From positions 2,649,890 through 2,713,889 of the forward strand of contig NZ_AP019797.1 in NCBI RefSeq assembly GCF_009936275.1: 64,000 bases of DNA. Direction: 5' to 3'. Origin of the DNA: Rhodothermus marinus (GTDB lineage Bacteria; Bacteroidota; Rhodothermia; Rhodothermales; Rhodothermaceae). Shown here piece by piece: positions 1 through 64,000 of this stretch; the first letter of the stretch is position 1; each line of letters opens with the position of its first letter. The notes beneath the pieces were generated by a model that did not search any database, was not told the origin of the DNA, and saw nothing but the letters and a program-made list of their open reading frames with translations. Position numbers and translations under genes: made by a program.

Positions 1-8
1 CCCTGCGG

Positions 9-1493
9 TTACGATGCCGGCGATTGCATCCGGCAATGCGTCTGAAACTGCTCGTAGACAAACTGCAGAAGCTTTTCAGCTTCTTTCTCGGGAAGGTCTC
101 GGATTTGCGGGCCTCCGATAGCCGGCGCGCCGGCCATATCCACCTGCAGACTGGCCAGTCCCAGCCGGCGCTGAAACAGCGAGCGCGACAGCGAAAAGAC
201 CTGCATTTTCTGATAGGGCAGGCACCAGATGCGGTGCCGGAAAACACCCTGCCGCACGAACAGGTAGGACGCTTCCACCGCGTAGCCATGACGGCGATAC
301 TGCAGCCAGGCCAGCAACGGCGCCCCTGTGGGTAGCCCCAGCAGCAGCCAGCGCACTTCGGGCCAGATCCACCCCAGTCCCAGAAGCACTCCTGCCCCGA
401 TCAGCAGGTAACGCACGGTGGCGCGGCGGATCATGCGCGGCGAGACGCGCTGCCAGCTCGCAGGAAGCGCGATCGGCCACACATGGGCGGCAATTTGCTG
501 GATCTCGGACAGCCGCCCGAAAGGCACCAGCGTCTGTACGCCCTGCGTTTCGCGGTCCAGCCCGATCAGCTGCGCCTCCAGCGCATACCATCCGAAGTGC
601 TGCATGAGCGGATTGGTCCGGATGACCAGGGCCTGAATCCGTCGCCGGGGCAGCGCGCTTTCCGCCACGGTAAACAGACCGCTGCGCCGGTAGAAGCGTT
701 CCCCTTCCTGCCAGAGCTGAAAGCCGTAGAAGCGCACCACATGCACCACGATCCCGGCCACCCAGCCCAGCAGCGCCGCCAGCAGAAGCGTGGCCATGGT
801 GGCCAGCAGCGGCGCCTGCTCGAAGGCCTCCTGCACCCAGTGCAGCCGCCCGCGCACCACCCAGTCGATCAGGTCCTCGGGCGTCAGGTCCAGGTACTCC
901 ATGCCGGAAAACATACCGGCCAGGTACACCAGCGAAAAGTGAAATGCCCCGGAGCGCAGTAGCTGCGCGGGCGTCATGGCAAACAGCAGCGTGCGTGCCG
1001 GTTGCACCGGTTGCTCCGTCACCGGACCGCTCCGAAACGCCCGCACCTGTTCTTTCAGCCGCTGCGCTTCGGCCAGGCTGACGAAAGCGATCTCCCCTTC
1101 GGTTTCGGCGCTCCCGGCCGTCTCGATGCGCACGCGGGCCAGCCCCAGCAACCGCGCCAGCAGCGTCCGCTCGATCTGAATGTTCTGAATGCGATCGATC
1201 GGAATGCTGCGTCGCCGGTGCGTCAGCACGCCGCTTTCGATGAGCAGTTCGCGCGGCGTCAGCGCATAGCGAAAGCGCAGGTAATGTGCCAGAATCAACG
1301 GAAAGGCGAGCAGGCCGTACAGCATCAGGGTGATCAGCGTCCCCTGATCGATCGTCTGGCCCCGAAGCGCCGGCAGCAGCAGAATGAGGAGGGCCGGCAG
1401 ACTCATCAGCAGGCGCACCAGCAACGTCAACGGGTGCAGCCGGCGGAATTGCGGGGCTTTGGAGGATGGTTCGGACGCAGGCGAACGTTCCAT
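9..1493 (-). CDS. YdbT-like bacterial PH-domain membrane protein
   Basis: A 494-residue membrane protein of the YdbT type. Hydrophobic segments lie near residues 20-60, then a bacterial PH (bPH2) unit recognisable by a YALTPRELLIESGVL stretch followed by a run ending IPIDRIQNIQIERTLLARLLG, with two further repeats of this type later (one around RRSGLFTVAESALPRRRIQA and one around VRQGVFRHRIWCLPYQKMQV). Three such repeats are usual in YdbT. The longer open frame upstream is a shadow of the neighbouring gene. The ATG at 1493 overlaps the upstream stop as TGATG, so the pair is translationally coupled. The family often occurs as a YdbS-YdbT pair; its molecular role is not well defined (membrane or envelope association is inferred). 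Confidence 0.85.
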   Translation of the reverse strand: MERSPASEPSSKAPQFRRLHPLTLLVRLLMSLPALLILLLPALRGQTIDQGTLITLMLYGLLAFPLILAHYLRFRYALTPRELLIESGVLTHRRRSIPIDRIQNIQIERTLLARLLGLARVRIETAGSAETEGEIAFVSLAEAQRLKEQVRAFRSGPVTEQPVQPARTLLFAMTPAQLLRSGAFHFSLVYLAGMFSGMEYLDLTPEDLIDWVVRGRLHWVQEAFEQAPLLATMATLLLAALLGWVAGIVVHVVRFYGFQLWQEGERFYRRSGLFTVAESALPRRRIQALVIRTNPLMQHFGWYALEAQLIGLDRETQGVQTLVPFGRLSEIQQIAAHVWPIALPASWQRVSPRMIRRATVRYLLIGAGVLLGLGWIWPEVRWLLLGLPTGAPLLAWLQYRRHGYAVEASYLFVRQGVFRHRIWCLPYQKMQVFSLSRSLFQRRLGLASLQVDMAGAPAIGGPQIRDLPEKEAEKLLQFVYEQFQTHCRMQSPAS

Positions 1494-1960
1494 CAGAGCG
1501 TTTCCTCCAGCGGGTACCGCTTGATCGCATCCCGCAGCGCCTCGGCCTGTTCCTGGCGCAGGCCGGGTAGCACGACGGCGCTGTGCCGGGTACCGGCCGT
1601 GTGCAGCACGATGCGGGCCAGCCCGAATTCGCGCTCGATCAGGTCCTGGGCAATGTCCAGATGCTGCACGCGCCGCAGCGGCACGATCGTGCGCACGCGC
1701 ACCAGCACCCCCCGCTCCAGCACCAGTTCTTCGGGACCCAGCGCGTAGCGCCAGTAGCGATAGCGCAGCCGGGGCAACCACCAGCTCATCACACCGCCCC
1801 CGACCAGCACCAGCCCCAGCAGAGAACCCGGGGGCAACCACCGATCCGGCGCAAACAGATGGGTTACTTCATAGAAAACGACGGGAATCAGCACCAGCAG
1901 CGTCCAGAGCAGCAGCTTGATGCGCCAGACGGTACGAATGGCCGGATCCAGCGATTCCAT
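1493..1960 (-). CDS. YdbS-like bacterial PH-domain membrane protein
   Basis: A 155-residue protein with two predicted membrane helices (about residues 12-32 and 45-62) followed by one bPH2 unit, seen as YALGPEELVLERGVLVRV and then VPLRRVQHLDIAQDLIEREF. This is the single-domain partner of the three-domain protein that follows it, with stop and start overlapping as TGATG. It is preceded at short distance by a secreted-protein gene on the same strand. Function beyond a membrane-anchored PH domain is unknown. Confidence 0.85.
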   Translation of the reverse strand: MESLDPAIRTVWRIKLLLWTLLVLIPVVFYEVTHLFAPDRWLPPGSLLGLVLVGGGVMSWWLPRLRYRYWRYALGPEELVLERGVLVRVRTIVPLRRVQHLDIAQDLIEREFGLARIVLHTAGTRHSAVVLPGLRQEQAEALRDAIKRYPLEETL

Positions 1961-2026
1961 GGGACAAAGGCCGGGTTCCTGCAGCAGTGCTGCTGGTATT
2001 CGCCAGAGAAGAAGGAGGTTTCCGCT

Positions 2027-2461
2027 TTACGAACCCGGCGCGAGGTGGCGTGCCCGATAGAGGCCGTCCGGCACGTAACGGTTGATGGAGATCCAGTAGG
2101 CGCGATCGGTTGCCAGGATGAGTTGCAGCGGCAACAACGGCGTGCCGGGGCGCCAGCGCATGAGCCGCAGGCTGTCGCCCACGGCATAACCGTCTTTTTC
2201 CGGCGTCATGGGATCGTCGGCCCAGAGCGTCAGCGCCGTGCTGTGCCCCTCCCAGCGGATCTGTCCGGCACATCGCCCCTCGGGTGTGAAGGCCAGCAAC
2301 AGATCGCCCGGCCGGAGATCAAGTCCCTGCAACGCATCGGCCGGCAGCAGGAGCGTGGCGTTGCGGCCGGTCCGAAAGGCACAGGTCGGCTGCGCATGGG
2401 CGCCGGTCGCCACCAGCAGACCGCACGCCAGCAGCCCGATGCAACGACACCTGACGGTCAT
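2027..2461 (-). CDS. Secreted protein of unknown function
   Basis: A 144-residue protein with a classical signal peptide (hydrophobic CIGLLACGLLVATGAHAQ, cleavage likely after AHA). The mature part is short, beta-rich in appearance and contains two Cys residues (CAF near the new N-terminus and GRCAGQ), which could form a disulfide. I do not recognise a family. It starts 3 bases after the stop of the PAS-like gene and is probably cotranscribed with it and with the PH-domain pair downstream. Confidence 0.7.
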   Translation of the reverse strand: MTVRCRCIGLLACGLLVATGAHAQPTCAFRTGRNATLLLPADALQGLDLRPGDLLLAFTPEGRCAGQIRWEGHSTALTLWADDPMTPEKDGYAVGDSLRLMRWRPGTPLLPLQLILATDRAYWISINRYVPDGLYRARHLAPGS

Positions 2462-2464
2462 AGC

Positions 2465-2821
2465 TCAGCCGGCCGCTTCTAACGGATTCAGCCACAGGCG
2501 GATGAACCCGTCATGCTGCCGCATGGCCATCATCTGCGCCCAGCGCCACGTGCCCGTCCCGGTGCGCACACGCACCCGCCAGACACGCGGTCCCGCTACC
2601 CCATCCTGCACGCACTGCACATAATGCAGCGCCAGCTCCAGATCATGACGATGCACCAGTCCCCACCAGGGATGCCCCAGCAGTCGATGCCGTCCCGGCC
2701 CCAGCCAGCTGCTGTGGCCGGGGCTCACCGAGCGAATGATTCCCTCACGGTCCACCACAAGGGAGACGGGCTCCGCCCGTACCGAAGGAATTGGACGAAC
2801 TTCCAGAAAGGCCGGCTGCAT
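2465..2821 (-). CDS. PAS-like sensory domain protein
   Basis: A 118-residue protein that looks like a single PAS (fold-3 type) domain: a central SLVVDREGIIRSVSPGHSSW stretch, then GHPWWGLVHRHDLELAL and a C-terminal strand pair WRVRVRTGTGTWRW. I chose the ATG at 2821 because GGAGGAAGT sits directly upstream of it; the reading frame stays open to 2947, but the extra N-terminus has no ribosome site and looks non-coding. No output domain is attached. It may act as a stand-alone sensor; the partner is unknown. Confidence 0.65.
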   Translation of the reverse strand: MQPAFLEVRPIPSVRAEPVSLVVDREGIIRSVSPGHSSWLGPGRHRLLGHPWWGLVHRHDLELALHYVQCVQDGVAGPRVWRVRVRTGTGTWRWAQMMAMRQHDGFIRLWLNPLEAAG

Positions 2822-3044
2822 ACTTCCTCCGTTGATTTGGAAACCTGACTGTACGTAACATACCGCAGTGCTTCCGTCCGTGTTACTTCCGAAACGCTCC
2901 GGGCGGCTTAAAGAAAAACCCCCTTCTCGGAGTAACTTCCGGCGCATTCATATAGGTAGAAAAGGCGCAATCCCTTCGCCGGGCTTAACTCGGCGCGGTT
3001 TCGGTCGATCCCCCTGTTAGACGAACCCGCAACCATGCCTTGCT

Positions 3045-3248
3045 ATGAAACAGGTGCCCGGTCGTCCCATGTCGTTTACCTTCGACCACGAAGCCGTTGC
3101 CGAACTGCCGCCGGTGCTTCAGCGCTATGTGCTGGCGCTGTACCACCGGGTCTGGACGGCCTACCGGAAGGCGGGCTGTCCTTTCGGAGAGACGGATGCG
3201 GCCATGCTGCTCTGGTTCGAGTTTCGAAGCTACGCTACGACAAACTGA
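3045..3248 (+). CDS. Small hypothetical protein
   Basis: A 67-residue open frame with a helical, acidic/aromatic composition (for example VLQRYVLALYHRVWTAYRKA). It lies in the otherwise gene-free stretch between the divergent PAS-like gene and the DUF4342 gene. No strong Shine-Dalgarno is visible; an alternative start is the ATG at 3069. I do not recognise a family; it could be a short real gene of this lineage. Confidence 0.4.
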   Translation: MKQVPGRPMSFTFDHEAVAELPPVLQRYVLALYHRVWTAYRKAGCPFGETDAAMLLWFEFRSYATTN

Positions 3249-3346
3249 GGCGTTGCAAATCTTTCCCGTCTACGCTGCAACCGGAGGCGCCCCCTGTCGT
3301 AAGGATCGACGAACGCAACCCATTTCGTCGATCTCAGGGAGGAGCC

Positions 3347-3676
3347 ATGGCCGAGCCCAGACAGCATTTTGAGACGTTCAAGGTCAAGGGCGGACAGTTG
3401 CTGGATCGCATCCGCGAAATCATCGAGGAAGGAAATGCCCGGCGCGTCATTCTGAAAAAGGACGATCGCGTCCTGCTGGAATTTCCGCTCTCGGTGGGAG
3501 TCGGCGGTGCGGCGGCCGCCGTCTTGTTTGCGCCGACGCTGGCCGCGGTCGGCGCCATTGCCGCCCTGGTCAGCGACGTGGACGTGATCATCGAGCGGCG
3601 TCCCCCACCGCCGCAGGAGCTGCCTCCCGCCGAGCAAACTTCCGGGGAAAACACGGCGCAATCGCCCGGCAACTGA
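3347..3676 (+). CDS. DUF4342 domain-containing protein
   Basis: A 109-residue protein of the DUF4342 type. An N-terminal helical/strand unit (KVKGGQLLDRIREIIEEGN, then ARRVILKKDDRVLLEFPLSV) is followed by a Gly/Ala-rich hydrophobic segment (about residues 48-78, a possible membrane helix) and a Pro-rich acidic tail. The start is fixed by AGGGAGGAGCC immediately before the ATG. An intrinsic terminator follows directly. DUF4342 proteins are small and uncharacterised, sometimes fused to UBA-like modules. Confidence 0.8.
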   Translation: MAEPRQHFETFKVKGGQLLDRIREIIEEGNARRVILKKDDRVLLEFPLSVGVGGAAAAVLFAPTLAAVGAIAALVSDVDVIIERRPPPPQELPPAEQTSGENTAQSPGN

Positions 3677-3681
3677 AAGGC

Positions 3682-3720
3682 AAAAGGCGCCCCGGCCAGC
3701 CGGTAACCGGGGCGCCTTTT
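3682..3720. terminator. Bidirectional intrinsic terminator
   Basis: Perfect 14-bp inverted repeat (AAAAGGCGCCCCGG, loop 3696-3706, CCGGGGCGCCTTTT) with a T run on each strand. It lies between the plus-strand DUF4342 gene and the minus-strand outer-membrane gene, and can serve both. Confidence 0.9.
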
Positions 3721-3739
3721 TTCTCCCCCGCAGCGCCGC

Positions 3740-4429
3740 TCAGAGGCTGAAGCCGAACACCAGATAGGAGCGCTCCACGCGTGGATTCGGATTCAGGATG
3801 TACCGCACGAAAACCGGCAATCCGAACGACTCGGTGATCTGGATGGTACGCGAGGCCGAGAGGCCCAGATTGACCAGCGACACGCCGCCCGTGTTGTAGA
3901 ATCCGCTCTCGCCGGCCACCACACCTACGGTCAGCCCCATCTCCACCCCGTTGACCACAAACGGAAACTGCCCTTCCAGGTAGATCGAGTTGTCCGGATC
4001 GTTATAGGCAAAAAAGCCAGCAAACAGCGTAAACGGCGCAGTTTCCGGCCCACTGATCTGGAGAAACGGCTCCAGGTAATGCGCGCCTTCCCCGTTGTCA
4101 TCGAAATCAAAGAACTTGGGTCCTCCCGGCGCCGGGAAGTAATAGTCCGTTACGCCGATCGAAACGGCCCCGAAGCTCAGGCTCAGGTAAAGGTCGTGCT
4201 CGTTGGCACCGGCGCCCGGGGCCGAGATCGCGTAGGAGGCCCACGTACCCACCGTCAGCGCGCCCACCGAAAGGCTCAGTCCCGGCTGCACGCTCATCGA
4301 CTCACCGAAGTCCGTGCCGCGCCAGATGTACCGGCTGACCACGTCGGCGCCCAGTTGAACCTCCTGGGCCCGGACCATGGTGGCCAGCAAAAGGGTTCCA
4401 AGCAACAGGCTGTGGCGGAGATGCTTCAT
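3740..4429 (-). CDS. Outer-membrane beta-barrel protein
   Basis: A 229-residue secreted barrel protein. The signal peptide is HSLLLGTLLLATMVRAQ, followed by VQLGADVVSRYIWRGTDFGE, a strand pattern typical of small porin-like barrels (TorF/Gcw_chp-type), alternating amphipathic strands, and a C-terminal aromatic/hydrophobic strand ending YLVFGFSL, as expected for BAM-inserted barrels. The start at 4429 places the signal peptide correctly; the frame extends 10 codons further upstream. It is divergent from the dehydratase gene and shares an AT-rich intergenic region. Ligand unknown. Confidence 0.75.
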   Translation of the reverse strand: MKHLRHSLLLGTLLLATMVRAQEVQLGADVVSRYIWRGTDFGESMSVQPGLSLSVGALTVGTWASYAISAPGAGANEHDLYLSLSFGAVSIGVTDYYFPAPGGPKFFDFDDNGEGAHYLEPFLQISGPETAPFTLFAGFFAYNDPDNSIYLEGQFPFVVNGVEMGLTVGVVAGESGFYNTGGVSLVNLGLSASRTIQITESFGLPVFVRYILNPNPRVERSYLVFGFSL

Positions 4430-4515
4430 GGCGTTTTCTGTTTTAATTAGCCGCTGCAATCACGATTCCAATTTTATTAAATTAAAAACTTGTTATCAAC
4501 ATACTTTTTTAGACA

Positions 4516-4525
4516 AAAGCGCTTT
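4516..4525. promoter_or_regulatory. Perfect 10-bp palindrome AAAGCGCTTT, candidate operator
   Basis: Palindrome AAAGCGCTTT about 15-25 bases upstream of the dehydratase ATG, inside the AT-rich divergent intergenic region. The same core AAGCGCTT occurs in the gaps upstream of the glutamate dehydrogenase gene (13331-13338) and the peroxiredoxin gene (28514-28521). The link to a regulator is inference. Confidence 0.3.
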
Positions 4526-4540
4526 CTAACATAAATCTTT

Positions 4541-5539
4541 ATGATAACCCTGCTACCCACCTATGCCGATGTCGAGGCGGCGGCCCGGCGCCTGGAAGGT
4601 GTCGCCCACCGCACGCCGGTCATGCGCAGCCGCACGCTCGATCGCCTGACAGGAGCCACGCTGTTTTTCAAGTGCGAGCATTTTCAGCGCGCCGGCTCTT
4701 TCAAATTCCGCGGTGCCTACAATGCATTGGCCACGCTTCCGGAGGCCGAACGCCGTCGGGGTGTGCTCACCTACTCCTCGGGCAACCACGCCCAGGCGCT
4801 GGCGCTGGCCGGACGCCTGCTCGGTGTGCGGGTGACGGTGGTCATGCCGCAGAATGCCCCGGAAGTCAAGCGGGCGGCCACGGCCGGCTACGGCGCCGAG
4901 ATTGTGCTGTACGATCCGGAGCAGATCACGCGTGAAGAACTGGGGCGGCGACTGGCTGCCGAACGCGGGCTGACGATCATTCCGCCCTACGACCATCCGC
5001 AGATCGTGGCCGGACAGGGCACGGCGGCCCGGGAGCTGCTGGAAGAAGTAAAGTCGCTCGACGTGCTGCTGGTGCCCTGTGGGGGCGGCGGTCTGCTTTC
5101 GGGCTCGGCGCTCAGCGTTCGGGCGCTGGCGCCCCGGTGCCGCGTGATCGGCGTCGAGCCCGAGCGGGCCGACGATGCCACGCGCTCGTTCCGCACCGGC
5201 CGCCTGCACCGCGTGCACAACCCGGACACCATCGCCGACGGCGCCCGCACACCCTCGCTGGGTGAGGTCACCTTCCCGCTGGTGCGGCAATATGTGGACG
5301 ACATGGTGACCGTCTCGGAAACGGCCATCCTGCAGGCCATGTACGTGCTCTGGGAGCGGCTCAAGCTGGTGGTCGAGCCCACCGGAGCGCTGCCGCTGGC
5401 CGCCCTGCTCGAAAACCGGGTGGCCGTCGCGGGTCGGCGGGTCGGACTGATCCTCAGCGGCGGCAACGTCGATCTGCGCCGCGCCGCCACGCTCTTTGCC
5501 GAACTGCACCAGTTGCCCGAATTGCCCCCCAGCGTATGA
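4541..5539 (+). CDS. Threonine dehydratase / serine racemase-type PLP enzyme
   Basis: A 332-residue fold-type II PLP enzyme. Seen directly: the Schiff-base lysine in SFKFRGA (Lys55), the substrate-binding loop SSGNHAQA (about 79-86) and the phosphate-binding GGGGL loop (about 181-185). No C-terminal ACT domain is present, so it is the short catabolic or racemase-like form rather than the allosteric biosynthetic IlvA. It would deaminate L-threonine or L-serine to 2-oxoacids, or racemise serine; sequence alone does not settle which. Its stop overlaps the next gene's start (ATGA). A palindrome lies just upstream of its start. Confidence 0.88.
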   Translation: MITLLPTYADVEAAARRLEGVAHRTPVMRSRTLDRLTGATLFFKCEHFQRAGSFKFRGAYNALATLPEAERRRGVLTYSSGNHAQALALAGRLLGVRVTVVMPQNAPEVKRAATAGYGAEIVLYDPEQITREELGRRLAAERGLTIIPPYDHPQIVAGQGTAARELLEEVKSLDVLLVPCGGGGLLSGSALSVRALAPRCRVIGVEPERADDATRSFRTGRLHRVHNPDTIADGARTPSLGEVTFPLVRQYVDDMVTVSETAILQAMYVLWERLKLVVEPTGALPLAALLENRVAVAGRRVGLILSGGNVDLRRAATLFAELHQLPELPPSV

Positions 5540-6330
5540 CCGTCGATCGCCAGATGCTGGACGCATTGGTTGCGCACTACGAGCAGCCGGACTTCATCGC
5601 CACCGATCCGATCGCCATTCCGCACGCCTTTGACGACGCGCGCGATCAGGAGGTGATCGGGCTGTACGCCGCGTTGCTGGCCTGGGGGCGTCGGTCGATC
5701 ATCCTGCAAAAGCTGGAAGAACTGTGCGCGCGCATGGACTACCGGCCCTACCGCTTCGTGCGTTTTTTCGACCCCGAGCGCGATGCGGAGCGGCTGCGCA
5801 CGTTTCGACATCGCACCTTTCAGCCGGAAGATGCCCTGTGGCTGACGCGCAACCTGCAGGCCCTGCTGACCCGCTACGACACGATCGAACACTTCGTGGC
5901 CGCGCACCTGCCGGCCGACGCACCCGACATCGGTCCGGCCATCGAGGCGTTGAGCCGGGCGCTCTGCGGGCTGCCGGGCACTCCCCCCCGCCTGCGCAAG
6001 CACCTGCCCTGCCCTTCCACGGGTAGCGCCTGCAAACGGCTGGCGCTTTACTTTCGCTGGATGGTGCGGCCCGGGCCGGTCGATCTGGGGCTGTGGCGCG
6101 CGGTACGTCCGGCACAACTGGTGCTGCCGTTGGACGTGCACGTCGGACGCCAGGCGCGGGCCTGGGGACTGCTCCGGCGTAAAACCAACGACTGGAAAGC
6201 GGTGCAGGAGCTGACGGCCGTCTGTCGCCGCTTCTGTCCGGACGATCCGGTGCGCTACGACTTCGCGCTGTTCGGCGCGGCGCTGTTGAGTGCTTCCCCA
6301 GAGGCCAGCTCCTTGCCGACGGCCCGGTAG
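5536..6330 (+). CDS. TIGR02757 family (DUF2400) protein
   Basis: A 264-residue protein matching the TIGR02757/DUF2400 pattern: an N-terminal DPIAIPHAFDDARDQEVIGL stretch, a RYDTIEHF element, KRLALYFRWMVRP, and a C-terminal LPLDVHVGRQARAWGLL. The family is common in Bacteroidota and Chlorobi. It resembles helix-hairpin-helix nucleic-acid enzymes in the VHVGRQAR region but has no established function. It overlaps the upstream dehydratase by 4 bases (ATGA), implying cotranscription. Its last 76 bases overlap the convergent flavin reductase gene. Confidence 0.82.
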   Translation: MTVDRQMLDALVAHYEQPDFIATDPIAIPHAFDDARDQEVIGLYAALLAWGRRSIILQKLEELCARMDYRPYRFVRFFDPERDAERLRTFRHRTFQPEDALWLTRNLQALLTRYDTIEHFVAAHLPADAPDIGPAIEALSRALCGLPGTPPRLRKHLPCPSTGSACKRLALYFRWMVRPGPVDLGLWRAVRPAQLVLPLDVHVGRQARAWGLLRRKTNDWKAVQELTAVCRRFCPDDPVRYDFALFGAALLSASPEASSLPTAR

Positions 6331-6808
6331 GCCCGGTTGTAGTAAAGCAGCGGGGGGCCATCGGTAAGCGTCTCAATTTCGATAACCTCACCGACAAAAA
6401 TCGTGTGGTCGCCGGCCTCCAGCGTACGGTACGGGCGGCAATGCAGCACGGCCAGCACGCCTTCCAGCACCGGAGTGCCCTCGGGGTGCAACCGGTAAGC
6501 CAGCCCTTCGAACTGCTCCGCACCGCTCAGACCGGGCTCGGCAAAGCGCTGGCCGAGCGCCACCTGCTCGGTCCCCAGAATGTGCACGGCAAAATGACGG
6601 GCTTCAAGCAACAGGGGGTGCATACGTGCCTGCCGCGCCACATTGAACGAAATGAGTGGCGGATTCAGCGAAACGCTGGTAAACGAGCCGATCGTAATGC
6701 CCCGCATTTCACCGCGAGCGGCCGCCGTGACCACGGTCACGGGCGACGGCACCCGCCGCATCACCTGTCGCAGGGCTTCTCCGAGAGCTGGTGCGGTCAC
6801 GTGAGGCA

Positions 6809-6809
<1 letters not shown>
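6255..6809 (-). CDS. Flavin reductase domain protein (FMN-binding split barrel)
   Basis: A 184-residue protein of the flavin reductase-like family. It has the usual N-terminal RRVPSPVTVVTAAA strand, MRGITIGSFTSVSLNPPLIS (flavin-contact region), HILGTEQ and the C-terminal AGDHTIFVGEVIEIE. It would reduce FMN/FAD with NAD(P)H or bind flavin for a partner oxygenase. The ATG at 6809 overlaps the dnaJ stop as TGATG, so it is the last gene of the hrcA-grpE-dnaJ operon. Its 3' end overlaps the convergent TIGR02757 gene by 76 bases. Confidence 0.85.
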
Positions 6810-7969
<1,160 letters not shown>

Positions 7970-7983
7970 TCAGGGCCTTCCGT

Positions 7984-8598
7984 TCAGGCCTGGCTGTTTC
8001 CGTCGGGCGGAGCCGCCACAACAACCCGGCTGTGCCGGAGCACGCGTTCGCCCATCCGGTAGCCTTTCTGCACTTCCTGCAAGACCGTACCGGGCGTCAC
8101 GCCCTCCGGTGCCGGCTGCTGCATCATGGCTTCGTGCAGCGCAGGATCGAAGGGCTGACCCACCGCTTCGATGGGCTCCACCCCCAGGCGGGCCAGCTCG
8201 GTGAGAAATTTCTGATGGACCAGTTCGACGCCTTCACGCAGCTTGTGATAGGCAGCGCCCGGATCCTGCGCCTCGGCCTGGCGCGCCGCCTCCAGCGAGC
8301 GCTCCAGATCGTCCAGTACCTCCAGCAGCGGGCGAATCGCCAGCGCTTTGCCCATTTCCAGCAGTTGCCGCTTTTCCTGCTCGACGCGCCGGCGATAGTT
8401 CTGCAATTCGGCCGCCGTGCGCAGGAACTTGTCCTGCACCTGCGCCAGTTCGGCCTCCAGTTGTTCAATACGGGCTACCAGATCGTTTTCCTCCTCGGCC
8501 GGCGTCTCCGAAGCGGTAGCTTCCGCTTCGGGCGTCGGCACGTTTTCCGTTTCGTTTACCTGTTCCGCGTTCGGTGTGGTTTTCATTTCCTCCGCCAT
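7984..8598 (-). CDS. grpE: Nucleotide exchange factor GrpE
   Basis: A 204-residue GrpE. An acidic, low-complexity N-terminus (residues 1-38) precedes a long coiled coil (RIEQLEAELAQVQDKFLRTA) and the head domain with LLEVLDDLERSLEAA and the conserved VGQPFDPALHEAMMQQP. It exchanges ADP for ATP on DnaK and acts as a thermosensor through the long helix. It lies between hrcA and dnaJ with short gaps, consistent with one heat-shock operon. Confidence 0.96.
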   Translation of the reverse strand: MAEEMKTTPNAEQVNETENVPTPEAEATASETPAEEENDLVARIEQLEAELAQVQDKFLRTAAELQNYRRRVEQEKRQLLEMGKALAIRPLLEVLDDLERSLEAARQAEAQDPGAAYHKLREGVELVHQKFLTELARLGVEPIEAVGQPFDPALHEAMMQQPAPEGVTPGTVLQEVQKGYRMGERVLRHSRVVVAAPPDGNSQA

Positions 8599-8631
8599 GG
8601 TCGTCGTCGCTTCGTTTCGCTCCCCACGGAT

Positions 8632-9765
8632 TCAGTTCACGGTTTCATCGATCGGACGGCTGAGGAGCCGGGCCATCTCCTGCACCAGCGCCAGCACGCG
8701 CCGGTAGTCCATACGGGTAGGCCCGATCACTCCGATGGTTCCCACAGCATCGCCCAGGCGATAGCGTGCCGTGACGATCGAGAATCTTTCCACCTTTTCG
8801 TCCTGATTTTCACGTCCGATCGACACCTGGGCGCGGCCTACTTCAACGTCATCGGAAGTGTCGGTTCCCTCCAGCAGCCGTACCAGTTCCTCCTCGTCTT
8901 CCAGCAGCAGAAAGAGGTTGCGGAGCTCTTCCGGCCGCTGAAATTCCGGCTGGCCCATAATGTACTGGGTGCCGCCGAAGCGTACGCGTCCTTCACTGGG
9001 TTCGCTGAAAAGCGTAGGCGCTTCGTCCAGTACCAGCTGTACCAGCCCGGTCCGATCTTCCAGATCACGCAGACGCTGATGGCAACTCTGTCGGATCGCG
9101 GCCAGCGTGAGGCCGGCCAGGCGTTCATTCAGGAGGGCCACCACCAGCTCCAGATCACGCCGGCTCAGCTCCGAAGTCAGTTCCACGAGGATCGTACGCA
9201 CCAGGCCGCCCCGCACGCTGAGCACAAACATGGCCCGGGTGGACGAAAGCGGCACCACTTCGAGCCGCTCCAGCACGCCGGTCGAGAGCCGGGGCGTCAG
9301 CACCACGCCCAGCAGCCGGGAAAGCTGGCCGAGCAGGCGCGTGCTCTCCCGCCACAGCTCCTCCGGATCGTTGCCGATCTCCCGCACCTTCTGCTGAAGC
9401 AACCGGCGTTCGTCCGGAGCCAGCTCGGGTACGTCCATCAACGCATCGACGAAGGTCCGGTAGCCCAGGTCCGTGGGCACCCGACCGGCCGACGTGTAGG
9501 GATGGTCCAGGTAGCCCATCTCCTCCAGATCGCTCATCGTGTTGCGAATGGAGGCCGGGCTCAGGCCGATCGGATACCGCCGGGCCAGAAAGTGCGAGCC
9601 CACCGGACCGGCCGTGTCGATAAAGCTCTCGACCACCAGCCGGAGAATCTGCCGCTCCCGCTCGTTCAGCGGCGCGGCCGGATTATCCTTCCGCACCACC
9701 CGATAAGGTGGCTTCCGCCGCCGCACCTGTCCAAGCCGCACCGATCCTCGCATGTTGTTTTCCAC
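8632..9765 (-). CDS. hrcA: Heat-inducible transcription repressor HrcA
   Basis: A 377-residue HrcA with an N-terminal winged helix (RERQILRLVVESFIDTAGPV, LSPASIRNTMSDLEEMGYLD) followed by a GAF-like core and a C-terminal IGVIGPTRMDYRRVLALVQE. The first ATG (9765) gives an N-terminal extension; an ATG four codons in is also possible. First gene of hrcA-grpE-dnaJ. No canonical CIRCE (TTAGCACTC-N9-GAGTGCTAA) is present upstream; instead a perfect 9-bp inverted repeat lies at 9805-9828. Confidence 0.95.
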   Translation of the reverse strand: MENNMRGSVRLGQVRRRKPPYRVVRKDNPAAPLNERERQILRLVVESFIDTAGPVGSHFLARRYPIGLSPASIRNTMSDLEEMGYLDHPYTSAGRVPTDLGYRTFVDALMDVPELAPDERRLLQQKVREIGNDPEELWRESTRLLGQLSRLLGVVLTPRLSTGVLERLEVVPLSSTRAMFVLSVRGGLVRTILVELTSELSRRDLELVVALLNERLAGLTLAAIRQSCHQRLRDLEDRTGLVQLVLDEAPTLFSEPSEGRVRFGGTQYIMGQPEFQRPEELRNLFLLLEDEEELVRLLEGTDTSDDVEVGRAQVSIGRENQDEKVERFSIVTARYRLGDAVGTIGVIGPTRMDYRRVLALVQEMARLLSRPIDETVN

Positions 9766-9804
9766 GGAAGTTGACCGCTATCCGACGTAAATGGCCGTAA
9801 TTCC

Positions 9805-9828
9805 AACCGCCTTGCCACAAAGGCGGTT
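9805..9828. promoter_or_regulatory. Perfect 9-bp inverted repeat in the hrcA/sppA divergent region
   Basis: AACCGCCTT-N6-AAGGCGGTT, about 40-63 bases upstream of the hrcA start and in the position where a CIRCE operator is usually found. It could be an operator for HrcA or another regulator, or a small RNA hairpin. Assigned by position and symmetry only. Confidence 0.4.
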
Positions 9829-9951
9829 TCCCATGTGGTTTTCGGCTTCAGACACTTCCACCAATCCCGTAACTTTACCCGCCGCCCTTTCGTAGCAACC
9901 GGCATCGTATCTTTCAGACAATATTTTTCTACCAACGGCTTGAAGTCTGCC

Positions 9952-11766
9952 ATGCGGTTTCTTTCCTCGCTGCTGGCCAGCATTCTCGGCACGCTGATCG
10001 CCATCGGGCTGATTTTTCTCTTTCTGTTTCTGTTTCTGATGGGGCTGGCGACGGCCGTCGAACAGCCGCCGTCCATTCGCTCGGGCTCGGTGCTGGTCGT
10101 GCGCCTGAGCGGTCCCATTCCGGAAGTCGTCTCGCCCGATCCGCTCAGCCGCCTGCTACTGGAGGAGCCCCCCTACGGCCTGCACGACCTGACACACGCC
10201 CTGAAGAAAGCAGCGGCCGACCGGCGCATCGAAGCCGTCTGGCTTCGTCTGCAGAACCCGCAACTCTCCTGGGCCTCGCTGGAAGAAGTCCGCGCGGCGC
10301 TCGTCGAGTTCAGGTCCAGCGGCAAGCTGCTTATCGCCTCGTGCGAGGACTTCGGCATGGATGAGGCCACCTATTTCCTGGCCAGCGCGGCCGACAGCGT
10401 GTTTGCCGGACCGGAGTCGTTCTTCGAATTCAACGGCTTCTATCTGACGGCCGAATTCTACAAGCGCCTGCTCGACAAGCTGGAGGTCGAAGCCCGGGTG
10501 GTGCGGGCCGGTGCCTTCAAGAGTGCCGGGGAACCGTTCGTGCGTGAACATCTCTCCGAAGAAAACCGCCTGCAATTGCAGGCGCTGCTCGACGCCTACA
10601 ACCGGCGCTTCCTGGAGACGGTGGCCGAGGCCCGCGGGCTTTCGGTGGAGGACGTGAACCGGCTGGCGACCGAGCAGCTGCTGCTTTCCGCCGAGGAGGC
10701 CGTGCAGGCCGGGTTGCTCGACGGGCTCCGCGACGCCGGCCAGATCGAGCGCATGCTGAAGACGCACCTGGGCTATGGGCCGGACGAAAAGCTACGCCGC
10801 GTCTCGCTTCGCCAGTACGCGCGCGTGCCTGACCGCGAGGCCGGCCTGCCCACCGGTAACGAAGGCGAAATCGCCGTGGTCTATGCCGTGGGGACGATCG
10901 TGCCCGGCAAAAGTCAGCAGGAGCCGGTGCCGGTCCCCTTCCTGGGCGGCCGCATGCTCGGGAGCGAAACGCTGATCGCCGCAATGGAGGAGGCGCGCCA
11001 GAATGAACGCGTGAAGGCCGTAGTGCTGCGCATCAACTCGCCGGGCGGCTCGGCGGCCGCCTCGGAAGCCATGTGGCAGGCCATCCGGCGCACGGCCGAA
11101 GAAAAGCCCGTCATCGTCTCGATGGGCGATGTGGCCGCCTCCGGCGGCTACTGGATCAGCACGGCCGCCGATACGATCGTGGCCGATCCGCTGACCATCA
11201 CGGGTTCGATCGGGGTGATCGGCATTCTGTTCAATGCGGGCGGCCTGTTCGAAAACAAGATCGGGATCACCTACGACCTGCTGCGCACCAGCCCGTACGC
11301 CGACATGTTCTCGGGACTGGTGCCCCCGGAGCCCTACGAGGTGGAACGCCTGCAGCAGACCATCCTGGCGACCTATCGCACGTTTCTGCAAAAGGTATCG
11401 CAGGCCCGCGGGCTTCCAGTCGATTCGGTCGATGCCATCGGCGGGGGACGTGTCTGGAGCGGCGAGGCGGCCCACCGGATCGGTCTGGTGGACGTGCTGG
11501 GCGGCCTGGACCGGGCCATTGCCATTGCCGCCGAAAAAGCCGGCCTGGCGCCGGGCACCTATCGGATTCGCGTGCTGCCGCGTCCCCGGACGTTTGCCGA
11601 GCGGCTGGCCGAGCAGCTGGAGGCAAAAGCCGTGCAGACCTGGCGTAATCTGACCGCTTCGCCGGCCGCCCGGATGCTGGAGGCCTACCGGCCCACGCTG
11701 GACCGGCTCCGGCTGCTGCACGGTACGCCGCTGGCCCGCATGTGGCCCGAGGTGTCGGTTCGCTAA
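9952..11766 (+). CDS. sppA: Signal peptide peptidase SppA, 67-kDa type
   Basis: A 604-residue membrane-bound serine protease of the long, tandem-domain SppA type. The N-terminal anchor is roughly residues 8-35 (ILGTLIAIGLIFLFLFLFLM). The catalytic dyad is visible as Lys190 in GAFKSAGEPF of the first half and Ser397 in GDVAASGGYW of the second, matching the E. coli K209/S409 arrangement. It degrades cleaved signal peptides in the inner membrane. The ATG at 9952 is preferred over the upstream open frame because it begins exactly at the membrane anchor. A strong terminator follows. Confidence 0.94.
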   Translation: MRFLSSLLASILGTLIAIGLIFLFLFLFLMGLATAVEQPPSIRSGSVLVVRLSGPIPEVVSPDPLSRLLLEEPPYGLHDLTHALKKAAADRRIEAVWLRLQNPQLSWASLEEVRAALVEFRSSGKLLIASCEDFGMDEATYFLASAADSVFAGPESFFEFNGFYLTAEFYKRLLDKLEVEARVVRAGAFKSAGEPFVREHLSEENRLQLQALLDAYNRRFLETVAEARGLSVEDVNRLATEQLLLSAEEAVQAGLLDGLRDAGQIERMLKTHLGYGPDEKLRRVSLRQYARVPDREAGLPTGNEGEIAVVYAVGTIVPGKSQQEPVPVPFLGGRMLGSETLIAAMEEARQNERVKAVVLRINSPGGSAAASEAMWQAIRRTAEEKPVIVSMGDVAASGGYWISTAADTIVADPLTITGSIGVIGILFNAGGLFENKIGITYDLLRTSPYADMFSGLVPPEPYEVERLQQTILATYRTFLQKVSQARGLPVDSVDAIGGGRVWSGEAAHRIGLVDVLGGLDRAIAIAAEKAGLAPGTYRIRVLPRPRTFAERLAEQLEAKAVQTWRNLTASPAARMLEAYRPTLDRLRLLHGTPLARMWPEVSVR

Positions 11767-11781
11767 CCTGCTTCGCAACAA

Positions 11782-11817
11782 AAAGCGGGGCGACCGGCTG
11801 TCCGGTCGCCCCGCTTT
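11782..11817. terminator. Bidirectional intrinsic terminator
   Basis: Perfect 16-bp stem (AAAGCGGGGCGACCGG, 4-base loop, CCGGTCGCCCCGCTTT) between convergent sppA and the glutamate dehydrogenase gene, with T-rich sequence on both outgoing sides. Confidence 0.92.
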
Positions 11818-11835
11818 CTTTTCGCCGATCGCCTA

Positions 11836-13269
11836 TCACGGGAAAATGCCCAGCTCCAGATACGACTGGGCCACCTTGTTGATCGCGTCGATGAAGGCAG
11901 CCGTGCGAAGGTCTACGCCGTGCTCGCGCCGGATAGCCAGAATCTCCTGGTAGGCATTGATCATGGTCTCCTCCAGACCGGAGTTGACCAGATCTTCCTC
12001 GTCGGCTCCGTGCGCCACCTCCTGCACGAGCTCAACCGGCACTTTCTTACCGGTCAGGTCTTCGATGACCTCCAGGATGCGACTGAAGGTGCGTTCCTCG
12101 AAGCGCTTGCTGAGACGGCCAAACCGCACGTGGTACAGGTTGCGTAGCCATTCGAAGTAAGAAACCGTCACGCCCCCGGCATTGAGGTACACGTCCGGAA
12201 TGATCAGCACGCCTTTTTTCAGCAGAATCTCCTCGGCCTCGATGGTTACCGGTCCGTTGGCCGCCTCGGCGATGATCCTGGCCTGGATGTGCGGAGCGTT
12301 TTCCACCGTAATCTGATTTTCCAGCGCGGCCGGCACAAGGATGTCGCAGGGAAGCTCCAGCGCATCCTGAGAACGCTCCAGGTTTTTCGCGCCCGGGAAG
12401 TTCAGAATCGAGCCGGTGCGCCGCCGGTGCTCCATGACGGCTTCCAGGTCGAGGCCGTCCGGGTTGTAGATGGCCCCTTCGATTTCGGCCAGGCCCACCA
12501 GCACGGCCCCGCCTTCCTGCAGGAATTTGGCCGCGTGGTAGCCCACGTTACCCAGTCCCTGCACGACCACCGTTTTGCCGCCCAGGCCCGTCTGGAGCCC
12601 CAGCGCTTTCATGTCCTCTTCCACGCTGCAGGCCTCCCGCACGCCGAAGAACACGCCGCGACCGGTGGCCTCCTTGCGACCGCGCACACCGCCCTGACCG
12701 ACCGGCTTGCCGGTCACACAGGCCAGCGCTTCGAGCGGATTGGAAGAGAACGAATTGTACGTATCCAGAATCCAGGCCATCTCGCGGGGGCCGGTCCCGT
12801 AGTCCGGCGCGGGCACATCCACGCCGGGACCGATGAAGTTCTTTTTGAGCAGTTCGTAGGTGTAGCGGCGGGTGATCCGCTCCAGTTCGGCCTCGCTATA
12901 CTGGCGCCGGTCGATTTTGACGCCGCCTTTGGCCCCGCCAAACGGCACGTCCACGATGGCACACTTGTAGGTCATCAGGGCGGCCAGCGCCATCACCTCG
13001 TCTTCAGTGACGTTCGGCGCGTACCGGATGCCTCCTTTCGTGGGTAGCTTGTGGTGGCTGTGCTCGGCCCGATAGGCGCGAATCACTTCGATCGAGCCGT
13101 CGTCCCGCTTGACGGGGAATTCCATCCGGTAGACGCTGTTGCAGGCCTTGATCTGATCGAGCAGCCCTTTGGGATGCTTCGTGTAGGCGGCTGCCCGATC
13201 GAACATGCGGTTGACCTGTTCCCAGAAGGAATAGGTCCGTTCTTCTACAGGTGCTTCGGTCAGTTGCAT
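11836..13269 (-). CDS. gdhA: Glutamate dehydrogenase (Glu/Leu/Phe/Val dehydrogenase family)
   Basis: A 477-residue dehydrogenase. Seen: the glycine-rich substrate loop [14 protein letters not shown], the catalytic region [38 protein letters not shown], and the Rossmann motif [13 protein letters not shown]. It interconverts glutamate and 2-oxoglutarate plus ammonia. Length is slightly above the 420-450 of the hexameric class; the extra residues are at the N-terminus and around [15 protein letters not shown]. It is monocistronic, with its own upstream palindrome (13331-13338) and a terminator downstream. Confidence 0.92.
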
Positions 13270-13330
13270 GGCTGTCTCTGGCTCGTTTGGTAGGTGCAGT
13301 GAAAATATAGGAGGAAGTTGTTGAATTCGA

Positions 13331-13338
13331 AAGCGCTT
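13331..13338. promoter_or_regulatory. AAGCGCTT palindrome upstream of gdhA, candidate operator
   Basis: Core AAGCGCTT within a longer imperfect 16-bp palindrome (TCGAAAGCGCTTCCGA) 62-69 bases upstream of the gdhA ATG. A weak -10-like TATATT sits at 13309-13304 on the minus strand, so the palindrome would overlie the -35 region. The same core is found upstream of the threonine dehydratase and peroxiredoxin genes. Confidence 0.3.
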
Positions 13339-13386
13339 CCGAAGAAAATCTTGCCGAAAAATTTCTCCGGGTCGAACGCGGTGCGT

Positions 13387-16308
13387 TCAGGCCAGCGCCT
13401 CGAGCAGGATTTCCGCCGGGTGCAGCGCCCGCCGCCCCGTCGTATCCTGAATCTGCGCGCGGCACGAAGTGCCCGGTGCTGCAATGAGCGTGCCGTCGTC
13501 GGCCGCCCGCACGGCTGGCGCCAGCCGCCGCTCGGCCATCTTCAGCGAAATGTCCACGTGTTCCTTTTCGTACCCGAAAGCGCCGGCCATGCCGCAGCAG
13601 CTCGTATCGAGCACTTCGACCGTGTAGCCCGGCAGCGACAGCACCCGCGCGGCCGCCTGGGTCCCGACCAGCGCCTTCTGGTGGCAGTGGCCATGCAGCA
13701 GTACCCGCCGCGGCGTCTCGGTCCAGCGCACCCCGTCGAGCCGACCTTCGTCGGCCAGCCGGGCCACGTACTCCTCGAAGGTGAACACGCTGCGCGCCAG
13801 CGCGCGGGCCCGCGGATCGCCCGGCAGCAGGGCGAGCAGCTCGTCACGAAACGTCAGAATGCAGCTCGGCTCGAGCCCGACAATCGGCCAGCCCTGCTCG
13901 ACGTAGGGATGCAGGCGTTCGACGGCGTCGAGCACCTGCTGCTGCGCCTCGCTGAGCAATCCCTTGGAGATGAGCGGCCGGCCGCAGCAGGCCCGTTCAT
14001 CGGGCACCACCACCTGAAGGCCCAGCTTCCAGAAGAACTCGGTGGCCGCCCGGGCGACTTCGGGATGATGGTAGTTGTTGAACGTGTCGGCAAAGAGCAC
14101 GACGGTCGGCCCCTCGAGCGTGCGCTGTTGCCTGCGGAACCAGTGCGTGAACGGCTCGACGGCAAAAGCCGGCAGACGCCGCCGGGCGCTGATGCCCAGC
14201 GCTCGGTCCATCACCCAGCGCACGAGCGGGTTGCGCAGGCCGAAGTTGGCCAGCTGGGCCTTCCAGCCGCCTCCGATCCACCGGGCCAGCCGGGGCTGGT
14301 GGGCGAACAGCCGCACGCGCAGCGGCACGCCGTTCGCCTCCCAGTACTTGGCCAGCCACTCCGCCTTGATCCGGGCCATATCCACGTTCGACGGGCACTC
14401 GGTCTTGCAGCCCTTGCACTGCACGCACAGGTCCATCACTTCGTAGAGCGCCTCGCCCGTCAGTTCTTCGACGGGAAGCGCCCCGGACATCACCGAACGC
14501 AGCGCATTGGCCCGTCCGCGCGTCGTGTGCCGCTCGTCGCGCGTGACCATGTAGCTCGGGCACATGACGCCGCTTTCCAGCTTACGGCAGGCGCCGTTGC
14601 CGTTGCACTGCTCGACGGCCCGCGCAAAGCCCCCTTCTTCCGACCAGTCCAGTTCCTCGATCAGTTCGATGGTGTGATAGGTGGGCCCCATGCGCAGGTT
14701 TTCCGTCAGCGGGGGCGTGTCGATCACCCGGCCCGGATTGAGCAGACCGTCCGGGTCGAAGATCTGCTTGAGCCGTCGATAGACGTCGCAGAGTTCCGGT
14801 CCCAGAAACGCCTCGTTGAGCGCGCCCCGCGCGATGCCGTCGCCGTGCTCGGACGAAAGCACACCGCCGTACTTTTTGACCAGCTCCATGGAGCCGACGG
14901 CGATGTCGCGCATTTTTTCCACCTCGCGGGCGTCCTTCGTGTTGATGAAGGGGCGGATGTGCAGGCAGCCCGCCGAAGCGTGCGCGTAGAAGACAGCGCG
15001 GGTGTTCGTCTCCTGAAGCAGCCGTTCCAGGTCGGCCACGTAGTCAGCCAGGTGTTCGACGGGCACGGCGGCGTCTTCGATGATCGGGATCGGCTTGTGG
15101 TCGCCTTTGACCCCCATCACCAGCCCCACCCCTTCGCTGCGGACATTCCAGACGTTCCGGATGTGCTCGGGCTGAAGGGCCCGCACCACGGCATAGCCCT
15201 GGCCGGCCCGCCGGAGCGTCGCTTCCAGCACGTCCAGGCGATGCACCAGCTCCGCCTCGCTCTCGCCGAAGTATTCGGTGATGAGCACGGCGCCCGGATC
15301 TCCCTGAATGAACGTGGCCAGCAGCGGCGCATAGCCCGGCGCGTGGCGCGTGGCTTCGATGGCCACGCCGTCGAACAGCTCGACGGCCGACGGCTCGGTC
15401 TCCAGGATGGTCGTTACGGCACGCAGCGCCTCGTCGCGCGTGTGGAAGTGGACCACGCCCAGCGCCGTCCGCTTCGGACGCGGCACCAGTTTCACGGTCA
15501 GTTCGGTCACGACGGCCAGCGTGCCCTCGCTTCCGCAGAGCAGTTGCGCCAGGTTACGCTCGGCCGGGTCCAGCAGGTATTCGAGTCGGTAGCCGCTGTT
15601 GCGGCGCCAGTGGCGCGGCGTGTCGCGGGCGATGACGTCGCCTTTTTCGCGAAGCAGGGCGTCCAGCTCGCGATAGAGCCGGCCTTCGGGTCCGTCGCGG
15701 CGCGTGCGCTCGGCCCAGGCGTCGGCCGAAAGTGGCTCGAAGTGCACGGGCGTCCCGTCGGCCAGCAGTGCCTCGACCGCGTGCACGTGCCGGATCATGT
15801 TGCCGTACAGAATGGAGTGGGCACCGGTCGAATTGTTGGCGAGCATGCCGCCCAGGGTGGCACGCCCCCCGCTGGCAGGATCAGGCCCCACCATCAGGCC
15901 ATAGGGCTGCAGCGCCTTGTTGAGCTGCTCCAGCGGGCACCCCGGCTCCACCCGAACCCACCGTTCTTCCGCATTGATTTCCAGAATGCGGTGCAGGCGT
16001 GGCGTGAAGTCGATCACCAGCGCTTCGTTGACGGCCTGGCCGGCCAGCGACGAACCGCCGCCGCGCGGCAGCACCGGAATGCCGAATTCCTGCGCCAGCT
16101 CCAGCGCGGCCTGCACGTCGTCGGCATGCGCGGGCAGCAGCACACCGACCGGCTCCATCCGATAGATGCTGGCGTCGGTCGCGTAAAGCGCCCGCGTCAT
16201 CGGATCCATGCAGAGCGATCCGCGAAGACGTGGACGCAGCCGGGCGGCAAATTCTTCCAGGCGTTCGGTCGAGAGGATGGGGCGGGTGGGGCGAACCAGC
16301 GTTTCCAT
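13387..16308 (-). CDS. YdiJ-like FAD/Fe-S 2-hydroxyacid dehydrogenase
   Basis: A 973-residue fusion protein. N-terminal FAD-binding PCMH domain (VLPRGGGSSLAGQAVNEA near 100, NSTGAHSILYG near 160), FAD-oxidase C-terminal domain (about 280-540), then iron-sulfur motifs CNGNGACRK...MCPSYMVTRDE and CVQCKGCKTECPSN, and C-terminal cysteine-rich CCG domains (DERACCGRP, DTSCCGMAGAFGYEK). This order is that of YdiJ/GlcD-GlcF fusions, which oxidise D-2-hydroxyacids (D-lactate, D-2-hydroxyglutarate or glycolate) and pass electrons to the quinone pool. The exact substrate cannot be read from sequence. Confidence 0.88.
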   Translation of the reverse strand: METLVRPTRPILSTERLEEFAARLRPRLRGSLCMDPMTRALYATDASIYRMEPVGVLLPAHADDVQAALELAQEFGIPVLPRGGGSSLAGQAVNEALVIDFTPRLHRILEINAEERWVRVEPGCPLEQLNKALQPYGLMVGPDPASGGRATLGGMLANNSTGAHSILYGNMIRHVHAVEALLADGTPVHFEPLSADAWAERTRRDGPEGRLYRELDALLREKGDVIARDTPRHWRRNSGYRLEYLLDPAERNLAQLLCGSEGTLAVVTELTVKLVPRPKRTALGVVHFHTRDEALRAVTTILETEPSAVELFDGVAIEATRHAPGYAPLLATFIQGDPGAVLITEYFGESEAELVHRLDVLEATLRRAGQGYAVVRALQPEHIRNVWNVRSEGVGLVMGVKGDHKPIPIIEDAAVPVEHLADYVADLERLLQETNTRAVFYAHASAGCLHIRPFINTKDAREVEKMRDIAVGSMELVKKYGGVLSSEHGDGIARGALNEAFLGPELCDVYRRLKQIFDPDGLLNPGRVIDTPPLTENLRMGPTYHTIELIEELDWSEEGGFARAVEQCNGNGACRKLESGVMCPSYMVTRDERHTTRGRANALRSVMSGALPVEELTGEALYEVMDLCVQCKGCKTECPSNVDMARIKAEWLAKYWEANGVPLRVRLFAHQPRLARWIGGGWKAQLANFGLRNPLVRWVMDRALGISARRRLPAFAVEPFTHWFRRQQRTLEGPTVVLFADTFNNYHHPEVARAATEFFWKLGLQVVVPDERACCGRPLISKGLLSEAQQQVLDAVERLHPYVEQGWPIVGLEPSCILTFRDELLALLPGDPRARALARSVFTFEEYVARLADEGRLDGVRWTETPRRVLLHGHCHQKALVGTQAAARVLSLPGYTVEVLDTSCCGMAGAFGYEKEHVDISLKMAERRLAPAVRAADDGTLIAAPGTSCRAQIQDTTGRRALHPAEILLEALA

Positions 16309-16343
16309 AGGCGGAACTTCCTGAGTGCAACGAACCGGCTACC

Positions 16344-17738
16344 TCATAGCTCCAGCGGTTCGCCGGAACGGGGCAGCCATACGTTTACGTCCGGGTAGAA
16401 AAACTGAATGTTGTCGGCCATCCATTCACGCGCGTCTTCGTCGCCGTGCACCAGGATCACATGGCGGGGCTGCAGGCGCTCGACCAGCCGCAGCAGGTCG
16501 CGGCGATGGCTGTGGCCGCTGAAGCGGAAGCGTGCCACCTCGCAGCGAAGCGGTTGCGGACCGCGTTGCTCGTCGAGCACGATCTCTTCGGCGCCGGCTT
16601 CGGCGGCGGCCAGCAGTCGCCCGGCCGGCGAGTCTTCCCGGGCGAATCCTACCAGAAAGATCGCGTGCCGCTCGTCTTCCACCAGCAGTTGCGCCATTCG
16701 GTTCGAGAGCGACCGTTCGAACATCATCCCGCTGCTGAGCACGTAGATGGCCGGCTCGGCCAGCGCCTGCCGCACGGCCTCCAGGCGCCGGGGCAGCCGC
16801 CGCTGCTCGACGCGGAACACCTCGAACGACGGATCGAGCCGGGGTGTGACGAAGCGCGTCCGATCATACAGGTCGGCAATGGCCCGCATGGTCCCGGCCG
16901 TATAGACGGGCACGTCGGCGGGCAATACCTTTTCCCGCTTGAGTCGGTCGATCACGGCCAGCACTTCCTGGGCACGCCCGAGCGCAAAGGCCGGCACCAG
17001 TACGCTGCCGCCCCGATCCAGCACACGCCGCACCGCCTCGCCGAAGCGTTCTTCCTCCAGGCGGCGCGTGGTGCGTTCGGCCTCGGGATCGGCTCCGGCC
17101 GTCGATTCCAGAATGAGCACATCGACCGGCTCCTCCGGGTAGTCGCCCCCCGGGATGATGGCCTGTGCCCGCATGTTCGTGTCGCTCGTGTAGAAGATGC
17201 GCTGGCGGCGGCCGTCTTCTTCGTGCGTCAGCAACACGCCGGCCGCGCCCAGCACATGGCCGGCATGGTAGAAGCGAGCGCGCACGGGCGAGCGCCCTCG
17301 CAGGCCCGTCACACTGAAGTCCTGTCCCGGCTCGTGCGTCAGGTAGAGGTAGCTGTAGCCCTCCAGTTGCTTTTCGTCGAAAAGCGGACCGTAGCTCGAG
17401 CGGCCTTCCTGCAGGCGGCGACGTTGCAGGCGGGCCGAGGCGGGCAGCAGCAGATCGGCAAGCTGGCGCGTGACGCGCGTCATGTGCACCAGCACGTGCG
17501 GAAACTCACGCAGCAGGACCGGCAACGCCCCGATGTGGTCGTGATGCGCGTGCGTGACGATGGCGTGATCGATGTACCAGTCCGGGTTGCGGTGGATCAG
17601 CTCGAAGCGCGGCAGGCTCTCGGGTCCTTCCTCGTTCGGATCGACCCCCACGTCGAGCACAAGTCCCGTCCCGTCCAGCTTCACAAAATAGCAGTTGGCC
17701 CCGATCGCCTCGGTATCACCCAGCGCGACGAAAATCAT
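16344..17738 (-). CDS. Beta-CASP metallo-beta-lactamase-fold hydrolase
   Basis: A 464-residue metallo-hydrolase. The metal-binding signature THAHHDHIG is at residues 62-70. A beta-CASP domain follows (FALGRAQEVLAVID, VYTAGTMRAIADLYDRTRFV, YVLSSGMMFE) and a C-terminal RMMBL segment with GHSHRRDLL and LVHGDEDARE. Proteins of this architecture are ribonucleases related to CPSF73/YSH1 or RNase J. The frame runs on to 17771, but only non-ATG codons are there; ATG 17738 begins the conserved first strand and is preceded by GGTAAGG. Confidence 0.86.
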   Translation of the reverse strand: MIFVALGDTEAIGANCYFVKLDGTGLVLDVGVDPNEEGPESLPRFELIHRNPDWYIDHAIVTHAHHDHIGALPVLLREFPHVLVHMTRVTRQLADLLLPASARLQRRRLQEGRSSYGPLFDEKQLEGYSYLYLTHEPGQDFSVTGLRGRSPVRARFYHAGHVLGAAGVLLTHEEDGRRQRIFYTSDTNMRAQAIIPGGDYPEEPVDVLILESTAGADPEAERTTRRLEEERFGEAVRRVLDRGGSVLVPAFALGRAQEVLAVIDRLKREKVLPADVPVYTAGTMRAIADLYDRTRFVTPRLDPSFEVFRVEQRRLPRRLEAVRQALAEPAIYVLSSGMMFERSLSNRMAQLLVEDERHAIFLVGFAREDSPAGRLLAAAEAGAEEIVLDEQRGPQPLRCEVARFRFSGHSHRRDLLRLVERLQPRHVILVHGDEDAREWMADNIQFFYPDVNVWLPRSGEPLEL

Positions 17739-17854
17739 CTGAGCTCGTGCCTTACCATTAATCGCATGCAACGAAGCAGCTCCCGTTCAAATCGTTTCAG
17801 GCTGAACGTCCAAACCGGCGCTCGAAATTTTTTGTTTCCCTGTTCGAACGCGCT

Positions 17855-19231
17855 TCACGTTGGCCGCTGACCGTACCGTTCCAGAAAATGCACGATGCTT
17901 TCGATGCCCTGTCGGAAGCGGTCCAGCCCGAAGTGCTCGTCGGGCGAATGGATCGCGTCCGAATTCAACCCGAAGCCCATGAGCACGCTGTCGAGCCCCA
18001 GCAGCCGTTTGAAGTCGGCCACGACGGGGATGGAGCCGCCCTCGCGGGTGAAGTAGGGCCGGCGTCCGAACACGCGGGCCATGGCCTCGGCGGCCGCCTG
18101 CATGGCCGGATGGCGCGTATCGACCAGCACGGGATGGCCGCCGTGCAGCGACGTAAAGCGTAGCTTGCAGGTGGGCGGCGTCTTCTGTTCGAAGTAGCGG
18201 CGGGTTTTCTCGACGATGTCGTCCGGGTCCTGATCGGGTACCAGCCGCATGGAGATCTTGGCCCCGGCCTTTGCAGGCAGCACGGTTTTGGCACCCTTAC
18301 CCTGGTAGCCGCCCCAGATGCCGTTCACGTCCAGCGTCGGCCGTGCCGTGATCGCCTCCAGGATCGTGTACCCCTTCTCGGTGCGGACGGCCGACACGCC
18401 GATTTCCTCCATCCAGGCCTTTTCGTCGAAGGGCAGCTCCCGAAACGTACGCCGTTCCTCCTCGGTCAGGGGCCGCACGTCGTCGTAAAAGCCCGGGATC
18501 GTGATCCGGTGGTCTTCGTCGTGGAGCCCGGCGATCAGCCGCGCCAGCACGTTGATCGGATTTTCGACGGCCCCGCCATAGACGCCCGAGTGCAGGTCGC
18601 GGGCCGGACCGGTCAGTTCCACCTCCACGTAGGCCAGCCCGCGTAGCCCGTAGGTGATTGAGGGCACCCCCGGCGCGAACATGGCCGTGTCGGAAATGAC
18701 CACGACGTCGGCCGCCAGCAGCTCGCGATGCGCTTCGATGAAAGGTGCCAGGTGCACCGAACCTGACTCCTCCTCCCCTTCCAGCAGGAATTTCAGGTTC
18801 ACGGGGAGCGTGCCGGCCGTCTTCAGGTAGGCCTCGGCCGCCTTCACATGCATGAAAAGCTGGCCTTTGTCGTCGCAGGCGCCCCGCGCGTAGAGGTTGC
18901 CGTCCCGGATCTCCGGCTCGAAGGGCGGCGAGGTCCACAGTTCCAGCGGATCGGGCGGCTGCACGTCGTAGTGACCGTAGACGAGCACGGTCGGCCGCGT
19001 CGCGTCCACCGTGTACTCGGCATAGACGATGGGATGGCCCTCGGTCTCAAAGACTTCTACTTTCGGGAAGCCCAGCTTCTGGAAATGCTCGGCCAGCCAG
19101 TCGGCCGCCCGTCGCACCTCGGGCGCGTAGTCCGGATCGGTACTGATCGACGGAATGCGCAGCAGGTCTTTCAATTCTTCGACAAAGCGCGAAAAATGCG
19201 TATCGACGTAGGACAATGCCTGCTCGGTCAT
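17855..19231 (-). CDS. M20 family dipeptidase
   Basis: A 458-residue di-zinc peptidase of the M20 dipeptidase (ArgE/DapE/CPG2) clan. Metal ligands are visible: VYGHYDVQPPD (His87, Asp89), RGACDDKGQ (bridging Asp), LLEGEEESGS (catalytic and metal Glu), and later SDTAMF. A bacterial exopeptidase dimerisation domain is inserted between about residues 200 and 355. It cleaves dipeptides in the cytoplasm. The start at 19231 was chosen because MTEQALSYVD begins the first conserved helix; the open frame continues upstream to 19321 without family support. Confidence 0.88.
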   Translation of the reverse strand: MTEQALSYVDTHFSRFVEELKDLLRIPSISTDPDYAPEVRRAADWLAEHFQKLGFPKVEVFETEGHPIVYAEYTVDATRPTVLVYGHYDVQPPDPLELWTSPPFEPEIRDGNLYARGACDDKGQLFMHVKAAEAYLKTAGTLPVNLKFLLEGEEESGSVHLAPFIEAHRELLAADVVVISDTAMFAPGVPSITYGLRGLAYVEVELTGPARDLHSGVYGGAVENPINVLARLIAGLHDEDHRITIPGFYDDVRPLTEEERRTFRELPFDEKAWMEEIGVSAVRTEKGYTILEAITARPTLDVNGIWGGYQGKGAKTVLPAKAGAKISMRLVPDQDPDDIVEKTRRYFEQKTPPTCKLRFTSLHGGHPVLVDTRHPAMQAAAEAMARVFGRRPYFTREGGSIPVVADFKRLLGLDSVLMGFGLNSDAIHSPDEHFGLDRFRQGIESIVHFLERYGQRPT

Positions 19232-19391
19232 GGTCTCGATGGTCAGGTTCGATGATCGCGGATGTGATACGAGACAACTCCTTCGGAAGTGCCGTTGACC
19301 GAAGTTGCACGGGCTTTTCACCGGGAGTTAGCGGAGTGGGCTTGCCTTCAAAACAGATTTTTTGCTCCTTTTTGTATCAATTTGTTCGGCC

Positions 19392-19772
19392 ATGAGGGCG
19401 CGGTCGTCCACATCCCGTCTGCCGGCGCTCCTGTTGAGCGTGGCGCTCCTGATGCCGGTCTTTCCCTGGGCGGCATTACGGGCGCCGCACGCCCACGAGC
19501 ACGGCCCGGTCTGCCACCACATGGCCTGTCCGCACCAGGGTCAACGCTGCACCTGTCATGGACACGAGGGCACGCCCCTCTGGCAACGCTGCCACGATGA
19601 CAGCGCGACGCCGAGCAGCCCATCGGCTATGCCGTACGGTCCGTTGCCCTCGGCGCCGGTGATGATCCCACCGGCCTTTGCGACGCCGACGGCGCTGTCG
19701 GATACCGCGCCGCCTCCACTTCGACCCGTCACCGACATTTTCCATCCTCCGCGGCGGAAGCCCCTTGCCTGA
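19392..19772 (+). CDS. His/Cys-rich secreted protein upstream of a TonB receptor
   Basis: A 126-residue protein with an N-terminal signal sequence (LPALLLSVALLMPVFPWAAL) followed by a short His/Cys-dense block, APHAHEHGPVCHHMACPHQ and then CTCHGHEG...QRCHDD, and a long Pro-rich tail ending PPRRKPLA. The Cys/His spacing suggests periplasmic metal binding (copper, zinc or similar), but no family is recognised. An ATG 10 codons upstream is also in frame. It lies 72 bases before a TonB-dependent receptor on the same strand, and the two are probably cotranscribed. Confidence 0.6.
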   Translation: MRARSSTSRLPALLLSVALLMPVFPWAALRAPHAHEHGPVCHHMACPHQGQRCTCHGHEGTPLWQRCHDDSATPSSPSAMPYGPLPSAPVMIPPAFATPTALSDTAPPPLRPVTDIFHPPRRKPLA

Positions 19773-19844
19773 GGCCGCTGCCGAAGCAGGCCTCGGGACG
19801 CCCTCTTTCAGGCTTCCGTTTCACCAACCGCTGGAGGATGAACC

Positions 19845-22127
19845 ATGCGCAACGTTCGCTTTACGCTGCTTCTGATTTTCGGACTTTCGCTGTCGGCGCG
19901 GGCGCAGGCGGTGTTGACCGGCCAGGTGCTCGACGCCGAGACGCGCACGCCGCTTCCCGGCGCGCACGTGCTGATCGACAGCACCGCCCACGCCACCGTT
20001 ACCAACGCGGCAGGTCTGTTCACGCTGCACCTGTCGCCCGGCCGCTACACGGTCTCGGTGCGGTTTGTCGGATACGAGACGACGCGGCGACCGGTCGAGC
20101 TGGTGGCGGGCGATACCGTGTTTGTGCCGATCCTGCTTCGGCCCGTCAGTTTCGAGCTGGAAGGCATTCAGGTGACGGCCCTGCGGCCGGACCTCTCGCC
20201 CACGGCGCAGCTTCAGGAGGCTGCCGTGCGCGAGGCTAATCCGCGGGATGCCGGCGAGCTGCTCCGGGCGCTTCCGGGTCTGGCGGCCGTGCGACGCGGG
20301 CCGCTCGGGCTCGACCCGGTCGTCCGTGGCCTTAGGGAGACCGAGGTGGGCGTCTATCTGGACGGCTCGCGGCTCTTCCCGGCCGGCCCGGCCCGCATGG
20401 ACTCGCCCATGAGCCACTTCGACCCCACGGTCATCCAGTCGATGGAGGTGGTCAAAGGGCCCTATGCGCTGACCTGGGGTGCCGGTAACCTGAGCGCCAT
20501 CCGCGTCGAGACGCGCGGCCTCCGCACGCTCGCGCCCGGACGCATGCAGGGGCGCCTGCACGCCGGTTACGACACGAACCTGAACGCCTTCGAAAACGGG
20601 CTGCAGCTCGGCTACCGACAGGGCGCCTTCGGCCTGCTGGCGCAAACGGCCTGGCGGCAGGGCGCCGACTACCGGGCCGGCGACGGCTCGACGGTTCCGG
20701 CCGACTTCCGCTCGCGCGAGGTGCGGGTGAAGCTCGGCTACCTGCCACGGCCCGACGTCCGGTTCGTCGTAGCCGCCGGCTACCAGGCCCAGCGCGATCT
20801 GGACTACCCCGGCCTTATCCTGAACGCCGACTACTTCGACGCCTACACGCTCTCGGCCAGCTTTCAGCGCACGTTCTCCGAGGGCCCCGTGCGCGGGTTG
20901 GACGTACAGGCTTATTACAACGCCGTCGATCACGGCATGGACAACGACGGCAAGCCGACGGCCGAACCCAACCCCGATCGCATGCCGCCCTTCGCCCTCG
21001 ACGTGCAGATCAATTCGGGGATCGACGTCGTCGGCGGGCGGCTGGCGCTCAGCCTGGCGCCCGGCTTTGCCGACGAACTGGAAATCGGCGCCGATGGCTA
21101 CCACACCTATCGAAACGCCATGCGATGGATTCGCCGGCGCGACACGGGCATGCTGCTTTTCGAGGACCTGGTCTGGCCGAAAGCACGCATCACGGACGTC
21201 GGTCTGTTCGCCCGCCTGGCCCACAGCCCGGCCGCCCGCTGGCAGGTGGCTGCCACGGCCCGGCTCGACCTGGTGGATGCGCGCGCCGACACGGCCAGTG
21301 CTTTCTTCCTCGAAAACGTCTCCACCGACCTGACGGCCCGCGAGGCCAACCTGAGCGGGGCGCTGACGGTGAACTGGCTGCCCCATCCGCGCTGGAGCGT
21401 GGCCGTCGGCGTGGGCTCGGCCGTACGCACGGCCGACGCCACCGAGCGCTACTCGGACCGGCTGCCGTCGAGCAAGGCCCAGATGAGCGCCGAATTCGTC
21501 GGCAACCCGGCGCTCCGGCCCGAGCGCAGTACGCAGGCCGACCTCTGGCTGGAAACCGCCCATCCGGGCTGGAGCCTGTCGCTGAATCTGTTTGCCCGCC
21601 GTCTCGACCACTACATCACCATCGAGCCTACCGACCTGCCCAAACGGTTGCCGCTGAGCCCGCCCACCGTCTTTCGCTACGTGAACGGCACGGCTACCTT
21701 CTACGGCGGCGAGGCCACGCTGGCCGTGCGGCTACCCTACGCGCTGACGCTCACCACCACGGGCAGCTACCTGTGGGGGCAGGACGAGACGCGCGACGAG
21801 CCCGCCTTTGGCGTGGCACCCCCTCGCGTGGACATCGGCCTGCGCTACGAGCCGTCCGCCCGCTTCTTCGCCGAGGCCACCCTGCACCGGGTAGCCCGCC
21901 AGGATCGCGTGGCCACCAGCCGCGGCGAAGTACCCACCGACGGCTACACCACGCTGGACCTGAAGGCAGGCCTCCGGGTGCTCCGGCAGGGACGGCTTCA
22001 GTTCGGCGTGCAGAACCTGACCGACGTGGCCTACGCCGACCATCTGAACGCGAAAAATCCCTTCACCGGCCAGCGCATTCCGGAGCCCGGCCGCGTGCTT
22101 TTCCTCGATCTGACGCTGGCGTTCTGA
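19845..22127 (+). CDS. TonB-dependent outer-membrane receptor (OprC-like)
   Basis: A 760-residue receptor. Signal peptide FTLLLIFGLSLSARAQA; a carboxypeptidase-regulatory-like domain (VLTGQVLDAETRTPLPGAHV to about residue 110), typical of Bacteroidota receptors; a plug domain (about 115-230) including MDSPMSHFDPTVIQSMEVVK and GPYALTWGAGNLSA; and a barrel ending in a final aromatic strand (VLFLDLTLAF). The MDSP...VVKGP plug stretch resembles OprC/NosA-type copper receptors. Together with the metal-binding-like protein upstream this suggests metal uptake, which is inference. GGAGGATG precedes the start. Confidence 0.87.
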   Translation: MRNVRFTLLLIFGLSLSARAQAVLTGQVLDAETRTPLPGAHVLIDSTAHATVTNAAGLFTLHLSPGRYTVSVRFVGYETTRRPVELVAGDTVFVPILLRPVSFELEGIQVTALRPDLSPTAQLQEAAVREANPRDAGELLRALPGLAAVRRGPLGLDPVVRGLRETEVGVYLDGSRLFPAGPARMDSPMSHFDPTVIQSMEVVKGPYALTWGAGNLSAIRVETRGLRTLAPGRMQGRLHAGYDTNLNAFENGLQLGYRQGAFGLLAQTAWRQGADYRAGDGSTVPADFRSREVRVKLGYLPRPDVRFVVAAGYQAQRDLDYPGLILNADYFDAYTLSASFQRTFSEGPVRGLDVQAYYNAVDHGMDNDGKPTAEPNPDRMPPFALDVQINSGIDVVGGRLALSLAPGFADELEIGADGYHTYRNAMRWIRRRDTGMLLFEDLVWPKARITDVGLFARLAHSPAARWQVAATARLDLVDARADTASAFFLENVSTDLTAREANLSGALTVNWLPHPRWSVAVGVGSAVRTADATERYSDRLPSSKAQMSAEFVGNPALRPERSTQADLWLETAHPGWSLSLNLFARRLDHYITIEPTDLPKRLPLSPPTVFRYVNGTATFYGGEATLAVRLPYALTLTTTGSYLWGQDETRDEPAFGVAPPRVDIGLRYEPSARFFAEATLHRVARQDRVATSRGEVPTDGYTTLDLKAGLRVLRQGRLQFGVQNLTDVAYADHLNAKNPFTGQRIPEPGRVLFLDLTLAF

Positions 22128-22438
22128 TCGAACCCGGCACCAAACGCATTCACGAAGGGCCCCGCCGGAAAAGTGGCGGGGCCTTTTGTTTTGTGCGCTT
22201 CCGGCGCAGTGCCGACCCTCATTTTGTCGGTCCCCTTTTGCCCGTCTTTGACCATGGGCATGCATTGCATGATGGCACAATATCCCATGGGCCGCGTAGG
22301 GGAAGACACAGCGGTCTGGCGAAAATGCTGTCATTTGCCTGATAAGGGCATACCGCAGTGTTTTCGGCCTGAGGAAGGAGCTGTCCCCGATAGCCGGAAA
22401 TTGTATCAGACGGAAAAGCCCGTTTCGGTTACCGGTAG
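22128..22438. other. 311-base intergenic stretch between receptor and lipoprotein genes
   Basis: It contains the receptor's intrinsic terminator (22156-22193) and then about 245 bases in which I see no convincing gene, RNA or repeat. Short frames on both strands lack ribosome sites and run antisense into the flanking genes. Confidence 0.6.
22156..22193 (+). terminator. Intrinsic terminator after the TonB receptor gene
   Basis: Stem GGCCCCGCC (22158-22166) / GGCGGGGCC (22175-22183), 8-base loop, followed by TTTTGTTTTG. Confidence 0.88.
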
Positions 22439-22948
22439 CTACAGTTCGCTTTCGTCGCGCCAGCGGCGCAGTCGCCAGGGCGAGAGCGTATCGGGGCGCA
22501 CCAGCAGAAAGTTGACGTTGCCGCTGCTCCGAAACAGGCTCCCCTGTTCCAGCGTGACCAGCAGATTGAACGAGCGCACTACGCGGGCCTGCCGGCCGTT
22601 GTCGAAGACTTCCTGCAGCAGCACCTGATTCCACTGCAGTTGAATGGCACTGGTGGCCAGAAACAGTCGCCGCGTGGCCTCCAGCTCCTGCGAAAACCCC
22701 CACTGGCGCTCGACCTGCGCATCGTAGTCGTAGAAGACGAACACGAAGGCCGAGTCGATCAACGGCTCGTACAGGCTGATGTCACGCAACTCGTAGGCGG
22801 CTTTGAAATTCTGGAAAAAGCCTTCGATCGTGCGTGGATCGCCCATGAGCACGGCGAACGGATCGCCCTCCTCCAGCGCGGGCGCGAACGGATTGCACCC
22901 GCCGAGCCCGATCAGCAGCAGTCCGACCAGCAGGAATCGCCGGGCCAT
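22439..22948 (-). CDS. Lipoprotein of unknown function
   Basis: A 169-residue lipoprotein. The signal sequence FLLVGLLLIGLGGC ends in a lipobox (LGGC), so the mature N-terminal Cys would be lipidated. The mature part (NPFAPALEEGDPFAVLMGDP, then an SnoaL/NTF2-like-looking helix-strand succession with YELRDISLYEPLIDSAFVFV) resembles small NTF2-like fold proteins, but this is only a visual impression. ATG 22948 has GAAGG 5 bases upstream; a GTG four codons earlier is the alternative. It is divergent from the SDR gene. Confidence 0.72.
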   Translation of the reverse strand: MARRFLLVGLLLIGLGGCNPFAPALEEGDPFAVLMGDPRTIEGFFQNFKAAYELRDISLYEPLIDSAFVFVFYDYDAQVERQWGFSQELEATRRLFLATSAIQLQWNQVLLQEVFDNGRQARVVRSFNLLVTLEQGSLFRSSGNVNFLLVRPDTLSPWRLRRWRDESEL

Positions 22949-23048
22949 GGTTGCCTTCACTTTTCAGAAAAGTACGACACCGACGGCTGGAGAAAAAGCC
23001 CGCGCGCTTGTAGATTGCGCCGACACGCAACCCGAAACGTGACCGATC

Positions 23049-23819
23049 ATGGCGCTGGAGATCGATCTGAGCGGGCGCGTGGCGCTCGTGACGGGCGCCA
23101 GCCGGGGTATCGGCCGGGCACTGGCCGAGGGGCTGGCGCAGGCCGGCGCGACGGTGGCCGTGCACTACCACCGAAACCGCGAGGCGGCCGAAGCGCTGGC
23201 CGCCCGCCTGGGCCACGGCGCCCGTGCCTTCGGGGCCGATCTGGCCGACGTGGCCGCCTGCCATCGCCTGTTCGACGACGTGCTGGCCGCCTACGGCCGC
23301 CTGGACGTGCTCGTCAACAATGCCGGCGTGGCGATCGGGGCTGAACTGGACGCGTCCGTCGAGACCTGGCAGGACGCCTGGGAGCGCACGATGGCCGTCA
23401 ACCTCCGAGCGCCGGAGCTGCTCTGCCGCCTGGCCATTCAGCAGTTTCTGAAGCAGGGCGGCGGCCGCATTATCAACATCGCCTCGCGGGCAGCCTTCCG
23501 GGGCGACACGCCCGAATACATGGCCTACGCCGCCTCCAAAGGCGGTCTGGTGGCGCTGACGCGCTCGATCGCCCGAAGCCCGAAGCTGGGCCGCGCCGGC
23601 ATCCGCGCCTTCGTGGTGGCCCCTGGCTTCACGCGCACCGACATGGCGCAGGACTTCATCGACCGCTACGGCCCCGAAATTGCCCTGGGCGACATTGCGC
23701 TGGAGCGGCTGACCGAGCCCGAAGATCTGGCGCCCATCGTGGTGCTACTGGCCAGCGGACTGGCCGACCACGCCACCGGCTGCACGATCGACGTGAACGC
23801 CGGCAGTTACGTCCACTGA
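23049..23819 (+). CDS. Short-chain dehydrogenase/reductase (FabG-like)
   Basis: A 256-residue classical SDR. The cofactor motif TGASRGIGRALAEG is near residues 15-28, with NNAGVAIGAE, the catalytic Ser in INIASRAAF, and Tyr/Lys in YMAYAASKGG (YxxxK). It ends in a typical GCTIDVNAGSYVH. It would be an NAD(P)H-dependent 3-oxoacyl-ACP reductase or another alcohol dehydrogenase; the genuine FabG assignment is not certain. It lies 15 bases upstream of the thioesterase gene, suggesting a shared acyl-metabolism operon. Confidence 0.85.
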   Translation: MALEIDLSGRVALVTGASRGIGRALAEGLAQAGATVAVHYHRNREAAEALAARLGHGARAFGADLADVAACHRLFDDVLAAYGRLDVLVNNAGVAIGAELDASVETWQDAWERTMAVNLRAPELLCRLAIQQFLKQGGGRIINIASRAAFRGDTPEYMAYAASKGGLVALTRSIARSPKLGRAGIRAFVVAPGFTRTDMAQDFIDRYGPEIALGDIALERLTEPEDLAPIVVLLASGLADHATGCTIDVNAGSYVH

Positions 23820-23834
23820 AGTGCTTTGCCTGCC

Positions 23835-24701
23835 ATGAGCGAACCGGTCGATCACCTGCTGCACCTGCTGAATCTGGAACGCATCGAAGAGAACATCTTC
23901 CGCGGACCGAGCCGCGACATCGGGAGCCCCACCGTGTTCGGGGGTCAGGTGCTCGGCCAGGCCCTGCGGGCGGCCGCCTACACGGTACCGCCCGAACGCC
24001 GGGCGCATTCGCTCCACGCCTATTTCATCCTGCCCGGCGACCCGAACGCCCCCATCGTCTATCTGGTCGAGCGGCTGCGCGACGGACGGAGCTTCACCAC
24101 GCGCCGCGTGACGGCCATTCAGCACGGCCGCCCGATTTTCAACCTGTCCGCTTCGTTTCAGATCGAAGAGCCCGGCGTGGAACACCAGGATCCCATGCCC
24201 GAGGTGCCCCCGCCGGAAGAGTTGATCTCCGAAGCCGAGCTGCGGCGCCGGCTCGCCGAGCAGGTGCCCGAAGTGCTCCGGCCGTTTCTGCTGCACGAAC
24301 GCCCCATCGAGATCCGTCCGGTCGAGCCCGTCAACCTGCTGTTTCCCGAAAAGCGTCCACCGCGGCGCCATGCCTGGATCCGCGCGGCCGGCCGGCTTCC
24401 CGACAAAGACCTTGCACTGCATCAGAGCGTGCTCGCCTACGCGTCGGATTTCGGGCTCATGGGCACGGCCATGCTGCCGCACGGCCTGTCGTTCCTGCAA
24501 CCGCACGTGCAGGCCGCCAGCCTGGATCATGCCATGTGGTTCTACCGGCCGTTCCGCGCCGACGAATGGCTGCTGTTCGCCATGGAAAGCCCGGTGGCGG
24601 CCCACGCCCGGGGACTGAACCGCGGCCTGTTCTTCCGACGCGACGGCACGCTCGTGGCCGCCGTCGTCCAGGAAGGCCTCATGCGCATCCGGTCGGATTG
24701 A
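23835..24701 (+). CDS. tesB: Acyl-CoA thioesterase II (TesB)
   Basis: A 288-residue double-hotdog thioesterase. First domain: FRGPSRDIGSPTVFGGQVLGQ and the HSLHAYFILPGDPNAPIVY stretch. Second domain: ASDFGLMGTAMLPHG and LDHAMWFYRPFRADEWLLF, which carries the catalytic Asp of the TesB family, and a C-terminal VVQEGLMR with the conserved Gln. It hydrolyses acyl-CoA to fatty acid and CoA. A TTG three codons upstream is in frame, but ATG 23835 gives the normal length. Confidence 0.92.
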   Translation: MSEPVDHLLHLLNLERIEENIFRGPSRDIGSPTVFGGQVLGQALRAAAYTVPPERRAHSLHAYFILPGDPNAPIVYLVERLRDGRSFTTRRVTAIQHGRPIFNLSASFQIEEPGVEHQDPMPEVPPPEELISEAELRRRLAEQVPEVLRPFLLHERPIEIRPVEPVNLLFPEKRPPRRHAWIRAAGRLPDKDLALHQSVLAYASDFGLMGTAMLPHGLSFLQPHVQAASLDHAMWFYRPFRADEWLLFAMESPVAAHARGLNRGLFFRRDGTLVAAVVQEGLMRIRSD

Positions 24702-24717
24702 GCAAATCTTTTCGGAA

Positions 24718-24936
24718 ATGGAATTCTCCTTCCCTGGACCAATCACCGAGTTTCAACTGTCGGAGCATGCTCGCCTTGAAATGGAGCGGCGCGGCATCTC
24801 TAAGACAGAGATTGCCCGAGTGCTTACCGCCCCTGAACAGGTGATCCCGGTACGCCCGTTTCGTATGGTCTATCAGACAAGGTTTGTTCGTGGGGAGCCT
24901 CCACGGACCTATTTGTTTGCTCAGAGTTTTTGTTGA
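24718..24936 (+). CDS. DUF4258 (RelE-superfamily-like) protein, C-terminus frameshifted
   Basis: A 72-residue frame with the DUF4258 beginning ITEFQLSEHARLEMERRGIS followed by KTEIARVLTAPEQVI, as in RelE-like toxin folds. The frame ends prematurely at 24936. In the +1 frame from 24917 to 25009 the expected end continues as LLRVFVDVDQKPPVVVTAYW and then TSKVKKKYWK, the usual DUF4258 C-terminus. A single extra base near 24912-24918 would explain this. The restored stop lies 4 bases before the DUF2283 gene, the usual partner. It is either a disabled gene, a sequencing error, or a recoded one. Confidence 0.7.
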   Translation: MEFSFPGPITEFQLSEHARLEMERRGISKTEIARVLTAPEQVIPVRPFRMVYQTRFVRGEPPRTYLFAQSFC

Positions 24937-25009
24937 TGTGGATCAAAAACCGCCAGTTGTTGTGACAGCGTACTGGACCAGTAAGGTGAAAAAAAAATAC
25001 TGGAAATGA
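24917..25009 (+). other. Orphan C-terminal reading frame of the DUF4258 gene
   Basis: Thirty codons in the +1 frame relative to the DUF4258 start encode the missing last strands and basic tail (ending KVKKKYWK and a TGA at 25007-25009). There is no start codon or ribosome site of its own, so it is the separated tail of the preceding gene. Confidence 0.7.
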
Positions 25010-25013
25010 TACC

Positions 25014-25217
25014 ATGAACATCATCTACGACCGCCAGACCGACACGCTGACGATCGTTTTCACCGAAGCGACCGTGGCCGAAAGCGACGAAGCCGCACCG
25101 GGCGTCATCCTGGACTTTGATGCAGCCGGCAATCTGGTGGCCCTGGAGCTGCTGAACGCTTCCCGACGGGTCACCCATCCCCAACAGGTTACCCTGCAGG
25201 TCACACCAACGCCGTAG
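25014..25217 (+). CDS. DUF2283 family protein
   Basis: A 67-residue protein matching DUF2283: MNIIYDRQTDTLTIVFTEA, then ESDEAAPGVILDFDAAGNLV and ALELLNASRR. Families DUF4258 and DUF2283 are often adjacent and have been suggested as a toxin-antitoxin-like pair; the role is unproven. It begins 4 bases after the restored stop of the DUF4258 gene and ends 2 bases from the convergent recG stop. Confidence 0.85.
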   Translation: MNIIYDRQTDTLTIVFTEATVAESDEAAPGVILDFDAAGNLVALELLNASRRVTHPQQVTLQVTPTP

Positions 25218-25219
25218 CT

Positions 25220-27322
25220 TCAACCCACCCGCGCAAAACCCAGCGAGCGCGTGGCGTAGAAGCGGTCGTAGTAGGCGCGGAGCATGGCGTGCTCGGGCGC
25301 CTCAAGGCTGGGGTCGCGACGGATCAGCTCGAAGGCGGCCTCACGCGCTTTGATCAGGATCGGCTGGTCCTGGGTGATGTCGGCGATCTTCAGATCCGGC
25401 AGTCCGCTCTGGCGCGTGCCGAAAAAGTCGCCCGCCCCGCGTAGCTTCAGATCCATCTCGCTGATCTTGAAGCCGTCGTCCGTCTCGGCCATCACCCGGA
25501 GACGTTCTTCGGCTTCGGCCGTGCGCCGGTGGTCCACCATCAGGATGCAGTAGCTCTGCTCGGCCCCGCGCCCGACCCGTCCCCGGAGCTGGTGCAGCTG
25601 GCTCAGCCCGAACCGCTCGGCGTGCTCGATGATCATCACCGTTGCGTTTGGCACATCGACCCCCACCTCGATCACCGTTGTGGCCACCAGGATGTCGGTC
25701 TCACCGTTTTTGAACCGCTCCATGGCCTCCTCCTTCTCGTAGGGCAGCATGCGGCCATGGATCAGGTCCACGCGGTAGGGCCGAAACAGCTCCTTGAGCC
25801 GTCGGTAGCCGTTCTCGGCGTCCTGGAGGTCCATTTTTTCGCTCTCCTCGACGAGCGGATAGACCACATAGGCCTGACGTCCCTGGCGGAGTTGTTCGCG
25901 GAGAAAGGCGTACACCTCGCCCCGGCGTTTTTCGGAGCGGATCCATGTGATGACGGGTTTGCGTCCGGCCGGCCGCTCGTCGATGATCGACACGTCCAGG
26001 TCGCCGTAGAGCGTCATGGCCAGCGAACGCGGGATCGGCGTGGCCGTCATGAGCAGCATGTGCGGGTTCTCGCCCTTGTTGAACAGCTCGGCCCGCTGCA
26101 CCACGCCGAAGCGGTGCTGCTCGTCCACGATGGCCAGTCCCAGCCGATGGAACTGCACGGTCTCCTGAATCACCGCGTGCGTGCCCACGGCCACGTGCGC
26201 CCGACCTTCGGCCAGATCGGCCAGAATTTCTTCACGAAGCGACTTGCGTTGCCCGCCCAGCAGCAGCCGCACCTCGACGCCCAGCGGCTCCAGGTAGCGG
26301 CGCATGTTCGCGTAGTGCTGCTCGGCCAGGATTTCGGTGGGCACCATGAAGGCGCTCTGGTAGCCGTTGTCCACCGCGTGCAGGATGGCCGCCATGGCGA
26401 CCACGGTCTTGCCGCTCCCCACGTCGCCCTGGATGAGCCGGTTCATCTGCAGGCCCGAGGTGGTGTCGCGGATGATGTCCTCCAGAGCCCGCTTCTGGGC
26501 GTTTGTCAGCTCGAAGGGAAGGATTTCATTCAGGAAGCAATGAAACCGCTCGCCGGGCGGTCCGAAGCGGGGTCCGGCCACGGCCTGGCGGATCTGCTTC
26601 GTGCGTGCCAGCATGAGCTGGATGAAGAACAGCTCCTCGAACTTGAGCCGCTCACGGGCCTGGGCCAGCTCCGCCTGGCTCCGCGGGAAGTGCACGGCCC
26701 GAAGCGCCACGCGACCGTCCATCAGCCCGTAGCGCGTGCGGATCCATTCGGGAAGGATCTCCGGAAGCTTCAGCCCGTGCTGCTTGAAGAACGTGTACAG
26801 GATGCGTCGGAACGTGCGGCTGGTGAGCCCGACTTTTTCCAGCGCGGCACCGCCTGGATACAGAGCGATGATGCGGCCGGTGGCCAGCGCGGCCCCCTCG
26901 CCGTCGAGCCGATCGAAGTCCGGATGCGTCATCGAGAACGTGTAGCCGAAGCGCTGCACCTTACCATGAAAGGCCACCCGATCGCCCGGCTTGAAGGCCT
27001 TCGCCACCCAGTTCAGGCGGTTGAACCAGACGCACTTCAGGCGGCCGCCGCTCTCGTCCTCCAGGATCAGCTCGAACCGTTTGCGGCCTTTGCCCTCCAC
27101 CACACCCGCCACGCGCACGGTTCCGACCACCGTCACGGACCCCATGCGCTCGTCCAGCCGCCGAAGCGGCACGATTGTCGTGCGGTCCAGATAGCGCCGC
27201 GGGAAGTAATGCAGTAGATCCCGGACGGTGCGCACGCCCACACGGGCCAGCGCTTCGGCCCGACGGGGTCCCACGCCGGCCAGGTAGCGCACCTCGGTGG
27301 ACAGGATATTCAGATCGGCCAC
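25220..27322 (-). CDS. recG: ATP-dependent DNA helicase RecG
   Basis: A 700-residue full-length RecG. The N-terminal wedge/OB domain (RYLDRTTIVPLRRLDE to about 240) includes an HhH-like AGVGPRRAEALARVGVRTVR at the start. Helicase motif I is QGDVGSGKTVVAMAA, motif II is DEQHRFG, motif III TATPIPRSLAMT, and motif VI QLHQLRGRVGRG. It remodels stalled replication forks and Holliday junctions. Monocistronic as far as visible. Confidence 0.96.
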   Translation of the reverse strand: MADLNILSTEVRYLAGVGPRRAEALARVGVRTVRDLLHYFPRRYLDRTTIVPLRRLDERMGSVTVVGTVRVAGVVEGKGRKRFELILEDESGGRLKCVWFNRLNWVAKAFKPGDRVAFHGKVQRFGYTFSMTHPDFDRLDGEGAALATGRIIALYPGGAALEKVGLTSRTFRRILYTFFKQHGLKLPEILPEWIRTRYGLMDGRVALRAVHFPRSQAELAQARERLKFEELFFIQLMLARTKQIRQAVAGPRFGPPGERFHCFLNEILPFELTNAQKRALEDIIRDTTSGLQMNRLIQGDVGSGKTVVAMAAILHAVDNGYQSAFMVPTEILAEQHYANMRRYLEPLGVEVRLLLGGQRKSLREEILADLAEGRAHVAVGTHAVIQETVQFHRLGLAIVDEQHRFGVVQRAELFNKGENPHMLLMTATPIPRSLAMTLYGDLDVSIIDERPAGRKPVITWIRSEKRRGEVYAFLREQLRQGRQAYVVYPLVEESEKMDLQDAENGYRRLKELFRPYRVDLIHGRMLPYEKEEAMERFKNGETDILVATTVIEVGVDVPNATVMIIEHAERFGLSQLHQLRGRVGRGAEQSYCILMVDHRRTAEAEERLRVMAETDDGFKISEMDLKLRGAGDFFGTRQSGLPDLKIADITQDQPILIKAREAAFELIRRDPSLEAPEHAMLRAYYDRFYATRSLGFARVG

Positions 27323-27475
27323 GATCCCGTCTTGCTTTTACACCGCTTAATTTAACGCTTGTAGCGCCTTTCCGCTTGACCACGTGGCGTATTCACACAC
27401 TTCCGGCAACTTACGTAGCAGGCTCCCGTAGGCTTTGCTTATCCATTGACCAATATGACCAAAAAGAGACACCCC

Positions 27476-27880
27476 ATGAGCAAACTTTATCTACTACTGG
27501 CCGCCTGGCTGCTGGTCGGCCTCCCGACCACCGCGCGTGCCGATCCGGCCCCGACGCCCAACGACACCACAGAGACGCCCTGCCAGACCTACATGGTCCT
27601 GATGGCCCTCAACGCACCGGATGCCCATCTGCAACGATGGGGACTTGAACAGGCCCTCGATCTGGCCCGATGGCGCCACGATACGGCGCCGACGACCCGG
27701 CTCTTCAACGCCGTGGTTCGCCTCTACGAGCAATCGGTAGGTGACCGCCGCGTTCTGGCCCTGGCCGCGCTGCTCAGCTTCGACGCCGACGAAGCCCGCG
27801 CCTACGTACACGGCCATGCCACCAAGTCGGAACAGCAGGAGGCCCGTGACCGCTGGTTGAAAGAACTCAACGGGCAATGA
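27476..27880 (+). CDS. Secreted helical protein, paralogue of the next gene
   Basis: A 134-residue protein. Signal peptide LYLLLAAWLLVGLPTTARA, then a helical, repeat-like mature domain (LQRWGLEQALDLARWRHDTA, LFNAVVRLYEQ, RRVLALAALLSFDADEARAY). The helix-pair rhythm is reminiscent of HEAT-like repeats, but no family is recognised. An ATG seven codons upstream is also in frame. The downstream locus (27992-28428) is a frameshifted paralogue, so this is a small tandem duplication. Confidence 0.65.
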   Translation: MSKLYLLLAAWLLVGLPTTARADPAPTPNDTTETPCQTYMVLMALNAPDAHLQRWGLEQALDLARWRHDTAPTTRLFNAVVRLYEQSVGDRRVLALAALLSFDADEARAYVHGHATKSEQQEARDRWLKELNGQ

Positions 27881-27991
27881 AAAATTCTGTCTACAAAAAG
27901 TACAACCTTTTGTGTAGCCACCTGCAGACCTTGAAAGATCCAGCTTGTGCGGTGGGTCTCCGGTATTTTTCTCACTAAACGGAGACGTATT

Positions 27992-28428
27992 ATGTGGAAA
28001 CGCTTATCTGGACCCGCGCTGATCTTCCTGATCGGCACCTTCACGCTAACTGCAACAACCGTGGCCCAGGACCGCTTTGCGGACAACGACCCGGACTGGT
28101 GGCACCGCGTGGCCATTCAGGCTGTGGCAACGTCGGCAGCGCCGACATGGAAGTTCAACGCATGGGCCTCGAGAACCTGATTTACCTTATGGTTTTCTAT
28201 CGAGAACACCTACCTATGGACTACCTGCTGCCGGCGGTCATGACTGCCTATGACCAGGCCCCCAGCGAAGTTAACCGGACGCTGGCCTGTGCGGCTCTGA
28301 TCAGCATCGGGACGCCCACGGCCATCGCCTACCTGCATGACAACGGTACGCGACGGCAGGAGCAGCTGGCCCGTGTCGAACTGATTCGCGTATTGCAGGA
28401 CCAGCAAGCCCATGTCAATCGGTTCTGA
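27992..28428 (+). pseudogene. Frameshifted paralogue of the secreted helical protein
   Basis: GGAG 7 bases before ATG 27992 starts a frame with a signal peptide (GPALIFLIGTFTLTATTVAQ) and DRFADNDPDWWHRVAIQAV that stops at 28180. From about 28120 the -1 frame carries the expected continuation: GNVGSADMEVQRMGLENLIY, then LLPAVMTAYDQ and RTLACAALISIGTPTAIAYL, aligning with LQRWGLEQALDL, LFNAVVRLYEQ and RRVLALAALLSFDADEARAY in the gene just upstream. One missing base around 28119-28130 accounts for the break. Broken gene or sequencing error. Confidence 0.7.
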
Positions 28429-28513
28429 ATCCCGTAAACAATCGTTCCTGCAGGGGTATGGCATCGCCGTGCCCCTGTTTTTTTTGCTTGCACAACGGAA
28501 ACTCTCGCTGCAC

Positions 28514-28521
28514 AAGCGCTT
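28514..28521. promoter_or_regulatory. AAGCGCTT palindrome upstream of the peroxiredoxin gene
   Basis: CAAGCGCTTT, 42-49 bases before the peroxiredoxin ATG, in a 134-base intergenic gap. It shares its core with palindromes upstream of the dehydratase and gdhA genes. Significance unproven. Confidence 0.2.
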
Positions 28522-28562
28522 TTCTGAAAAGCGTTCCCCGGCAACCACCATTCCCTACCACC

Positions 28563-29078
28563 ATGATTCCGGTACTGCTGAGCATGCTGCTGCTTTTCGG
28601 TTTCGGCAAAGACGACATGCCCAGGGTGGGCGATCCGGCTCCCGACTTCGAGGCCCAGGCCACCGGTGGCAAGACGATTCGCCTGAGCGACCTGCGCGGC
28701 CACTGGGTGGTGCTTTACTTCTATCCCAAGTCGTTCACGCCGGGCTGCACGACGGAGGCCTGCACGTTGCGCGACGCCTACGACAAGATCCAGTCGCTGG
28801 GTGTCGTCATTCTGGGCGTGAGCCTCGACGATCTGGAAACCCAGGAGCGCTTCAAGGCCGAGTACAAGCTACCCTTCGACCTGATCAGCGACCACGACAA
28901 GAAGATCGCGAAGGCCTATGGCGTGCTGGGCATGGGCGGGCTGTACGCGAAGCGCGTCACGTTTCTGATCGATCCGGAAGGCCGCATTGCCCACATTTTC
29001 GAGAAGGTCGATCCGGCCCGCCACGATCGCGAGGTGTACGAAACGCTCAAGAAACTCCAGGAAACGGCCAAATCCTGA
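28563..29078 (+). CDS. BCP-type peroxiredoxin
   Basis: A 171-residue thioredoxin-fold peroxidase of the Bcp/PrxQ class. PKSFTPGCTTEACTLRD contains the peroxidatic Cys62 and a resolving Cys67 five residues later, the PrxQ arrangement. A short hydrophobic N-terminus (IPVLLSMLLLFGFG) precedes MPRVGDPAPDF; it could be a membrane/export signal, which would place the enzyme outside the cytoplasm. If not, translation could begin at the internal Met at residue 19. It reduces peroxides with thioredoxin. A terminator follows. Confidence 0.9.
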   Translation: MIPVLLSMLLLFGFGKDDMPRVGDPAPDFEAQATGGKTIRLSDLRGHWVVLYFYPKSFTPGCTTEACTLRDAYDKIQSLGVVILGVSLDDLETQERFKAEYKLPFDLISDHDKKIAKAYGVLGMGGLYAKRVTFLIDPEGRIAHIFEKVDPARHDREVYETLKKLQETAKS

Positions 29079-29095
29079 AACAACAGTCAGCTTAA

Positions 29096-29127
29096 CAGAA
29101 AAAGGCCCTGCCGAGGGCCTTTTTCTG
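29096..29127. terminator. Bidirectional intrinsic terminator
   Basis: Perfect 14-bp stem CAGAAAAAGGCCCT / AGGGCCTTTTTCTG with a 4-base loop (29110-29113). It ends the peroxiredoxin transcript and, on the other strand, lies 3 bases after the tRNA-Ile2 gene. Confidence 0.92.
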
Positions 29128-29130
29128 TTC

Positions 29131-29206
29131 TGGTGGGCCCGGCAGGATTCGAACCTGCGACCGTCGGATTATGAGTCCGCTGCTCTAACCGCTGAGCTAC
29201 GGGCCC
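29131..29206 (-). tRNA. tRNA-Ile2 (CAU anticodon, lysidine type)
   Basis: Cloverleaf on the minus strand: acceptor GGGCCCG / CGGGCCC, D-stem GCTC/GAGC, anticodon loop CTCATAA (anticodon CAT), T-arm GCAGG TTCGAAT CCTGC, A73 and an encoded CCA. It resembles the E. coli minor tRNA-Ile (ileX: GCAG-GACTCATAATC context, short D-loop AGCGGTTA) more than elongator Met, so the CAU is expected to be modified to lysidine by TilS and read AUA. Assignment to Ile rather than Met is an inference; position 27-43 is a G-A mismatch. Confidence 0.85.
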
Positions 29207-29422
29207 GACTTTCAGCGCAAAGCAACCGCATTGCCCGCCTTCAGGATCCCAAGAACCACCCCTTCTAATTTTTTAAGCACCGCATCTCGAGCTTCTTCAA
29301 AGATCTTATCTTTTCTCCGGATTTCCCTGGAACCCCTTTCATTCAACATAATTTTTTAAGACAAGCAGCCCACTTACCAAACTTATTTCACTAAATTAAC
29401 CATCAACCTGACAGATTGAACC

Positions 29423-29926
29423 ATGAGCGCGGTAGAACGCATCGATGAGATCGACGTCCGGATTCTGGAACTGCTCCAAGAGCATGGACGCATGAAGCGC
29501 AACCGCATCGCCGAAGAGGTGGGCCTGTCGGTTCCCTCGGTCAGCGAGCGCATGCGCAAGCTTGAAGAACGCGGGGTCATCACCGGCTACCATGCCGTGC
29601 TGGACCACAAACGCCTGCACTTCGACATCACGGCCTTCATCCGGGTAATCGTGGACGGCTCCGAGTACTATCCGGAGTTCATCCGCCGCGCCTGTGCGCT
29701 GGACGAAGTGCTGGAGGTCCATTCCATCACGGGCGAAGGCTCGCACATCCTGAAAGTCCGCACGCGCAACACGACCACGCTCGAACGCCTCCTCTCCCGC
29801 ATTCAGTCGTGGCCCGGGGTGCACGGCACGGTTACCAGCATCGTGCTGAGCACCTTCAAGGAAACACGCCGGCTGCCGGTGACGCCCACCGAACTGGTTC
29901 CTGTGGAAGAATTTGAAACCTCCTGA
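29423..29926 (+). CDS. Lrp/AsnC family transcriptional regulator
   Basis: A 167-residue Lrp/AsnC regulator. The N-terminal winged helix (IDVRILELLQEHGRMKRNRI, LSVPSVSERMRKLEERGVI) is followed by the RAM effector domain (DITAFIRVIVDG, VLEVHSITGEGSHILKVRTR). It is 27 bases upstream of glnN on the same strand, so local control of glutamine synthesis is the natural guess. The 216 bases before it are AT-rich and probably hold its promoter. Confidence 0.92.
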   Translation: MSAVERIDEIDVRILELLQEHGRMKRNRIAEEVGLSVPSVSERMRKLEERGVITGYHAVLDHKRLHFDITAFIRVIVDGSEYYPEFIRRACALDEVLEVHSITGEGSHILKVRTRNTTTLERLLSRIQSWPGVHGTVTSIVLSTFKETRRLPVTPTELVPVEEFETS

Positions 29927-29953
29927 ACCCCACCTAAAACCAACCAGCCGCCC

Positions 29954-32158
<2,205 letters not shown>

Positions 32159-32180
32159 TTTCGCGGCCGTTGCGGTTCGG

Positions 32181-32216
32181 CAGGCCCGCGTCGATCCGGC
32201 GCGGGCCTGTTTTTTT
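32181..32216 (+). terminator. Intrinsic terminator after glnN
   Basis: Ten-bp stem CAGGCCCGCG / CGCGGGCCTG (32181-32190 and 32200-32209), 9-base loop, then seven T. Confidence 0.9.
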
Positions 32217-32271
32217 CGACGCGGATTGTTCCTATCTTGCAGCGCAAAGAACCAGGACAGCAGACGTGCGC

Positions 32272-32868
32272 ATGTCTTCGCCGCCTTCGGCTTCGAGCGA
32301 ACAGGACCGGGCCTTTGTGGCCGAGGCGCTGCAGGGCAACGAGGCAGCCTATCAGGCCCTGATGGACAAGTACCGTCCGGCGCTGCACCGCCACATTGCC
32401 CGGATCGTCCGCGACCCGCGCGACCTGGACGACCTCGTGCAGGAGACCTTCATCAAAGCCTTCACGGCCCTGTCCACCTACTCCACCGAGTACGCCTTCT
32501 CGACCTGGCTCTACAAAATCGCCACCAACCACGCCATCGACTACCTCCGCCGCAAAAAGCTCCGCACGCTCTCGCTGGACGAACCCATCCAGACAAAAGA
32601 AGGCACGCTCGAACGTGAACTGGCCGACACCACCTACTTCCCCGACCGGCACATCGTGGAAGATCAGCGGCGCATGCTGCTGCAGGAAGCCATCAACGCC
32701 CTGCCCGAAAAGTACCGGCGCGTCATCGTGATGCGCCACCAGCAGGAAAAATCCTACGAGGAGATCGCCGAGGAACTGAACCTGCCGCTCGGTACCGTCA
32801 AAGCACACATCTTCCGGGCCCGTCGTCTGCTCTACAAATATCTGCGCAGCAAGCGAAGCAGCCTTTGA
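32272..32868 (+). CDS. RNA polymerase ECF sigma factor
   Basis: A 198-residue ECF (sigma-70 group 4) factor. Region 2 is visible as [37 protein letters not shown] and [20 protein letters not shown]; region 4 as [40 protein letters not shown]. There is no region 1 or 3. No anti-sigma gene is adjacent, so control must lie elsewhere or be transcriptional. ATG 32272 gives the normal family length. It is flanked by glnN upstream (terminator between) and purB 79 bases downstream. Confidence 0.92.
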
Positions 32869-32902
32869 GCTTTTTTCGTCCTGCACCGCTCCGTTTGTCC
32901 CT

Positions 32903-32924
32903 AACTTTCGGCGTCGCGAAAGTT
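32903..32924. promoter_or_regulatory. Perfect 8-bp inverted repeat upstream of purB
   Basis: AACTTTCG-N6-CGAAAGTT, 24-45 bases before the purB ATG. A -10-like TAACTT overlaps its left arm (32902-32907). This could be an operator for purine control. Based on symmetry and position only. Confidence 0.35.
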
Positions 32925-32947
32925 GCACGCAAGGAAACCTGCCGACC

Positions 32948-34243
32948 ATGATTGCCCGCTATACGCGCCCCGAAATGGCGCAGCTCTGGAGCGAGGAGGC
33001 CCAGTACCAGTCGTGGCTCGAAGTGGAACTGGCCGCCTGCGAGGCCTGGGCCGAGATCGGCGTCATTCCGAAAGAAGATGTGGAAAAGCTGCGCCGGAAC
33101 GCCCGTTTCGACATCCGGCGTATTCACGAACTGGAAAAGATCACGCGGCACGACGTGGTGGCCTTCACGCGGGCCGTGAGCGAGTCGCTGGGCGAAGAGC
33201 GCCGCTGGATTCACTACGGCCTCACCTCGTCCGACGTGGTCGATACGGCCTGGTCCTACCGCCTAAAAAAGGCCAACGAACTGATTCTGGAGGCGCTGGA
33301 TCACTTTCTGGAGGTTCTGGCGCGGCGGGCCCGCGAGCACAAGTACACGCTGATGATCGGCCGCACGCACGGCGTGCACGCCGAGCCGACCACGTTCGGG
33401 CTCAAGCTGGCGCTTTTTTACGACATGATGCAGCGCAACCGGGCGCGTTTCGTGGCGGCCGCCGAGGAGATGCGCGTCGGCAAGCTCTCGGGCGCCGTGG
33501 GGACGTTCGCCCACATCCCGCCCGAAGTCGAACGCATCACCTGCGAAAAGCTGGGCCTGAAGCCGGCGCCCATCTCCACGCAGGTGCTGGCCCGCGACCG
33601 CCATGCCCACTATCTGTCGGTGCTTGCGCTGATCGGCGCCACACTGGAGCAGCTGGCCGTCGAGATCCGGCACCTGCAGCGTAGCGAGGTGCGCGAGGTG
33701 GAAGAAGCCTTCGGCAAAGGCCAGAAGGGGTCGTCGGCCATGCCGCACAAGCGCAACCCGATCGCCTCCGAAAACATCACGGGTGTGGCCCGGCTGCTGC
33801 GCGGCTACATGATCTCGGCCTACGAAAACGTGGCGCTCTGGCACGAGCGCGACATCTCGCATTCGTCCGTCGAGCGTGTCATCCTGCCCGACGCCACCAC
33901 GCTCGTGCACTACGCGCTGCACCGCTACGCCGGTGTGATCGACACCCTGAAGGTCTATCCGCAACGCATGCGGCGCAACATGGAGCTGACCTTCGGGCTC
34001 TACAACAGCCAGCGCCTGCTGCTGATGCTGATCGACAAAGGCCTGAGCCGTGAGGCGGCCTACGACCTGGTGCAACCGGCCGCCATGCAGGCCTGGGACG
34101 AAGAGCGGCCGTTCTACGAGATCGTGCGTCAGCACCCGGCCATTACGAAGTACCTCTCGCCGGAAGAAATCGACGAGGCCTTCAACCCGGAATACCACCT
34201 GCGCCACGTGGATGAAATCTTCCGGCGCGTCGGGCTGGAATAA
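32948..34243 (+). CDS. purB: Adenylosuccinate lyase
   Basis: A 431-residue PurB of the fumarase/aspartase superfamily. Seen: [20 protein letters not shown] at the N-terminus, the substrate loop [31 protein letters not shown] with the catalytic His, and the signature [16 protein letters not shown]. It acts in two steps of purine synthesis (SAICAR cleavage and adenylosuccinate cleavage). Confidence 0.96.
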
Positions 34244-34271
34244 GTGCAATTTTTAAAGAATCCGACAAACG

Positions 34272-34301
34272 TTGACGGATTCCCTTGTGCTTCGGTACTT
34301 T
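34272..34301 (+). promoter_or_regulatory. Candidate promoter of the nuo operon
   Basis: TTGACG-N18-TACTTT. The -35 is at 34272-34277 and the -10 at 34296-34301. It lies 39 bases upstream of the nuoA ATG at 34341, with no other gene between purB and nuoA. Confidence 0.55.
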
Positions 34302-34340
34302 GGAATGTTTAAGGGTGCACTCGGACATGCAGAGACCGCC

Positions 34341-34712
34341 ATGCTGACCGATTTTCTTCCGCTGTTTATCATGATCGTGCTGGCCGCCGGGCTGGCCTTT
34401 TCACTACTCAAGCTGGCCGAAATCCTGGGGCCGCACCGTCCCAACCCCATCAAGCGCATGCCCTACGAAAGCGGCATGGACCCGGTGGGGACGGCCCGCG
34501 AGCGCTACACGGTGAAGTTCTATCTGGTGGCCATGATCTTCATCGTGTTCGACGTGGAGATCGTTTTCCTGTACCCGTGGGCCGTCAGTTACCGGGATTT
34601 TCTGGAGGCCGGTGCGGGTCTGGGCGTGCTGGCGGTCGTTGTGTTTTTCCTGATCATTCTGGCCGTCGGCCTGCTCTACGACATCAAAAAGGGCGGGCTG
34701 GAGTTCGACTGA
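34341..34712 (+). CDS. nuoA: NADH-quinone oxidoreductase subunit A
   Basis: A 123-residue subunit of the complex I membrane domain. Three membrane helices are visible, with the conserved cytoplasmic loop MPYESGMDPVGTARERYTVK and FDVEIVFLYPWA between helices 1 and 2. ATG 34341 begins the usual LTDFLPLFIMIV. Upstream alternatives at 34305 or the TTG at 34272 would put the start on or beside the candidate promoter, so I prefer 34341. First gene of the nuo operon. Confidence 0.9.
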   Translation: MLTDFLPLFIMIVLAAGLAFSLLKLAEILGPHRPNPIKRMPYESGMDPVGTARERYTVKFYLVAMIFIVFDVEIVFLYPWAVSYRDFLEAGAGLGVLAVVVFFLIILAVGLLYDIKKGGLEFD

Positions 34713-34790
34713 AAGGGACCTCCGAAACAGCCCGTGCCCTGGCTCATTAAACCCGTCCGGACCAGGCCTTGAAACCGACCAAGTTGTCCC

Positions 34791-35375
34791 ATGCTGGATC
34801 TTCGTGAAGGGTTTCTGACAACGCGGCTGGACGTGCTGCTGAACTGGGCGCGCTCCAATTCGCTCATGCCCATGCCGATGGGCCTGGCCTGCTGCGCCAT
34901 CGAGATGATGGCCTTTGCGGGGCCCAAGTACGACGTGGCCCGCTTCGGGAGCGAGGCCATGCGCTTTTCGCCCCGTCAGGCCGACCTGATGATCGTGGCG
35001 GGCTGGTGCACCTACAAGATGGCCCACGCCATTCGCCGGATCTGGGACCAGATGCCCGATCCGAAGTGGTGCATTGCCATGGGTGCCTGTGCGTCGACGG
35101 GCGGCATGCACCGCTGCTACGGCGTGGTGCAGGGCGTCGACAACTTCCTGCCGGTCGACGTCTACATTCCGGGCTGCCCGCCCCGTCCGGAGGCCGTCCT
35201 GCACGCGCTGATGGATATTCAGGAGAAGATTCGTAATGAGTATTCGGTGGCGCTGGATTACGCGAAAGGCGAGCCGCGTCCGCCCGCCCCACCGGCGCGG
35301 CCGCACGTCCTGTCGCCGGAAGGAGACGAGCCGGTGGCACGCGAAGTATTGCACCGGCCGCTGAAGTCGACCTGA
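34791..35375 (+). CDS. nuoB: NADH-quinone oxidoreductase subunit B
   Basis: A 194-residue subunit carrying iron-sulfur cluster N2, the last in the chain before quinone. The ligands are visible: Cys34-Cys35 in [11 protein letters not shown], Cys100 in [10 protein letters not shown] and Cys129 in [10 protein letters not shown]. It forms the Q-module with NuoD. The C-terminal tail past residue 165 ([15 protein letters not shown]) is a lineage-specific extension. Confidence 0.96.
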
Positions 35376-35382
35376 AACTGCC

Positions 35383-36084
35383 ATGGCCGAACAGACCGGA
35401 AACGAACGTCCGAAAACGCCCGAGGCGCTGAAGTTCTACTTCACGCCCGTCGATCCGCCCCGTGGGGATGAACTGAACCCCCACGCCAAGGCGAGCACCT
35501 ACGTGCCCGAGGTGGTGGAAGCCCTGAAGGAGCGCTTTGGCGACGTGATCGAAGAAGTGGAGCTGTACGCGGGCGAGCATACAGTGCGCGTCCGCGCCGA
35601 CAAGATCGTCGAGGTGTGCCGTTTCCTGAAGGAGGAACAGGGCTTCAACTACCTGGCCGACCTGGGCGGCATCGACCGCTTCACCGACGAGGGGCGCTTC
35701 GAGGTGTTCTACAACCTGGTTTCTATCGAGCGGCGCAAGCGCATCCGTCTGAAGGTGCGCGTCGAGGAAGACAACCCGGTGGTGCCTTCGGTGACGTCCG
35801 TCTACCGGGCGGCCAACTGGAACGAGCGCGAATGCTACGACATGTTCGGCATTCGCTTCGAAGGGCACCCGGACCTGCGGCGGATGTACATGCCGGAGGA
35901 CTTCGAGTACCATCCGCTCCGCAAAGAATTTCCGCTGCTGGGCATCCCGGGCTCTCTGCCCCTGCCGCCCCAGACGCCGGGGGGTCCGCTGACGCGCGAC
36001 CCATTCCCACGGGCGCACGGCTACGTACCGCCGCCGGGCTTCGAGGAGCCTCCGGCCGAAGACGAGGAAGTCTCCGAGCATTGA
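35383..36084 (+). CDS. nuoC: NADH-quinone oxidoreductase subunit C
   Basis: A 233-residue NuoC. The core stretch EQGFNYLADLGGIDRF, FEVFYNLVSIERRKRIRLKV and the signature WNERECYDMFGIRFEGHPDL followed by RRMYMPEDFEYHPLRKEFPL are all present. It is a hydrophilic scaffold of the peripheral arm. It is separate from NuoD here (fused in E. coli). Starts 7 bases after nuoB. Confidence 0.96.
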   Translation: MAEQTGNERPKTPEALKFYFTPVDPPRGDELNPHAKASTYVPEVVEALKERFGDVIEEVELYAGEHTVRVRADKIVEVCRFLKEEQGFNYLADLGGIDRFTDEGRFEVFYNLVSIERRKRIRLKVRVEEDNPVVPSVTSVYRAANWNERECYDMFGIRFEGHPDLRRMYMPEDFEYHPLRKEFPLLGIPGSLPLPPQTPGGPLTRDPFPRAHGYVPPPGFEEPPAEDEEVSEH

Positions 36085-36097
36085 GTAAGCGACGACC

Positions 36098-37423
36098 ATG
36101 AGCACGGCGCCAAGCCTTGTAGGACCCGACCGTCACGGCCTGTTCAACTTCTGGCCCCGCCACAACGAGGCCATCTATCGCCGGCTGGAAACCAAGCACG
36201 CCTGGCTGGAAGAACGGCATCGCCCGCCGGGCGGCGACGGGGAGCCCGACCCGCTCGAGCATGAGATGATCCTCAACATCGGGCCCCAGCATCCGGCCAC
36301 GCACGGCGTGCTCCGGTGCATCGTCAAGCTCGACGGCGAGGTCATGGAAAAGTGCGTGCTCGACCTGGGCTACCTGCACCGGGGCCTGGAAAAGGTGGCC
36401 GAGCACAAGACCTACCAGGAGTTCATGCCCTACACCGACCGCATGGACTACCTGTCGCCCTACTCCAACAACGTGGCCTGGTGCCTTGCCGTCGAGAAAG
36501 TGGCCGGCATCGAGGTGCCCGAGCGGGCCCAGTGGATCCGCATGATCATGTGCGAGCTGGCCCGCATCTCCAGCCACCTGCTCTGGCTGGGCGTGGGTCT
36601 GATGGATGCCGGCGCCGTGTCGGTCTTCCTCTGGGCCTTCAAATACCGTGAGGAGATCTACAGCATCTTCGACGAAGTGTGCGGGGCCCGCTTCACCGTC
36701 TCGCACAGCCGCATCGGCGGCGTGGCCTCGGACCTGTCGCCGACGGCCATCGCCATGATCCGCCGCTTTGTGGAAGAATTTCCCGAAGAACTGGCCGGCT
36801 GGGAAAAGATCATCAACCGCAACAAGATCTGGATCGACCGTAACGAAGGCATTGGCGTCCTGACCGCCGAAGAAGCCATCGAACTGGGCGTTACGGGCCC
36901 CAACCTGCGCGGAAGCGGCGTCGATTACGACATTCGTCGCTTCGAGCCCTATCTGAAGTACGACGAGGTGGACTTCAACATCCCCATTCGCACCGAAGGC
37001 GACAGCCTGGCCCGGTACTTCGTGCGGATGGAAGAAATGAAGGAGAGCGTGCGGATCATCCGCCAGTGCCTGGAGCGGCTGCCCGAAGGGCCCATCCGCA
37101 ACGACAACGCCAAGCTGGCCTACCCCTCCAAGGAGGAGGTTTACTACTCCATGGAGGGCATGATTCACGACTTCCTCTATACCGACGTGGGCGTCTGCCC
37201 GCCCAAGGGCGCCCACAGCTACCACGCAATCGAGGCCCCCAAAGGCGAGCTGGGCTTCTATATCATCTCGGATGGCACGGGCAAGCCGTGGCGCGTGCGC
37301 ATCAAAGCACCCAGCTTTTCGAACCTGCAGGGCCTCGAATACATGATGGAAGGCGCCATGATCGGCGACATGGTGATCCTGATCGGGACCGTCGACCCGG
37401 TCATGGGCGAAGCCGACAAGTAA
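36098..37423 (+). CDS. nuoD: NADH-quinone oxidoreductase subunit D
   Basis: A 441-residue NuoD of the quinone site. N-terminal LNIGPQHPATHGVLRCIVKL, containing the HxxxH quinone-headgroup loop, GYLHRGLEKVAEHKTYQEFM, and C-terminal APSFSNLQGLEYMMEGAMIG with VDPVMGEADK. About 50 extra residues precede the conserved start. Fourth gene in the operon. Confidence 0.96.
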   Translation: MSTAPSLVGPDRHGLFNFWPRHNEAIYRRLETKHAWLEERHRPPGGDGEPDPLEHEMILNIGPQHPATHGVLRCIVKLDGEVMEKCVLDLGYLHRGLEKVAEHKTYQEFMPYTDRMDYLSPYSNNVAWCLAVEKVAGIEVPERAQWIRMIMCELARISSHLLWLGVGLMDAGAVSVFLWAFKYREEIYSIFDEVCGARFTVSHSRIGGVASDLSPTAIAMIRRFVEEFPEELAGWEKIINRNKIWIDRNEGIGVLTAEEAIELGVTGPNLRGSGVDYDIRRFEPYLKYDEVDFNIPIRTEGDSLARYFVRMEEMKESVRIIRQCLERLPEGPIRNDNAKLAYPSKEEVYYSMEGMIHDFLYTDVGVCPPKGAHSYHAIEAPKGELGFYIISDGTGKPWRVRIKAPSFSNLQGLEYMMEGAMIGDMVILIGTVDPVMGEADK

Positions 37424-37442
37424 CGACCAACCGGGAAGCCCG

Positions 37443-38117
37443 ATGGCTGACTTTATCAAAAAACCAGTCGTACCACTGCCGGAGTTGCATCCCGAACCCC
37501 AAATTCCGGCCGACCAGCTTTTCTTCACGGAAGAGGAAAAGGCCCAGATTGTCCGCTTCAAGGAGCAGTATCTGGAGCCGGCCGGGGCCGTGATGAAAAC
37601 GCTCTGGCTGGCCCAGGAAAAATTCGGCTTTCTGCCGCCGGAGGTGCTCCAGCTGGTAGCCGACGAACTGGGCATTCCCTATGCCCAGGTTTACGGCGTG
37701 GCTACCTTCTACACCCAGTACTACAAGGAAAGGAAAGGCAAGTACGTGCTGGACGTCTGCACCTGCTTTACCTGCCAGGTGTGCGGCGGCTACGACATCC
37801 TGCACTACCTCGAAGAAAAGCTGGGCATCCACAAAGGCGAAACCACGCCGGACGGCCTGTTCACGCTGCAGGAGGTGGAATGCCTGGGGGCTTGCGGCTC
37901 GGCACCGGTCTTGCAGGTATCCAACGGGCCGTACGTGCACAACCTGACGCCGGAAAAGGTCGATCAACTGCTGGAGGATCTGAAACAGGGCAAACTGCCG
38001 CCCTTCGTTTCGCTCACGCTGCCCCAGGACGAGGCGGAGCTGGGCGGCAACCGGCGCTCGGACGCCGAAGCCGTCGAGTCGTACCGGACCCCGCCGGTCG
38101 CCCACCACACGCGCTGA
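37443..38117 (+). CDS. nuoE: NADH-quinone oxidoreductase subunit E
   Basis: A 224-residue thioredoxin-like [2Fe-2S] subunit (cluster N1a). Ligands Cys106 and Cys111 in DVCTCFTCQ, and Cys147 and Cys151 in VECLGACGSA, match CxxxxC...CxxxC. Two further Cys (108, 114) are unusual. The C-terminal tail from residue 195 is a variable extension. Its stop is followed after 5 bases by the first Uma2 gene instead of nuoF. Confidence 0.95.
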   Translation: MADFIKKPVVPLPELHPEPQIPADQLFFTEEEKAQIVRFKEQYLEPAGAVMKTLWLAQEKFGFLPPEVLQLVADELGIPYAQVYGVATFYTQYYKERKGKYVLDVCTCFTCQVCGGYDILHYLEEKLGIHKGETTPDGLFTLQEVECLGACGSAPVLQVSNGPYVHNLTPEKVDQLLEDLKQGKLPPFVSLTLPQDEAELGGNRRSDAEAVESYRTPPVAHHTR

Positions 38118-38122
38118 GCCGT

Positions 38123-38680
38123 ATGGAGGTGGTGCAGACATATCGCTGGACGCGCGAGGCCTTCGAAAAACTGGCCGAAGTCGGGCTCATCGATCCCGAC
38201 GCCCGCCTCGAACTCATCGACGGCGAAATCCTCCAGAAAATGAGCCCGCAATCGAGTCGCCACGCTGCGGCCATCCGCCGGATTGAAGAAGCGCTTCGGA
38301 GCGTTTTTCCGCTGGATCGATACGACGTGCGTGTACAGTTGCCGCTGGCGCTGGATCCCTACAGTGAGCCTGAGCCCGACGTAGCCGTCGTCGAAGGCAC
38401 CCTCGACGACTACGTCGAGGCGCATCCTTCTTCGGCGGTGCTGGTGGTGGAGGTGGCCGATGCCTCACTGCAGTTCGACCGCACGCGCAAGGCCGCGCTC
38501 TACGCCCGCGCCGGCATTCCCGAATACTGGATCGTCAACCTGCTCGACGGCGTGCTCGAGGTCTATCGCCGACCCGAAGGCGACGCCTACCAGCAGCGCA
38601 TGGTGCTACGCGCCCAGGACCGTGTGCGGCCGCTGGCCCGACCGGAGGTAGAAATCGCGGTGGCCGAACTGTTGCCCTGA
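38123..38680 (+). CDS. Uma2 family (DUF820) putative endonuclease, copy 1
   Basis: A 185-residue Uma2 protein with the PD-(D/E)xK-like core: EPEPDVAVVEG, VLVVEVADASLQFDRTRKAA and YARAGIPEYWIVNLLDG. The family is a putative restriction-endonuclease-like fold abundant in cyanobacteria and some Bacteroidota; activity is not established. Its start 5 bases after nuoE and its stop 2 bases before copy 2 indicate one transcript with the complex I genes. It is nearly identical to copies 2 and 3 at both ends and diverges in the middle (about residues 46-75). Confidence 0.88.
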   Translation: MEVVQTYRWTREAFEKLAEVGLIDPDARLELIDGEILQKMSPQSSRHAAAIRRIEEALRSVFPLDRYDVRVQLPLALDPYSEPEPDVAVVEGTLDDYVEAHPSSAVLVVEVADASLQFDRTRKAALYARAGIPEYWIVNLLDGVLEVYRRPEGDAYQQRMVLRAQDRVRPLARPEVEIAVAELLP

Positions 38681-38682
38681 CG

Positions 38683-39243
38683 ATGATGGAGGTGGTGCAG
38701 ACATATCGCTGGACGCGCGAGGCCTTCGAAAAACTGGCCGAAGTCGGGCTCATTGAACCCGACGCCCGCCTCGAACTCATCGACGGCGAAATCCTCCAGA
38801 AAATGAGCCCGCAATCCAGCCAGCATGCCACGGCCGTCCTGCTGGTCGCCGAGGCATTGCGCTCGATCTTTACCCCACCAGTCTACACGATCCGCGTGCA
38901 GTTGCCGCTGGCGCTGGGTCCCTACAGCGAGCCCGAACCCGACGTGGCCGTCGTCGAGGGTGCGCCGCGTCGGTATCGCGACGAACACCCCTCGTCGGCG
39001 GTGCTGGTGGTGGAGGTGGCCGATGCCTCACTGCAGTTCGACCGCACGCGCAAGGCCGCGCTCTACGCCCGCGCCGGCATTCCCGAATACTGGATCGTCA
39101 ATCTGCTCGACGGCGTGCTCGAGGTCTATCGCCGACCCGAAGGCGACGCCTACCAGCAGCGCCACGTGCTACGCACCCAGGACCATGTGCGGCCGCTGGC
39201 CCGACCGGAGGTAGAAATCGCGGTGGCCGAACTGTTGCCCTGA
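38683..39243 (+). CDS. Uma2 family (DUF820) putative endonuclease, copy 2
   Basis: A 186-residue Uma2 protein. Constant ends as in copies 1 and 3 (VQTYRWTREAFEKLAEVGLI; YARAGIPEYWIVNLLDG; PLARPEVEIAVAELLP). Its own middle is VLLVAEALRSIFTPPVYTIR and GAPRRYRDEHP. The active-site-like residues (PDVAVVE, EVADAS, RTRKAALYA) are all retained, so it looks intact. Two adjacent ATG codons (38683, 38686) are possible starts. Embedded in the nuo operon. Confidence 0.87.
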   Translation: MMEVVQTYRWTREAFEKLAEVGLIEPDARLELIDGEILQKMSPQSSQHATAVLLVAEALRSIFTPPVYTIRVQLPLALGPYSEPEPDVAVVEGAPRRYRDEHPSSAVLVVEVADASLQFDRTRKAALYARAGIPEYWIVNLLDGVLEVYRRPEGDAYQQRHVLRTQDHVRPLARPEVEIAVAELLP

Positions 39244-39245
39244 CG

Positions 39246-39815
39246 ATGATGGAGGCGGTGCAGACATATCGCTGGACGCGTGAGGCCTTCGAAAAACTGG
39301 CCGAAGTCGGGCTCATCGATCCCGACGCCCGCCTCGAACTCATCGACGGCGAAATCCTCCAGAAAATGAGCCCGCAAAGCGCCCGTCATTTTACCGCGGT
39401 GCTTAAAACGGAAGAAGCACTGCGCACGATTTTTGGTCCCGGTTACGTTGTGCGGGTTCAGGGTCCGCTGGCGCTTGGTCCCTACAGTGAGCCTGAGCCC
39501 GACGTAGCCGTCGTCGAAGGTACCATCGACGACTACGTCGAGGCGCATCCTTCGACGGCGGTGCTGGTGGTGGAGGTGGCCGATGCCTCGCTGCAGTTCG
39601 ACCGCACGCGCAAGGCCGCGCTCTACGCCCGTGCCGGCATTCCCGAATACTGGATCGTCAACCTCCTCGACGGTGTGCTTGAAGTCCATCGCCGACCTGA
39701 AGGCGACGCCTACCAGCAGCGCATGGTGCTGGCACCGCACGAACAGATTGTGCCCCTGGCGCGGCCCGGGGCTTCCCTTGAAGTTGCCCGGTTGTTTCCT
39801 GAATCTCGCGCTTAA
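39246..39815 (+). CDS. Uma2 family (DUF820) putative endonuclease, copy 3
   Basis: A 189-residue Uma2 protein. It is the most divergent of the three: middle part AVLKTEEALRTIFGPGYVVR and C-terminus APHEQIVPLARPGASLEVAR-LFPESRA, but the N-terminal 45 residues and the PDVAVVEGTIDDYVEAHPST to NLLDGVLEV block match copy 1 closely. Catalytic-type residues are intact. It ends 12 bases before the nuoF ATG, so it is the last inserted gene before the complex I set resumes. Confidence 0.87.
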   Translation: MMEAVQTYRWTREAFEKLAEVGLIDPDARLELIDGEILQKMSPQSARHFTAVLKTEEALRTIFGPGYVVRVQGPLALGPYSEPEPDVAVVEGTIDDYVEAHPSTAVLVVEVADASLQFDRTRKAALYARAGIPEYWIVNLLDGVLEVHRRPEGDAYQQRMVLAPHEQIVPLARPGASLEVARLFPESRA

Positions 39816-39827
39816 CCTGCTGTGCAT

Positions 39828-41159
39828 ATGGCTACGAACGGAGCCCAGAGTAAAGCCGGAGACTGGCGGAATCACAAGCGGGTGCTGCTCCCACCCATTC
39901 GGGATCTGCACCGGCTGGAAGTCTACGAGGAGCACGGAGGGTACCAGACCCTGCGCGAAGTGCTGACCTCCGACCGCTGGGATCCCAAGTCGGTCATCGA
40001 AGAAGTCAAAAAAAGCAAGCTGCGCGGACGGGGCGGCGCCAGCTTCCCCACCGGGCTGAAGTGGAGCTTCATGCCCCCGGTGGACGATCGGCCCCGCTTC
40101 CTGTGCTGCAACGGCGACGAAAGCGAGCCGGGCACGTTCAAGGACCGCCAGCTCATGGAGTTCAATCCCCACCAGATTTTCGAGGGGATTCTGATTGCCT
40201 GCTACGCCATGTCGGTGCGCACGTGCTACCTGTATGTGCGCGGCGAATATGCCCGGTGGATCGAGCACATGGAGCGGGAGCTGGAAAAGCTCTACGCCAA
40301 AGGCTACGTGGGGAAGAACATTATGGGCACGGACTTCTCGGCCGACATTGTGATCCACAAGGGAGCCGGTGCCTACATCTGCGGCGAGGAGTCCAGCCTG
40401 ATGGAGTCGGTCGAAGGCAAGCGGGCCTACCCGCGCATCAAGCCGCCGTTTCCGGCCCAGCGGGGCCTGTGGGGCTACCCCACCACGATCAACAACGTGG
40501 AAACGCTGGCGAACGTCCCGCTCATTCTGCGCAACGGTGGTGAATGGTTTGCCTCTATCGGCGCGCCCAACCACCCCGGCCCGGTGCTCTATGGTATCTC
40601 GGGCCACGTCAACCGCCCCGGCGTCTACGAATATCCCACTGGTATGTTGATCACCGATCTGATCTACGAGGTAGCCGGTGGCATCCGCGGAGGCAAAAAG
40701 CTCAAGGCCGTCATCCCGGGCGGAAGCTCCACGCCGCCCCTGCGCGCCGACATGATCGACGGCGTGACGATGGACGCCGAGTCGCTGCGCGAGGCCGGTT
40801 CGATGATGGGCACGGCCGGCCTGCTCGTGCTCGACGAAGACACCGATATGGTTTCGTGGCTGCGGCGCGTGGCGCACTTCTACGCGCATGAAAGCTGCGG
40901 CCAGTGCACCCCCTGCCGTGAAGGCACCGGCTGGCTCGAAAACATCCTCACGCGCATCGACGAGGGCGAAGGCCGCCTGCGCGACCTGGACCTGCTGCTG
41001 GACCTGTGCGACCAGATGGAAGGCCGCACGGTCTGCGCCCTGGCCGACGCCGCCGCCTGGCCTGTACGCTACACCATCCTTCGCTTCCGCGAAGAGTTCG
41101 AGGCCAAGTGCAAGCCGAGCCTGGTCCCGACGGGCATCGACCTGGCACCAACCCGGTAA
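39828..41159 (+). CDS. nuoF: NADH-quinone oxidoreductase subunit F
   Basis: A 443-residue NADH- and FMN-binding subunit. FMN/NADH motifs GRGGASFPTGLKWSF, CNGDESEPGTFKDR and GAGAYICGEESSLMESVEGK are present. Cluster N3 ligands are Cys357, Cys360 and Cys363 in ESCGQCTPCREG, with a later Cys in TVCALAD. ATG 39828 is chosen; a GTG two codons upstream is also in frame. It is separated from nuoE by three Uma2 genes. Confidence 0.95.
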   Translation: MATNGAQSKAGDWRNHKRVLLPPIRDLHRLEVYEEHGGYQTLREVLTSDRWDPKSVIEEVKKSKLRGRGGASFPTGLKWSFMPPVDDRPRFLCCNGDESEPGTFKDRQLMEFNPHQIFEGILIACYAMSVRTCYLYVRGEYARWIEHMERELEKLYAKGYVGKNIMGTDFSADIVIHKGAGAYICGEESSLMESVEGKRAYPRIKPPFPAQRGLWGYPTTINNVETLANVPLILRNGGEWFASIGAPNHPGPVLYGISGHVNRPGVYEYPTGMLITDLIYEVAGGIRGGKKLKAVIPGGSSTPPLRADMIDGVTMDAESLREAGSMMGTAGLLVLDEDTDMVSWLRRVAHFYAHESCGQCTPCREGTGWLENILTRIDEGEGRLRDLDLLLDLCDQMEGRTVCALADAAAWPVRYTILRFREEFEAKCKPSLVPTGIDLAPTR

Positions 41160-41163
41160 ACCC

Positions 41164-41598
41164 ATGCGGCATTCCTCCTACCCACCGTCGCTGGACGACC
41201 TGCTCTTCGAGGAAACGGTGCGGGCTCTGCTGCCCGACCTCGGGGAAGTGGGGCTGCGCATGCCGATGGATGAGTTGCCCAAGTTTCTGGATCCGGACTT
41301 CGTCGAGCGGCGCATGAATCAACTGCACCGCTACCGGGCCTGGGCCATGGCGGGCATGATTTTCGGCTTTCTGGCCATCGTGCTGTTGCTGGTGGCGGCG
41401 ATCTTTCGCCTTGCGCTCCCCGACTATGTGCTGTTTCCGACCTCGTTTCTGTCGCTTTCCGCCCCGTACTGGGGCTTCCGCTATGCCCGACTGGGCTACT
41501 TCCTGTACGCCTACCGAATGCTCAACCACTTTGTCTATGACCTGATCGTTTATAAAGACTACCGTCCGGCGCTCCATCATCTGATCGAACAAACCTGA
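41164..41598 (+). CDS. Small membrane protein between nuoF and nuoG
   Basis: A 144-residue protein with an acidic soluble N-terminus (LDDLLFEETVRALLPDLGEV) and two membrane helices: one around AMAGMIFGFLAIVLLLVAAI and one around PDYVLFPTSFLSLSAPYWGF. The C-terminal part is Tyr-rich (YARLGYFLYAYRMLNHFVYD). No known complex I subunit or family is recognised. It begins 4 bases after the nuoF stop and ends 6 bases before nuoG, so it is cotranscribed and probably stoichiometric with them. A role in membrane anchoring or assembly is speculation. Confidence 0.75.
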   Translation: MRHSSYPPSLDDLLFEETVRALLPDLGEVGLRMPMDELPKFLDPDFVERRMNQLHRYRAWAMAGMIFGFLAIVLLLVAAIFRLALPDYVLFPTSFLSLSAPYWGFRYARLGYFLYAYRMLNHFVYDLIVYKDYRPALHHLIEQT

Positions 41599-41604
41599 AC
41601 GACC

Positions 41605-43335
41605 ATGCCCCGGATTACCATAGACGGTACGGTTTACGAATTCGAAGGGCGGCCCAAGCTGCTGCAGTTCTGCCTGGACCACGGCATCGAGCTGCCCCAT
41701 TTCTGCTACCACCCGGCGCTGTCGATTCCGGCCAACTGTCGCCAGTGCCTGGTGGAAGTGGGCATGCCGGTCATCGACCGGGAGACCGGCAAACCGAAGC
41801 TCGACGAAAACGGCCAGCCCGTCATCCAGTTCATGCCCAAGCTCCAGACGAGCTGCTCGCTCGACATGGCCGACGGGATGGTCGTCAAAACGCATCGCAC
41901 CAGCGAGAAGGTGGCGCGCGCCCAGCGCGACAACCTGGAGTTTCTATTGATCAACCACCCGCTCGACTGCCCGATCTGCGATCAGGCCGGCAAATGTCCG
42001 CTCCAGATTCAGGCCTACAAGTACGGGCCCGAAGGCTCCCGCTTCGAGTTTCTCAAGGTGCACAAGCCCAAGCGGGTGAAGCTGGGCCCCCGCGTCATGC
42101 TCGACGCCGAGCGGTGCATCAACTGCACGCGCTGCGTGCGTTTCACCGACGAAATCTCCAAAAGCCACCAGCTCACCATCATCGAGCGCGGGGTCAGGAA
42201 CTACCCGATCACACCGCCCGGCGTGGAGTTCGATGATCCCTACTCCATGAACGTGATCGACCTGTGCCCGGTGGGCGCGCTGACGTCCATCGACGCCCGC
42301 TTCAAGGCGCGTCCCTGGGAGATGAGCGCCACGCCCTCGATCACGATCACGAACGCAAAAGGCTCCAACTGCTACTACTGGGTGCGCGACAACCTGATCG
42401 TCGAGATCACGGCGCGCGCCAACGCGGCCGTCAACGGCTACTGGCTCCCCGACGAAGACCGGCTCGACTACCATCGCTTCAACGAAAACCGCCCGGACGG
42501 CCCCGAGGTGCGTCGCGACGGTCGGCTCGTGCGCGTGCGCTGGGAAGAAGCCTACGACCGAGCGGCCGAGCTGCTTGCGGGCATCGACGGCCGCCGCATC
42601 CTGTTCCTGGGCTCGGCCTACGCGACCGTCGAGGACAACTACCTGCTCAAGCGGCTGGCCGAGGCACTGGGCGCCGACACGCCCGTTTACATTCCCCACA
42701 TCGAGCCCGGCCATGGCGACGGCTGGCTCCGCACCGACGACCGCACGCCCAACGCCCAGGGTTGCCAGCGACTGGGTATCCTGCCCGTCGACGAAGCCCT
42801 TGTGCGGAACCGCCTCGAAAGCGGCGACATCCAGGCGGTGTACGTGCTCGAAGACGATCCGGTCGGCTCCGGGCTCTTCACGGCCGAGGCGCTGGCCGAC
42901 ATTCCCGTCATCCTGCACTACTACAACACGACCAACCAGACGCTGGCCGTGGCCGACGTGGCGCTCCCGGCCGCCACGGTGGTCGAGACTGTCGGGACCT
43001 ACGTCAACTGCGATGGGCATGCCCAGCGCGTGCGCCCGGCCAAAGCCATCCGCACGGTCAACCGCGTGTTGATGCAGGAAATCGGCAAAAGCCGCCTGGA
43101 CCAGCACGGTACGCCCTACGACCGCTGGTACAACGAAAAGCACCAGGTGGACTGCAAGCCCAGCTGGGAAATCCTGCCCGAGGTAGCCGAACGGCTGGGC
43201 CATCCGCTCCGCTACAAGGGCCCGAAGTACATCATGCAGGAGATCGCCGAGACGATCCCGGCCTTTGCCGGCGCCACCTACGAGGCGATGGGCCTGGAGG
43301 GCGTCCGCCTTGCCGAGATCGGCGCCGAGGTGTAG
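41605..43335 (+). CDS. nuoG: NADH-quinone oxidoreductase subunit G, short form
   Basis: A 576-residue NuoG. N-terminal [2Fe-2S] ligands Cys34, Cys45, Cys48, Cys84; the His-Cys3 cluster in HPLDCPICDQAGKCPLQ (His118, Cys122, Cys125, Cys131); and the [4Fe-4S] ligands Cys171, Cys174, Cys177 plus Cys221 in DLCPVGAL. The molybdopterin-oxidoreductase-like domain is shortened relative to the 680-900 residues of most NuoG, and the extra N7 cluster motif is not seen. The terminator at 43361 ends the operon here. Confidence 0.94.
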   Translation: MPRITIDGTVYEFEGRPKLLQFCLDHGIELPHFCYHPALSIPANCRQCLVEVGMPVIDRETGKPKLDENGQPVIQFMPKLQTSCSLDMADGMVVKTHRTSEKVARAQRDNLEFLLINHPLDCPICDQAGKCPLQIQAYKYGPEGSRFEFLKVHKPKRVKLGPRVMLDAERCINCTRCVRFTDEISKSHQLTIIERGVRNYPITPPGVEFDDPYSMNVIDLCPVGALTSIDARFKARPWEMSATPSITITNAKGSNCYYWVRDNLIVEITARANAAVNGYWLPDEDRLDYHRFNENRPDGPEVRRDGRLVRVRWEEAYDRAAELLAGIDGRRILFLGSAYATVEDNYLLKRLAEALGADTPVYIPHIEPGHGDGWLRTDDRTPNAQGCQRLGILPVDEALVRNRLESGDIQAVYVLEDDPVGSGLFTAEALADIPVILHYYNTTNQTLAVADVALPAATVVETVGTYVNCDGHAQRVRPAKAIRTVNRVLMQEIGKSRLDQHGTPYDRWYNEKHQVDCKPSWEILPEVAERLGHPLRYKGPKYIMQEIAETIPAFAGATYEAMGLEGVRLAEIGAEV

Positions 43336-43360
43336 GCCAGTCCGCTCACCGAAAAAAGCA

Positions 43361-43392
43361 ACCCCGTGCGCAGGAACGCACGGGGTTTTTTT
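43361..43392 (+). terminator. Intrinsic terminator ending the nuoA-G operon
   Basis: Ten-bp stem ACCCCGTGCG / CGCACGGGGT with a 6-base loop (43371-43376) and a run of T to 43392. Confidence 0.92.
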
Positions 43393-43441
43393 CATTACAT
43401 CAAGCCCATTCCGTCAAGGGGCGCAAGCACCACGGCCGCGA

Positions 43442-45028
43442 TCAGCCCGGCACCATTTCCAGTTGCAGCAGACGTTCGTAGGCAGGAAACGTCAGGAATT
43501 CGATGAAGGAATCGGACAGCACCAGGTAGTCGAGCACCTCGGCCGCCTCGCGGTAATGGGCCGTGTCGCGCCCGCCCAGTTTCGCCAGCTCTTCCTCACG
43601 CACCTGCGCGTACAGTTCGGGCGTGATGGGCCGGCCGTCGTCCAGACGCGCCTCGCGGTGGACCCACTGCCAGAGCTGCGCGCGGGCGATCTCGGCCGTG
43701 GCCGCGTCTTCCATCAGATTGAAGATCGCGGCCGCCCCGTTGCCCGAGAACCACTGGTTCAGATACTGCAACGCCACGCTTACGTTGTTGCGCAGGCCGC
43801 CTTCGGTAATGCGCCCGCCCGGCACCCGGAAGTCCAGCAGATCGTCGGCCGTCACCTGCACATCTTCACGCAACCGGTCTTTCTGGTGCGGCCGATCGCC
43901 CAGGTAGCGGTTGAACACCTCCTCGGCCACTGGCACCAGATCGGGATGGGCCACCCAGGTGCCGTCGAAGCCCTGTCCGGCCTCCCGCTCCTTGTCTTTG
44001 CGCACTTCGGCCAGCGCGCGCTCGTTGACCGCAGGGTCCCGCCGCGAGGGAATGAAGGCGGCCATGCCGCCGATGGCATGGGCCCCGCGCCGGTGGCAGG
44101 TTTTCACCAGCAGTTCCGTGTAGGCATACATGAACGGTACGGTCATCGTCACCTGCGCCCGATCCGGGAAGATGGGCGCCGTCGCATGGAATTTTTTGAT
44201 ACAACTGAAGATGTAATCCCAGCGCCCGGCGTTCAGTCCGGCGGCATGATCCCGCAGCTCGTAGAGAATTTCCTCCATTTCCAGCGCGGCCAGGATCGTC
44301 TCGATCAGCACGGTGGCCCGGATTGTCCCGCGCGGGATGCCCAGGTAATCCTGCGCAAAATTGAACACCTCGTTCCAGAGCCGCGCTTCCAGATGGCTTT
44401 CCAGCTTCGGCAGATAGAAATACGGTCCACTTCCCCGCTCCAGGAGTTCTCGGGCATTGTGGAAGAAGTACAGGCCAAAGTCGAACAGTGAGGCGCTGAC
44501 GGGCTCGCCGTCGATCCATACGTGCCGCTCTTCCAGATGCCACCCACGCGGCCGCACCAGCAGCGTGGCCAGCTTCTCCCCCAGCCGGTATTCCTTCCCT
44601 TCCGGCGAGGTATACTCCAGCGTGCGGCGTACGGCATCGATCAGGTTCTTCTGACCGCGCACCACGTTTTCCCAGGTGGGCGAGAGCGCGTCCTCGAAGT
44701 CGGCCATGAAGACCCGTGCCCCGGAGTTCAGCGCGTTGATCATCATCTTGCGATCTACCGGCCCGGTGATCTCCACACGCCGATCCTGCAGATCGTCCGG
44801 ACAGGGCGCCACCTTCCAGTCGCCCTCGCGGATGTGCCGCGTGTGCGGCAGAAAATCGGGGCGTTCTCCTTCGAGCAGCCGTGCCCAGATCTCCGCGCGG
44901 CGGGCCAGCAATCCCTTGCGCACCGCATTGAACTCGCGGTGCAGCCCGGCCACGAAGTCCAGCGCTTCAGGAGTCAGCACCTGTTCGGCTTCGGGCAGCC
45001 GCGCGCCTCGAATCTCGATGCCTTGCAT
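43442..45028 (-). CDS. aceB: Malate synthase A
   Basis: A 528-residue malate synthase of the A (short) class. Seen: [20 protein letters not shown] (metal/substrate aspartate-glutamate region), [52 protein letters not shown], and the C-terminal catalytic-Asp region [10 protein letters not shown]. It condenses acetyl-CoA and glyoxylate to malate in the glyoxylate shunt. The start at 45028 is supported by GGAGGG 5 bases upstream; the open frame extends 13 codons further. Isocitrate lyase is not in the window. Confidence 0.95.
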
Positions 45029-45064
45029 GGGTCCCTCCAGAAATGGTTGCCGGTTGCGCTGCAC

Positions 45065-45095
45065 CAAACTTACAACTTCCTCTTGACTTTGTCAA
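45065..45095 (-). promoter_or_regulatory. Candidate aceB promoter
   Basis: On the minus strand: TTGACA (45095-45090), 17-base spacer, TAAGTTTG (45072-45065). The -10 fits the TAnnTTTG form known for Bacteroidota. Its -35 is the mirror half of the iclR -35. Confidence 0.6.
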
Positions 45096-45111
45096 TATAC
45101 GAAATTAATTT
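45083..45111 (+). promoter_or_regulatory. Candidate iclR promoter
   Basis: TTGACT (45083-45088), 17-base spacer, TAATTT (45106-45111), upstream of the IclR-family gene. The -35 lies back to back with the aceB -35 in the palindrome TTGAC-TTT-GTCAA (45083-45095). The -10 is inside the operator palindrome at 45101-45112. Confidence 0.5.
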
Positions 45112-45112
45112 C
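45101..45112. promoter_or_regulatory. Candidate IclR operator between aceB and iclR
   Basis: Perfect 12-bp palindrome GAAATTAATTTC. With its right flank it matches the E. coli IclR site TGGAAATNATTTCCA at 11 of 14 defined positions (45100-45114). It covers the -10 of the iclR promoter and lies just upstream of the aceB -35. Confidence 0.5.
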
Positions 45113-45142
45113 CATTGAACGAAAAACAAACCCGGATCGATC

Positions 45143-45976
45143 ATGGCCACGCGAAAACCCGGACGTGCCCGCACCGGTGAGCCGACCGGGGTGCGGGCGC
45201 TGGAACGCGGGCTGCGCCTGCTCGAAGAGCTGGGCAGCGGCGAAGCGCTCTCGCTGTCCGAACTGGCGCGACGCACCGAACTGACGCCGAGCACCACCTA
45301 TCGGCTACTGGAGACGTTGCGGCGGCGGCACTTTGTCGACTGGGACGAGCTCTCCGGCCTCTGGCGCATCGGACTACGGGCCTACCAGATCGGCCAGGCT
45401 TTCTGTCATCCGAACAGCCTTTCGTCGCTGGCGCTGGAGGCCATGCAGCGGCTGGTGGCCCGCGTCAACGAGACGGTCAACCTGGCGGTGCTCGACGGGG
45501 CCGAGGCCGTTTACATTCAGCAGGTCGAAAGCCGTCAGATGCTGCGCATGTTCACGCAGTTGGGTGCCCGCGTGCCGTTGCACTGCACGGGCGTCGGGAA
45601 GGTGTTGCTGGCCTGGCGTTCGGAAGAAGAGGTGCGGCAGTTGCTGGGACCCGAACCGCTGGCGGCCTTTACGCCACACACGCTGACCCGGGTGGATGCC
45701 GTGCTGCAGGAACTGGAGCGGGTGCGCCGGCTGGGTTACGCGGTTGACCGGGAAGAGCGAGAGATCGGCGTGCGCTGTCTGGCCGCACCGGTGCGCGACG
45801 CGACGGGTCGTGTGGTGGCCGCGCTCAGCCTGTCGGCGCCGGCCGTGCGGCTTCCGGAGCGTCGCCTGGCCGAACTGGCTCCGGTCGTGCTGGAGACCAC
45901 CCGGGATCTGTCGCTGCGGCTGGGCTGGCAGCCGGAGACGGCGCCGCTCCCGGTGGATCAGTCCAGCCCCACCTGA
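45143..45976 (+). CDS. IclR family transcriptional regulator
   Basis: A 277-residue IclR-type regulator. N-terminal winged helix (GVRALERGLRLLEELGSGEA, LSELARRTELTPSTTYRLLE) and C-terminal effector domain (VNETVNLAVLDGAEAVYIQQ, VPLHCTGVGKVLLAW, REIGVRCLAAPVRD-like EREIGVRCLAAPV). It faces aceB across a 114-base gap, so control of the glyoxylate shunt and of itself is the obvious inference. Its last 19 bases overlap the end of the convergent gene. Confidence 0.92.
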   Translation: MATRKPGRARTGEPTGVRALERGLRLLEELGSGEALSLSELARRTELTPSTTYRLLETLRRRHFVDWDELSGLWRIGLRAYQIGQAFCHPNSLSSLALEAMQRLVARVNETVNLAVLDGAEAVYIQQVESRQMLRMFTQLGARVPLHCTGVGKVLLAWRSEEEVRQLLGPEPLAAFTPHTLTRVDAVLQELERVRRLGYAVDREEREIGVRCLAAPVRDATGRVVAALSLSAPAVRLPERRLAELAPVVLETTRDLSLRLGWQPETAPLPVDQSSPT

Positions 45977-46638
45977 AAGCGGGCGCGCAGGCGTTGCACG
46001 TGCAGGGCCAGCGCGTTACGCAGTTCGTAGACGTCTTCGTAGAGCCTGTGGTATCGCTCGGTCGTCATGTAAGGCGCCGTGCGCAGTTCAGCGAGCGCCT
46101 CCAGCGCCCGGTTGGCCGTATTCAGCGCGTGGCGTGCGCACACGATGTTGCCGCCGAGCGTTTCGCGTTCGTAGCCCAGCAGGTGTCCTTCGGCCAGTTC
46201 CAGCGGAATCTGGGCCAGGCTGGCGCAGAAGTGTACCAGTGCACTGGTTTTGTGCGTGCCGGGCAGCCGGTTGGCCCATTCCTGCACGGCTTCGGCCAGC
46301 TGACGCGCCCGGGCCATCAACGTCCGGCAGGCTTCTGCTTCGGGCAGCAACGTCTCCTCCTCTTCCCCGGAGAAGGCTTCTCCTTCGAAAAAGAAGCGTT
46401 CTTCGCGGGCCCGCAGCAGCCCGTCGATGGCCTCGGCGCTCCAGCCACGTTCTTCCAGAAAAGCCCGAAGGCGCGTCTTCCAGGCACGCACCTGATCGGA
46501 AGACGCACCTTCGGGGTAGGGATCGTAGCGGGTAAACATGAAATAATCTTCCAGCAGGCGGTCGATCTGACGTCGCCGCGCCTTCAGGTAGGCTTCCCAG
46601 CGCTCCTCGTCCCAGATTTCACCCTCCCACGGCAGCAT
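45958..46638 (-). CDS. Helical hypothetical protein
   Basis: A 226-residue, strongly helical and acidic protein (WDEERWEAYLKARRRQIDRL, RAREERFFFEGEAFSGEEEE, TANRALEALAELRTAPYMTT). There is no signal peptide or membrane helix. The HxxxA pattern near GTHKTSALVHFCASLAQIPL is notable, but no family is recognised. It starts 16 bases after the PNP gene's stop on the same strand, so it closes the yggS-divIVA-PNP group. The 3' end overlaps iclR by 19 bases. Confidence 0.7.
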   Translation of the reverse strand: MLPWEGEIWDEERWEAYLKARRRQIDRLLEDYFMFTRYDPYPEGASSDQVRAWKTRLRAFLEERGWSAEAIDGLLRAREERFFFEGEAFSGEEEETLLPEAEACRTLMARARQLAEAVQEWANRLPGTHKTSALVHFCASLAQIPLELAEGHLLGYERETLGGNIVCARHALNTANRALEALAELRTAPYMTTERYHRLYEDVYELRNALALHVQRLRARFQVGLD

Positions 46639-46654
46639 CGGACACGGCGATACT

Positions 46655-47524
46655 TCAGGTTGAAGGGGCGGCCGCCTGCTGGCCTACGGCTTCCACCACG
46701 GCTTTCATCAGCCGGGTCAGACGGGGTTCGGCCTCGGCGGCGGCGGCCAGCACCGCTTCGAGCGACAGGGGCTCGAGCGCGTCCGGGAAGCATTCGTCCG
46801 TGATGACCGAGATGGCCATCACGCGCAGATTCATGTGCCGGGCCACGATCACCTCGGGCACCGTGCTCATGCCCACGGCGTCGGCGCCGATGAGCCGCAG
46901 GAACCGGTATTCCGCCTTCGTCTCCAGGTTCGGCCCCAGCACGGCCACGTACACGCCCTGCTGCAGCTTGATGCCCAGTTCCAGCGCCTTTTCTTCGGCC
47001 AGCCGGCGCAATTCCGGATCGTAGGGCTCGCTCATGTCGGGGAAGCGCGGGCCCCATTCGTCGACGTTGGGGCCGACCAGCGGATTCTGGCCCTGCAAGT
47101 TGATGTGGTCGGTGATCAGCATCAGGTCGCCCCGACGAAACAGCGGGTTCATGCCGCCGGCCGCATTCGAAATGAAGAGTGTATCGATGCCCAGCGTGGC
47201 CAGCACGCGCACCGGAAAGGTGACCTGACGGGGCGTGTACCCTTCGTACAGGTGAAAGCGTCCCTGCAGGGCATAGACCGGAACGCCGCTCAGGTGGCCG
47301 ACGATCAGCCGACCGTGGTGCGACTCGACCGTCGAGAGCGGAAAGTGCGGGATGTTGTCGTAGGAAAGCGTGGTTTCGGCTTCGATCTCGCGGGCCAGCT
47401 CACCCAGCCCGGTTCCCAGGATGATACCCAGCCGCGGCCGCAGTTGCGTGCGCTCACGGATGTAGACGGCCGCCTCTTCGACCTGACGGCGGTACGTTTC
47501 GATGTCGAACAGCGACTCCTGCAT
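46655..47524 (-). CDS. Purine nucleoside phosphorylase (PNP, trimeric type)
   Basis: A 289-residue trimeric-class PNP. The phosphate-binding LGIILGTGLGELA, HHGRLIVGHLSGVPVYALQG, HLYEGY, ISNAAGGMNPLFRRGDLMLI, LETKAEYRFLRLIGADAVGM-ST and then VMAISVITDE are all visible. It cleaves purine nucleosides with phosphate to base and ribose-1-phosphate. The residue after IT is Asp, where the human enzyme has Asn243; this position affects 6-oxo versus 6-amino purine choice, so the substrate range is worth checking. Confidence 0.93.
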   Translation of the reverse strand: MQESLFDIETYRRQVEEAAVYIRERTQLRPRLGIILGTGLGELAREIEAETTLSYDNIPHFPLSTVESHHGRLIVGHLSGVPVYALQGRFHLYEGYTPRQVTFPVRVLATLGIDTLFISNAAGGMNPLFRRGDLMLITDHINLQGQNPLVGPNVDEWGPRFPDMSEPYDPELRRLAEEKALELGIKLQQGVYVAVLGPNLETKAEYRFLRLIGADAVGMSTVPEVIVARHMNLRVMAISVITDECFPDALEPLSLEAVLAAAAEAEPRLTRLMKAVVEAVGQQAAAPST

Positions 47525-47534
47525 GGCTTTTCTT

Positions 47535-48449
47535 TCAGTCCAGGTCTCTCAGGATACGACGGATTTTTTCAAATTCCTCGTTCGTCTGCTCAGCCTTTGG
47601 TGGACTCTCCTGTGGTTCGACCGGCGTCTGTGAAGCCGGCGGCGTGCCCACAATGCTCCGCACCGTCCACCCCTTACGCTCAATGGGGGGCTCCGACGGC
47701 GTGGACGGCTCCGGTGGTTCCGGAGGAACAGCAGTTTCAGACGCGGTCGGCTCCGTTTCCATCGCTTCGGGTTCCGACTGAAACGTGGTGAAGCGCGGCA
47801 CCATGGGCGGCGCTTCAGGCTCCGGCTCGCTTTCCATGTCCTGCACTGCTTCCTGCGGTGTGCCCTCTTCAGGCGCCACTGCAGACATCTCCGGAGCGGC
47901 TGAAGGCTCCGGCTCGACGGGAGCTTCGGGTTGCACCTCGGCGGGCGCCGACACCGAAACGGACTCGGAAACGGCCGGTGCTTCCGACTCCGCGGCCTGT
48001 GCCCGTTCTTCGAATTTGGTCAGCACCTCCATTTCCGCCCGCAGGAAGGCGCGCAGCCGGGCTATCAGTTCGTCGCGCCGCTCCACCAGCTCGGCGATGC
48101 GCTGCTGCAACTGGCGGCGCTCCTGCTCGGCCTGCCAGCGGATCTCTTCGGCCCGGGTCCGGGCTTCTTCCAGAATAAGCCGTGCTTTTCGCTCGGCCTG
48201 CTCTATCGTCTGGCGGGCGTTCTCGCGGGCCGTCTCCAGCGCCTGCTGCAGCGCTTCTTCGATCCGCCGGTAGTGTTCCAGCTTTTCTTCCAGCTCGCGG
48301 ATGCGTTCGGCCTGCCGGCGCTGTTCATCCAGCAGCTGCTGCCACTGCTCCGAGACGGTCTGCAGAAACGCCTGTACTTCTTCTACTTCGTAGCCACGAA
48401 AAGCGCGCGTAAATTCCTGCTTGCGGATGTCCAGCGGCGTGAGTTTCAT
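47535..48449 (-). CDS. divIVA: DivIVA domain-containing protein
   Basis: A 304-residue protein. The N-terminal membrane-curvature motif TPLDIRKQEFTRAFRGYEVE and EVQAFLQTVSEQWQQLLDEQ is typical of DivIVA. A long coiled coil (about residues 35-155, RARTRAEEIRW-like EARTRAEEIRWQAEQERRQL) follows, then a 130-residue acidic Pro/Glu/Ala-rich disordered region and a short C-terminal helix. It would mark poles or division sites. It is cotranscribed with yggS and the PNP gene. Confidence 0.9.
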   Translation of the reverse strand: MKLTPLDIRKQEFTRAFRGYEVEEVQAFLQTVSEQWQQLLDEQRRQAERIRELEEKLEHYRRIEEALQQALETARENARQTIEQAERKARLILEEARTRAEEIRWQAEQERRQLQQRIAELVERRDELIARLRAFLRAEMEVLTKFEERAQAAESEAPAVSESVSVSAPAEVQPEAPVEPEPSAAPEMSAVAPEEGTPQEAVQDMESEPEPEAPPMVPRFTTFQSEPEAMETEPTASETAVPPEPPEPSTPSEPPIERKGWTVRSIVGTPPASQTPVEPQESPPKAEQTNEEFEKIRRILRDLD

Positions 48450-48511
48450 GAGGGCATACCGGATGCGTCAGCGTTCAGTCAAAGATAGGAAAAAAAGCAC
48501 CATTTCGCACC

Positions 48512-49246
48512 TCATGGCTCCAGGCGTGGTCCGAACAGCGCACTTCCGATCCGCACATGGGTGGCTCCTTCTTCAATGGCCACCTCGAAGTCGCCGCTCA
48601 TGCCCATCGACAGGTAGCGCAGCTGCACGCGCGGGTTGTTGTGGCGGTTGTAGGTTTCGGCCAGCCGGCGCAGCAATCGAAACTGGGGGCGCACCGTTTC
48701 CGGATCTTCGGCGGGAGCCGCCAGCGTCATGAGTCCCACGATTTCCAGATGCTCGAAAGGCGCCAGCGCGTCCAGAAAGTCATGGACGGCGTCGGGTTCG
48801 AGTCCGAATTTGGTCGGTTCGCCCGAGACGTTCACCTCCACGAAGCACGGCAGCACGCGATCGGCCATGGCCGCCCGGCGTTCCAGCGTTTCGGCCAGCC
48901 GCAGATTGTCCAGGCTGTGCAGCCAGTCGGCATGGGCCACCACGTCTTTTGCCTTGTTGCGCTGCAGGTGGCCGATCATGTGCCAGGTAACGTCGCCTCC
49001 TTCGATGCGTCCGGGCAGCACGGCCGCCTTGGCCACCAGCTCCTGCACCCGGTTTTCGCCGAAGTGACGCAATCCAGCTTCGTAGGCAGCCTGTACGACC
49101 GAAACGGGAAACGTCTTGGTCACGCCGATGAGCGTCACCTCGTCGGGGCTGCGTCCGGCCCGCCGGCAGGCGCGTTCGATCCGCTCCTGAATCCAGGCCA
49201 GTCGCTCCCGGATGGCAGGCACGTCCAGAACCTGCTGCTCGGCCAT
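48512..49246 (-). CDS. yggS: YggS family pyridoxal-phosphate homeostasis protein
   Basis: A 244-residue single-domain fold-III PLP protein. The lysine is in TLIGVTKTFPVSVVQAAYEA, followed by HFGENRVQEL, WHMIGHLQRNKAKDVV, VLPCFVEVNVSGEPTKFGLE, LRYLSMGMSGDFEVAIEEGA and VRIGSALFGPR. The protein buffers free PLP. ATG 49246 is the conserved start; the open frame to 49408 overlaps the divergent speE region and looks non-coding. Neighbouring divIVA is a common partner of yggS. Confidence 0.94.
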   Translation of the reverse strand: MAEQQVLDVPAIRERLAWIQERIERACRRAGRSPDEVTLIGVTKTFPVSVVQAAYEAGLRHFGENRVQELVAKAAVLPGRIEGGDVTWHMIGHLQRNKAKDVVAHADWLHSLDNLRLAETLERRAAMADRVLPCFVEVNVSGEPTKFGLEPDAVHDFLDALAPFEHLEIVGLMTLAAPAEDPETVRPQFRLLRRLAETYNRHNNPRVQLRYLSMGMSGDFEVAIEEGATHVRIGSALFGPRLEP

Positions 49247-49371
49247 AGCTCTTCGTTTTTGGTGGCTCGAATGTTCAATCCCGCGGAAAAGGTTCCACTG
49301 GCAGAAACCCGAAGGCTTATGCAGCGGTAGGCTATGCGGTTTCTGCTTATGTGACGCAACATGTAACAGGG

Positions 49372-50262
49372 ATGGCAGAATTTGGAGTTGCTTCGGAGAA
49401 CGAGCCAATCTGGTGGTACGAAACAGGTACGGACGATATAACGCTGGGCCTTCGCATGCGGCTGCTCCATCGAGAGCAGACGCCCTATCAGCTACTGGAA
49501 ATCTATGAGCACCCCTTCTTCGGGCGCGTGCTGGTGCTGGACGGCAATCTGCAGACCACGCAGGGCGATGAGTTCATCTATCATGAAATGCTCACGCACG
49601 TCCCGCTGCTGGGTGCGTTGCCGGCCAGCATGAACGACGCTTCGGTGTTGATCATCGGCGGAGGCGACGGCGGCACACTGCGCGAGGTGCTGCGTCACGA
49701 CTGGATCCGGCGCGTCGTCATGGTAGAAATCGACCAGGTGGTCATCGAGCGTTGCAAGGAATACCTGGGCTTCAACGGCAACTACGACGATCCGCGGGTT
49801 ACGCTGATCATCGGCGACGCGGCGCAGTACGTGGCCGAGGAAGCCGCACGCCAGCGGCCGTTCGATGCCATTCTGGTGGACTCCACCGATCCGGTCGGCC
49901 CGGGCGAGGTGCTCTTCACGCCGGAATTCATCCGCAACGCCTGGGCCTGTCTGAAGCCGGGCGGCGTGTTTGCCCGTCACCTGTGCATGCCGTTGTTTGA
50001 CGGCCCGGTCGTGCGGGATGGCGTAGCCCGCCTGCGGCAGGTGTTCCCCCGCGTCGAAGTCTATCAGGCCACGATCTTCACCTACGTGGGGGCGCAAATG
50101 GCCTTCGTAGCCTGCACCAAGGATGGCCATTCCGTGCGCGAGCCCCAGCGCCTGCTAACGGGTCGCTACTACAATCCCGACGTGCACCGGGCTGCCTTCG
50201 CGCTGCCCACCTGGTGGATAACCGAATTGATTGATGCCCCGGCGGCTGAAGCTGGGCTGTGA
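49372..50262 (+). CDS. speE: Polyamine aminopropyltransferase (spermidine synthase)
   Basis: A 296-residue SpeE. N-terminal beta domain WWYETGTDDITLGLRMRLLH, then LVLDGNLQTTQGDEFIYHEM, the dcSAM-binding VLIIGGGDGGTLREVLRH, and DAILVDSTDPVGPGEVLFTP with the catalytic Asp. It transfers aminopropyl groups to make spermidine or longer polyamines, the latter frequent in thermophiles. ATG 49372 gives the usual start; a GTG seven codons upstream is in frame. Confidence 0.93.
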   Translation: MAEFGVASENEPIWWYETGTDDITLGLRMRLLHREQTPYQLLEIYEHPFFGRVLVLDGNLQTTQGDEFIYHEMLTHVPLLGALPASMNDASVLIIGGGDGGTLREVLRHDWIRRVVMVEIDQVVIERCKEYLGFNGNYDDPRVTLIIGDAAQYVAEEAARQRPFDAILVDSTDPVGPGEVLFTPEFIRNAWACLKPGGVFARHLCMPLFDGPVVRDGVARLRQVFPRVEVYQATIFTYVGAQMAFVACTKDGHSVREPQRLLTGRYYNPDVHRAAFALPTWWITELIDAPAAEAGL

Positions 50263-50280
50263 CAGAGGTCTGCCGTGAAC

Positions 50281-50316
50281 ACAAAAAGGCCGGGCTTGCA
50301 GGCCCGGCCTTTTTGT
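50281..50316. terminator. Bidirectional intrinsic terminator
   Basis: Perfect 15-bp stem ACAAAAAGGCCGGGC / GCCCGGCCTTTTTGT with a 6-base loop (50296-50301), between convergent speE and pntB. Confidence 0.93.
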
Positions 50317-50339
50317 TTTATCTCCAGTCGAGAATCTGC

Positions 50340-51800
50340 CTACAGGTTTTTGATTTCGTTGATCAACTTAATCAGCGACTCCTTGGCATCGCCAAAGAGC
50401 ATGCGCGTGTTGGGCAGGTAGAACAGTTCGTTCTCGATGCCCGAGTAGCCCGGCCGCAGGCTGCGCTTGAGCACGAGCACGGTCTTGGCCTGATCGACGT
50501 TCAGGATCGGCATGCCGTAGATCGGGCTGTTTCTGTCGTAGCGGGCGGCCGGGTTCACCACGTCGTTGGCACCGATGACCAGCGCCACGTCGGCCGTGGC
50601 GAACTCGTCGTTGATCTCGTCCATTTCGTAGAGCTGGTCGTAGGGCACGTTGGCCTCGGCCAGCAGCACGTTCATGTGTCCGGGCATGCGACCGGCGACG
50701 GGGTGAATGGCATACTTGACCTCCACGCCCCGTTCCTGCAGCAGGTCGGCCAGCTCGCGCACCTGGTGCTGCGCCTGGGCCACGGCCATCCCGTAGCCGG
50801 GTACGATGATCACCTTGTTGGCATAGGCCAGCAGGATGGCGGCGTCTTCGAGGGTTGCTTCGTGGACGGTCTTGCCTTCGGCCGATGCCACTGCGGCACC
50901 GTCCCCCGCCTCGCCGCCGAAGCCGCCCAGCAGCACATTCAGCAGCGAACGGTTCATGGCCTCGCACATGATCCGGGTCAGGATCAACCCGGAAGCGCCC
51001 ACCAGCGCCCCGCTGACGATCAGCGCCGTGTTGTCCAGCACGAAGCCGGTGGCCGCCGCGGCCAGCCCCGAGTAGGAGTTGAGCAGCGAGACGACGACGG
51101 GCATGTCGGCACCGCCGATCGGGATCACCAGCAGCACGCCCAGCACAAGAGCCAGCCCGGAGAGCGCCACGACGCCCCACACGACCGGATCGGCGACCGT
51201 CGGGAAGGCGTCGGCCCCCGCCACCACAAAGCCCATCGACACCAGGCTGCCCAGCGCCACCAGTAGCGTCAGCAGTCGCATGCCCGGAAAGATGACCGGA
51301 TTGCCCGTGATGTAGCCGCCCAGCTTGCCGAAGGCCACGAAGCTCCCGGAGAAGGTAACCAGACCGATCAGCACGCTGAGCACGATCGTAATGGCCTGCA
51401 CCACGTCGAAAGGCACCTGCTCCACGGCCGGTAGCAGCGCGGCCAGCGCCATGCCAGAATTTTCGGGGATCAGGTAGCGGGCCACTTCGGCCGTGGCCAC
51501 CAGCGCCGAGGCCAGTCCGCCGAACCCGTTGAAGGCGGCCACCAGCTCGGGCATGGCCGTCATCTCGACGCGCCGGGCCAGCACGGCTCCGATCGCACCG
51601 CCAATGACCAGCCCGGCGATCATCTCGACGGGTGTTACAATTTTGTGCAGAAACAACGTCGCCACGACGGCCAGCAACATGCCAAAAGCGGCCAGCTGAT
51701 TGCCAGTGCGGGCCGTTTGGGGCGACTGCAGCCGCTTGAGCCCGAAGATGAACAGGGCCGCCGCGATCAGATACGTCAGGTCGATCAGTGTGGTCTTCAT
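50340..51800 (-). CDS. pntB: NAD(P) transhydrogenase subunit beta
   Basis: A 486-residue PntB. Nine or so N-terminal membrane helices (domain II) with the conserved GGAIGAVLARRVEMTAMPEL near residue 75, then the NADP(H)-binding domain III: VIIVPGYGMAVAQAQHQVRE, HPVAGRMPGHMNVLLAEANV, LVIGANDVVNPAAR, and VLKRSLRPGYSGIENELFY. It drives NADPH formation with the proton gradient. Last gene of the pnt operon. Confidence 0.96.
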   Translation of the reverse strand: MKTTLIDLTYLIAAALFIFGLKRLQSPQTARTGNQLAAFGMLLAVVATLFLHKIVTPVEMIAGLVIGGAIGAVLARRVEMTAMPELVAAFNGFGGLASALVATAEVARYLIPENSGMALAALLPAVEQVPFDVVQAITIVLSVLIGLVTFSGSFVAFGKLGGYITGNPVIFPGMRLLTLLVALGSLVSMGFVVAGADAFPTVADPVVWGVVALSGLALVLGVLLVIPIGGADMPVVVSLLNSYSGLAAAATGFVLDNTALIVSGALVGASGLILTRIMCEAMNRSLLNVLLGGFGGEAGDGAAVASAEGKTVHEATLEDAAILLAYANKVIIVPGYGMAVAQAQHQVRELADLLQERGVEVKYAIHPVAGRMPGHMNVLLAEANVPYDQLYEMDEINDEFATADVALVIGANDVVNPAARYDRNSPIYGMPILNVDQAKTVLVLKRSLRPGYSGIENELFYLPNTRMLFGDAKESLIKLINEIKNL

Positions 51801-51835
51801 GGGTGCTCCGGTCGATCGCAGTCTTCAGGATCCGT

Positions 51836-52156
51836 TCAGGAAACCGTGGCCGCTTCGGCCTTCTCCGCCTGAGCGGGCGCTCGCTGCTCGCGCGCCTTGA
51901 ACATCTGCAACATCCGGTCGGTCACCAGAAAGCCGCCCACCACGTTGATCGTCGCGGCGATCAGCGCAACAAAGCCCAGCCATTTCGACCAGGTGCCGCC
52001 CACCATACCGGCCACCACCAGCGCCCCGACGATCGTGATGCCGCTGATGGCGTTCGAGCCAGACATGAGCGGCGTGTGCAGCGTCTGCGGCACCTTGCTG
52101 ATGACTTCGAACCCCACAAAGGCGGCCAGTACGAAAATGATCAGATTGTCCAGCAT
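51836..52156 (-). CDS. pntA2: NAD(P) transhydrogenase subunit alpha, membrane part
   Basis: A 106-residue subunit with three membrane helices (LIIFVLAAFVGFEVISKVPQ, SGITIVGALVVAGMVGG, FVALIAATINVVGGFLVTDR). SNAISGITIVGAL is the conserved domain-II sequence that is fused to the C-terminus of PntA in E. coli. As a separate gene it gives the Rhodospirillum-type three-subunit enzyme. It lies between pntA1 and pntB. Confidence 0.94.
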   Translation of the reverse strand: MLDNLIIFVLAAFVGFEVISKVPQTLHTPLMSGSNAISGITIVGALVVAGMVGGTWSKWLGFVALIAATINVVGGFLVTDRMLQMFKAREQRAPAQAEKAEAATVS

Positions 52157-52195
52157 GGCTGTTGTCGTGTTTTGACTCCGTTGTAAAACCCCGCT

Positions 52196-53329
52196 TCAGG
52201 CGGCCAGCAGCGCCCGCACGCGCTCGTTGACCACCTCGCCGTTGTAGGTTACGCAGGCTCCTTTGAAAATCTCGTCTTCAAAGTCGGGCTTGAAGCCTTC
52301 GGGTGTGGTAAATTTCTGGATCATGGCCAGCAACGTCCGCGCGTACATCTGGCTGGCATGTACCGGCATTTCGGCGGGCAGGTTCAGCGGACCGACGATC
52401 TGCACGCCGTTGTGCACGACGGTTTCTCCGGGCTTTGTCAGCACACAGTTGCCTCCGCTGGGCGCCGCCAGGTCGATGATGACCGTACCGGGCTGCATGG
52501 CCGCCACCGCCTCCTCGGTGATCAGTACCGGCGCCCGGCGGCCCGGCACCTGCGCCGTGGAAATCACCACGTCCGAGCGCCCGATGTGCGGCACCAGCAA
52601 CTGCGCCTGCTGCCGCTGCTTTTCCTCGGCCAGCGCCTTCGCATAACCTGACACGTCCTGGGCATCAGGCACTTCGAAGGGCAACTCCAGAAATGTGGCG
52701 CCCAGGCTCTGCACTTCCTCCTTGACGGCGTCGCGGATGTCGTAGGCCGACACACGCGCGCCCAGCCGCCGCGCCGTGGCGATGGCCTGCAGGCCGGCCA
52801 CCCCGGCCCCCAGCACGAGCACACTGGCCGGCCGCACCGTTCCGGCCGCCGTGGTCAGCAGCGGGAAGAACTTGGGCAGCAGGTTGGCCGCAATGAGCAC
52901 CGCTTTGTAGCCGGCCACGGCTGCCATCGCCGAGAGCGCGTCCATCTTCTGCGCCCGCGAAATGCGCGGCACCAGTTCCATGGCCAGCGCCGTTACCCCC
53001 TGCCGGGCCAGTTTTTCAACGATCTCCGGGTGATCGAGCGGGCTCAGAAACCCGATGTACACGCTGCCCGAACGCAACAGCGCGATCTCCGCTTCCGAGG
53101 GCGGCTGCACGTGCACCACCAGATCGGACGCCCAGGCTTCCTCCCGGGTCACGATCTGGGCTCCGGCTGCTTCGAATTCCGCGTCGGTAATGAACGCGCC
53201 GGTCCCCGCTCCTTTCTCCACCCGCACGCTCATTCCCTGCTGCGTGAGGCGCTTTACGACATCGGGCACCAGCGCGACCCGCCGTTCACCGGTGGCCGTT
53301 TCGGCCGGAACGCCAATCTGCAAAGCCAT
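52196..53329 (-). CDS. pntA1: NAD(P) transhydrogenase subunit alpha, NAD-binding part
   Basis: A 377-residue soluble domain I. ETATGERRVALVPDVVKRL at the N-terminus, the dinucleotide-binding VLVLGAGVAGLQAIATARRL, the mobile loop KALAEEKQRQQAQLLVPHIG, ALIPGRRAPVLIT-like TAQVPGRRAPVLITEEAV, and MVIDLAAP-like VIIDLAAPSGGNCVLT. It binds NAD(H). First gene of pntA1-pntA2-pntB, with structured RNA signals upstream (53379-53443). Confidence 0.95.
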   Translation of the reverse strand: MALQIGVPAETATGERRVALVPDVVKRLTQQGMSVRVEKGAGTGAFITDAEFEAAGAQIVTREEAWASDLVVHVQPPSEAEIALLRSGSVYIGFLSPLDHPEIVEKLARQGVTALAMELVPRISRAQKMDALSAMAAVAGYKAVLIAANLLPKFFPLLTTAAGTVRPASVLVLGAGVAGLQAIATARRLGARVSAYDIRDAVKEEVQSLGATFLELPFEVPDAQDVSGYAKALAEEKQRQQAQLLVPHIGRSDVVISTAQVPGRRAPVLITEEAVAAMQPGTVIIDLAAPSGGNCVLTKPGETVVHNGVQIVGPLNLPAEMPVHASQMYARTLLAMIQKFTTPEGFKPDFEDEIFKGACVTYNGEVVNERVRALLAA

Positions 53330-53378
53330 AAGATGTCGGACGGCTGGTTGGTTAAAAATTTATGACCGAAAACAGAAG

Positions 53379-53443
53379 GCCGCACGCCTTTTTCGGATCG
53401 TTGTAATAAACACCGAAAAAAGGCGTGCGGCAATGCCTTTTCG
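53379..53443 (-). promoter_or_regulatory. Overlapping alternative hairpins between serC and pntA1
   Basis: On the minus strand, a terminator-like hairpin (arms 53443-53435 and 53424-53414, ending in a T-rich run) shares its second arm with a longer hairpin in which 53431-53413 pairs with 53396-53379 over about 18 bp with one bulge. The two cannot form together. It may simply be the serC terminator or act as an attenuator for the pnt genes. Confidence 0.5.
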
Positions 53444-53469
53444 ACGGTTGATGAATGTATCACACAAAA

Positions 53470-54588
53470 TCAACCGTATCTTTGCTCAAAATAGTCCATG
53501 AACGATACGAGTGCTTCGACGGCCTCGATCGGACAGGCGTTGTAAATCGAGGCCCGCAATCCACCCACCGAGCGATGGCCCTTCAGTCCGATGAGACCGG
53601 CCTGTTTGGCTTCTGCTACAAAACGCTGTTCCAGTTCTTCAGTGGGCAGCCGGAACGTCACGTTCATCTTCGAGCGCGCGCCCGGTTCGGCCGTCCCACG
53701 ATAGAAGTCGGTCCGATCGATGCGTTCGTAGAGCAAGGCCGCCTTGCGGTCGTTGATGGCCTCGATGGCCGGCAGCCCGCCCAGCCCTTCCAGCCAGCGC
53801 AGCACTTTCTCGACGATATAGACGGCAAAGACCGGCGGCGTGTTAAAGATTTTGCCGGCGTGCGTGCCGTAGTCGAGCATGGTGGGCAGTGGCTGGTTAC
53901 GTCGCTGCAGGAAATCGTCGCGAATAAGCACCACGGTCACGCCCGCCGGTCCCACGTTTTTCTGCGCACCGGCGTAGATCAACCCGTAGCGCTCCGGCGT
54001 GATGCGCCGGCTCAGAAAGTCGCTCGAAGCGTCGCACACCAGCGGCACTTCGGCTTCAGGTTCCGTCTGAAACTGCGTGCCATAGATCGTATTGTTTGAG
54101 GTGAAGTGCAGGTAGGCCGCCTTCGGATCCAGATCCCAGGTGGACGGATCCGGAATGTAGCTGAAGTTGCGGTCTTCGCTGCTGGCGGCCACCCGGGCAT
54201 TGCCCAGGAATTTGGCCTCTTTGTAGGCTTTTTTGGCCCAGGAGCCGGTAATCAGGTAGTCGGCCGACCCGTCTTTTGGCAGGAAGTTCAGCGGCACCTG
54301 GTGAAACTGCAGCGAAGCGCCGCCCTGCAGAAAGAGCACGTGCCACTCCTCGCCCAGCCCCAGTAGCTTGCGCAGCAATGCCTTGGCCGAGGCGTCGATC
54401 TCCGCGTACTCGGGCGAGCGATGGCTGATCTCCAGAATGGAGGTGCCCAGATTACGGTAAATGGGCAGTTCCTCTTTGACTTCCAGCAGAACGGGCTCGG
54501 GCAGCACGGCCGGGCCGGCCGAGAAGTTGTAGACCCGACCGCTTGCCGTGCGATAGACCGGGGTCTGAAGGGCTTCAGGCTGCGTCAT
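53470..54588 (-). CDS. serC: Phosphoserine aminotransferase
   Basis: A 372-residue SerC. VYNFSAGPAVLPEPVLLEVK, GTSILEISHRSPEYAEI, LFLQGGASLQFHQVPLNFLP, HFTSNNTIYGTQF, the PLP lysine in YAGAQKNVGPAGVTVVLI, and GLKGHRSVGGLRASIYNAC are all characteristic. It converts 3-phosphohydroxypyruvate and glutamate to phosphoserine. ATG 54588 is 5 bases after the serA stop; the upstream open frame is a shadow of serA. Confidence 0.96.
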   Translation of the reverse strand: MTQPEALQTPVYRTASGRVYNFSAGPAVLPEPVLLEVKEELPIYRNLGTSILEISHRSPEYAEIDASAKALLRKLLGLGEEWHVLFLQGGASLQFHQVPLNFLPKDGSADYLITGSWAKKAYKEAKFLGNARVAASSEDRNFSYIPDPSTWDLDPKAAYLHFTSNNTIYGTQFQTEPEAEVPLVCDASSDFLSRRITPERYGLIYAGAQKNVGPAGVTVVLIRDDFLQRRNQPLPTMLDYGTHAGKIFNTPPVFAVYIVEKVLRWLEGLGGLPAIEAINDRKAALLYERIDRTDFYRGTAEPGARSKMNVTFRLPTEELEQRFVAEAKQAGLIGLKGHRSVGGLRASIYNACPIEAVEALVSFMDYFEQRYG

Positions 54589-54593
54589 GGTTG

Positions 54594-55814
54594 TCACTCC
54601 GGTTTTGTGGTTTCCAGGGGGATCAGTGAAACGGCCAGGACGTCCGGGAGTGCCGCAATGCGCTGCACGACGGCCTCGTCGGGACGTCCGTCGAACCGGA
54701 TGCGCGCGCAGGCCGCCCGCGCACCGGCAAAGATCAGATTTTCCATTTCCTGCACGTTCCAGTTGGCGCGGCGCACCTCGTCGAGCACCGAAGCCAGCAC
54801 GCCGACCTTGTCCAGGTGACGCACGGTCAGCAGGTGCGTGGCCGGCGAATGCACTTCGAGATTGACGCAGTTGGGTGCGTGGCCCGTTTCCAGATAGGTC
54901 TTGATGATACGAACGACCTCGTCGGCGATCGCTTCCTGCGCCTGCTGCGTCGAAGCGCCGATGTGATGTGTGAAGTACACCTGCGGATGACCGGCCAGCG
55001 GATGCGCAAACGAACCCGACTTGGCGGCGGGCTCGCCTTCCATCACGTCGAGCGCGGCCCGGATGCCACGATGCTCCAGGGCCCACGCCAGGGCTTCTTC
55101 GTCGACCAGCGAACTCCGACTGGTGTTGATGAAGTAGGCGCCCGGCTTCATGGCCTCGAAGAAGGCCCGGTTGGCCAGATGCCGCGTCTCCGGCGCGGCG
55201 GCCAGGTGCATCGTCACGATGTCGGCCTCGGCCGCCACCTCCAGCGGGCTGTTTTTGCGGACGACGCCCAGCTCACGGGCCAGCTCGTCGGTCAGCGAGC
55301 GGCTCCAGGCCACCACGGGCATTTCGAAGGCATGGGCGCGGCGAACGACCTCACGGCCGATATGCCCCAGCCCGATCACGCCCAGCGTCCGGCCCTTGAG
55401 CCCTCGTCCTTTGCTGTAGGCGGCCTTGTTCCAGCGGCACTCGCGGGCGTCCAGCACGTTTTCCGGAATGAAGCGATCCAGGGCCAGGATCAGTCCGAAG
55501 GTGAGTTCGGCCACGGCCACCGCGTTCTTGCCGGGGCAGTTGGCTACGAAGATCCCGCGATCGGAGGCCGCGCCCACGTCGATCGTATCGTAGCCGGCAC
55601 CGGCCCGGATGATCAGTTCCAGCGCCGGCGCGGCCGCCATCATCTCGGCCGTCACGCGCGTGGAGCGCACGACCAGAATCTCCGGATTTAAAGCAGAAAG
55701 CGCTTCCGATAAAGCCGCTTCTTTCAACTCGGGGCGGTTGTGCACGGTAAGCCCCAACTCCCGAAGCGCTTCCAGACAGCGATTTTCCAGTTTGTCGGCC
55801 AGAAGTACCTGCAT
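54594..55814 (-). CDS. serA: D-3-phosphoglycerate dehydrogenase
   Basis: A 406-residue SerA. NAD-binding core GRTLGVIGLGHIGREVVRRA, catalytic elements VRSTRVTAEMMAAAPALELI, INTSRSSLVDEEALAWALEH and the His in YFTHHIGASTQQAQEAI, followed by a C-terminal ACT domain (LLTVRHLDKVGVLASVLDEV) that would bind serine for feedback inhibition. No extra ASB domain. It makes 3-phosphohydroxypyruvate. Second gene of DUF1015-serA-serC. Confidence 0.95.
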   Translation of the reverse strand: MQVLLADKLENRCLEALRELGLTVHNRPELKEAALSEALSALNPEILVVRSTRVTAEMMAAAPALELIIRAGAGYDTIDVGAASDRGIFVANCPGKNAVAVAELTFGLILALDRFIPENVLDARECRWNKAAYSKGRGLKGRTLGVIGLGHIGREVVRRAHAFEMPVVAWSRSLTDELARELGVVRKNSPLEVAAEADIVTMHLAAAPETRHLANRAFFEAMKPGAYFINTSRSSLVDEEALAWALEHRGIRAALDVMEGEPAAKSGSFAHPLAGHPQVYFTHHIGASTQQAQEAIADEVVRIIKTYLETGHAPNCVNLEVHSPATHLLTVRHLDKVGVLASVLDEVRRANWNVQEMENLIFAGARAACARIRFDGRPDEAVVQRIAALPDVLAVSLIPLETTKPE

Positions 55815-55831
55815 GGCTGTTTCCTCCGTTT

Positions 55832-57055
55832 TCAGTCAAATACGTGGATGAGCAACCCGCTGCGCAACTTGGGCTCGAACCAGGTCGACTTGGGCGGCAT
55901 CAGCAGCCCGGCATCGGAGACGGCTATCAGCTCTTCGATGCTGGTCGGGTACATGGCAATCGCCAGCGCCGCCTCGCCGCGGTCGACCATTTCCTTCAAC
56001 GCGTGCAACCCTCGAATCCCTCCCACAAAGTCCAGATTGGGATCGGTACGCGGATCGGTAATGCCCAGAACAGGCTCCAGAATATGCTCGTTGAGTCGGG
56101 CCACATCTAACTGATCGGCCACGGTGCCACGTTGCGTGGGCGGCAGCTCCACCTGGTGCCAGCTACCGTCCAGGTACAGCGTGACGGTGCCTTTAGCCGG
56201 TGGCGTGGAATCCGCTACGTTCCGTTCCACCTTCATGCGCGCCTCCAGTGCCTGCAGAAACTCCTCCGGCGACATGGGCAGCCGCCGCACCACCCGGTGG
56301 TACGGCAGAATCTGAAGCTGGCTCATGGGAAAGAGCACGGCCGGGAAGATTTCGTACTCGGCCAGCCCCTCTCGTGGCGGCTCCTGCTCGCGCAGCACGG
56401 CGGCCGCCCGGGCCGCCGCCGCACACCGGTGATGGCCGTCGGCCACGTAGAGGCGCTCCACCGCACGGAACGCCTCCAGCAGCTCGGACGGATCCTCGGC
56501 CTTCCAGACCGTATGGCGCACGCCGTCGTCCGCCACAAAATCATAGAGCGGAGCCTCCTCTGTGATAAGCGCCACCAGTTCATCGATGGCCGGCTGGTCC
56601 GGATAGGTCAGCATGACGGGCTCGGCGTGCGCCCGCTGCTCCAGGATGTGCCGGGTACGGTCGGCCTCCTTGTCGGGGCGGGTCTTTTCGTGACGCACGA
56701 TCCGTCCGTCTTCGTAGGCCGCTACCGGCACGCAGCCAAAGACGCCGGTCTGCACGTGGTTGCCCATCTGCTGCCGGTAGACGTAGAGTGCCGGCTCCGG
56801 GTCCTGCACGAATACAGGGCTTTCCCGAAACCGCCGCAGGTTTTCGGCACCCTTGGCGTAGACGGCGTCGTCGTGCTCATCGGTACCCTCCGGCAGATCG
56901 ATTTCGGGTCGGATCACATGCAGAAAGCTCCAGGGCTTGCCGGCGGCCAGTTGCCGGGCCTCTTCCGTGCTGATCACGTCATAAGGCGGCGAGGCCACCT
57001 CGGCGGCCTTCTCCGGCACTGGCCGCACCGCGCGAAAGGGATACAGCAGCGACAT
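55832..57055 (-). CDS. DUF1015 family protein
   Basis: A 407-residue DUF1015 protein, recognised by AVRPVPEKAAEVASPPYDVI at the N-terminus, KPWSFLHVIRPEIDLPEGTD, YVYRQQMGNHVQTGVFGCVP, RHEKTRPDKEADRTRHI, and VADGHHRCAAAARAAAVLRE. The family is usually found beside serA/serC and is sometimes described as SpoOJ/ParA/ParB-repressor-like, but the function is unknown. First gene of the serine operon, with a 17-base gap to serA. Confidence 0.93.
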   Translation of the reverse strand: MSLLYPFRAVRPVPEKAAEVASPPYDVISTEEARQLAAGKPWSFLHVIRPEIDLPEGTDEHDDAVYAKGAENLRRFRESPVFVQDPEPALYVYRQQMGNHVQTGVFGCVPVAAYEDGRIVRHEKTRPDKEADRTRHILEQRAHAEPVMLTYPDQPAIDELVALITEEAPLYDFVADDGVRHTVWKAEDPSELLEAFRAVERLYVADGHHRCAAAARAAAVLREQEPPREGLAEYEIFPAVLFPMSQLQILPYHRVVRRLPMSPEEFLQALEARMKVERNVADSTPPAKGTVTLYLDGSWHQVELPPTQRGTVADQLDVARLNEHILEPVLGITDPRTDPNLDFVGGIRGLHALKEMVDRGEAALAIAMYPTSIEELIAVSDAGLLMPPKSTWFEPKLRSGLLIHVFD

Positions 57056-57203
57056 GGGTTTTACAGTTTTTGTTTTCCTTGTCTACGTACAGGCAGAAAT
57101 TAGAAACACGCTCTTTGAAAGTCGTGCGAATCGTGCGGCCTCGCCCCAGAGATTTAGGGAAACCTCGTCGGCGCTGCCCACGTTAAAGGCCTCGGCTCAA
57201 CAC

Positions 57204-57279
<76 letters not shown>

Positions 57280-57284
57280 CGAAG

Positions 57285-57317
57285 GCGCCCGGTCATTTAC
57301 GACCGGGCGCTTTTTTT
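57285..57317 (+). terminator. Intrinsic terminator after the initiator tRNA
   Basis: Ten-bp stem GCGCCCGGTC / GACCGGGCGC, 6-base loop (57295-57300), then seven T. Confidence 0.92.
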
Positions 57318-57426
57318 GCTTTTTCGCCGTTCGTTTTTCGCCGGTCCTGACTTAAGTCTTCCGCGCAACGGCCGATTCTACGGGAGACGGAAACCCCCGT
57401 GTGCCCTAACCAACCGTTTAAGTGCC

Positions 57427-57984
57427 ATGCATACCCTGCGACTGTTTACGGTGCTTTCGCTGCTGTTGACCTCCGCCTTCACCCTGTTTCCTGAAACGGA
57501 AACGGAAGTCACGCCCATTCAGCAGCTCTTTCTGATCAAGGAACTGAAGCCCGGTATTGCCCGCATCGGCGTGATCTGGGACAAAAACGCGGCCAACCGC
57601 GACGAGGTGTTGCCGCAATTGCAGCGCGCCTCGGCAGCCACCGGTATCAAAGTGGTCGTGGGTGAGGTGGCCAGCCTGCAAGAGGTAGCGCCGCAATTTC
57701 GGACGTTGCTTCGGGATCATCAGGTCGAAGCGCTCTGGGTGCTGGAAGAAACGGGACTGCTCGGTCAGGCGGCGGCCCGAAGCTTCCTGATCAAAAACGC
57801 CACGCAGGCGGGCATGCCGGTCTTTGCGCCTTCGGAGACCTGGCTGAAAGAAGGCGCCTGCGTTACCTGGCGCAAAGATGCCGAAGGGATCCGGCTGGTG
57901 GTGAACAAGGCGGTGGCCGAGGCGATGGGCATCACGATCCCGGCCAAGTACCAGGATCGCACGGCCTTCCTGGCCATGAACTGA
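57427..57984 (+). CDS. Periplasmic substrate-binding-like protein, linked to a chemoreceptor
   Basis: A 185-residue protein with a signal sequence ([20 protein letters not shown]). The mature part, [32 protein letters not shown] then [20 protein letters not shown] and [20 protein letters not shown], resembles the ABC_sub_bind (TrpX-like) type I periplasmic binding fold, but at about half its usual length of 300-330. No transporter genes are near. It is 28 bases upstream of the methyl-accepting chemotaxis gene and very likely cotranscribed, suggesting a ligand-binding partner for that receptor (inference). Confidence 0.7.
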
Positions 57985-58012
57985 CAAGTTCCACCAGAAG
58001 CGACAATCGGTC

Positions 58013-59899
58013 ATGGAACAGCTGCGGACCCATTCACTCCGGGCGCTGCTGACCCGAATGCGTCTGCGCCAGCGGTTTTTATTGCTGCTGGGCGGGCTGG
58101 CAGCGCTGACCTTTGTGGCCTTCTTTATATACGGTCAGTACAGCCTTCATGTAACCAAAAAGGAGTTCGCCCAGCGCGGGCATCTCCTGGCCCAGACGCT
58201 GGCCAGCCAGAACAGCCTGGCCCTGCTCATGCAGGATGAAGAAGGCCTCCATCAGGCGCTGGAGCAGACGACGGCCTCGGGCTACGCCATCGCGGGCGCC
58301 TTCTTCAATCAGGAAGACAGTGCCGTAGCCGCGCAGAATCTGGAGACGTTGCGTCCGGAAGACACGGTGCCGCCCTCCGATACGACGGCCGAAGCACGTC
58401 TGCGCTGGAGCGAAACGCGGGCGGGCGTTCCGATCCTGGTGGCTCAGGCGCCCGTCACGCTGGGCGACGGCCAGCACCTCGGACGTGTGCTGGTGGCCGT
58501 GCCCGCCGAGGCCGTACAGGCGCAGCAGCGCACCGGCTTCTGGCTGTCGATGCTGATCGCGGCTTTCATCACGCTGGTAGCCTGGATCATCCTGGTGGTC
58601 GTCCAGCGCACCGTCGTGCGTCCGGTCGATCAGCTGCGTCAGGCCGCGCAGGCCGTCGAACGGGGCGATCTGAGCGCACGCGTCCACATCGAACAGCAGG
58701 ACGAAATCGGCCAGCTGGCGGCCTCCTTCAACGCCATGGTCGAGGCCAGCCAGCGCAACATGGAGGCGCTGCGCGAGCAGCAGGAAGCCGCCGAAGCCGC
58801 CCGTAGTCAAGCCGAAGCGCTGCGCCGCCAGGCCGAAGAAACCAGCCAGCGCCTGCAGGAACGCTTCCGGCAGATCTCGCAGGTCATTGCCGCCGTCACG
58901 CGGGGCGACCTCACCCACCGGCTGGAGGTGCCCGACAATGACGAGGTGGGCGCCCTCATGCGCCAGATCAACCAGATGATCGAAGACCTGACGGCGCTCG
59001 TGCGCGAGATCTACACCACCGGCAACGCGCTGGCCGAAGTCGCCCACAACGTTTCGACCTCGGCCGAGGAAATGTCGGCCGGCGCCAGCAGCCAGGCCCA
59101 GCAGACCATGGAAGTGGCCACGGCCATCGAGGAGATGACGCAGACGATCGCCTCCTCCTCGAAAAGCGCGCACGAGGCCAACCGTATGGCGCAGCGGGCC
59201 TCGGACCTGGCCGCCAGCGGCGAAGAGATCTTCCGCAAAACCACCGAGGGCATGCATCGCATTGCTTCCATCGTCAAAGATTCCACGCAGAAGGTCACAG
59301 CCCTCGGCGAGTCCAGTGCGCAGATCGGCGAAATCATTCAGGTCATCAGCAGCATCGCGGACCAGACGAACCTGCTGGCGCTGAACGCCGCCATCGAAGC
59401 AGCCCGCGCCGGCGAGCAGGGCCGCGGCTTTGCCGTGGTGGCCGACGAAGTGCGCAAGCTGGCCGAGCGCACCACCAGCGCCACCAAGGAAATCGAACAG
59501 ATGATCATCCGGATTCAGCAGAATACGGATGAGGTCGTCGATTCGATGACGAAAGGCAACGCCGAAGTCGAAGCCGGTCTGAAACTGGCCGACGAGGCCT
59601 CGCACGCCTTCGGCGAAATCCTTCAGGCCATCGATCAGATGGTGCTGATGATCAACCAGATCGCCTCGGCCAGCGAGCAGCAGTCGGCTACGAGCAGTCA
59701 GATTTCGCAGAGCGTCGAAGAGATTTCGTCGGTGGCCAACGAAGTCTCGCGGGCCACCTCGGAGCTGGCCGCCACGGCCAACGTGCTGAACCAGCACGTG
59801 CAGCAGATGCGCCAGCTCATCGAACGCTTCCGCATCCGGCAGGAAAGCGCCGCAGCCTCGAAGCAGGCCGTAGCCGCAACGACCGGAGACGGGCTGTAA
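58013..59899 (+). CDS. Methyl-accepting chemotaxis protein
   Basis: A 628-residue chemoreceptor. Membrane helices at about 22-42 ([20 protein letters not shown]) and 176-198 ([20 protein letters not shown]) enclose a periplasmic sensor of about 130 residues (possibly a double-CACHE-like or 4-helix domain). HAMP at about 200-250, a second HAMP-like unit at about 285-335, then the signalling coiled coil with the hairpin tip [20 protein letters not shown] and [20 protein letters not shown]. There is no C-terminal CheR-tether pentapeptide. Confidence 0.93.
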
Positions 59900-59915
59900 C
59901 GACACGGGGGGAGGT

Positions 59916-59957
59916 TACCGGAAAGGCCGTCCGACTTCGCGGGCGGCCTTTCCGGTA
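59916..59957. terminator. Long intrinsic hairpin between convergent genes
   Basis: Eighteen-bp stem with one G-U pair (outer arm TACCGGAAAGGCCG, 59916-59929; inner arm CGGCCTTTCCGGTA, 59944-59957) between the chemoreceptor and the minus-strand phosphatase gene. T runs are short, so termination strength is uncertain. Confidence 0.75.
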
Positions 59958-59959
59958 TT

Positions 59960-60553
59960 TCAGCGCCAGATTCGATGTACGGTCCAGGCCACGCCAGCCC
60001 CCAGCACCGCTCCGGCCAGCACATCGGTGGGATAGTGCACCCCCTTCCAGACGCGCCCGACCGCCACGCTGGTCGCCCAGACGTAAGCCGGCACGACCAC
60101 ATAGACCCGGGGCACTTCCAGGCTCCAGGCCGTCGCCAGCGTAAAGGCCAGCGCCGCATGCCCCGACGGAAACGCATGGGACGAAGGCGGATCGCCACGG
60201 GGCGCAATGTCGTCCCAGGCGTCAAACGGACGGTCGCGACGGATCAGCGCCTTCAGCCCGAAAACCAGCACGGTCGTGGCCGCCGTGGCCAGCGTCACAC
60301 GCTCGGCGGCCGGCCGCTCCACCTGACCCGCCAGCACCCCGCCCCACGCCATCGCCGTCAGCCCGGCAAACATCGGGTAGGCCGTGGCATCGACCGTCTC
60401 GAAGTAAGCCGAAGCGACGGGCCCATCCCAGCGGTACGCGGCGCAGAGCAACCGCAGCTCCAGCGCCGGACGATCGCAGGCCGTCTGCGCCCGGACGCCG
60501 GCCGTGATCAGGACGGCCAGCATCAGGCCCGACCACAGGCCACGCCGCTTCAT
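59960..60553 (-). CDS. PAP2 family phosphatase
   Basis: A 197-residue secreted or membrane phosphatase with a signal sequence ([18 protein letters not shown]). The PAP2 motifs are visible: [13 protein letters not shown] (KxxxxxxRP), [14 protein letters not shown] (PSGH) and [16 protein letters not shown] (RxxxxxHxxxD). It would dephosphorylate lipid phosphates or related substrates in the envelope. It overlaps the recA stop by 4 bases (ATGA), an unusual partner for recA. Confidence 0.9.
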
Positions 60554-61593
60554 TCTTCCAGATAGACCTCGTCCATCTCGGCCCGGCTGCGCGGCGGCTG
60601 CACACCCATTGCCTCTTTGACCTGGCGACGGATCTCCTCCTGGAGTTCCGGACGTTCCTTCAGCCAGGCCTTGGCCGCCTCGCGCCCCTGGCCGATACGC
60701 TCCTCGCCGTACGCGTACCAGGAGCCGCTCTTCTGGATGATGTTGTATTCGACGGCCAGATCGACCAGCTCGCCCAGCACCGAAATGCCCTCGCCGTAGA
60801 TGATGTCGAACTCGGCCTCACGGAACGGCGGGGCGACCTTGTTCTTGACGATTTTCACCTTCGTACGGTTACCCACCACCTCGGAGCCCTCTTTGATCGC
60901 GCCGATGCGGCGGATGTCCATGCGCACCGAGGCGTAGAACTTCAGGGCCAGTCCGCCCGTGGTCGTCTCGGGGTTGCCATACATCACCCCGATCTTCTGG
61001 CGCAACTGGTTGATGAAGATGAGTACGGTGCGCGTGCGGTTGATCGTGCCGGTGAGCTTACGCAGCGCCTGGCTCATCAGACGGGCCTGCAGCCCGACGT
61101 GGCTGTCGCCCATGTCGCCCTGAATCTCGGCCTGCGGCACGAGCGCCGCCACCGAGTCGACCACGATCACGTCGAGCGCCCCGCTACGCACGAGCGTATC
61201 GCAGATGTTCAGCGCCTGCTCGCCCGTGTCCGGCTGCGCCACCAGCAGGTTGTCCAGGTCAACGCCCAGATTGGCCGCATAGCGGGCATCGAAGGCGTGC
61301 TCGGCGTCGATAAACGCGCAGGCACCGCCCAGCTTCTGCGCCTCGGCCATGATGTGCAGCGCCAGCGTCGTCTTACCGGACGACTCCGGCCCGTAGATCT
61401 CGATGATCCGTCCCCGGGGCACCCCGCCCACACCGAGCGCCGCGTCCAGCGCCAGCGACCCGGTGGGGATCACGTCCACCGAAATGGCCGGCGCATCGCC
61501 CAGGCGCATGATGGCGCCCTTGCCGTACTGTTTTTCAATGTGCTTGACCGCCAGCTCCAGTGCCTTCGCCTTTGCCGAATCCTGCGTCGCCAT
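60550..61593 (-). CDS. recA: Recombinase RecA
   Basis: A 347-residue RecA. The Walker [10 protein letters not shown] is at residues 68-76, followed by [20 protein letters not shown], the L1 region [20 protein letters not shown], and [20 protein letters not shown]. It forms filaments on single-stranded DNA for recombination and the SOS response. It is next to cinA, a common arrangement, and has its own upstream promoter-like sequence at 61625-61653. Confidence 0.97.
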
Positions 61594-61624
61594 GATTGTT
61601 GCGCTTGTTCAGATGGTTGTTGTT

Positions 61625-61653
61625 AAAGTAGAAAAATTTCGACCACTTGCCAA
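61625..61653 (-). promoter_or_regulatory. Candidate recA promoter
   Basis: Minus strand TTGGCA (61653-61648), 17-base spacer, TACTTT (61630-61625), about 32 bases before the recA ATG. It resembles the candidate nuo promoter (TTGACG-N18-TACTTT). No E. coli-type LexA box is visible. Confidence 0.55.
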
Positions 61654-61681
61654 GATCTGCAACCGGAGCGACACCGGTCTG

Positions 61682-62953
61682 TCACCCGTACTGCGAAGCG
61701 GTCTTCGTGACCTTTTGTTGAAGCAAATGAAGGCGTAAAAGATCCAGGGCGGCGGCCGTTGCCCGTTGCTTGAAGCGTCGCCGTTCGTCCGGCAGGTAGT
61801 AGCATCGCGCAAACGCCGTGTGCGTATCAGCCAGGCCGATCCATACGGTACCGACCGGTTTGTCCGGGGTCCCGCCGGTGGGTCCGGCAATTCCCGTGGT
61901 CGAGAGTGCCACCTGGGCACCGAGCCGCTCGCGCACGCCCTGCGCCATCTGAATGGCCACGATTTCGCTGACGGCTCCCTCGCGGGCCAGCACCTCGGGG
62001 TCAACGCCCAGCACTTCCACTTTTACCGCGTTGTCGTAGGCCACCACCCCGCCCCGGAAGTACGTGGAGGCGCCGCTGACGCTGGTAATGCAGTCGGCCA
62101 GATGGCCGCCCGTGCAGCTCTCGGCCACGGCCACGGTAGCTCCCAGCTCCCGAAGCAATCGCCCCACCACGACCTCCAGCGTCTCTTCGTCGAAGCCCAC
62201 GAAGCGCTCCCCGATCCGCTCCAAGATAAACGATTCCAGCGCCGCCAGCCGCTCCCGGGCTGCTTCGGCCGTCGGAGCTTCCACGGTCAGGCGCAGGCGC
62301 ACGCCGTAGGGTCCGGGCAGGTAGGCCAGCCGTGTATGTTCATCGAGCAGCGATTCCACTCCGGCCAGGCGCTGCTGCAGGTCCGACTCGCCGATGCCGG
62401 TCGTGATCAGCGTGCGGTGCAGCACCACCGGGCGCCCGGGCCGCTGCATCAGACGCGGCAGCACCACCTCGCGCATCATTCGTTGCAGCTCGTGCGGCAC
62501 GCCGGGCAGCACCGCCACGATGCCCGCTTCGTCCTCCAACCACAGGCCCGGAGCCGTACCCACCGGATTGGGAATCGGCTCGAAACCCTCGGGCACGAGC
62601 GCCTGCATCCGGTTGCGCTCGGGCATGGCACGTCCCCGGCGCTTGAAGTGGGCTTCGATCTGTGCCAGCAGCTCCGGACGTAACTGCAGGGGGCGCCCCA
62701 GGCAATCGGCCAACGCCTCGCGTGTTCGGTCGTCGTGCGTGGGGCCCAGCCCCCCGCATACGATCACCACCTCAGCCTCGGCACGTGCCAGACGGAGGGC
62801 CCGGCAGATGGCCTCCGGATCGTCGCCGACCGCCTCGATACGCACCACGGCAACGCCTTGCGCTGTCAATTCGGCACCCAGCCAGGCCGCGTTCGTGTTG
62901 ACCGTGGTGCCCGCAAGCAACTCATCCCCGATGGTCAGCAAGATGGCTTTCAT
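61682..62953 (-). CDS. cinA: CinA (competence/damage-inducible protein)
   Basis: A 423-residue CinA with both domains. N-terminal MoCF-like pyrophosphatase: ILLTIGDELLAGTTVNTNAA, IVCGGLGPTHDDRTREALAD, PGVPHELQRMM. C-terminal nicotinamide mononucleotide deamidase (CinA_C): VAVAESCTGGHLADCITSVS, YFRGGVVAYDNAVKVEVLGV, and LSTTGIAGPTGGTPDKPVGT. It serves pyridine-nucleotide salvage. It lies between pyrE (4-base gap) and recA. Confidence 0.96.
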   Translation of the reverse strand: MKAILLTIGDELLAGTTVNTNAAWLGAELTAQGVAVVRIEAVGDDPEAICRALRLARAEAEVVIVCGGLGPTHDDRTREALADCLGRPLQLRPELLAQIEAHFKRRGRAMPERNRMQALVPEGFEPIPNPVGTAPGLWLEDEAGIVAVLPGVPHELQRMMREVVLPRLMQRPGRPVVLHRTLITTGIGESDLQQRLAGVESLLDEHTRLAYLPGPYGVRLRLTVEAPTAEAARERLAALESFILERIGERFVGFDEETLEVVVGRLLRELGATVAVAESCTGGHLADCITSVSGASTYFRGGVVAYDNAVKVEVLGVDPEVLAREGAVSEIVAIQMAQGVRERLGAQVALSTTGIAGPTGGTPDKPVGTVWIGLADTHTAFARCYYLPDERRRFKQRATAAALDLLRLHLLQQKVTKTASQYG

Positions 62954-62957
62954 CGAT

Positions 62958-63611
62958 CTATTCAGCGTGCGCTTCCGACCAACCGTACGGATCGGCCCGC
63001 CAGTCCTCCAGGACAGTCACCGCATGTTCGTCGAGCAGCCCGTGCTCCCGGGCTACTTCCAGCAAAACGGACAGGTTCGTCAGCGTATGCAGGGGGATTT
63101 CGGCCTGAGCGAAGCGCATTTCGGCCTCGGGGAAGCCGTAGGTGAAGATGGCAAGCACGGCAAGCACATGGGCATCGGCCGCCATGAGCGCTTCGGCGGC
63201 CGCGATCGACGAGCCGCCCGTGGAGATCAGGTCTTCGATCAACACCACCTGTTGCCCCGGCTCCAGACGCCCCTCGATCTGACGGCCCTGTCCGTGCGCT
63301 TTCGGCCGGGCGCGCACGTACACCATGGGCAGCTCCAGCCGGTCGGCCAGCCAGGCGGCATGCGGGATGCCGGCCGTGGCCGTGCCGGCAATCACGTCGG
63401 GCTCCAGCTCCCAGAACTCGATGATCTGGCGAAACCCTTCGGTAATGGTGCGCCGAAGATGCGGATAGCTGATGAGCAGGCGGTTGTCGCAATACATGGG
63501 TGCTTTCAGGCCGGAAGCCCAGGTGAAGGGCCGATCCGGCGAAAACGACACGGCGCCGATCGTCAGCAGCGCCGCCGCTACCTGTCGGGAAAGGGCCTCT
63601 TCAGGTGTCAT
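62958..63611 (-). CDS. pyrE: Orotate phosphoribosyltransferase
   Basis: A 217-residue PyrE. FTWASGLKAPMYCDNRLLIS, VIAGTATAGIPHAAWLADRL and the PRPP-binding VVLIEDLISTGGSSIAAAEA are present. It makes orotidine 5'-phosphate for UMP synthesis. Its start overlaps the end of pgsA by 11 bases and it is 4 bases upstream of cinA, so pgsA-pyrE-cinA form one transcription unit. Confidence 0.95.
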   Translation of the reverse strand: MTPEEALSRQVAAALLTIGAVSFSPDRPFTWASGLKAPMYCDNRLLISYPHLRRTITEGFRQIIEFWELEPDVIAGTATAGIPHAAWLADRLELPMVYVRARPKAHGQGRQIEGRLEPGQQVVLIEDLISTGGSSIAAAEALMAADAHVLAVLAIFTYGFPEAEMRFAQAEIPLHTLTNLSVLLEVAREHGLLDEHAVTVLEDWRADPYGWSEAHAE

Positions 63612-64000
63612 GGCGATACACGATGGTCTGTTTCCACATCCCCTGCACGTACCAGAGTCCGGTCAGCACCGTCAGCGCCACCAGGCCTACAAGCAGCCAT
63701 AACGGCAGAGGTCCCTCCAGGATCTGCTCCGCATAATGGCCTACTGAGCCCGGAAGCCGGCGCAGCACCAGCAACAGCAGCATCCCGATCAGAAAGACCA
63801 GCTGCACGGTGGTCTTGGTTTTCGCCAGCGGGAGCGTGCGCAGGCTCCGGCCACGTGCTTCGGCCCAGGTGCGCAACCCGGTTACCAGCAGATCGCGGGC
63901 GGCGATAATCCCGACGGCCCACCAGGGCACCTGTTCGGGCAGCAGAATGGCCAGACAAACAAACGTGCCCAGCACGAGCACCTTGTCGGCAAAAGGATCC
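63601..64000 (-). CDS. pgsA: CDP-diacylglycerol-glycerol-3-phosphate phosphatidyltransferase, partial
   Basis: The last 133 residues or so of a CDP-alcohol phosphatidyltransferase; the N-terminus with the rest of the D(x)2DG(x)2AR motif is beyond the window end at 64000. The frame reads DPFADKVLVLGTFVC at the edge, which matches the DPLADK stretch of PgsA, and continues with several membrane helices (VPWWAVGIIAARDLLVTGLR, LWLLVGLVALTVLTGLWYVQ). It makes phosphatidylglycerol phosphate in the membrane. Confidence 0.88.
   Translation of the reverse strand, partial: DPFADKVLVLGTFVCLAILLPEQVPWWAVGIIAARDLLVTGLRTWAEARGRSLRTLPLAKTKTTVQLVFLIGMLLLLVLRRLPGSVGHYAEQILEGPLPLWLLVGLVALTVLTGLWYVQGMWKQTIVYRHDT

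Follow-up and report, generated by a model that had tools for sequence, protein, structure and literature searches.

Uma2 (DUF820; PF05685, COG4636) is a large protein family, expanded in cyanobacteria and in some thermophiles, for which we know of no established function. Several members have been solved (3ot2, 1wdj, 6okh and 9y1l), and two have been described within clusters of redox genes. In Synechocystis, the DUF820 gene sll1222 lies between hoxF and hoxU and is carried on the eight-gene transcript of the diaphorase/hydrogenase operon hoxEFUYH, adjoining HoxF, a homologue of NuoF (PMC3933540, PMC4963859). In Aquifex aeolicus, the Uma2 gene aq_1194 belongs to the PFOR gene cluster, but its protein was hardly detected and was absent from the PFOR complex (PMC10052474).

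Here we analysed a window of 64,000 nucleotides from the single-contig, 3.43-Mb genome of Rhodothermus marinus (contig NZ_AP019797.1), in which three tandem Uma2 genes stand between nuoE and nuoF of the operon for respiratory complex I. As with aq_1194, the genes reside in a core iron-sulphur redox cluster, although the enzyme is a different one. They also resemble sll1222 in adjoining a nuoF-type gene; sll1222 differs, however, in being a single copy of a distant subfamily at the F-U junction, the equivalent of F-G. The triplet shares the sequence family, the fold and the acidic and lysine residues of Uma2 at large but, within the order, its subfamily is confined to one operon junction, where it forms here a mosaic tandem array. 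All three copies match PDC-S03 of PADLOC (E 1e-15 to 1e-19), a candidate single-gene phage defence family that remains a candidate only, and the matching genes here have no defence neighbours. Uma2 genes in hox and PFOR clusters were thus already described. The complex I genes of R. marinus were reportedly assigned by Melo et al. in 2005 to two operons, with extra genes in the second; in the literature library that we searched, no article dealt with which genes make up the Rhodothermus nuo operon.

Three Uma2 genes between nuoE and nuoF

The operon runs nuoA, B, C, D, E, three Uma2 genes, nuoF, a putative membrane-protein gene and nuoG, all in the same direction (Table 1). The Uma2 genes are intact and, as the first-pass annotation had proposed, in frame; the gaps it had read from nuoE through the three copies to nuoF (5, 2, 2 and 12 bp) were borne out, the last shrinking to 6 bp when measured to the GTG rather than to the ATG of nuoF. 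It had seen no promoter or terminator; indeed, scanning positions 37300-40300 returned no sigma-70-like promoter (0.5 expected) and, on the + strand, no terminator-like site. That nuoE and nuoF are usually adjacent or nearly so also proved correct: about 17-110 bp separate them in most relatives, where a putative two-helix membrane-protein gene often occupies the gap. Residence in the operon therefore stands, by its spacing, its lack of signals and its old, subfamily-specific locus, but the annotation's description of it as unusual needs softening in view of Synechocystis hox and Aquifex PFOR. An assembly artefact is unlikely because the genome is a single contig; moreover, a second species (G004) carries the triplet too.

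Table 1. Features of the nuo operon and of the Uma2 triplet (window positions)
Feature	Position	Strand	Basis or remark
nuoA, nuoB, nuoC, nuoD	34272..37423	+	Pfam; upstream of nuoE, same direction
nuoE (24-kDa subunit)	37443..38117	+	Pfam 2Fe-2S_thioredx E 2e-49; NCBIfam nuoE_fam above cut-off
Uma2 copy 1, 185 aa	38123..38680	+	PF05685 115.7 bits; AlphaFold2 model pLDDT 93
Variable segment of copy 1 (codons 46-78), type 1	38258..38356	+	dN/dS-window contrast
Uma2 copy 2, 186 aa	38683..39243	+	PF05685 121.9 bits; 86% identity with copy 1
Variable segment of copy 2, type 2, as in G004 copy 1	38821..38919	+	windowed identity
Uma2 copy 3, 189 aa	39246..39815	+	PF05685 107.2 bits; 82% identity with copy 1
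Variable segment of copy 3, type 3, nearest G003 single copy	39384..39479	+	windowed identity
nuoF (51-kDa flavoprotein subunit)	39828..41159	+	PF01512 and PF10589; alternative GTG start 39822
Putative membrane protein, 144 aa, nuoF-nuoG gap	41164..41598	+	without Pfam or NCBIfam match
nuoG	41605..43335	+	Pfam

The membrane-protein gene between nuoF and nuoG has a counterpart, 82% identical, in another Rhodothermus genome (G002). The two-helix gene of the nuoE-nuoF gap (LTRRERRVKxILLKELE...) was seen at L074, L077, L089 and L094 and possibly at L082, L086 and L095; comparison of the E-F and F-G membrane-protein genes revealed no detectable homology.

All three products belong to PF05685 (107-122 bits against a cut-off of 27), the match covering profile positions 2-171 of 172. 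Copy 1 was modelled with AlphaFold2 (pLDDT 93.1), and the best Foldseek matches of the model were the solved DUF820 structures 9y1l (4.9e-11), 6okh (1e-10), 3ot2 (8.9e-9) and 1wdj (3.5e-8); it is predicted to adopt a PD-(D/E)xK-type fold like theirs. The acidic and lysine residues that the annotation had noted in every copy (D86, E110 and K123 in copy 1) are indeed kept by all three, align with the PD-(D/E)xK set and are invariant in 47 Uma2 sequences, the lysine being displaced from the classic ExK spacing here as elsewhere in the Uma2 alignment. From fold and residues, we infer that the triplet encodes putative nucleases. Beside it we found no methyltransferase or defence gene, its neighbours being nuo genes and the one membrane-protein gene; a restriction-modification system was rejected, as no cognate DNA methyltransferase adjoins the nuclease genes.

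Distribution and descent of the same-site subfamily

We compared 114 genomes of the order Rhodothermales, one per species, 99 of them with a nuoF match; the nuoE-F-G region was read directly in about 75 of the 99 and the remaining ~24 were covered by profile search only, many relatives being draft assemblies, where tandem copies may have been merged or truncated. An intact Uma2 gene of the same subfamily lies directly upstream of nuoF in 11 of the 114 genomes, belonging to six families: the present genome (G000), G003, G004, G005, G006 (Rhodothermus), G016, G012 (Roseithermus sacchariphilus), G011, G024, G026 and G074. A decayed copy is found in G002 and an empty gap of 150 bp in G001. Three copies are present only in G000 and G004, and a single copy within the contig in G003 and G006; in G005 the contig ends at the Uma2 gene, so that at least one copy is present there. 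When the whole order was searched with a subfamily profile, all 15 genes scoring above 288 bits (15/15) were at this site and the next best, at 240 bits, was elsewhere; the profile was built from 14 of those 15, the fair case being G074, which was left out of it and scored 288.6 bits.

The first-pass annotation had considered that the triplet might be a recent, neutral insertion, absent from other strains with an intact nuoE-nuoF junction. The triplet is in fact present in a second species, and the single copies across six families, together with the purifying selection described below, speak against neutrality; an insertion at the same site in six families rules out a recent event. The Uma2 genes would thus be old, selected passengers rather than a recent accident, since the site is occupied by this gene family in related bacteria too.

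A quick-method tree of 113 Uma2 proteins places the nuo-linked genes (n=15) in one cluster (SH-aLRT 87), apart from the other Uma2 genes of the same genomes; a single Latescibacteria gene shares the cluster's unresolved fork. In a smaller test, the free Uma2 tree did not hold the nuo-linked genes together, but the difference was not significant and their monophyly was not rejected (AU p 0.30 and 0.42). Uma2 identity rises with that of the nuo proteins (r 0.49, Mantel p 0.01). Strict vertical descent had to be abandoned: the full species topology was rejected (AU p 0.005), descent was kept only in a soft form, and the softened topology was rejected as well (AU p 0.035). Mapped on the nuo tree, the presence of Uma2 requires at least six or seven changes. 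Because of the shared position and the tree, the simplest account would be one old insertion that was lost many times, overlaid by a measure of exchange or recombination. Since a strictly species-like Uma2 topology is rejected, some horizontal exchange, recombination within the genes or more than one insertion is likely, and repeated site-directed insertion is possible.

Such site-directed insertion would be expected of a selfish nuclease of the free-standing, homing-like kind, which would recognise the nuoE-nuoF junction where it is empty, be copied into it, decay and be lost, in repeated rounds. The confinement of the subfamily to one site, its scattered presence with the many changes counted above, the decayed and empty sites within one genus and the weak conflict between gene tree and species tree are all consistent with this cycle. 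However, neither a target site nor an intron or intein was found, nor any pair of otherwise identical junctions of which one had recently gained the gene; homing also leaves the tandem triplication unexplained, and other Uma2 subfamilies sit elsewhere. We therefore hold it to be a long shot.

Selection, mosaic copies and in-frame decay

Nei-Gojobori dN/dS is 0.15-0.33 for orthologues both within the genus and between families. Between G000 and G004, pN is 0.005 for nuoF, as against a dN of 0.025-0.08 for Uma2; by these estimates Uma2 evolves several times faster than nuoF, yet is under constraint.

Divergence is unevenly spread along the copies of the present genome. At the DNA level, codons 1-45 and most of codons 105-135 are 93-100% identical between copies, whereas codons 46-75 are only 51-61% identical. 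Likewise, dS between copy 1 and the others is 0.05-0.07 in codons 1-45 but reaches 1.5-1.9, near saturation, in codons 46-78 (dN 0.42 and dS 1.49 to copy 2; 0.38 and 1.94 to copy 3). In none of the three copy pairs did 2000 shuffles reach the longest run of identity, which measures 57 to 107 bases. The variable segments also cross species: that of copy 2 has 100% windowed identity to G004 copy 1 (51-57% to other types), and that of copy 3 is 64-68% identical to G003 (48-61% to other copies). Copy 1 here pairs with G004 copy 2 and copy 2 here with G004 copy 1. Gene segments have evidently been exchanged between copies and between species, because the ends are near-identical while codons 46-78 are synonymously near-saturated. 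For copy 3, comparison of G000 with G004 gives a synonymous proportion of 0.76-0.78 across the variable segment, as against 0.07-0.08 in codons 1-40 of the same pair and 0.09-0.16 in nuoE and nuoF; judging from this excess, the segment was most likely replaced in one of the two genomes since the species split. It spans helix 45-61 and strand 67-71 of the AlphaFold2 model; a part in setting specificity would be a guess. Positive selection in the segment was rejected: its divergence appears old rather than driven, since dN/dS is about 0.2-0.3 there.

The decayed copy of G002 (L068 5518-5991) carries deletions of 18, 3, 6 and 69 nt, all multiples of three. The ELIDGE stretch is missing from it, as is the part that carries the catalytic lysine, and its dN is raised; beginning at the original start, a frame of 157 aa has nevertheless stayed open. 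Parsimony puts about 95 substitutions on this branch, for which a simple simulation gives a probability of roughly 0.1 of meeting no stop. That of no stop together with four in-frame deletions under neutrality is about 0.001 (0.001-0.004 over 40-100 substitutions), an approximate figure as a modern relative served as ancestor and indels were taken as independent. The natural reading is that the open frame would be needed for translation into nuoF, rather than the nuclease itself; alternatively, G002 may retain a non-catalytic protein.

These data bear on whether the Uma2 genes could be inert hitchhikers, tolerated through their in-frame, tight spacing. Their patchy presence would fit, nothing ties them to complex I, and G002 indicates that the gene can be tolerated after losing its catalytic core. 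However, the dN/dS values hold within and between families and the active-site residues are invariant; moreover, it is the copy with the lost core that shows raised dN. Neutral hitchhiking thus seems unlikely to us.

Uma2 beside other redox genes and the role of the triplet

A second Uma2 subfamily occupies the nuoF-nuoG gap of six genomes that we take to be Salinibacter-like (G037, G049, G085, G086, G089 and G090). Its members are 52-84% identical to one another, have no significant match to copy 1 and reach about 25% identity at most with the E-F subfamily. They too have conserved ends and a more divergent middle (L082, L083, L302, L303, L305 and L306). In cyanobacteria, a Uma2 gene stood between hoxF and hoxU in 3 of 40 sampled HoxF loci; the three form one related group (60-87% identical) and are 23-36% identical to copy 1. 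By chance, roughly 1-2 would be expected in 40 loci, a rough figure based on a lower bound of about 45 Uma2 genes per genome, and the observed count is not clearly above it; a general enrichment of Uma2 beside cyanobacterial HoxF was rejected.

Two further arrangements were noted. The present genome contains a second tandem Uma2 pair (G000:C1:1470751-1471841, L102) that follows closely on a cupredoxin gene and a multicopper-oxidase-like one; the pair is also found in G004 and is about 41-43% identical to the nuo copies. On an Armatimonadetes contig (L128 3027-5552), two Uma2 genes are divergent from an adjoining nuoF homologue.

Capture beside the 51-kDa gene, time and again, might mean that Uma2 is functionally tied to the NADH-dehydrogenase module, in NuoEFG assembly, turnover or regulation or as a redox-responsive nuclease. 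Within a single order, nuoF adjoins two unrelated subfamilies, one at the E-F junction (11 genomes) and the other at F-G (six); the homologous hoxF-hoxU junction is sometimes filled, co-transcription being published for sll1222; and in Aquifex a Uma2 gene sits in the PFOR cluster. On the other hand, the nuo operons of most relatives have complex I genes without Uma2, some genomes that carry nuoF lack Uma2 altogether, the hox cases are close to chance and of a single group, and the PFOR complex of Aquifex did not contain the protein. Counting junctions beside nuoF is also post hoc, and we gave it little weight. A complex I subunit or assembly factor would be expected wherever this type of complex I occurs, whereas Uma2 is intact at E-F in 11 genomes and nuoF is present in 99 of 114. 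The annotation had cautioned that the insertion alone shows no functional link; we agree, having found no functional tie to complex I. A role there is possible, but the distribution does not favour it, and we consider the tie quite improbable. In a bolder version, to which we give very little credence, unrelated Uma2 proteins would have been recruited repeatedly next to the NADH-binding flavoprotein gene (nuoE-F, nuoF-G, hoxF-U) since they work with or sense that module, DNA cutting would be linked to respiratory or redox state, and the central helix-strand segment would be swapped to change specificity.

We lean, with slightly better than even confidence, towards the triplet being a co-expressed and selected accessory nuclease, itself putative, held in the nuo operon. 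An ancestor of several Rhodothermales families would have gained a Uma2 gene with a PD-(D/E)xK fold at its nuoE-nuoF junction, the gene staying there as a co-directional member of the operon. Its spacing suggests that it would be translated off the nuo transcript and that, stop and start lying so close, its translation would be coupled to that of nuoF. The product may be an active nuclease, useful in something apart from electron transfer, most likely the cutting of foreign or damaged DNA, and would benefit from always-on expression out of an energy operon; a defence or DNA-processing role is our guess, the one pointer being the match to the candidate defence profile. What may hold it in place is that its removal, or a frameshift in it, could have polar effects on nuoF and nuoG; we take this view because the species without the catalytic core kept the frame open. 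Against this accessory-nuclease reading stand the rejected species topology, the six or seven changes at least and the lack of an adjacent methyltransferase or defence gene.

The nuo operon of Rhodothermales thus offers a Uma2 subfamily kept at one core-operon site, where a natural series runs from triple and single copies to a decayed one and an empty gap. This series is a clean system for asking what Uma2 proteins do and how accessory nucleases survive in essential operons, and the in-frame decay suggests that the operon may limit how an embedded gene can be lost.
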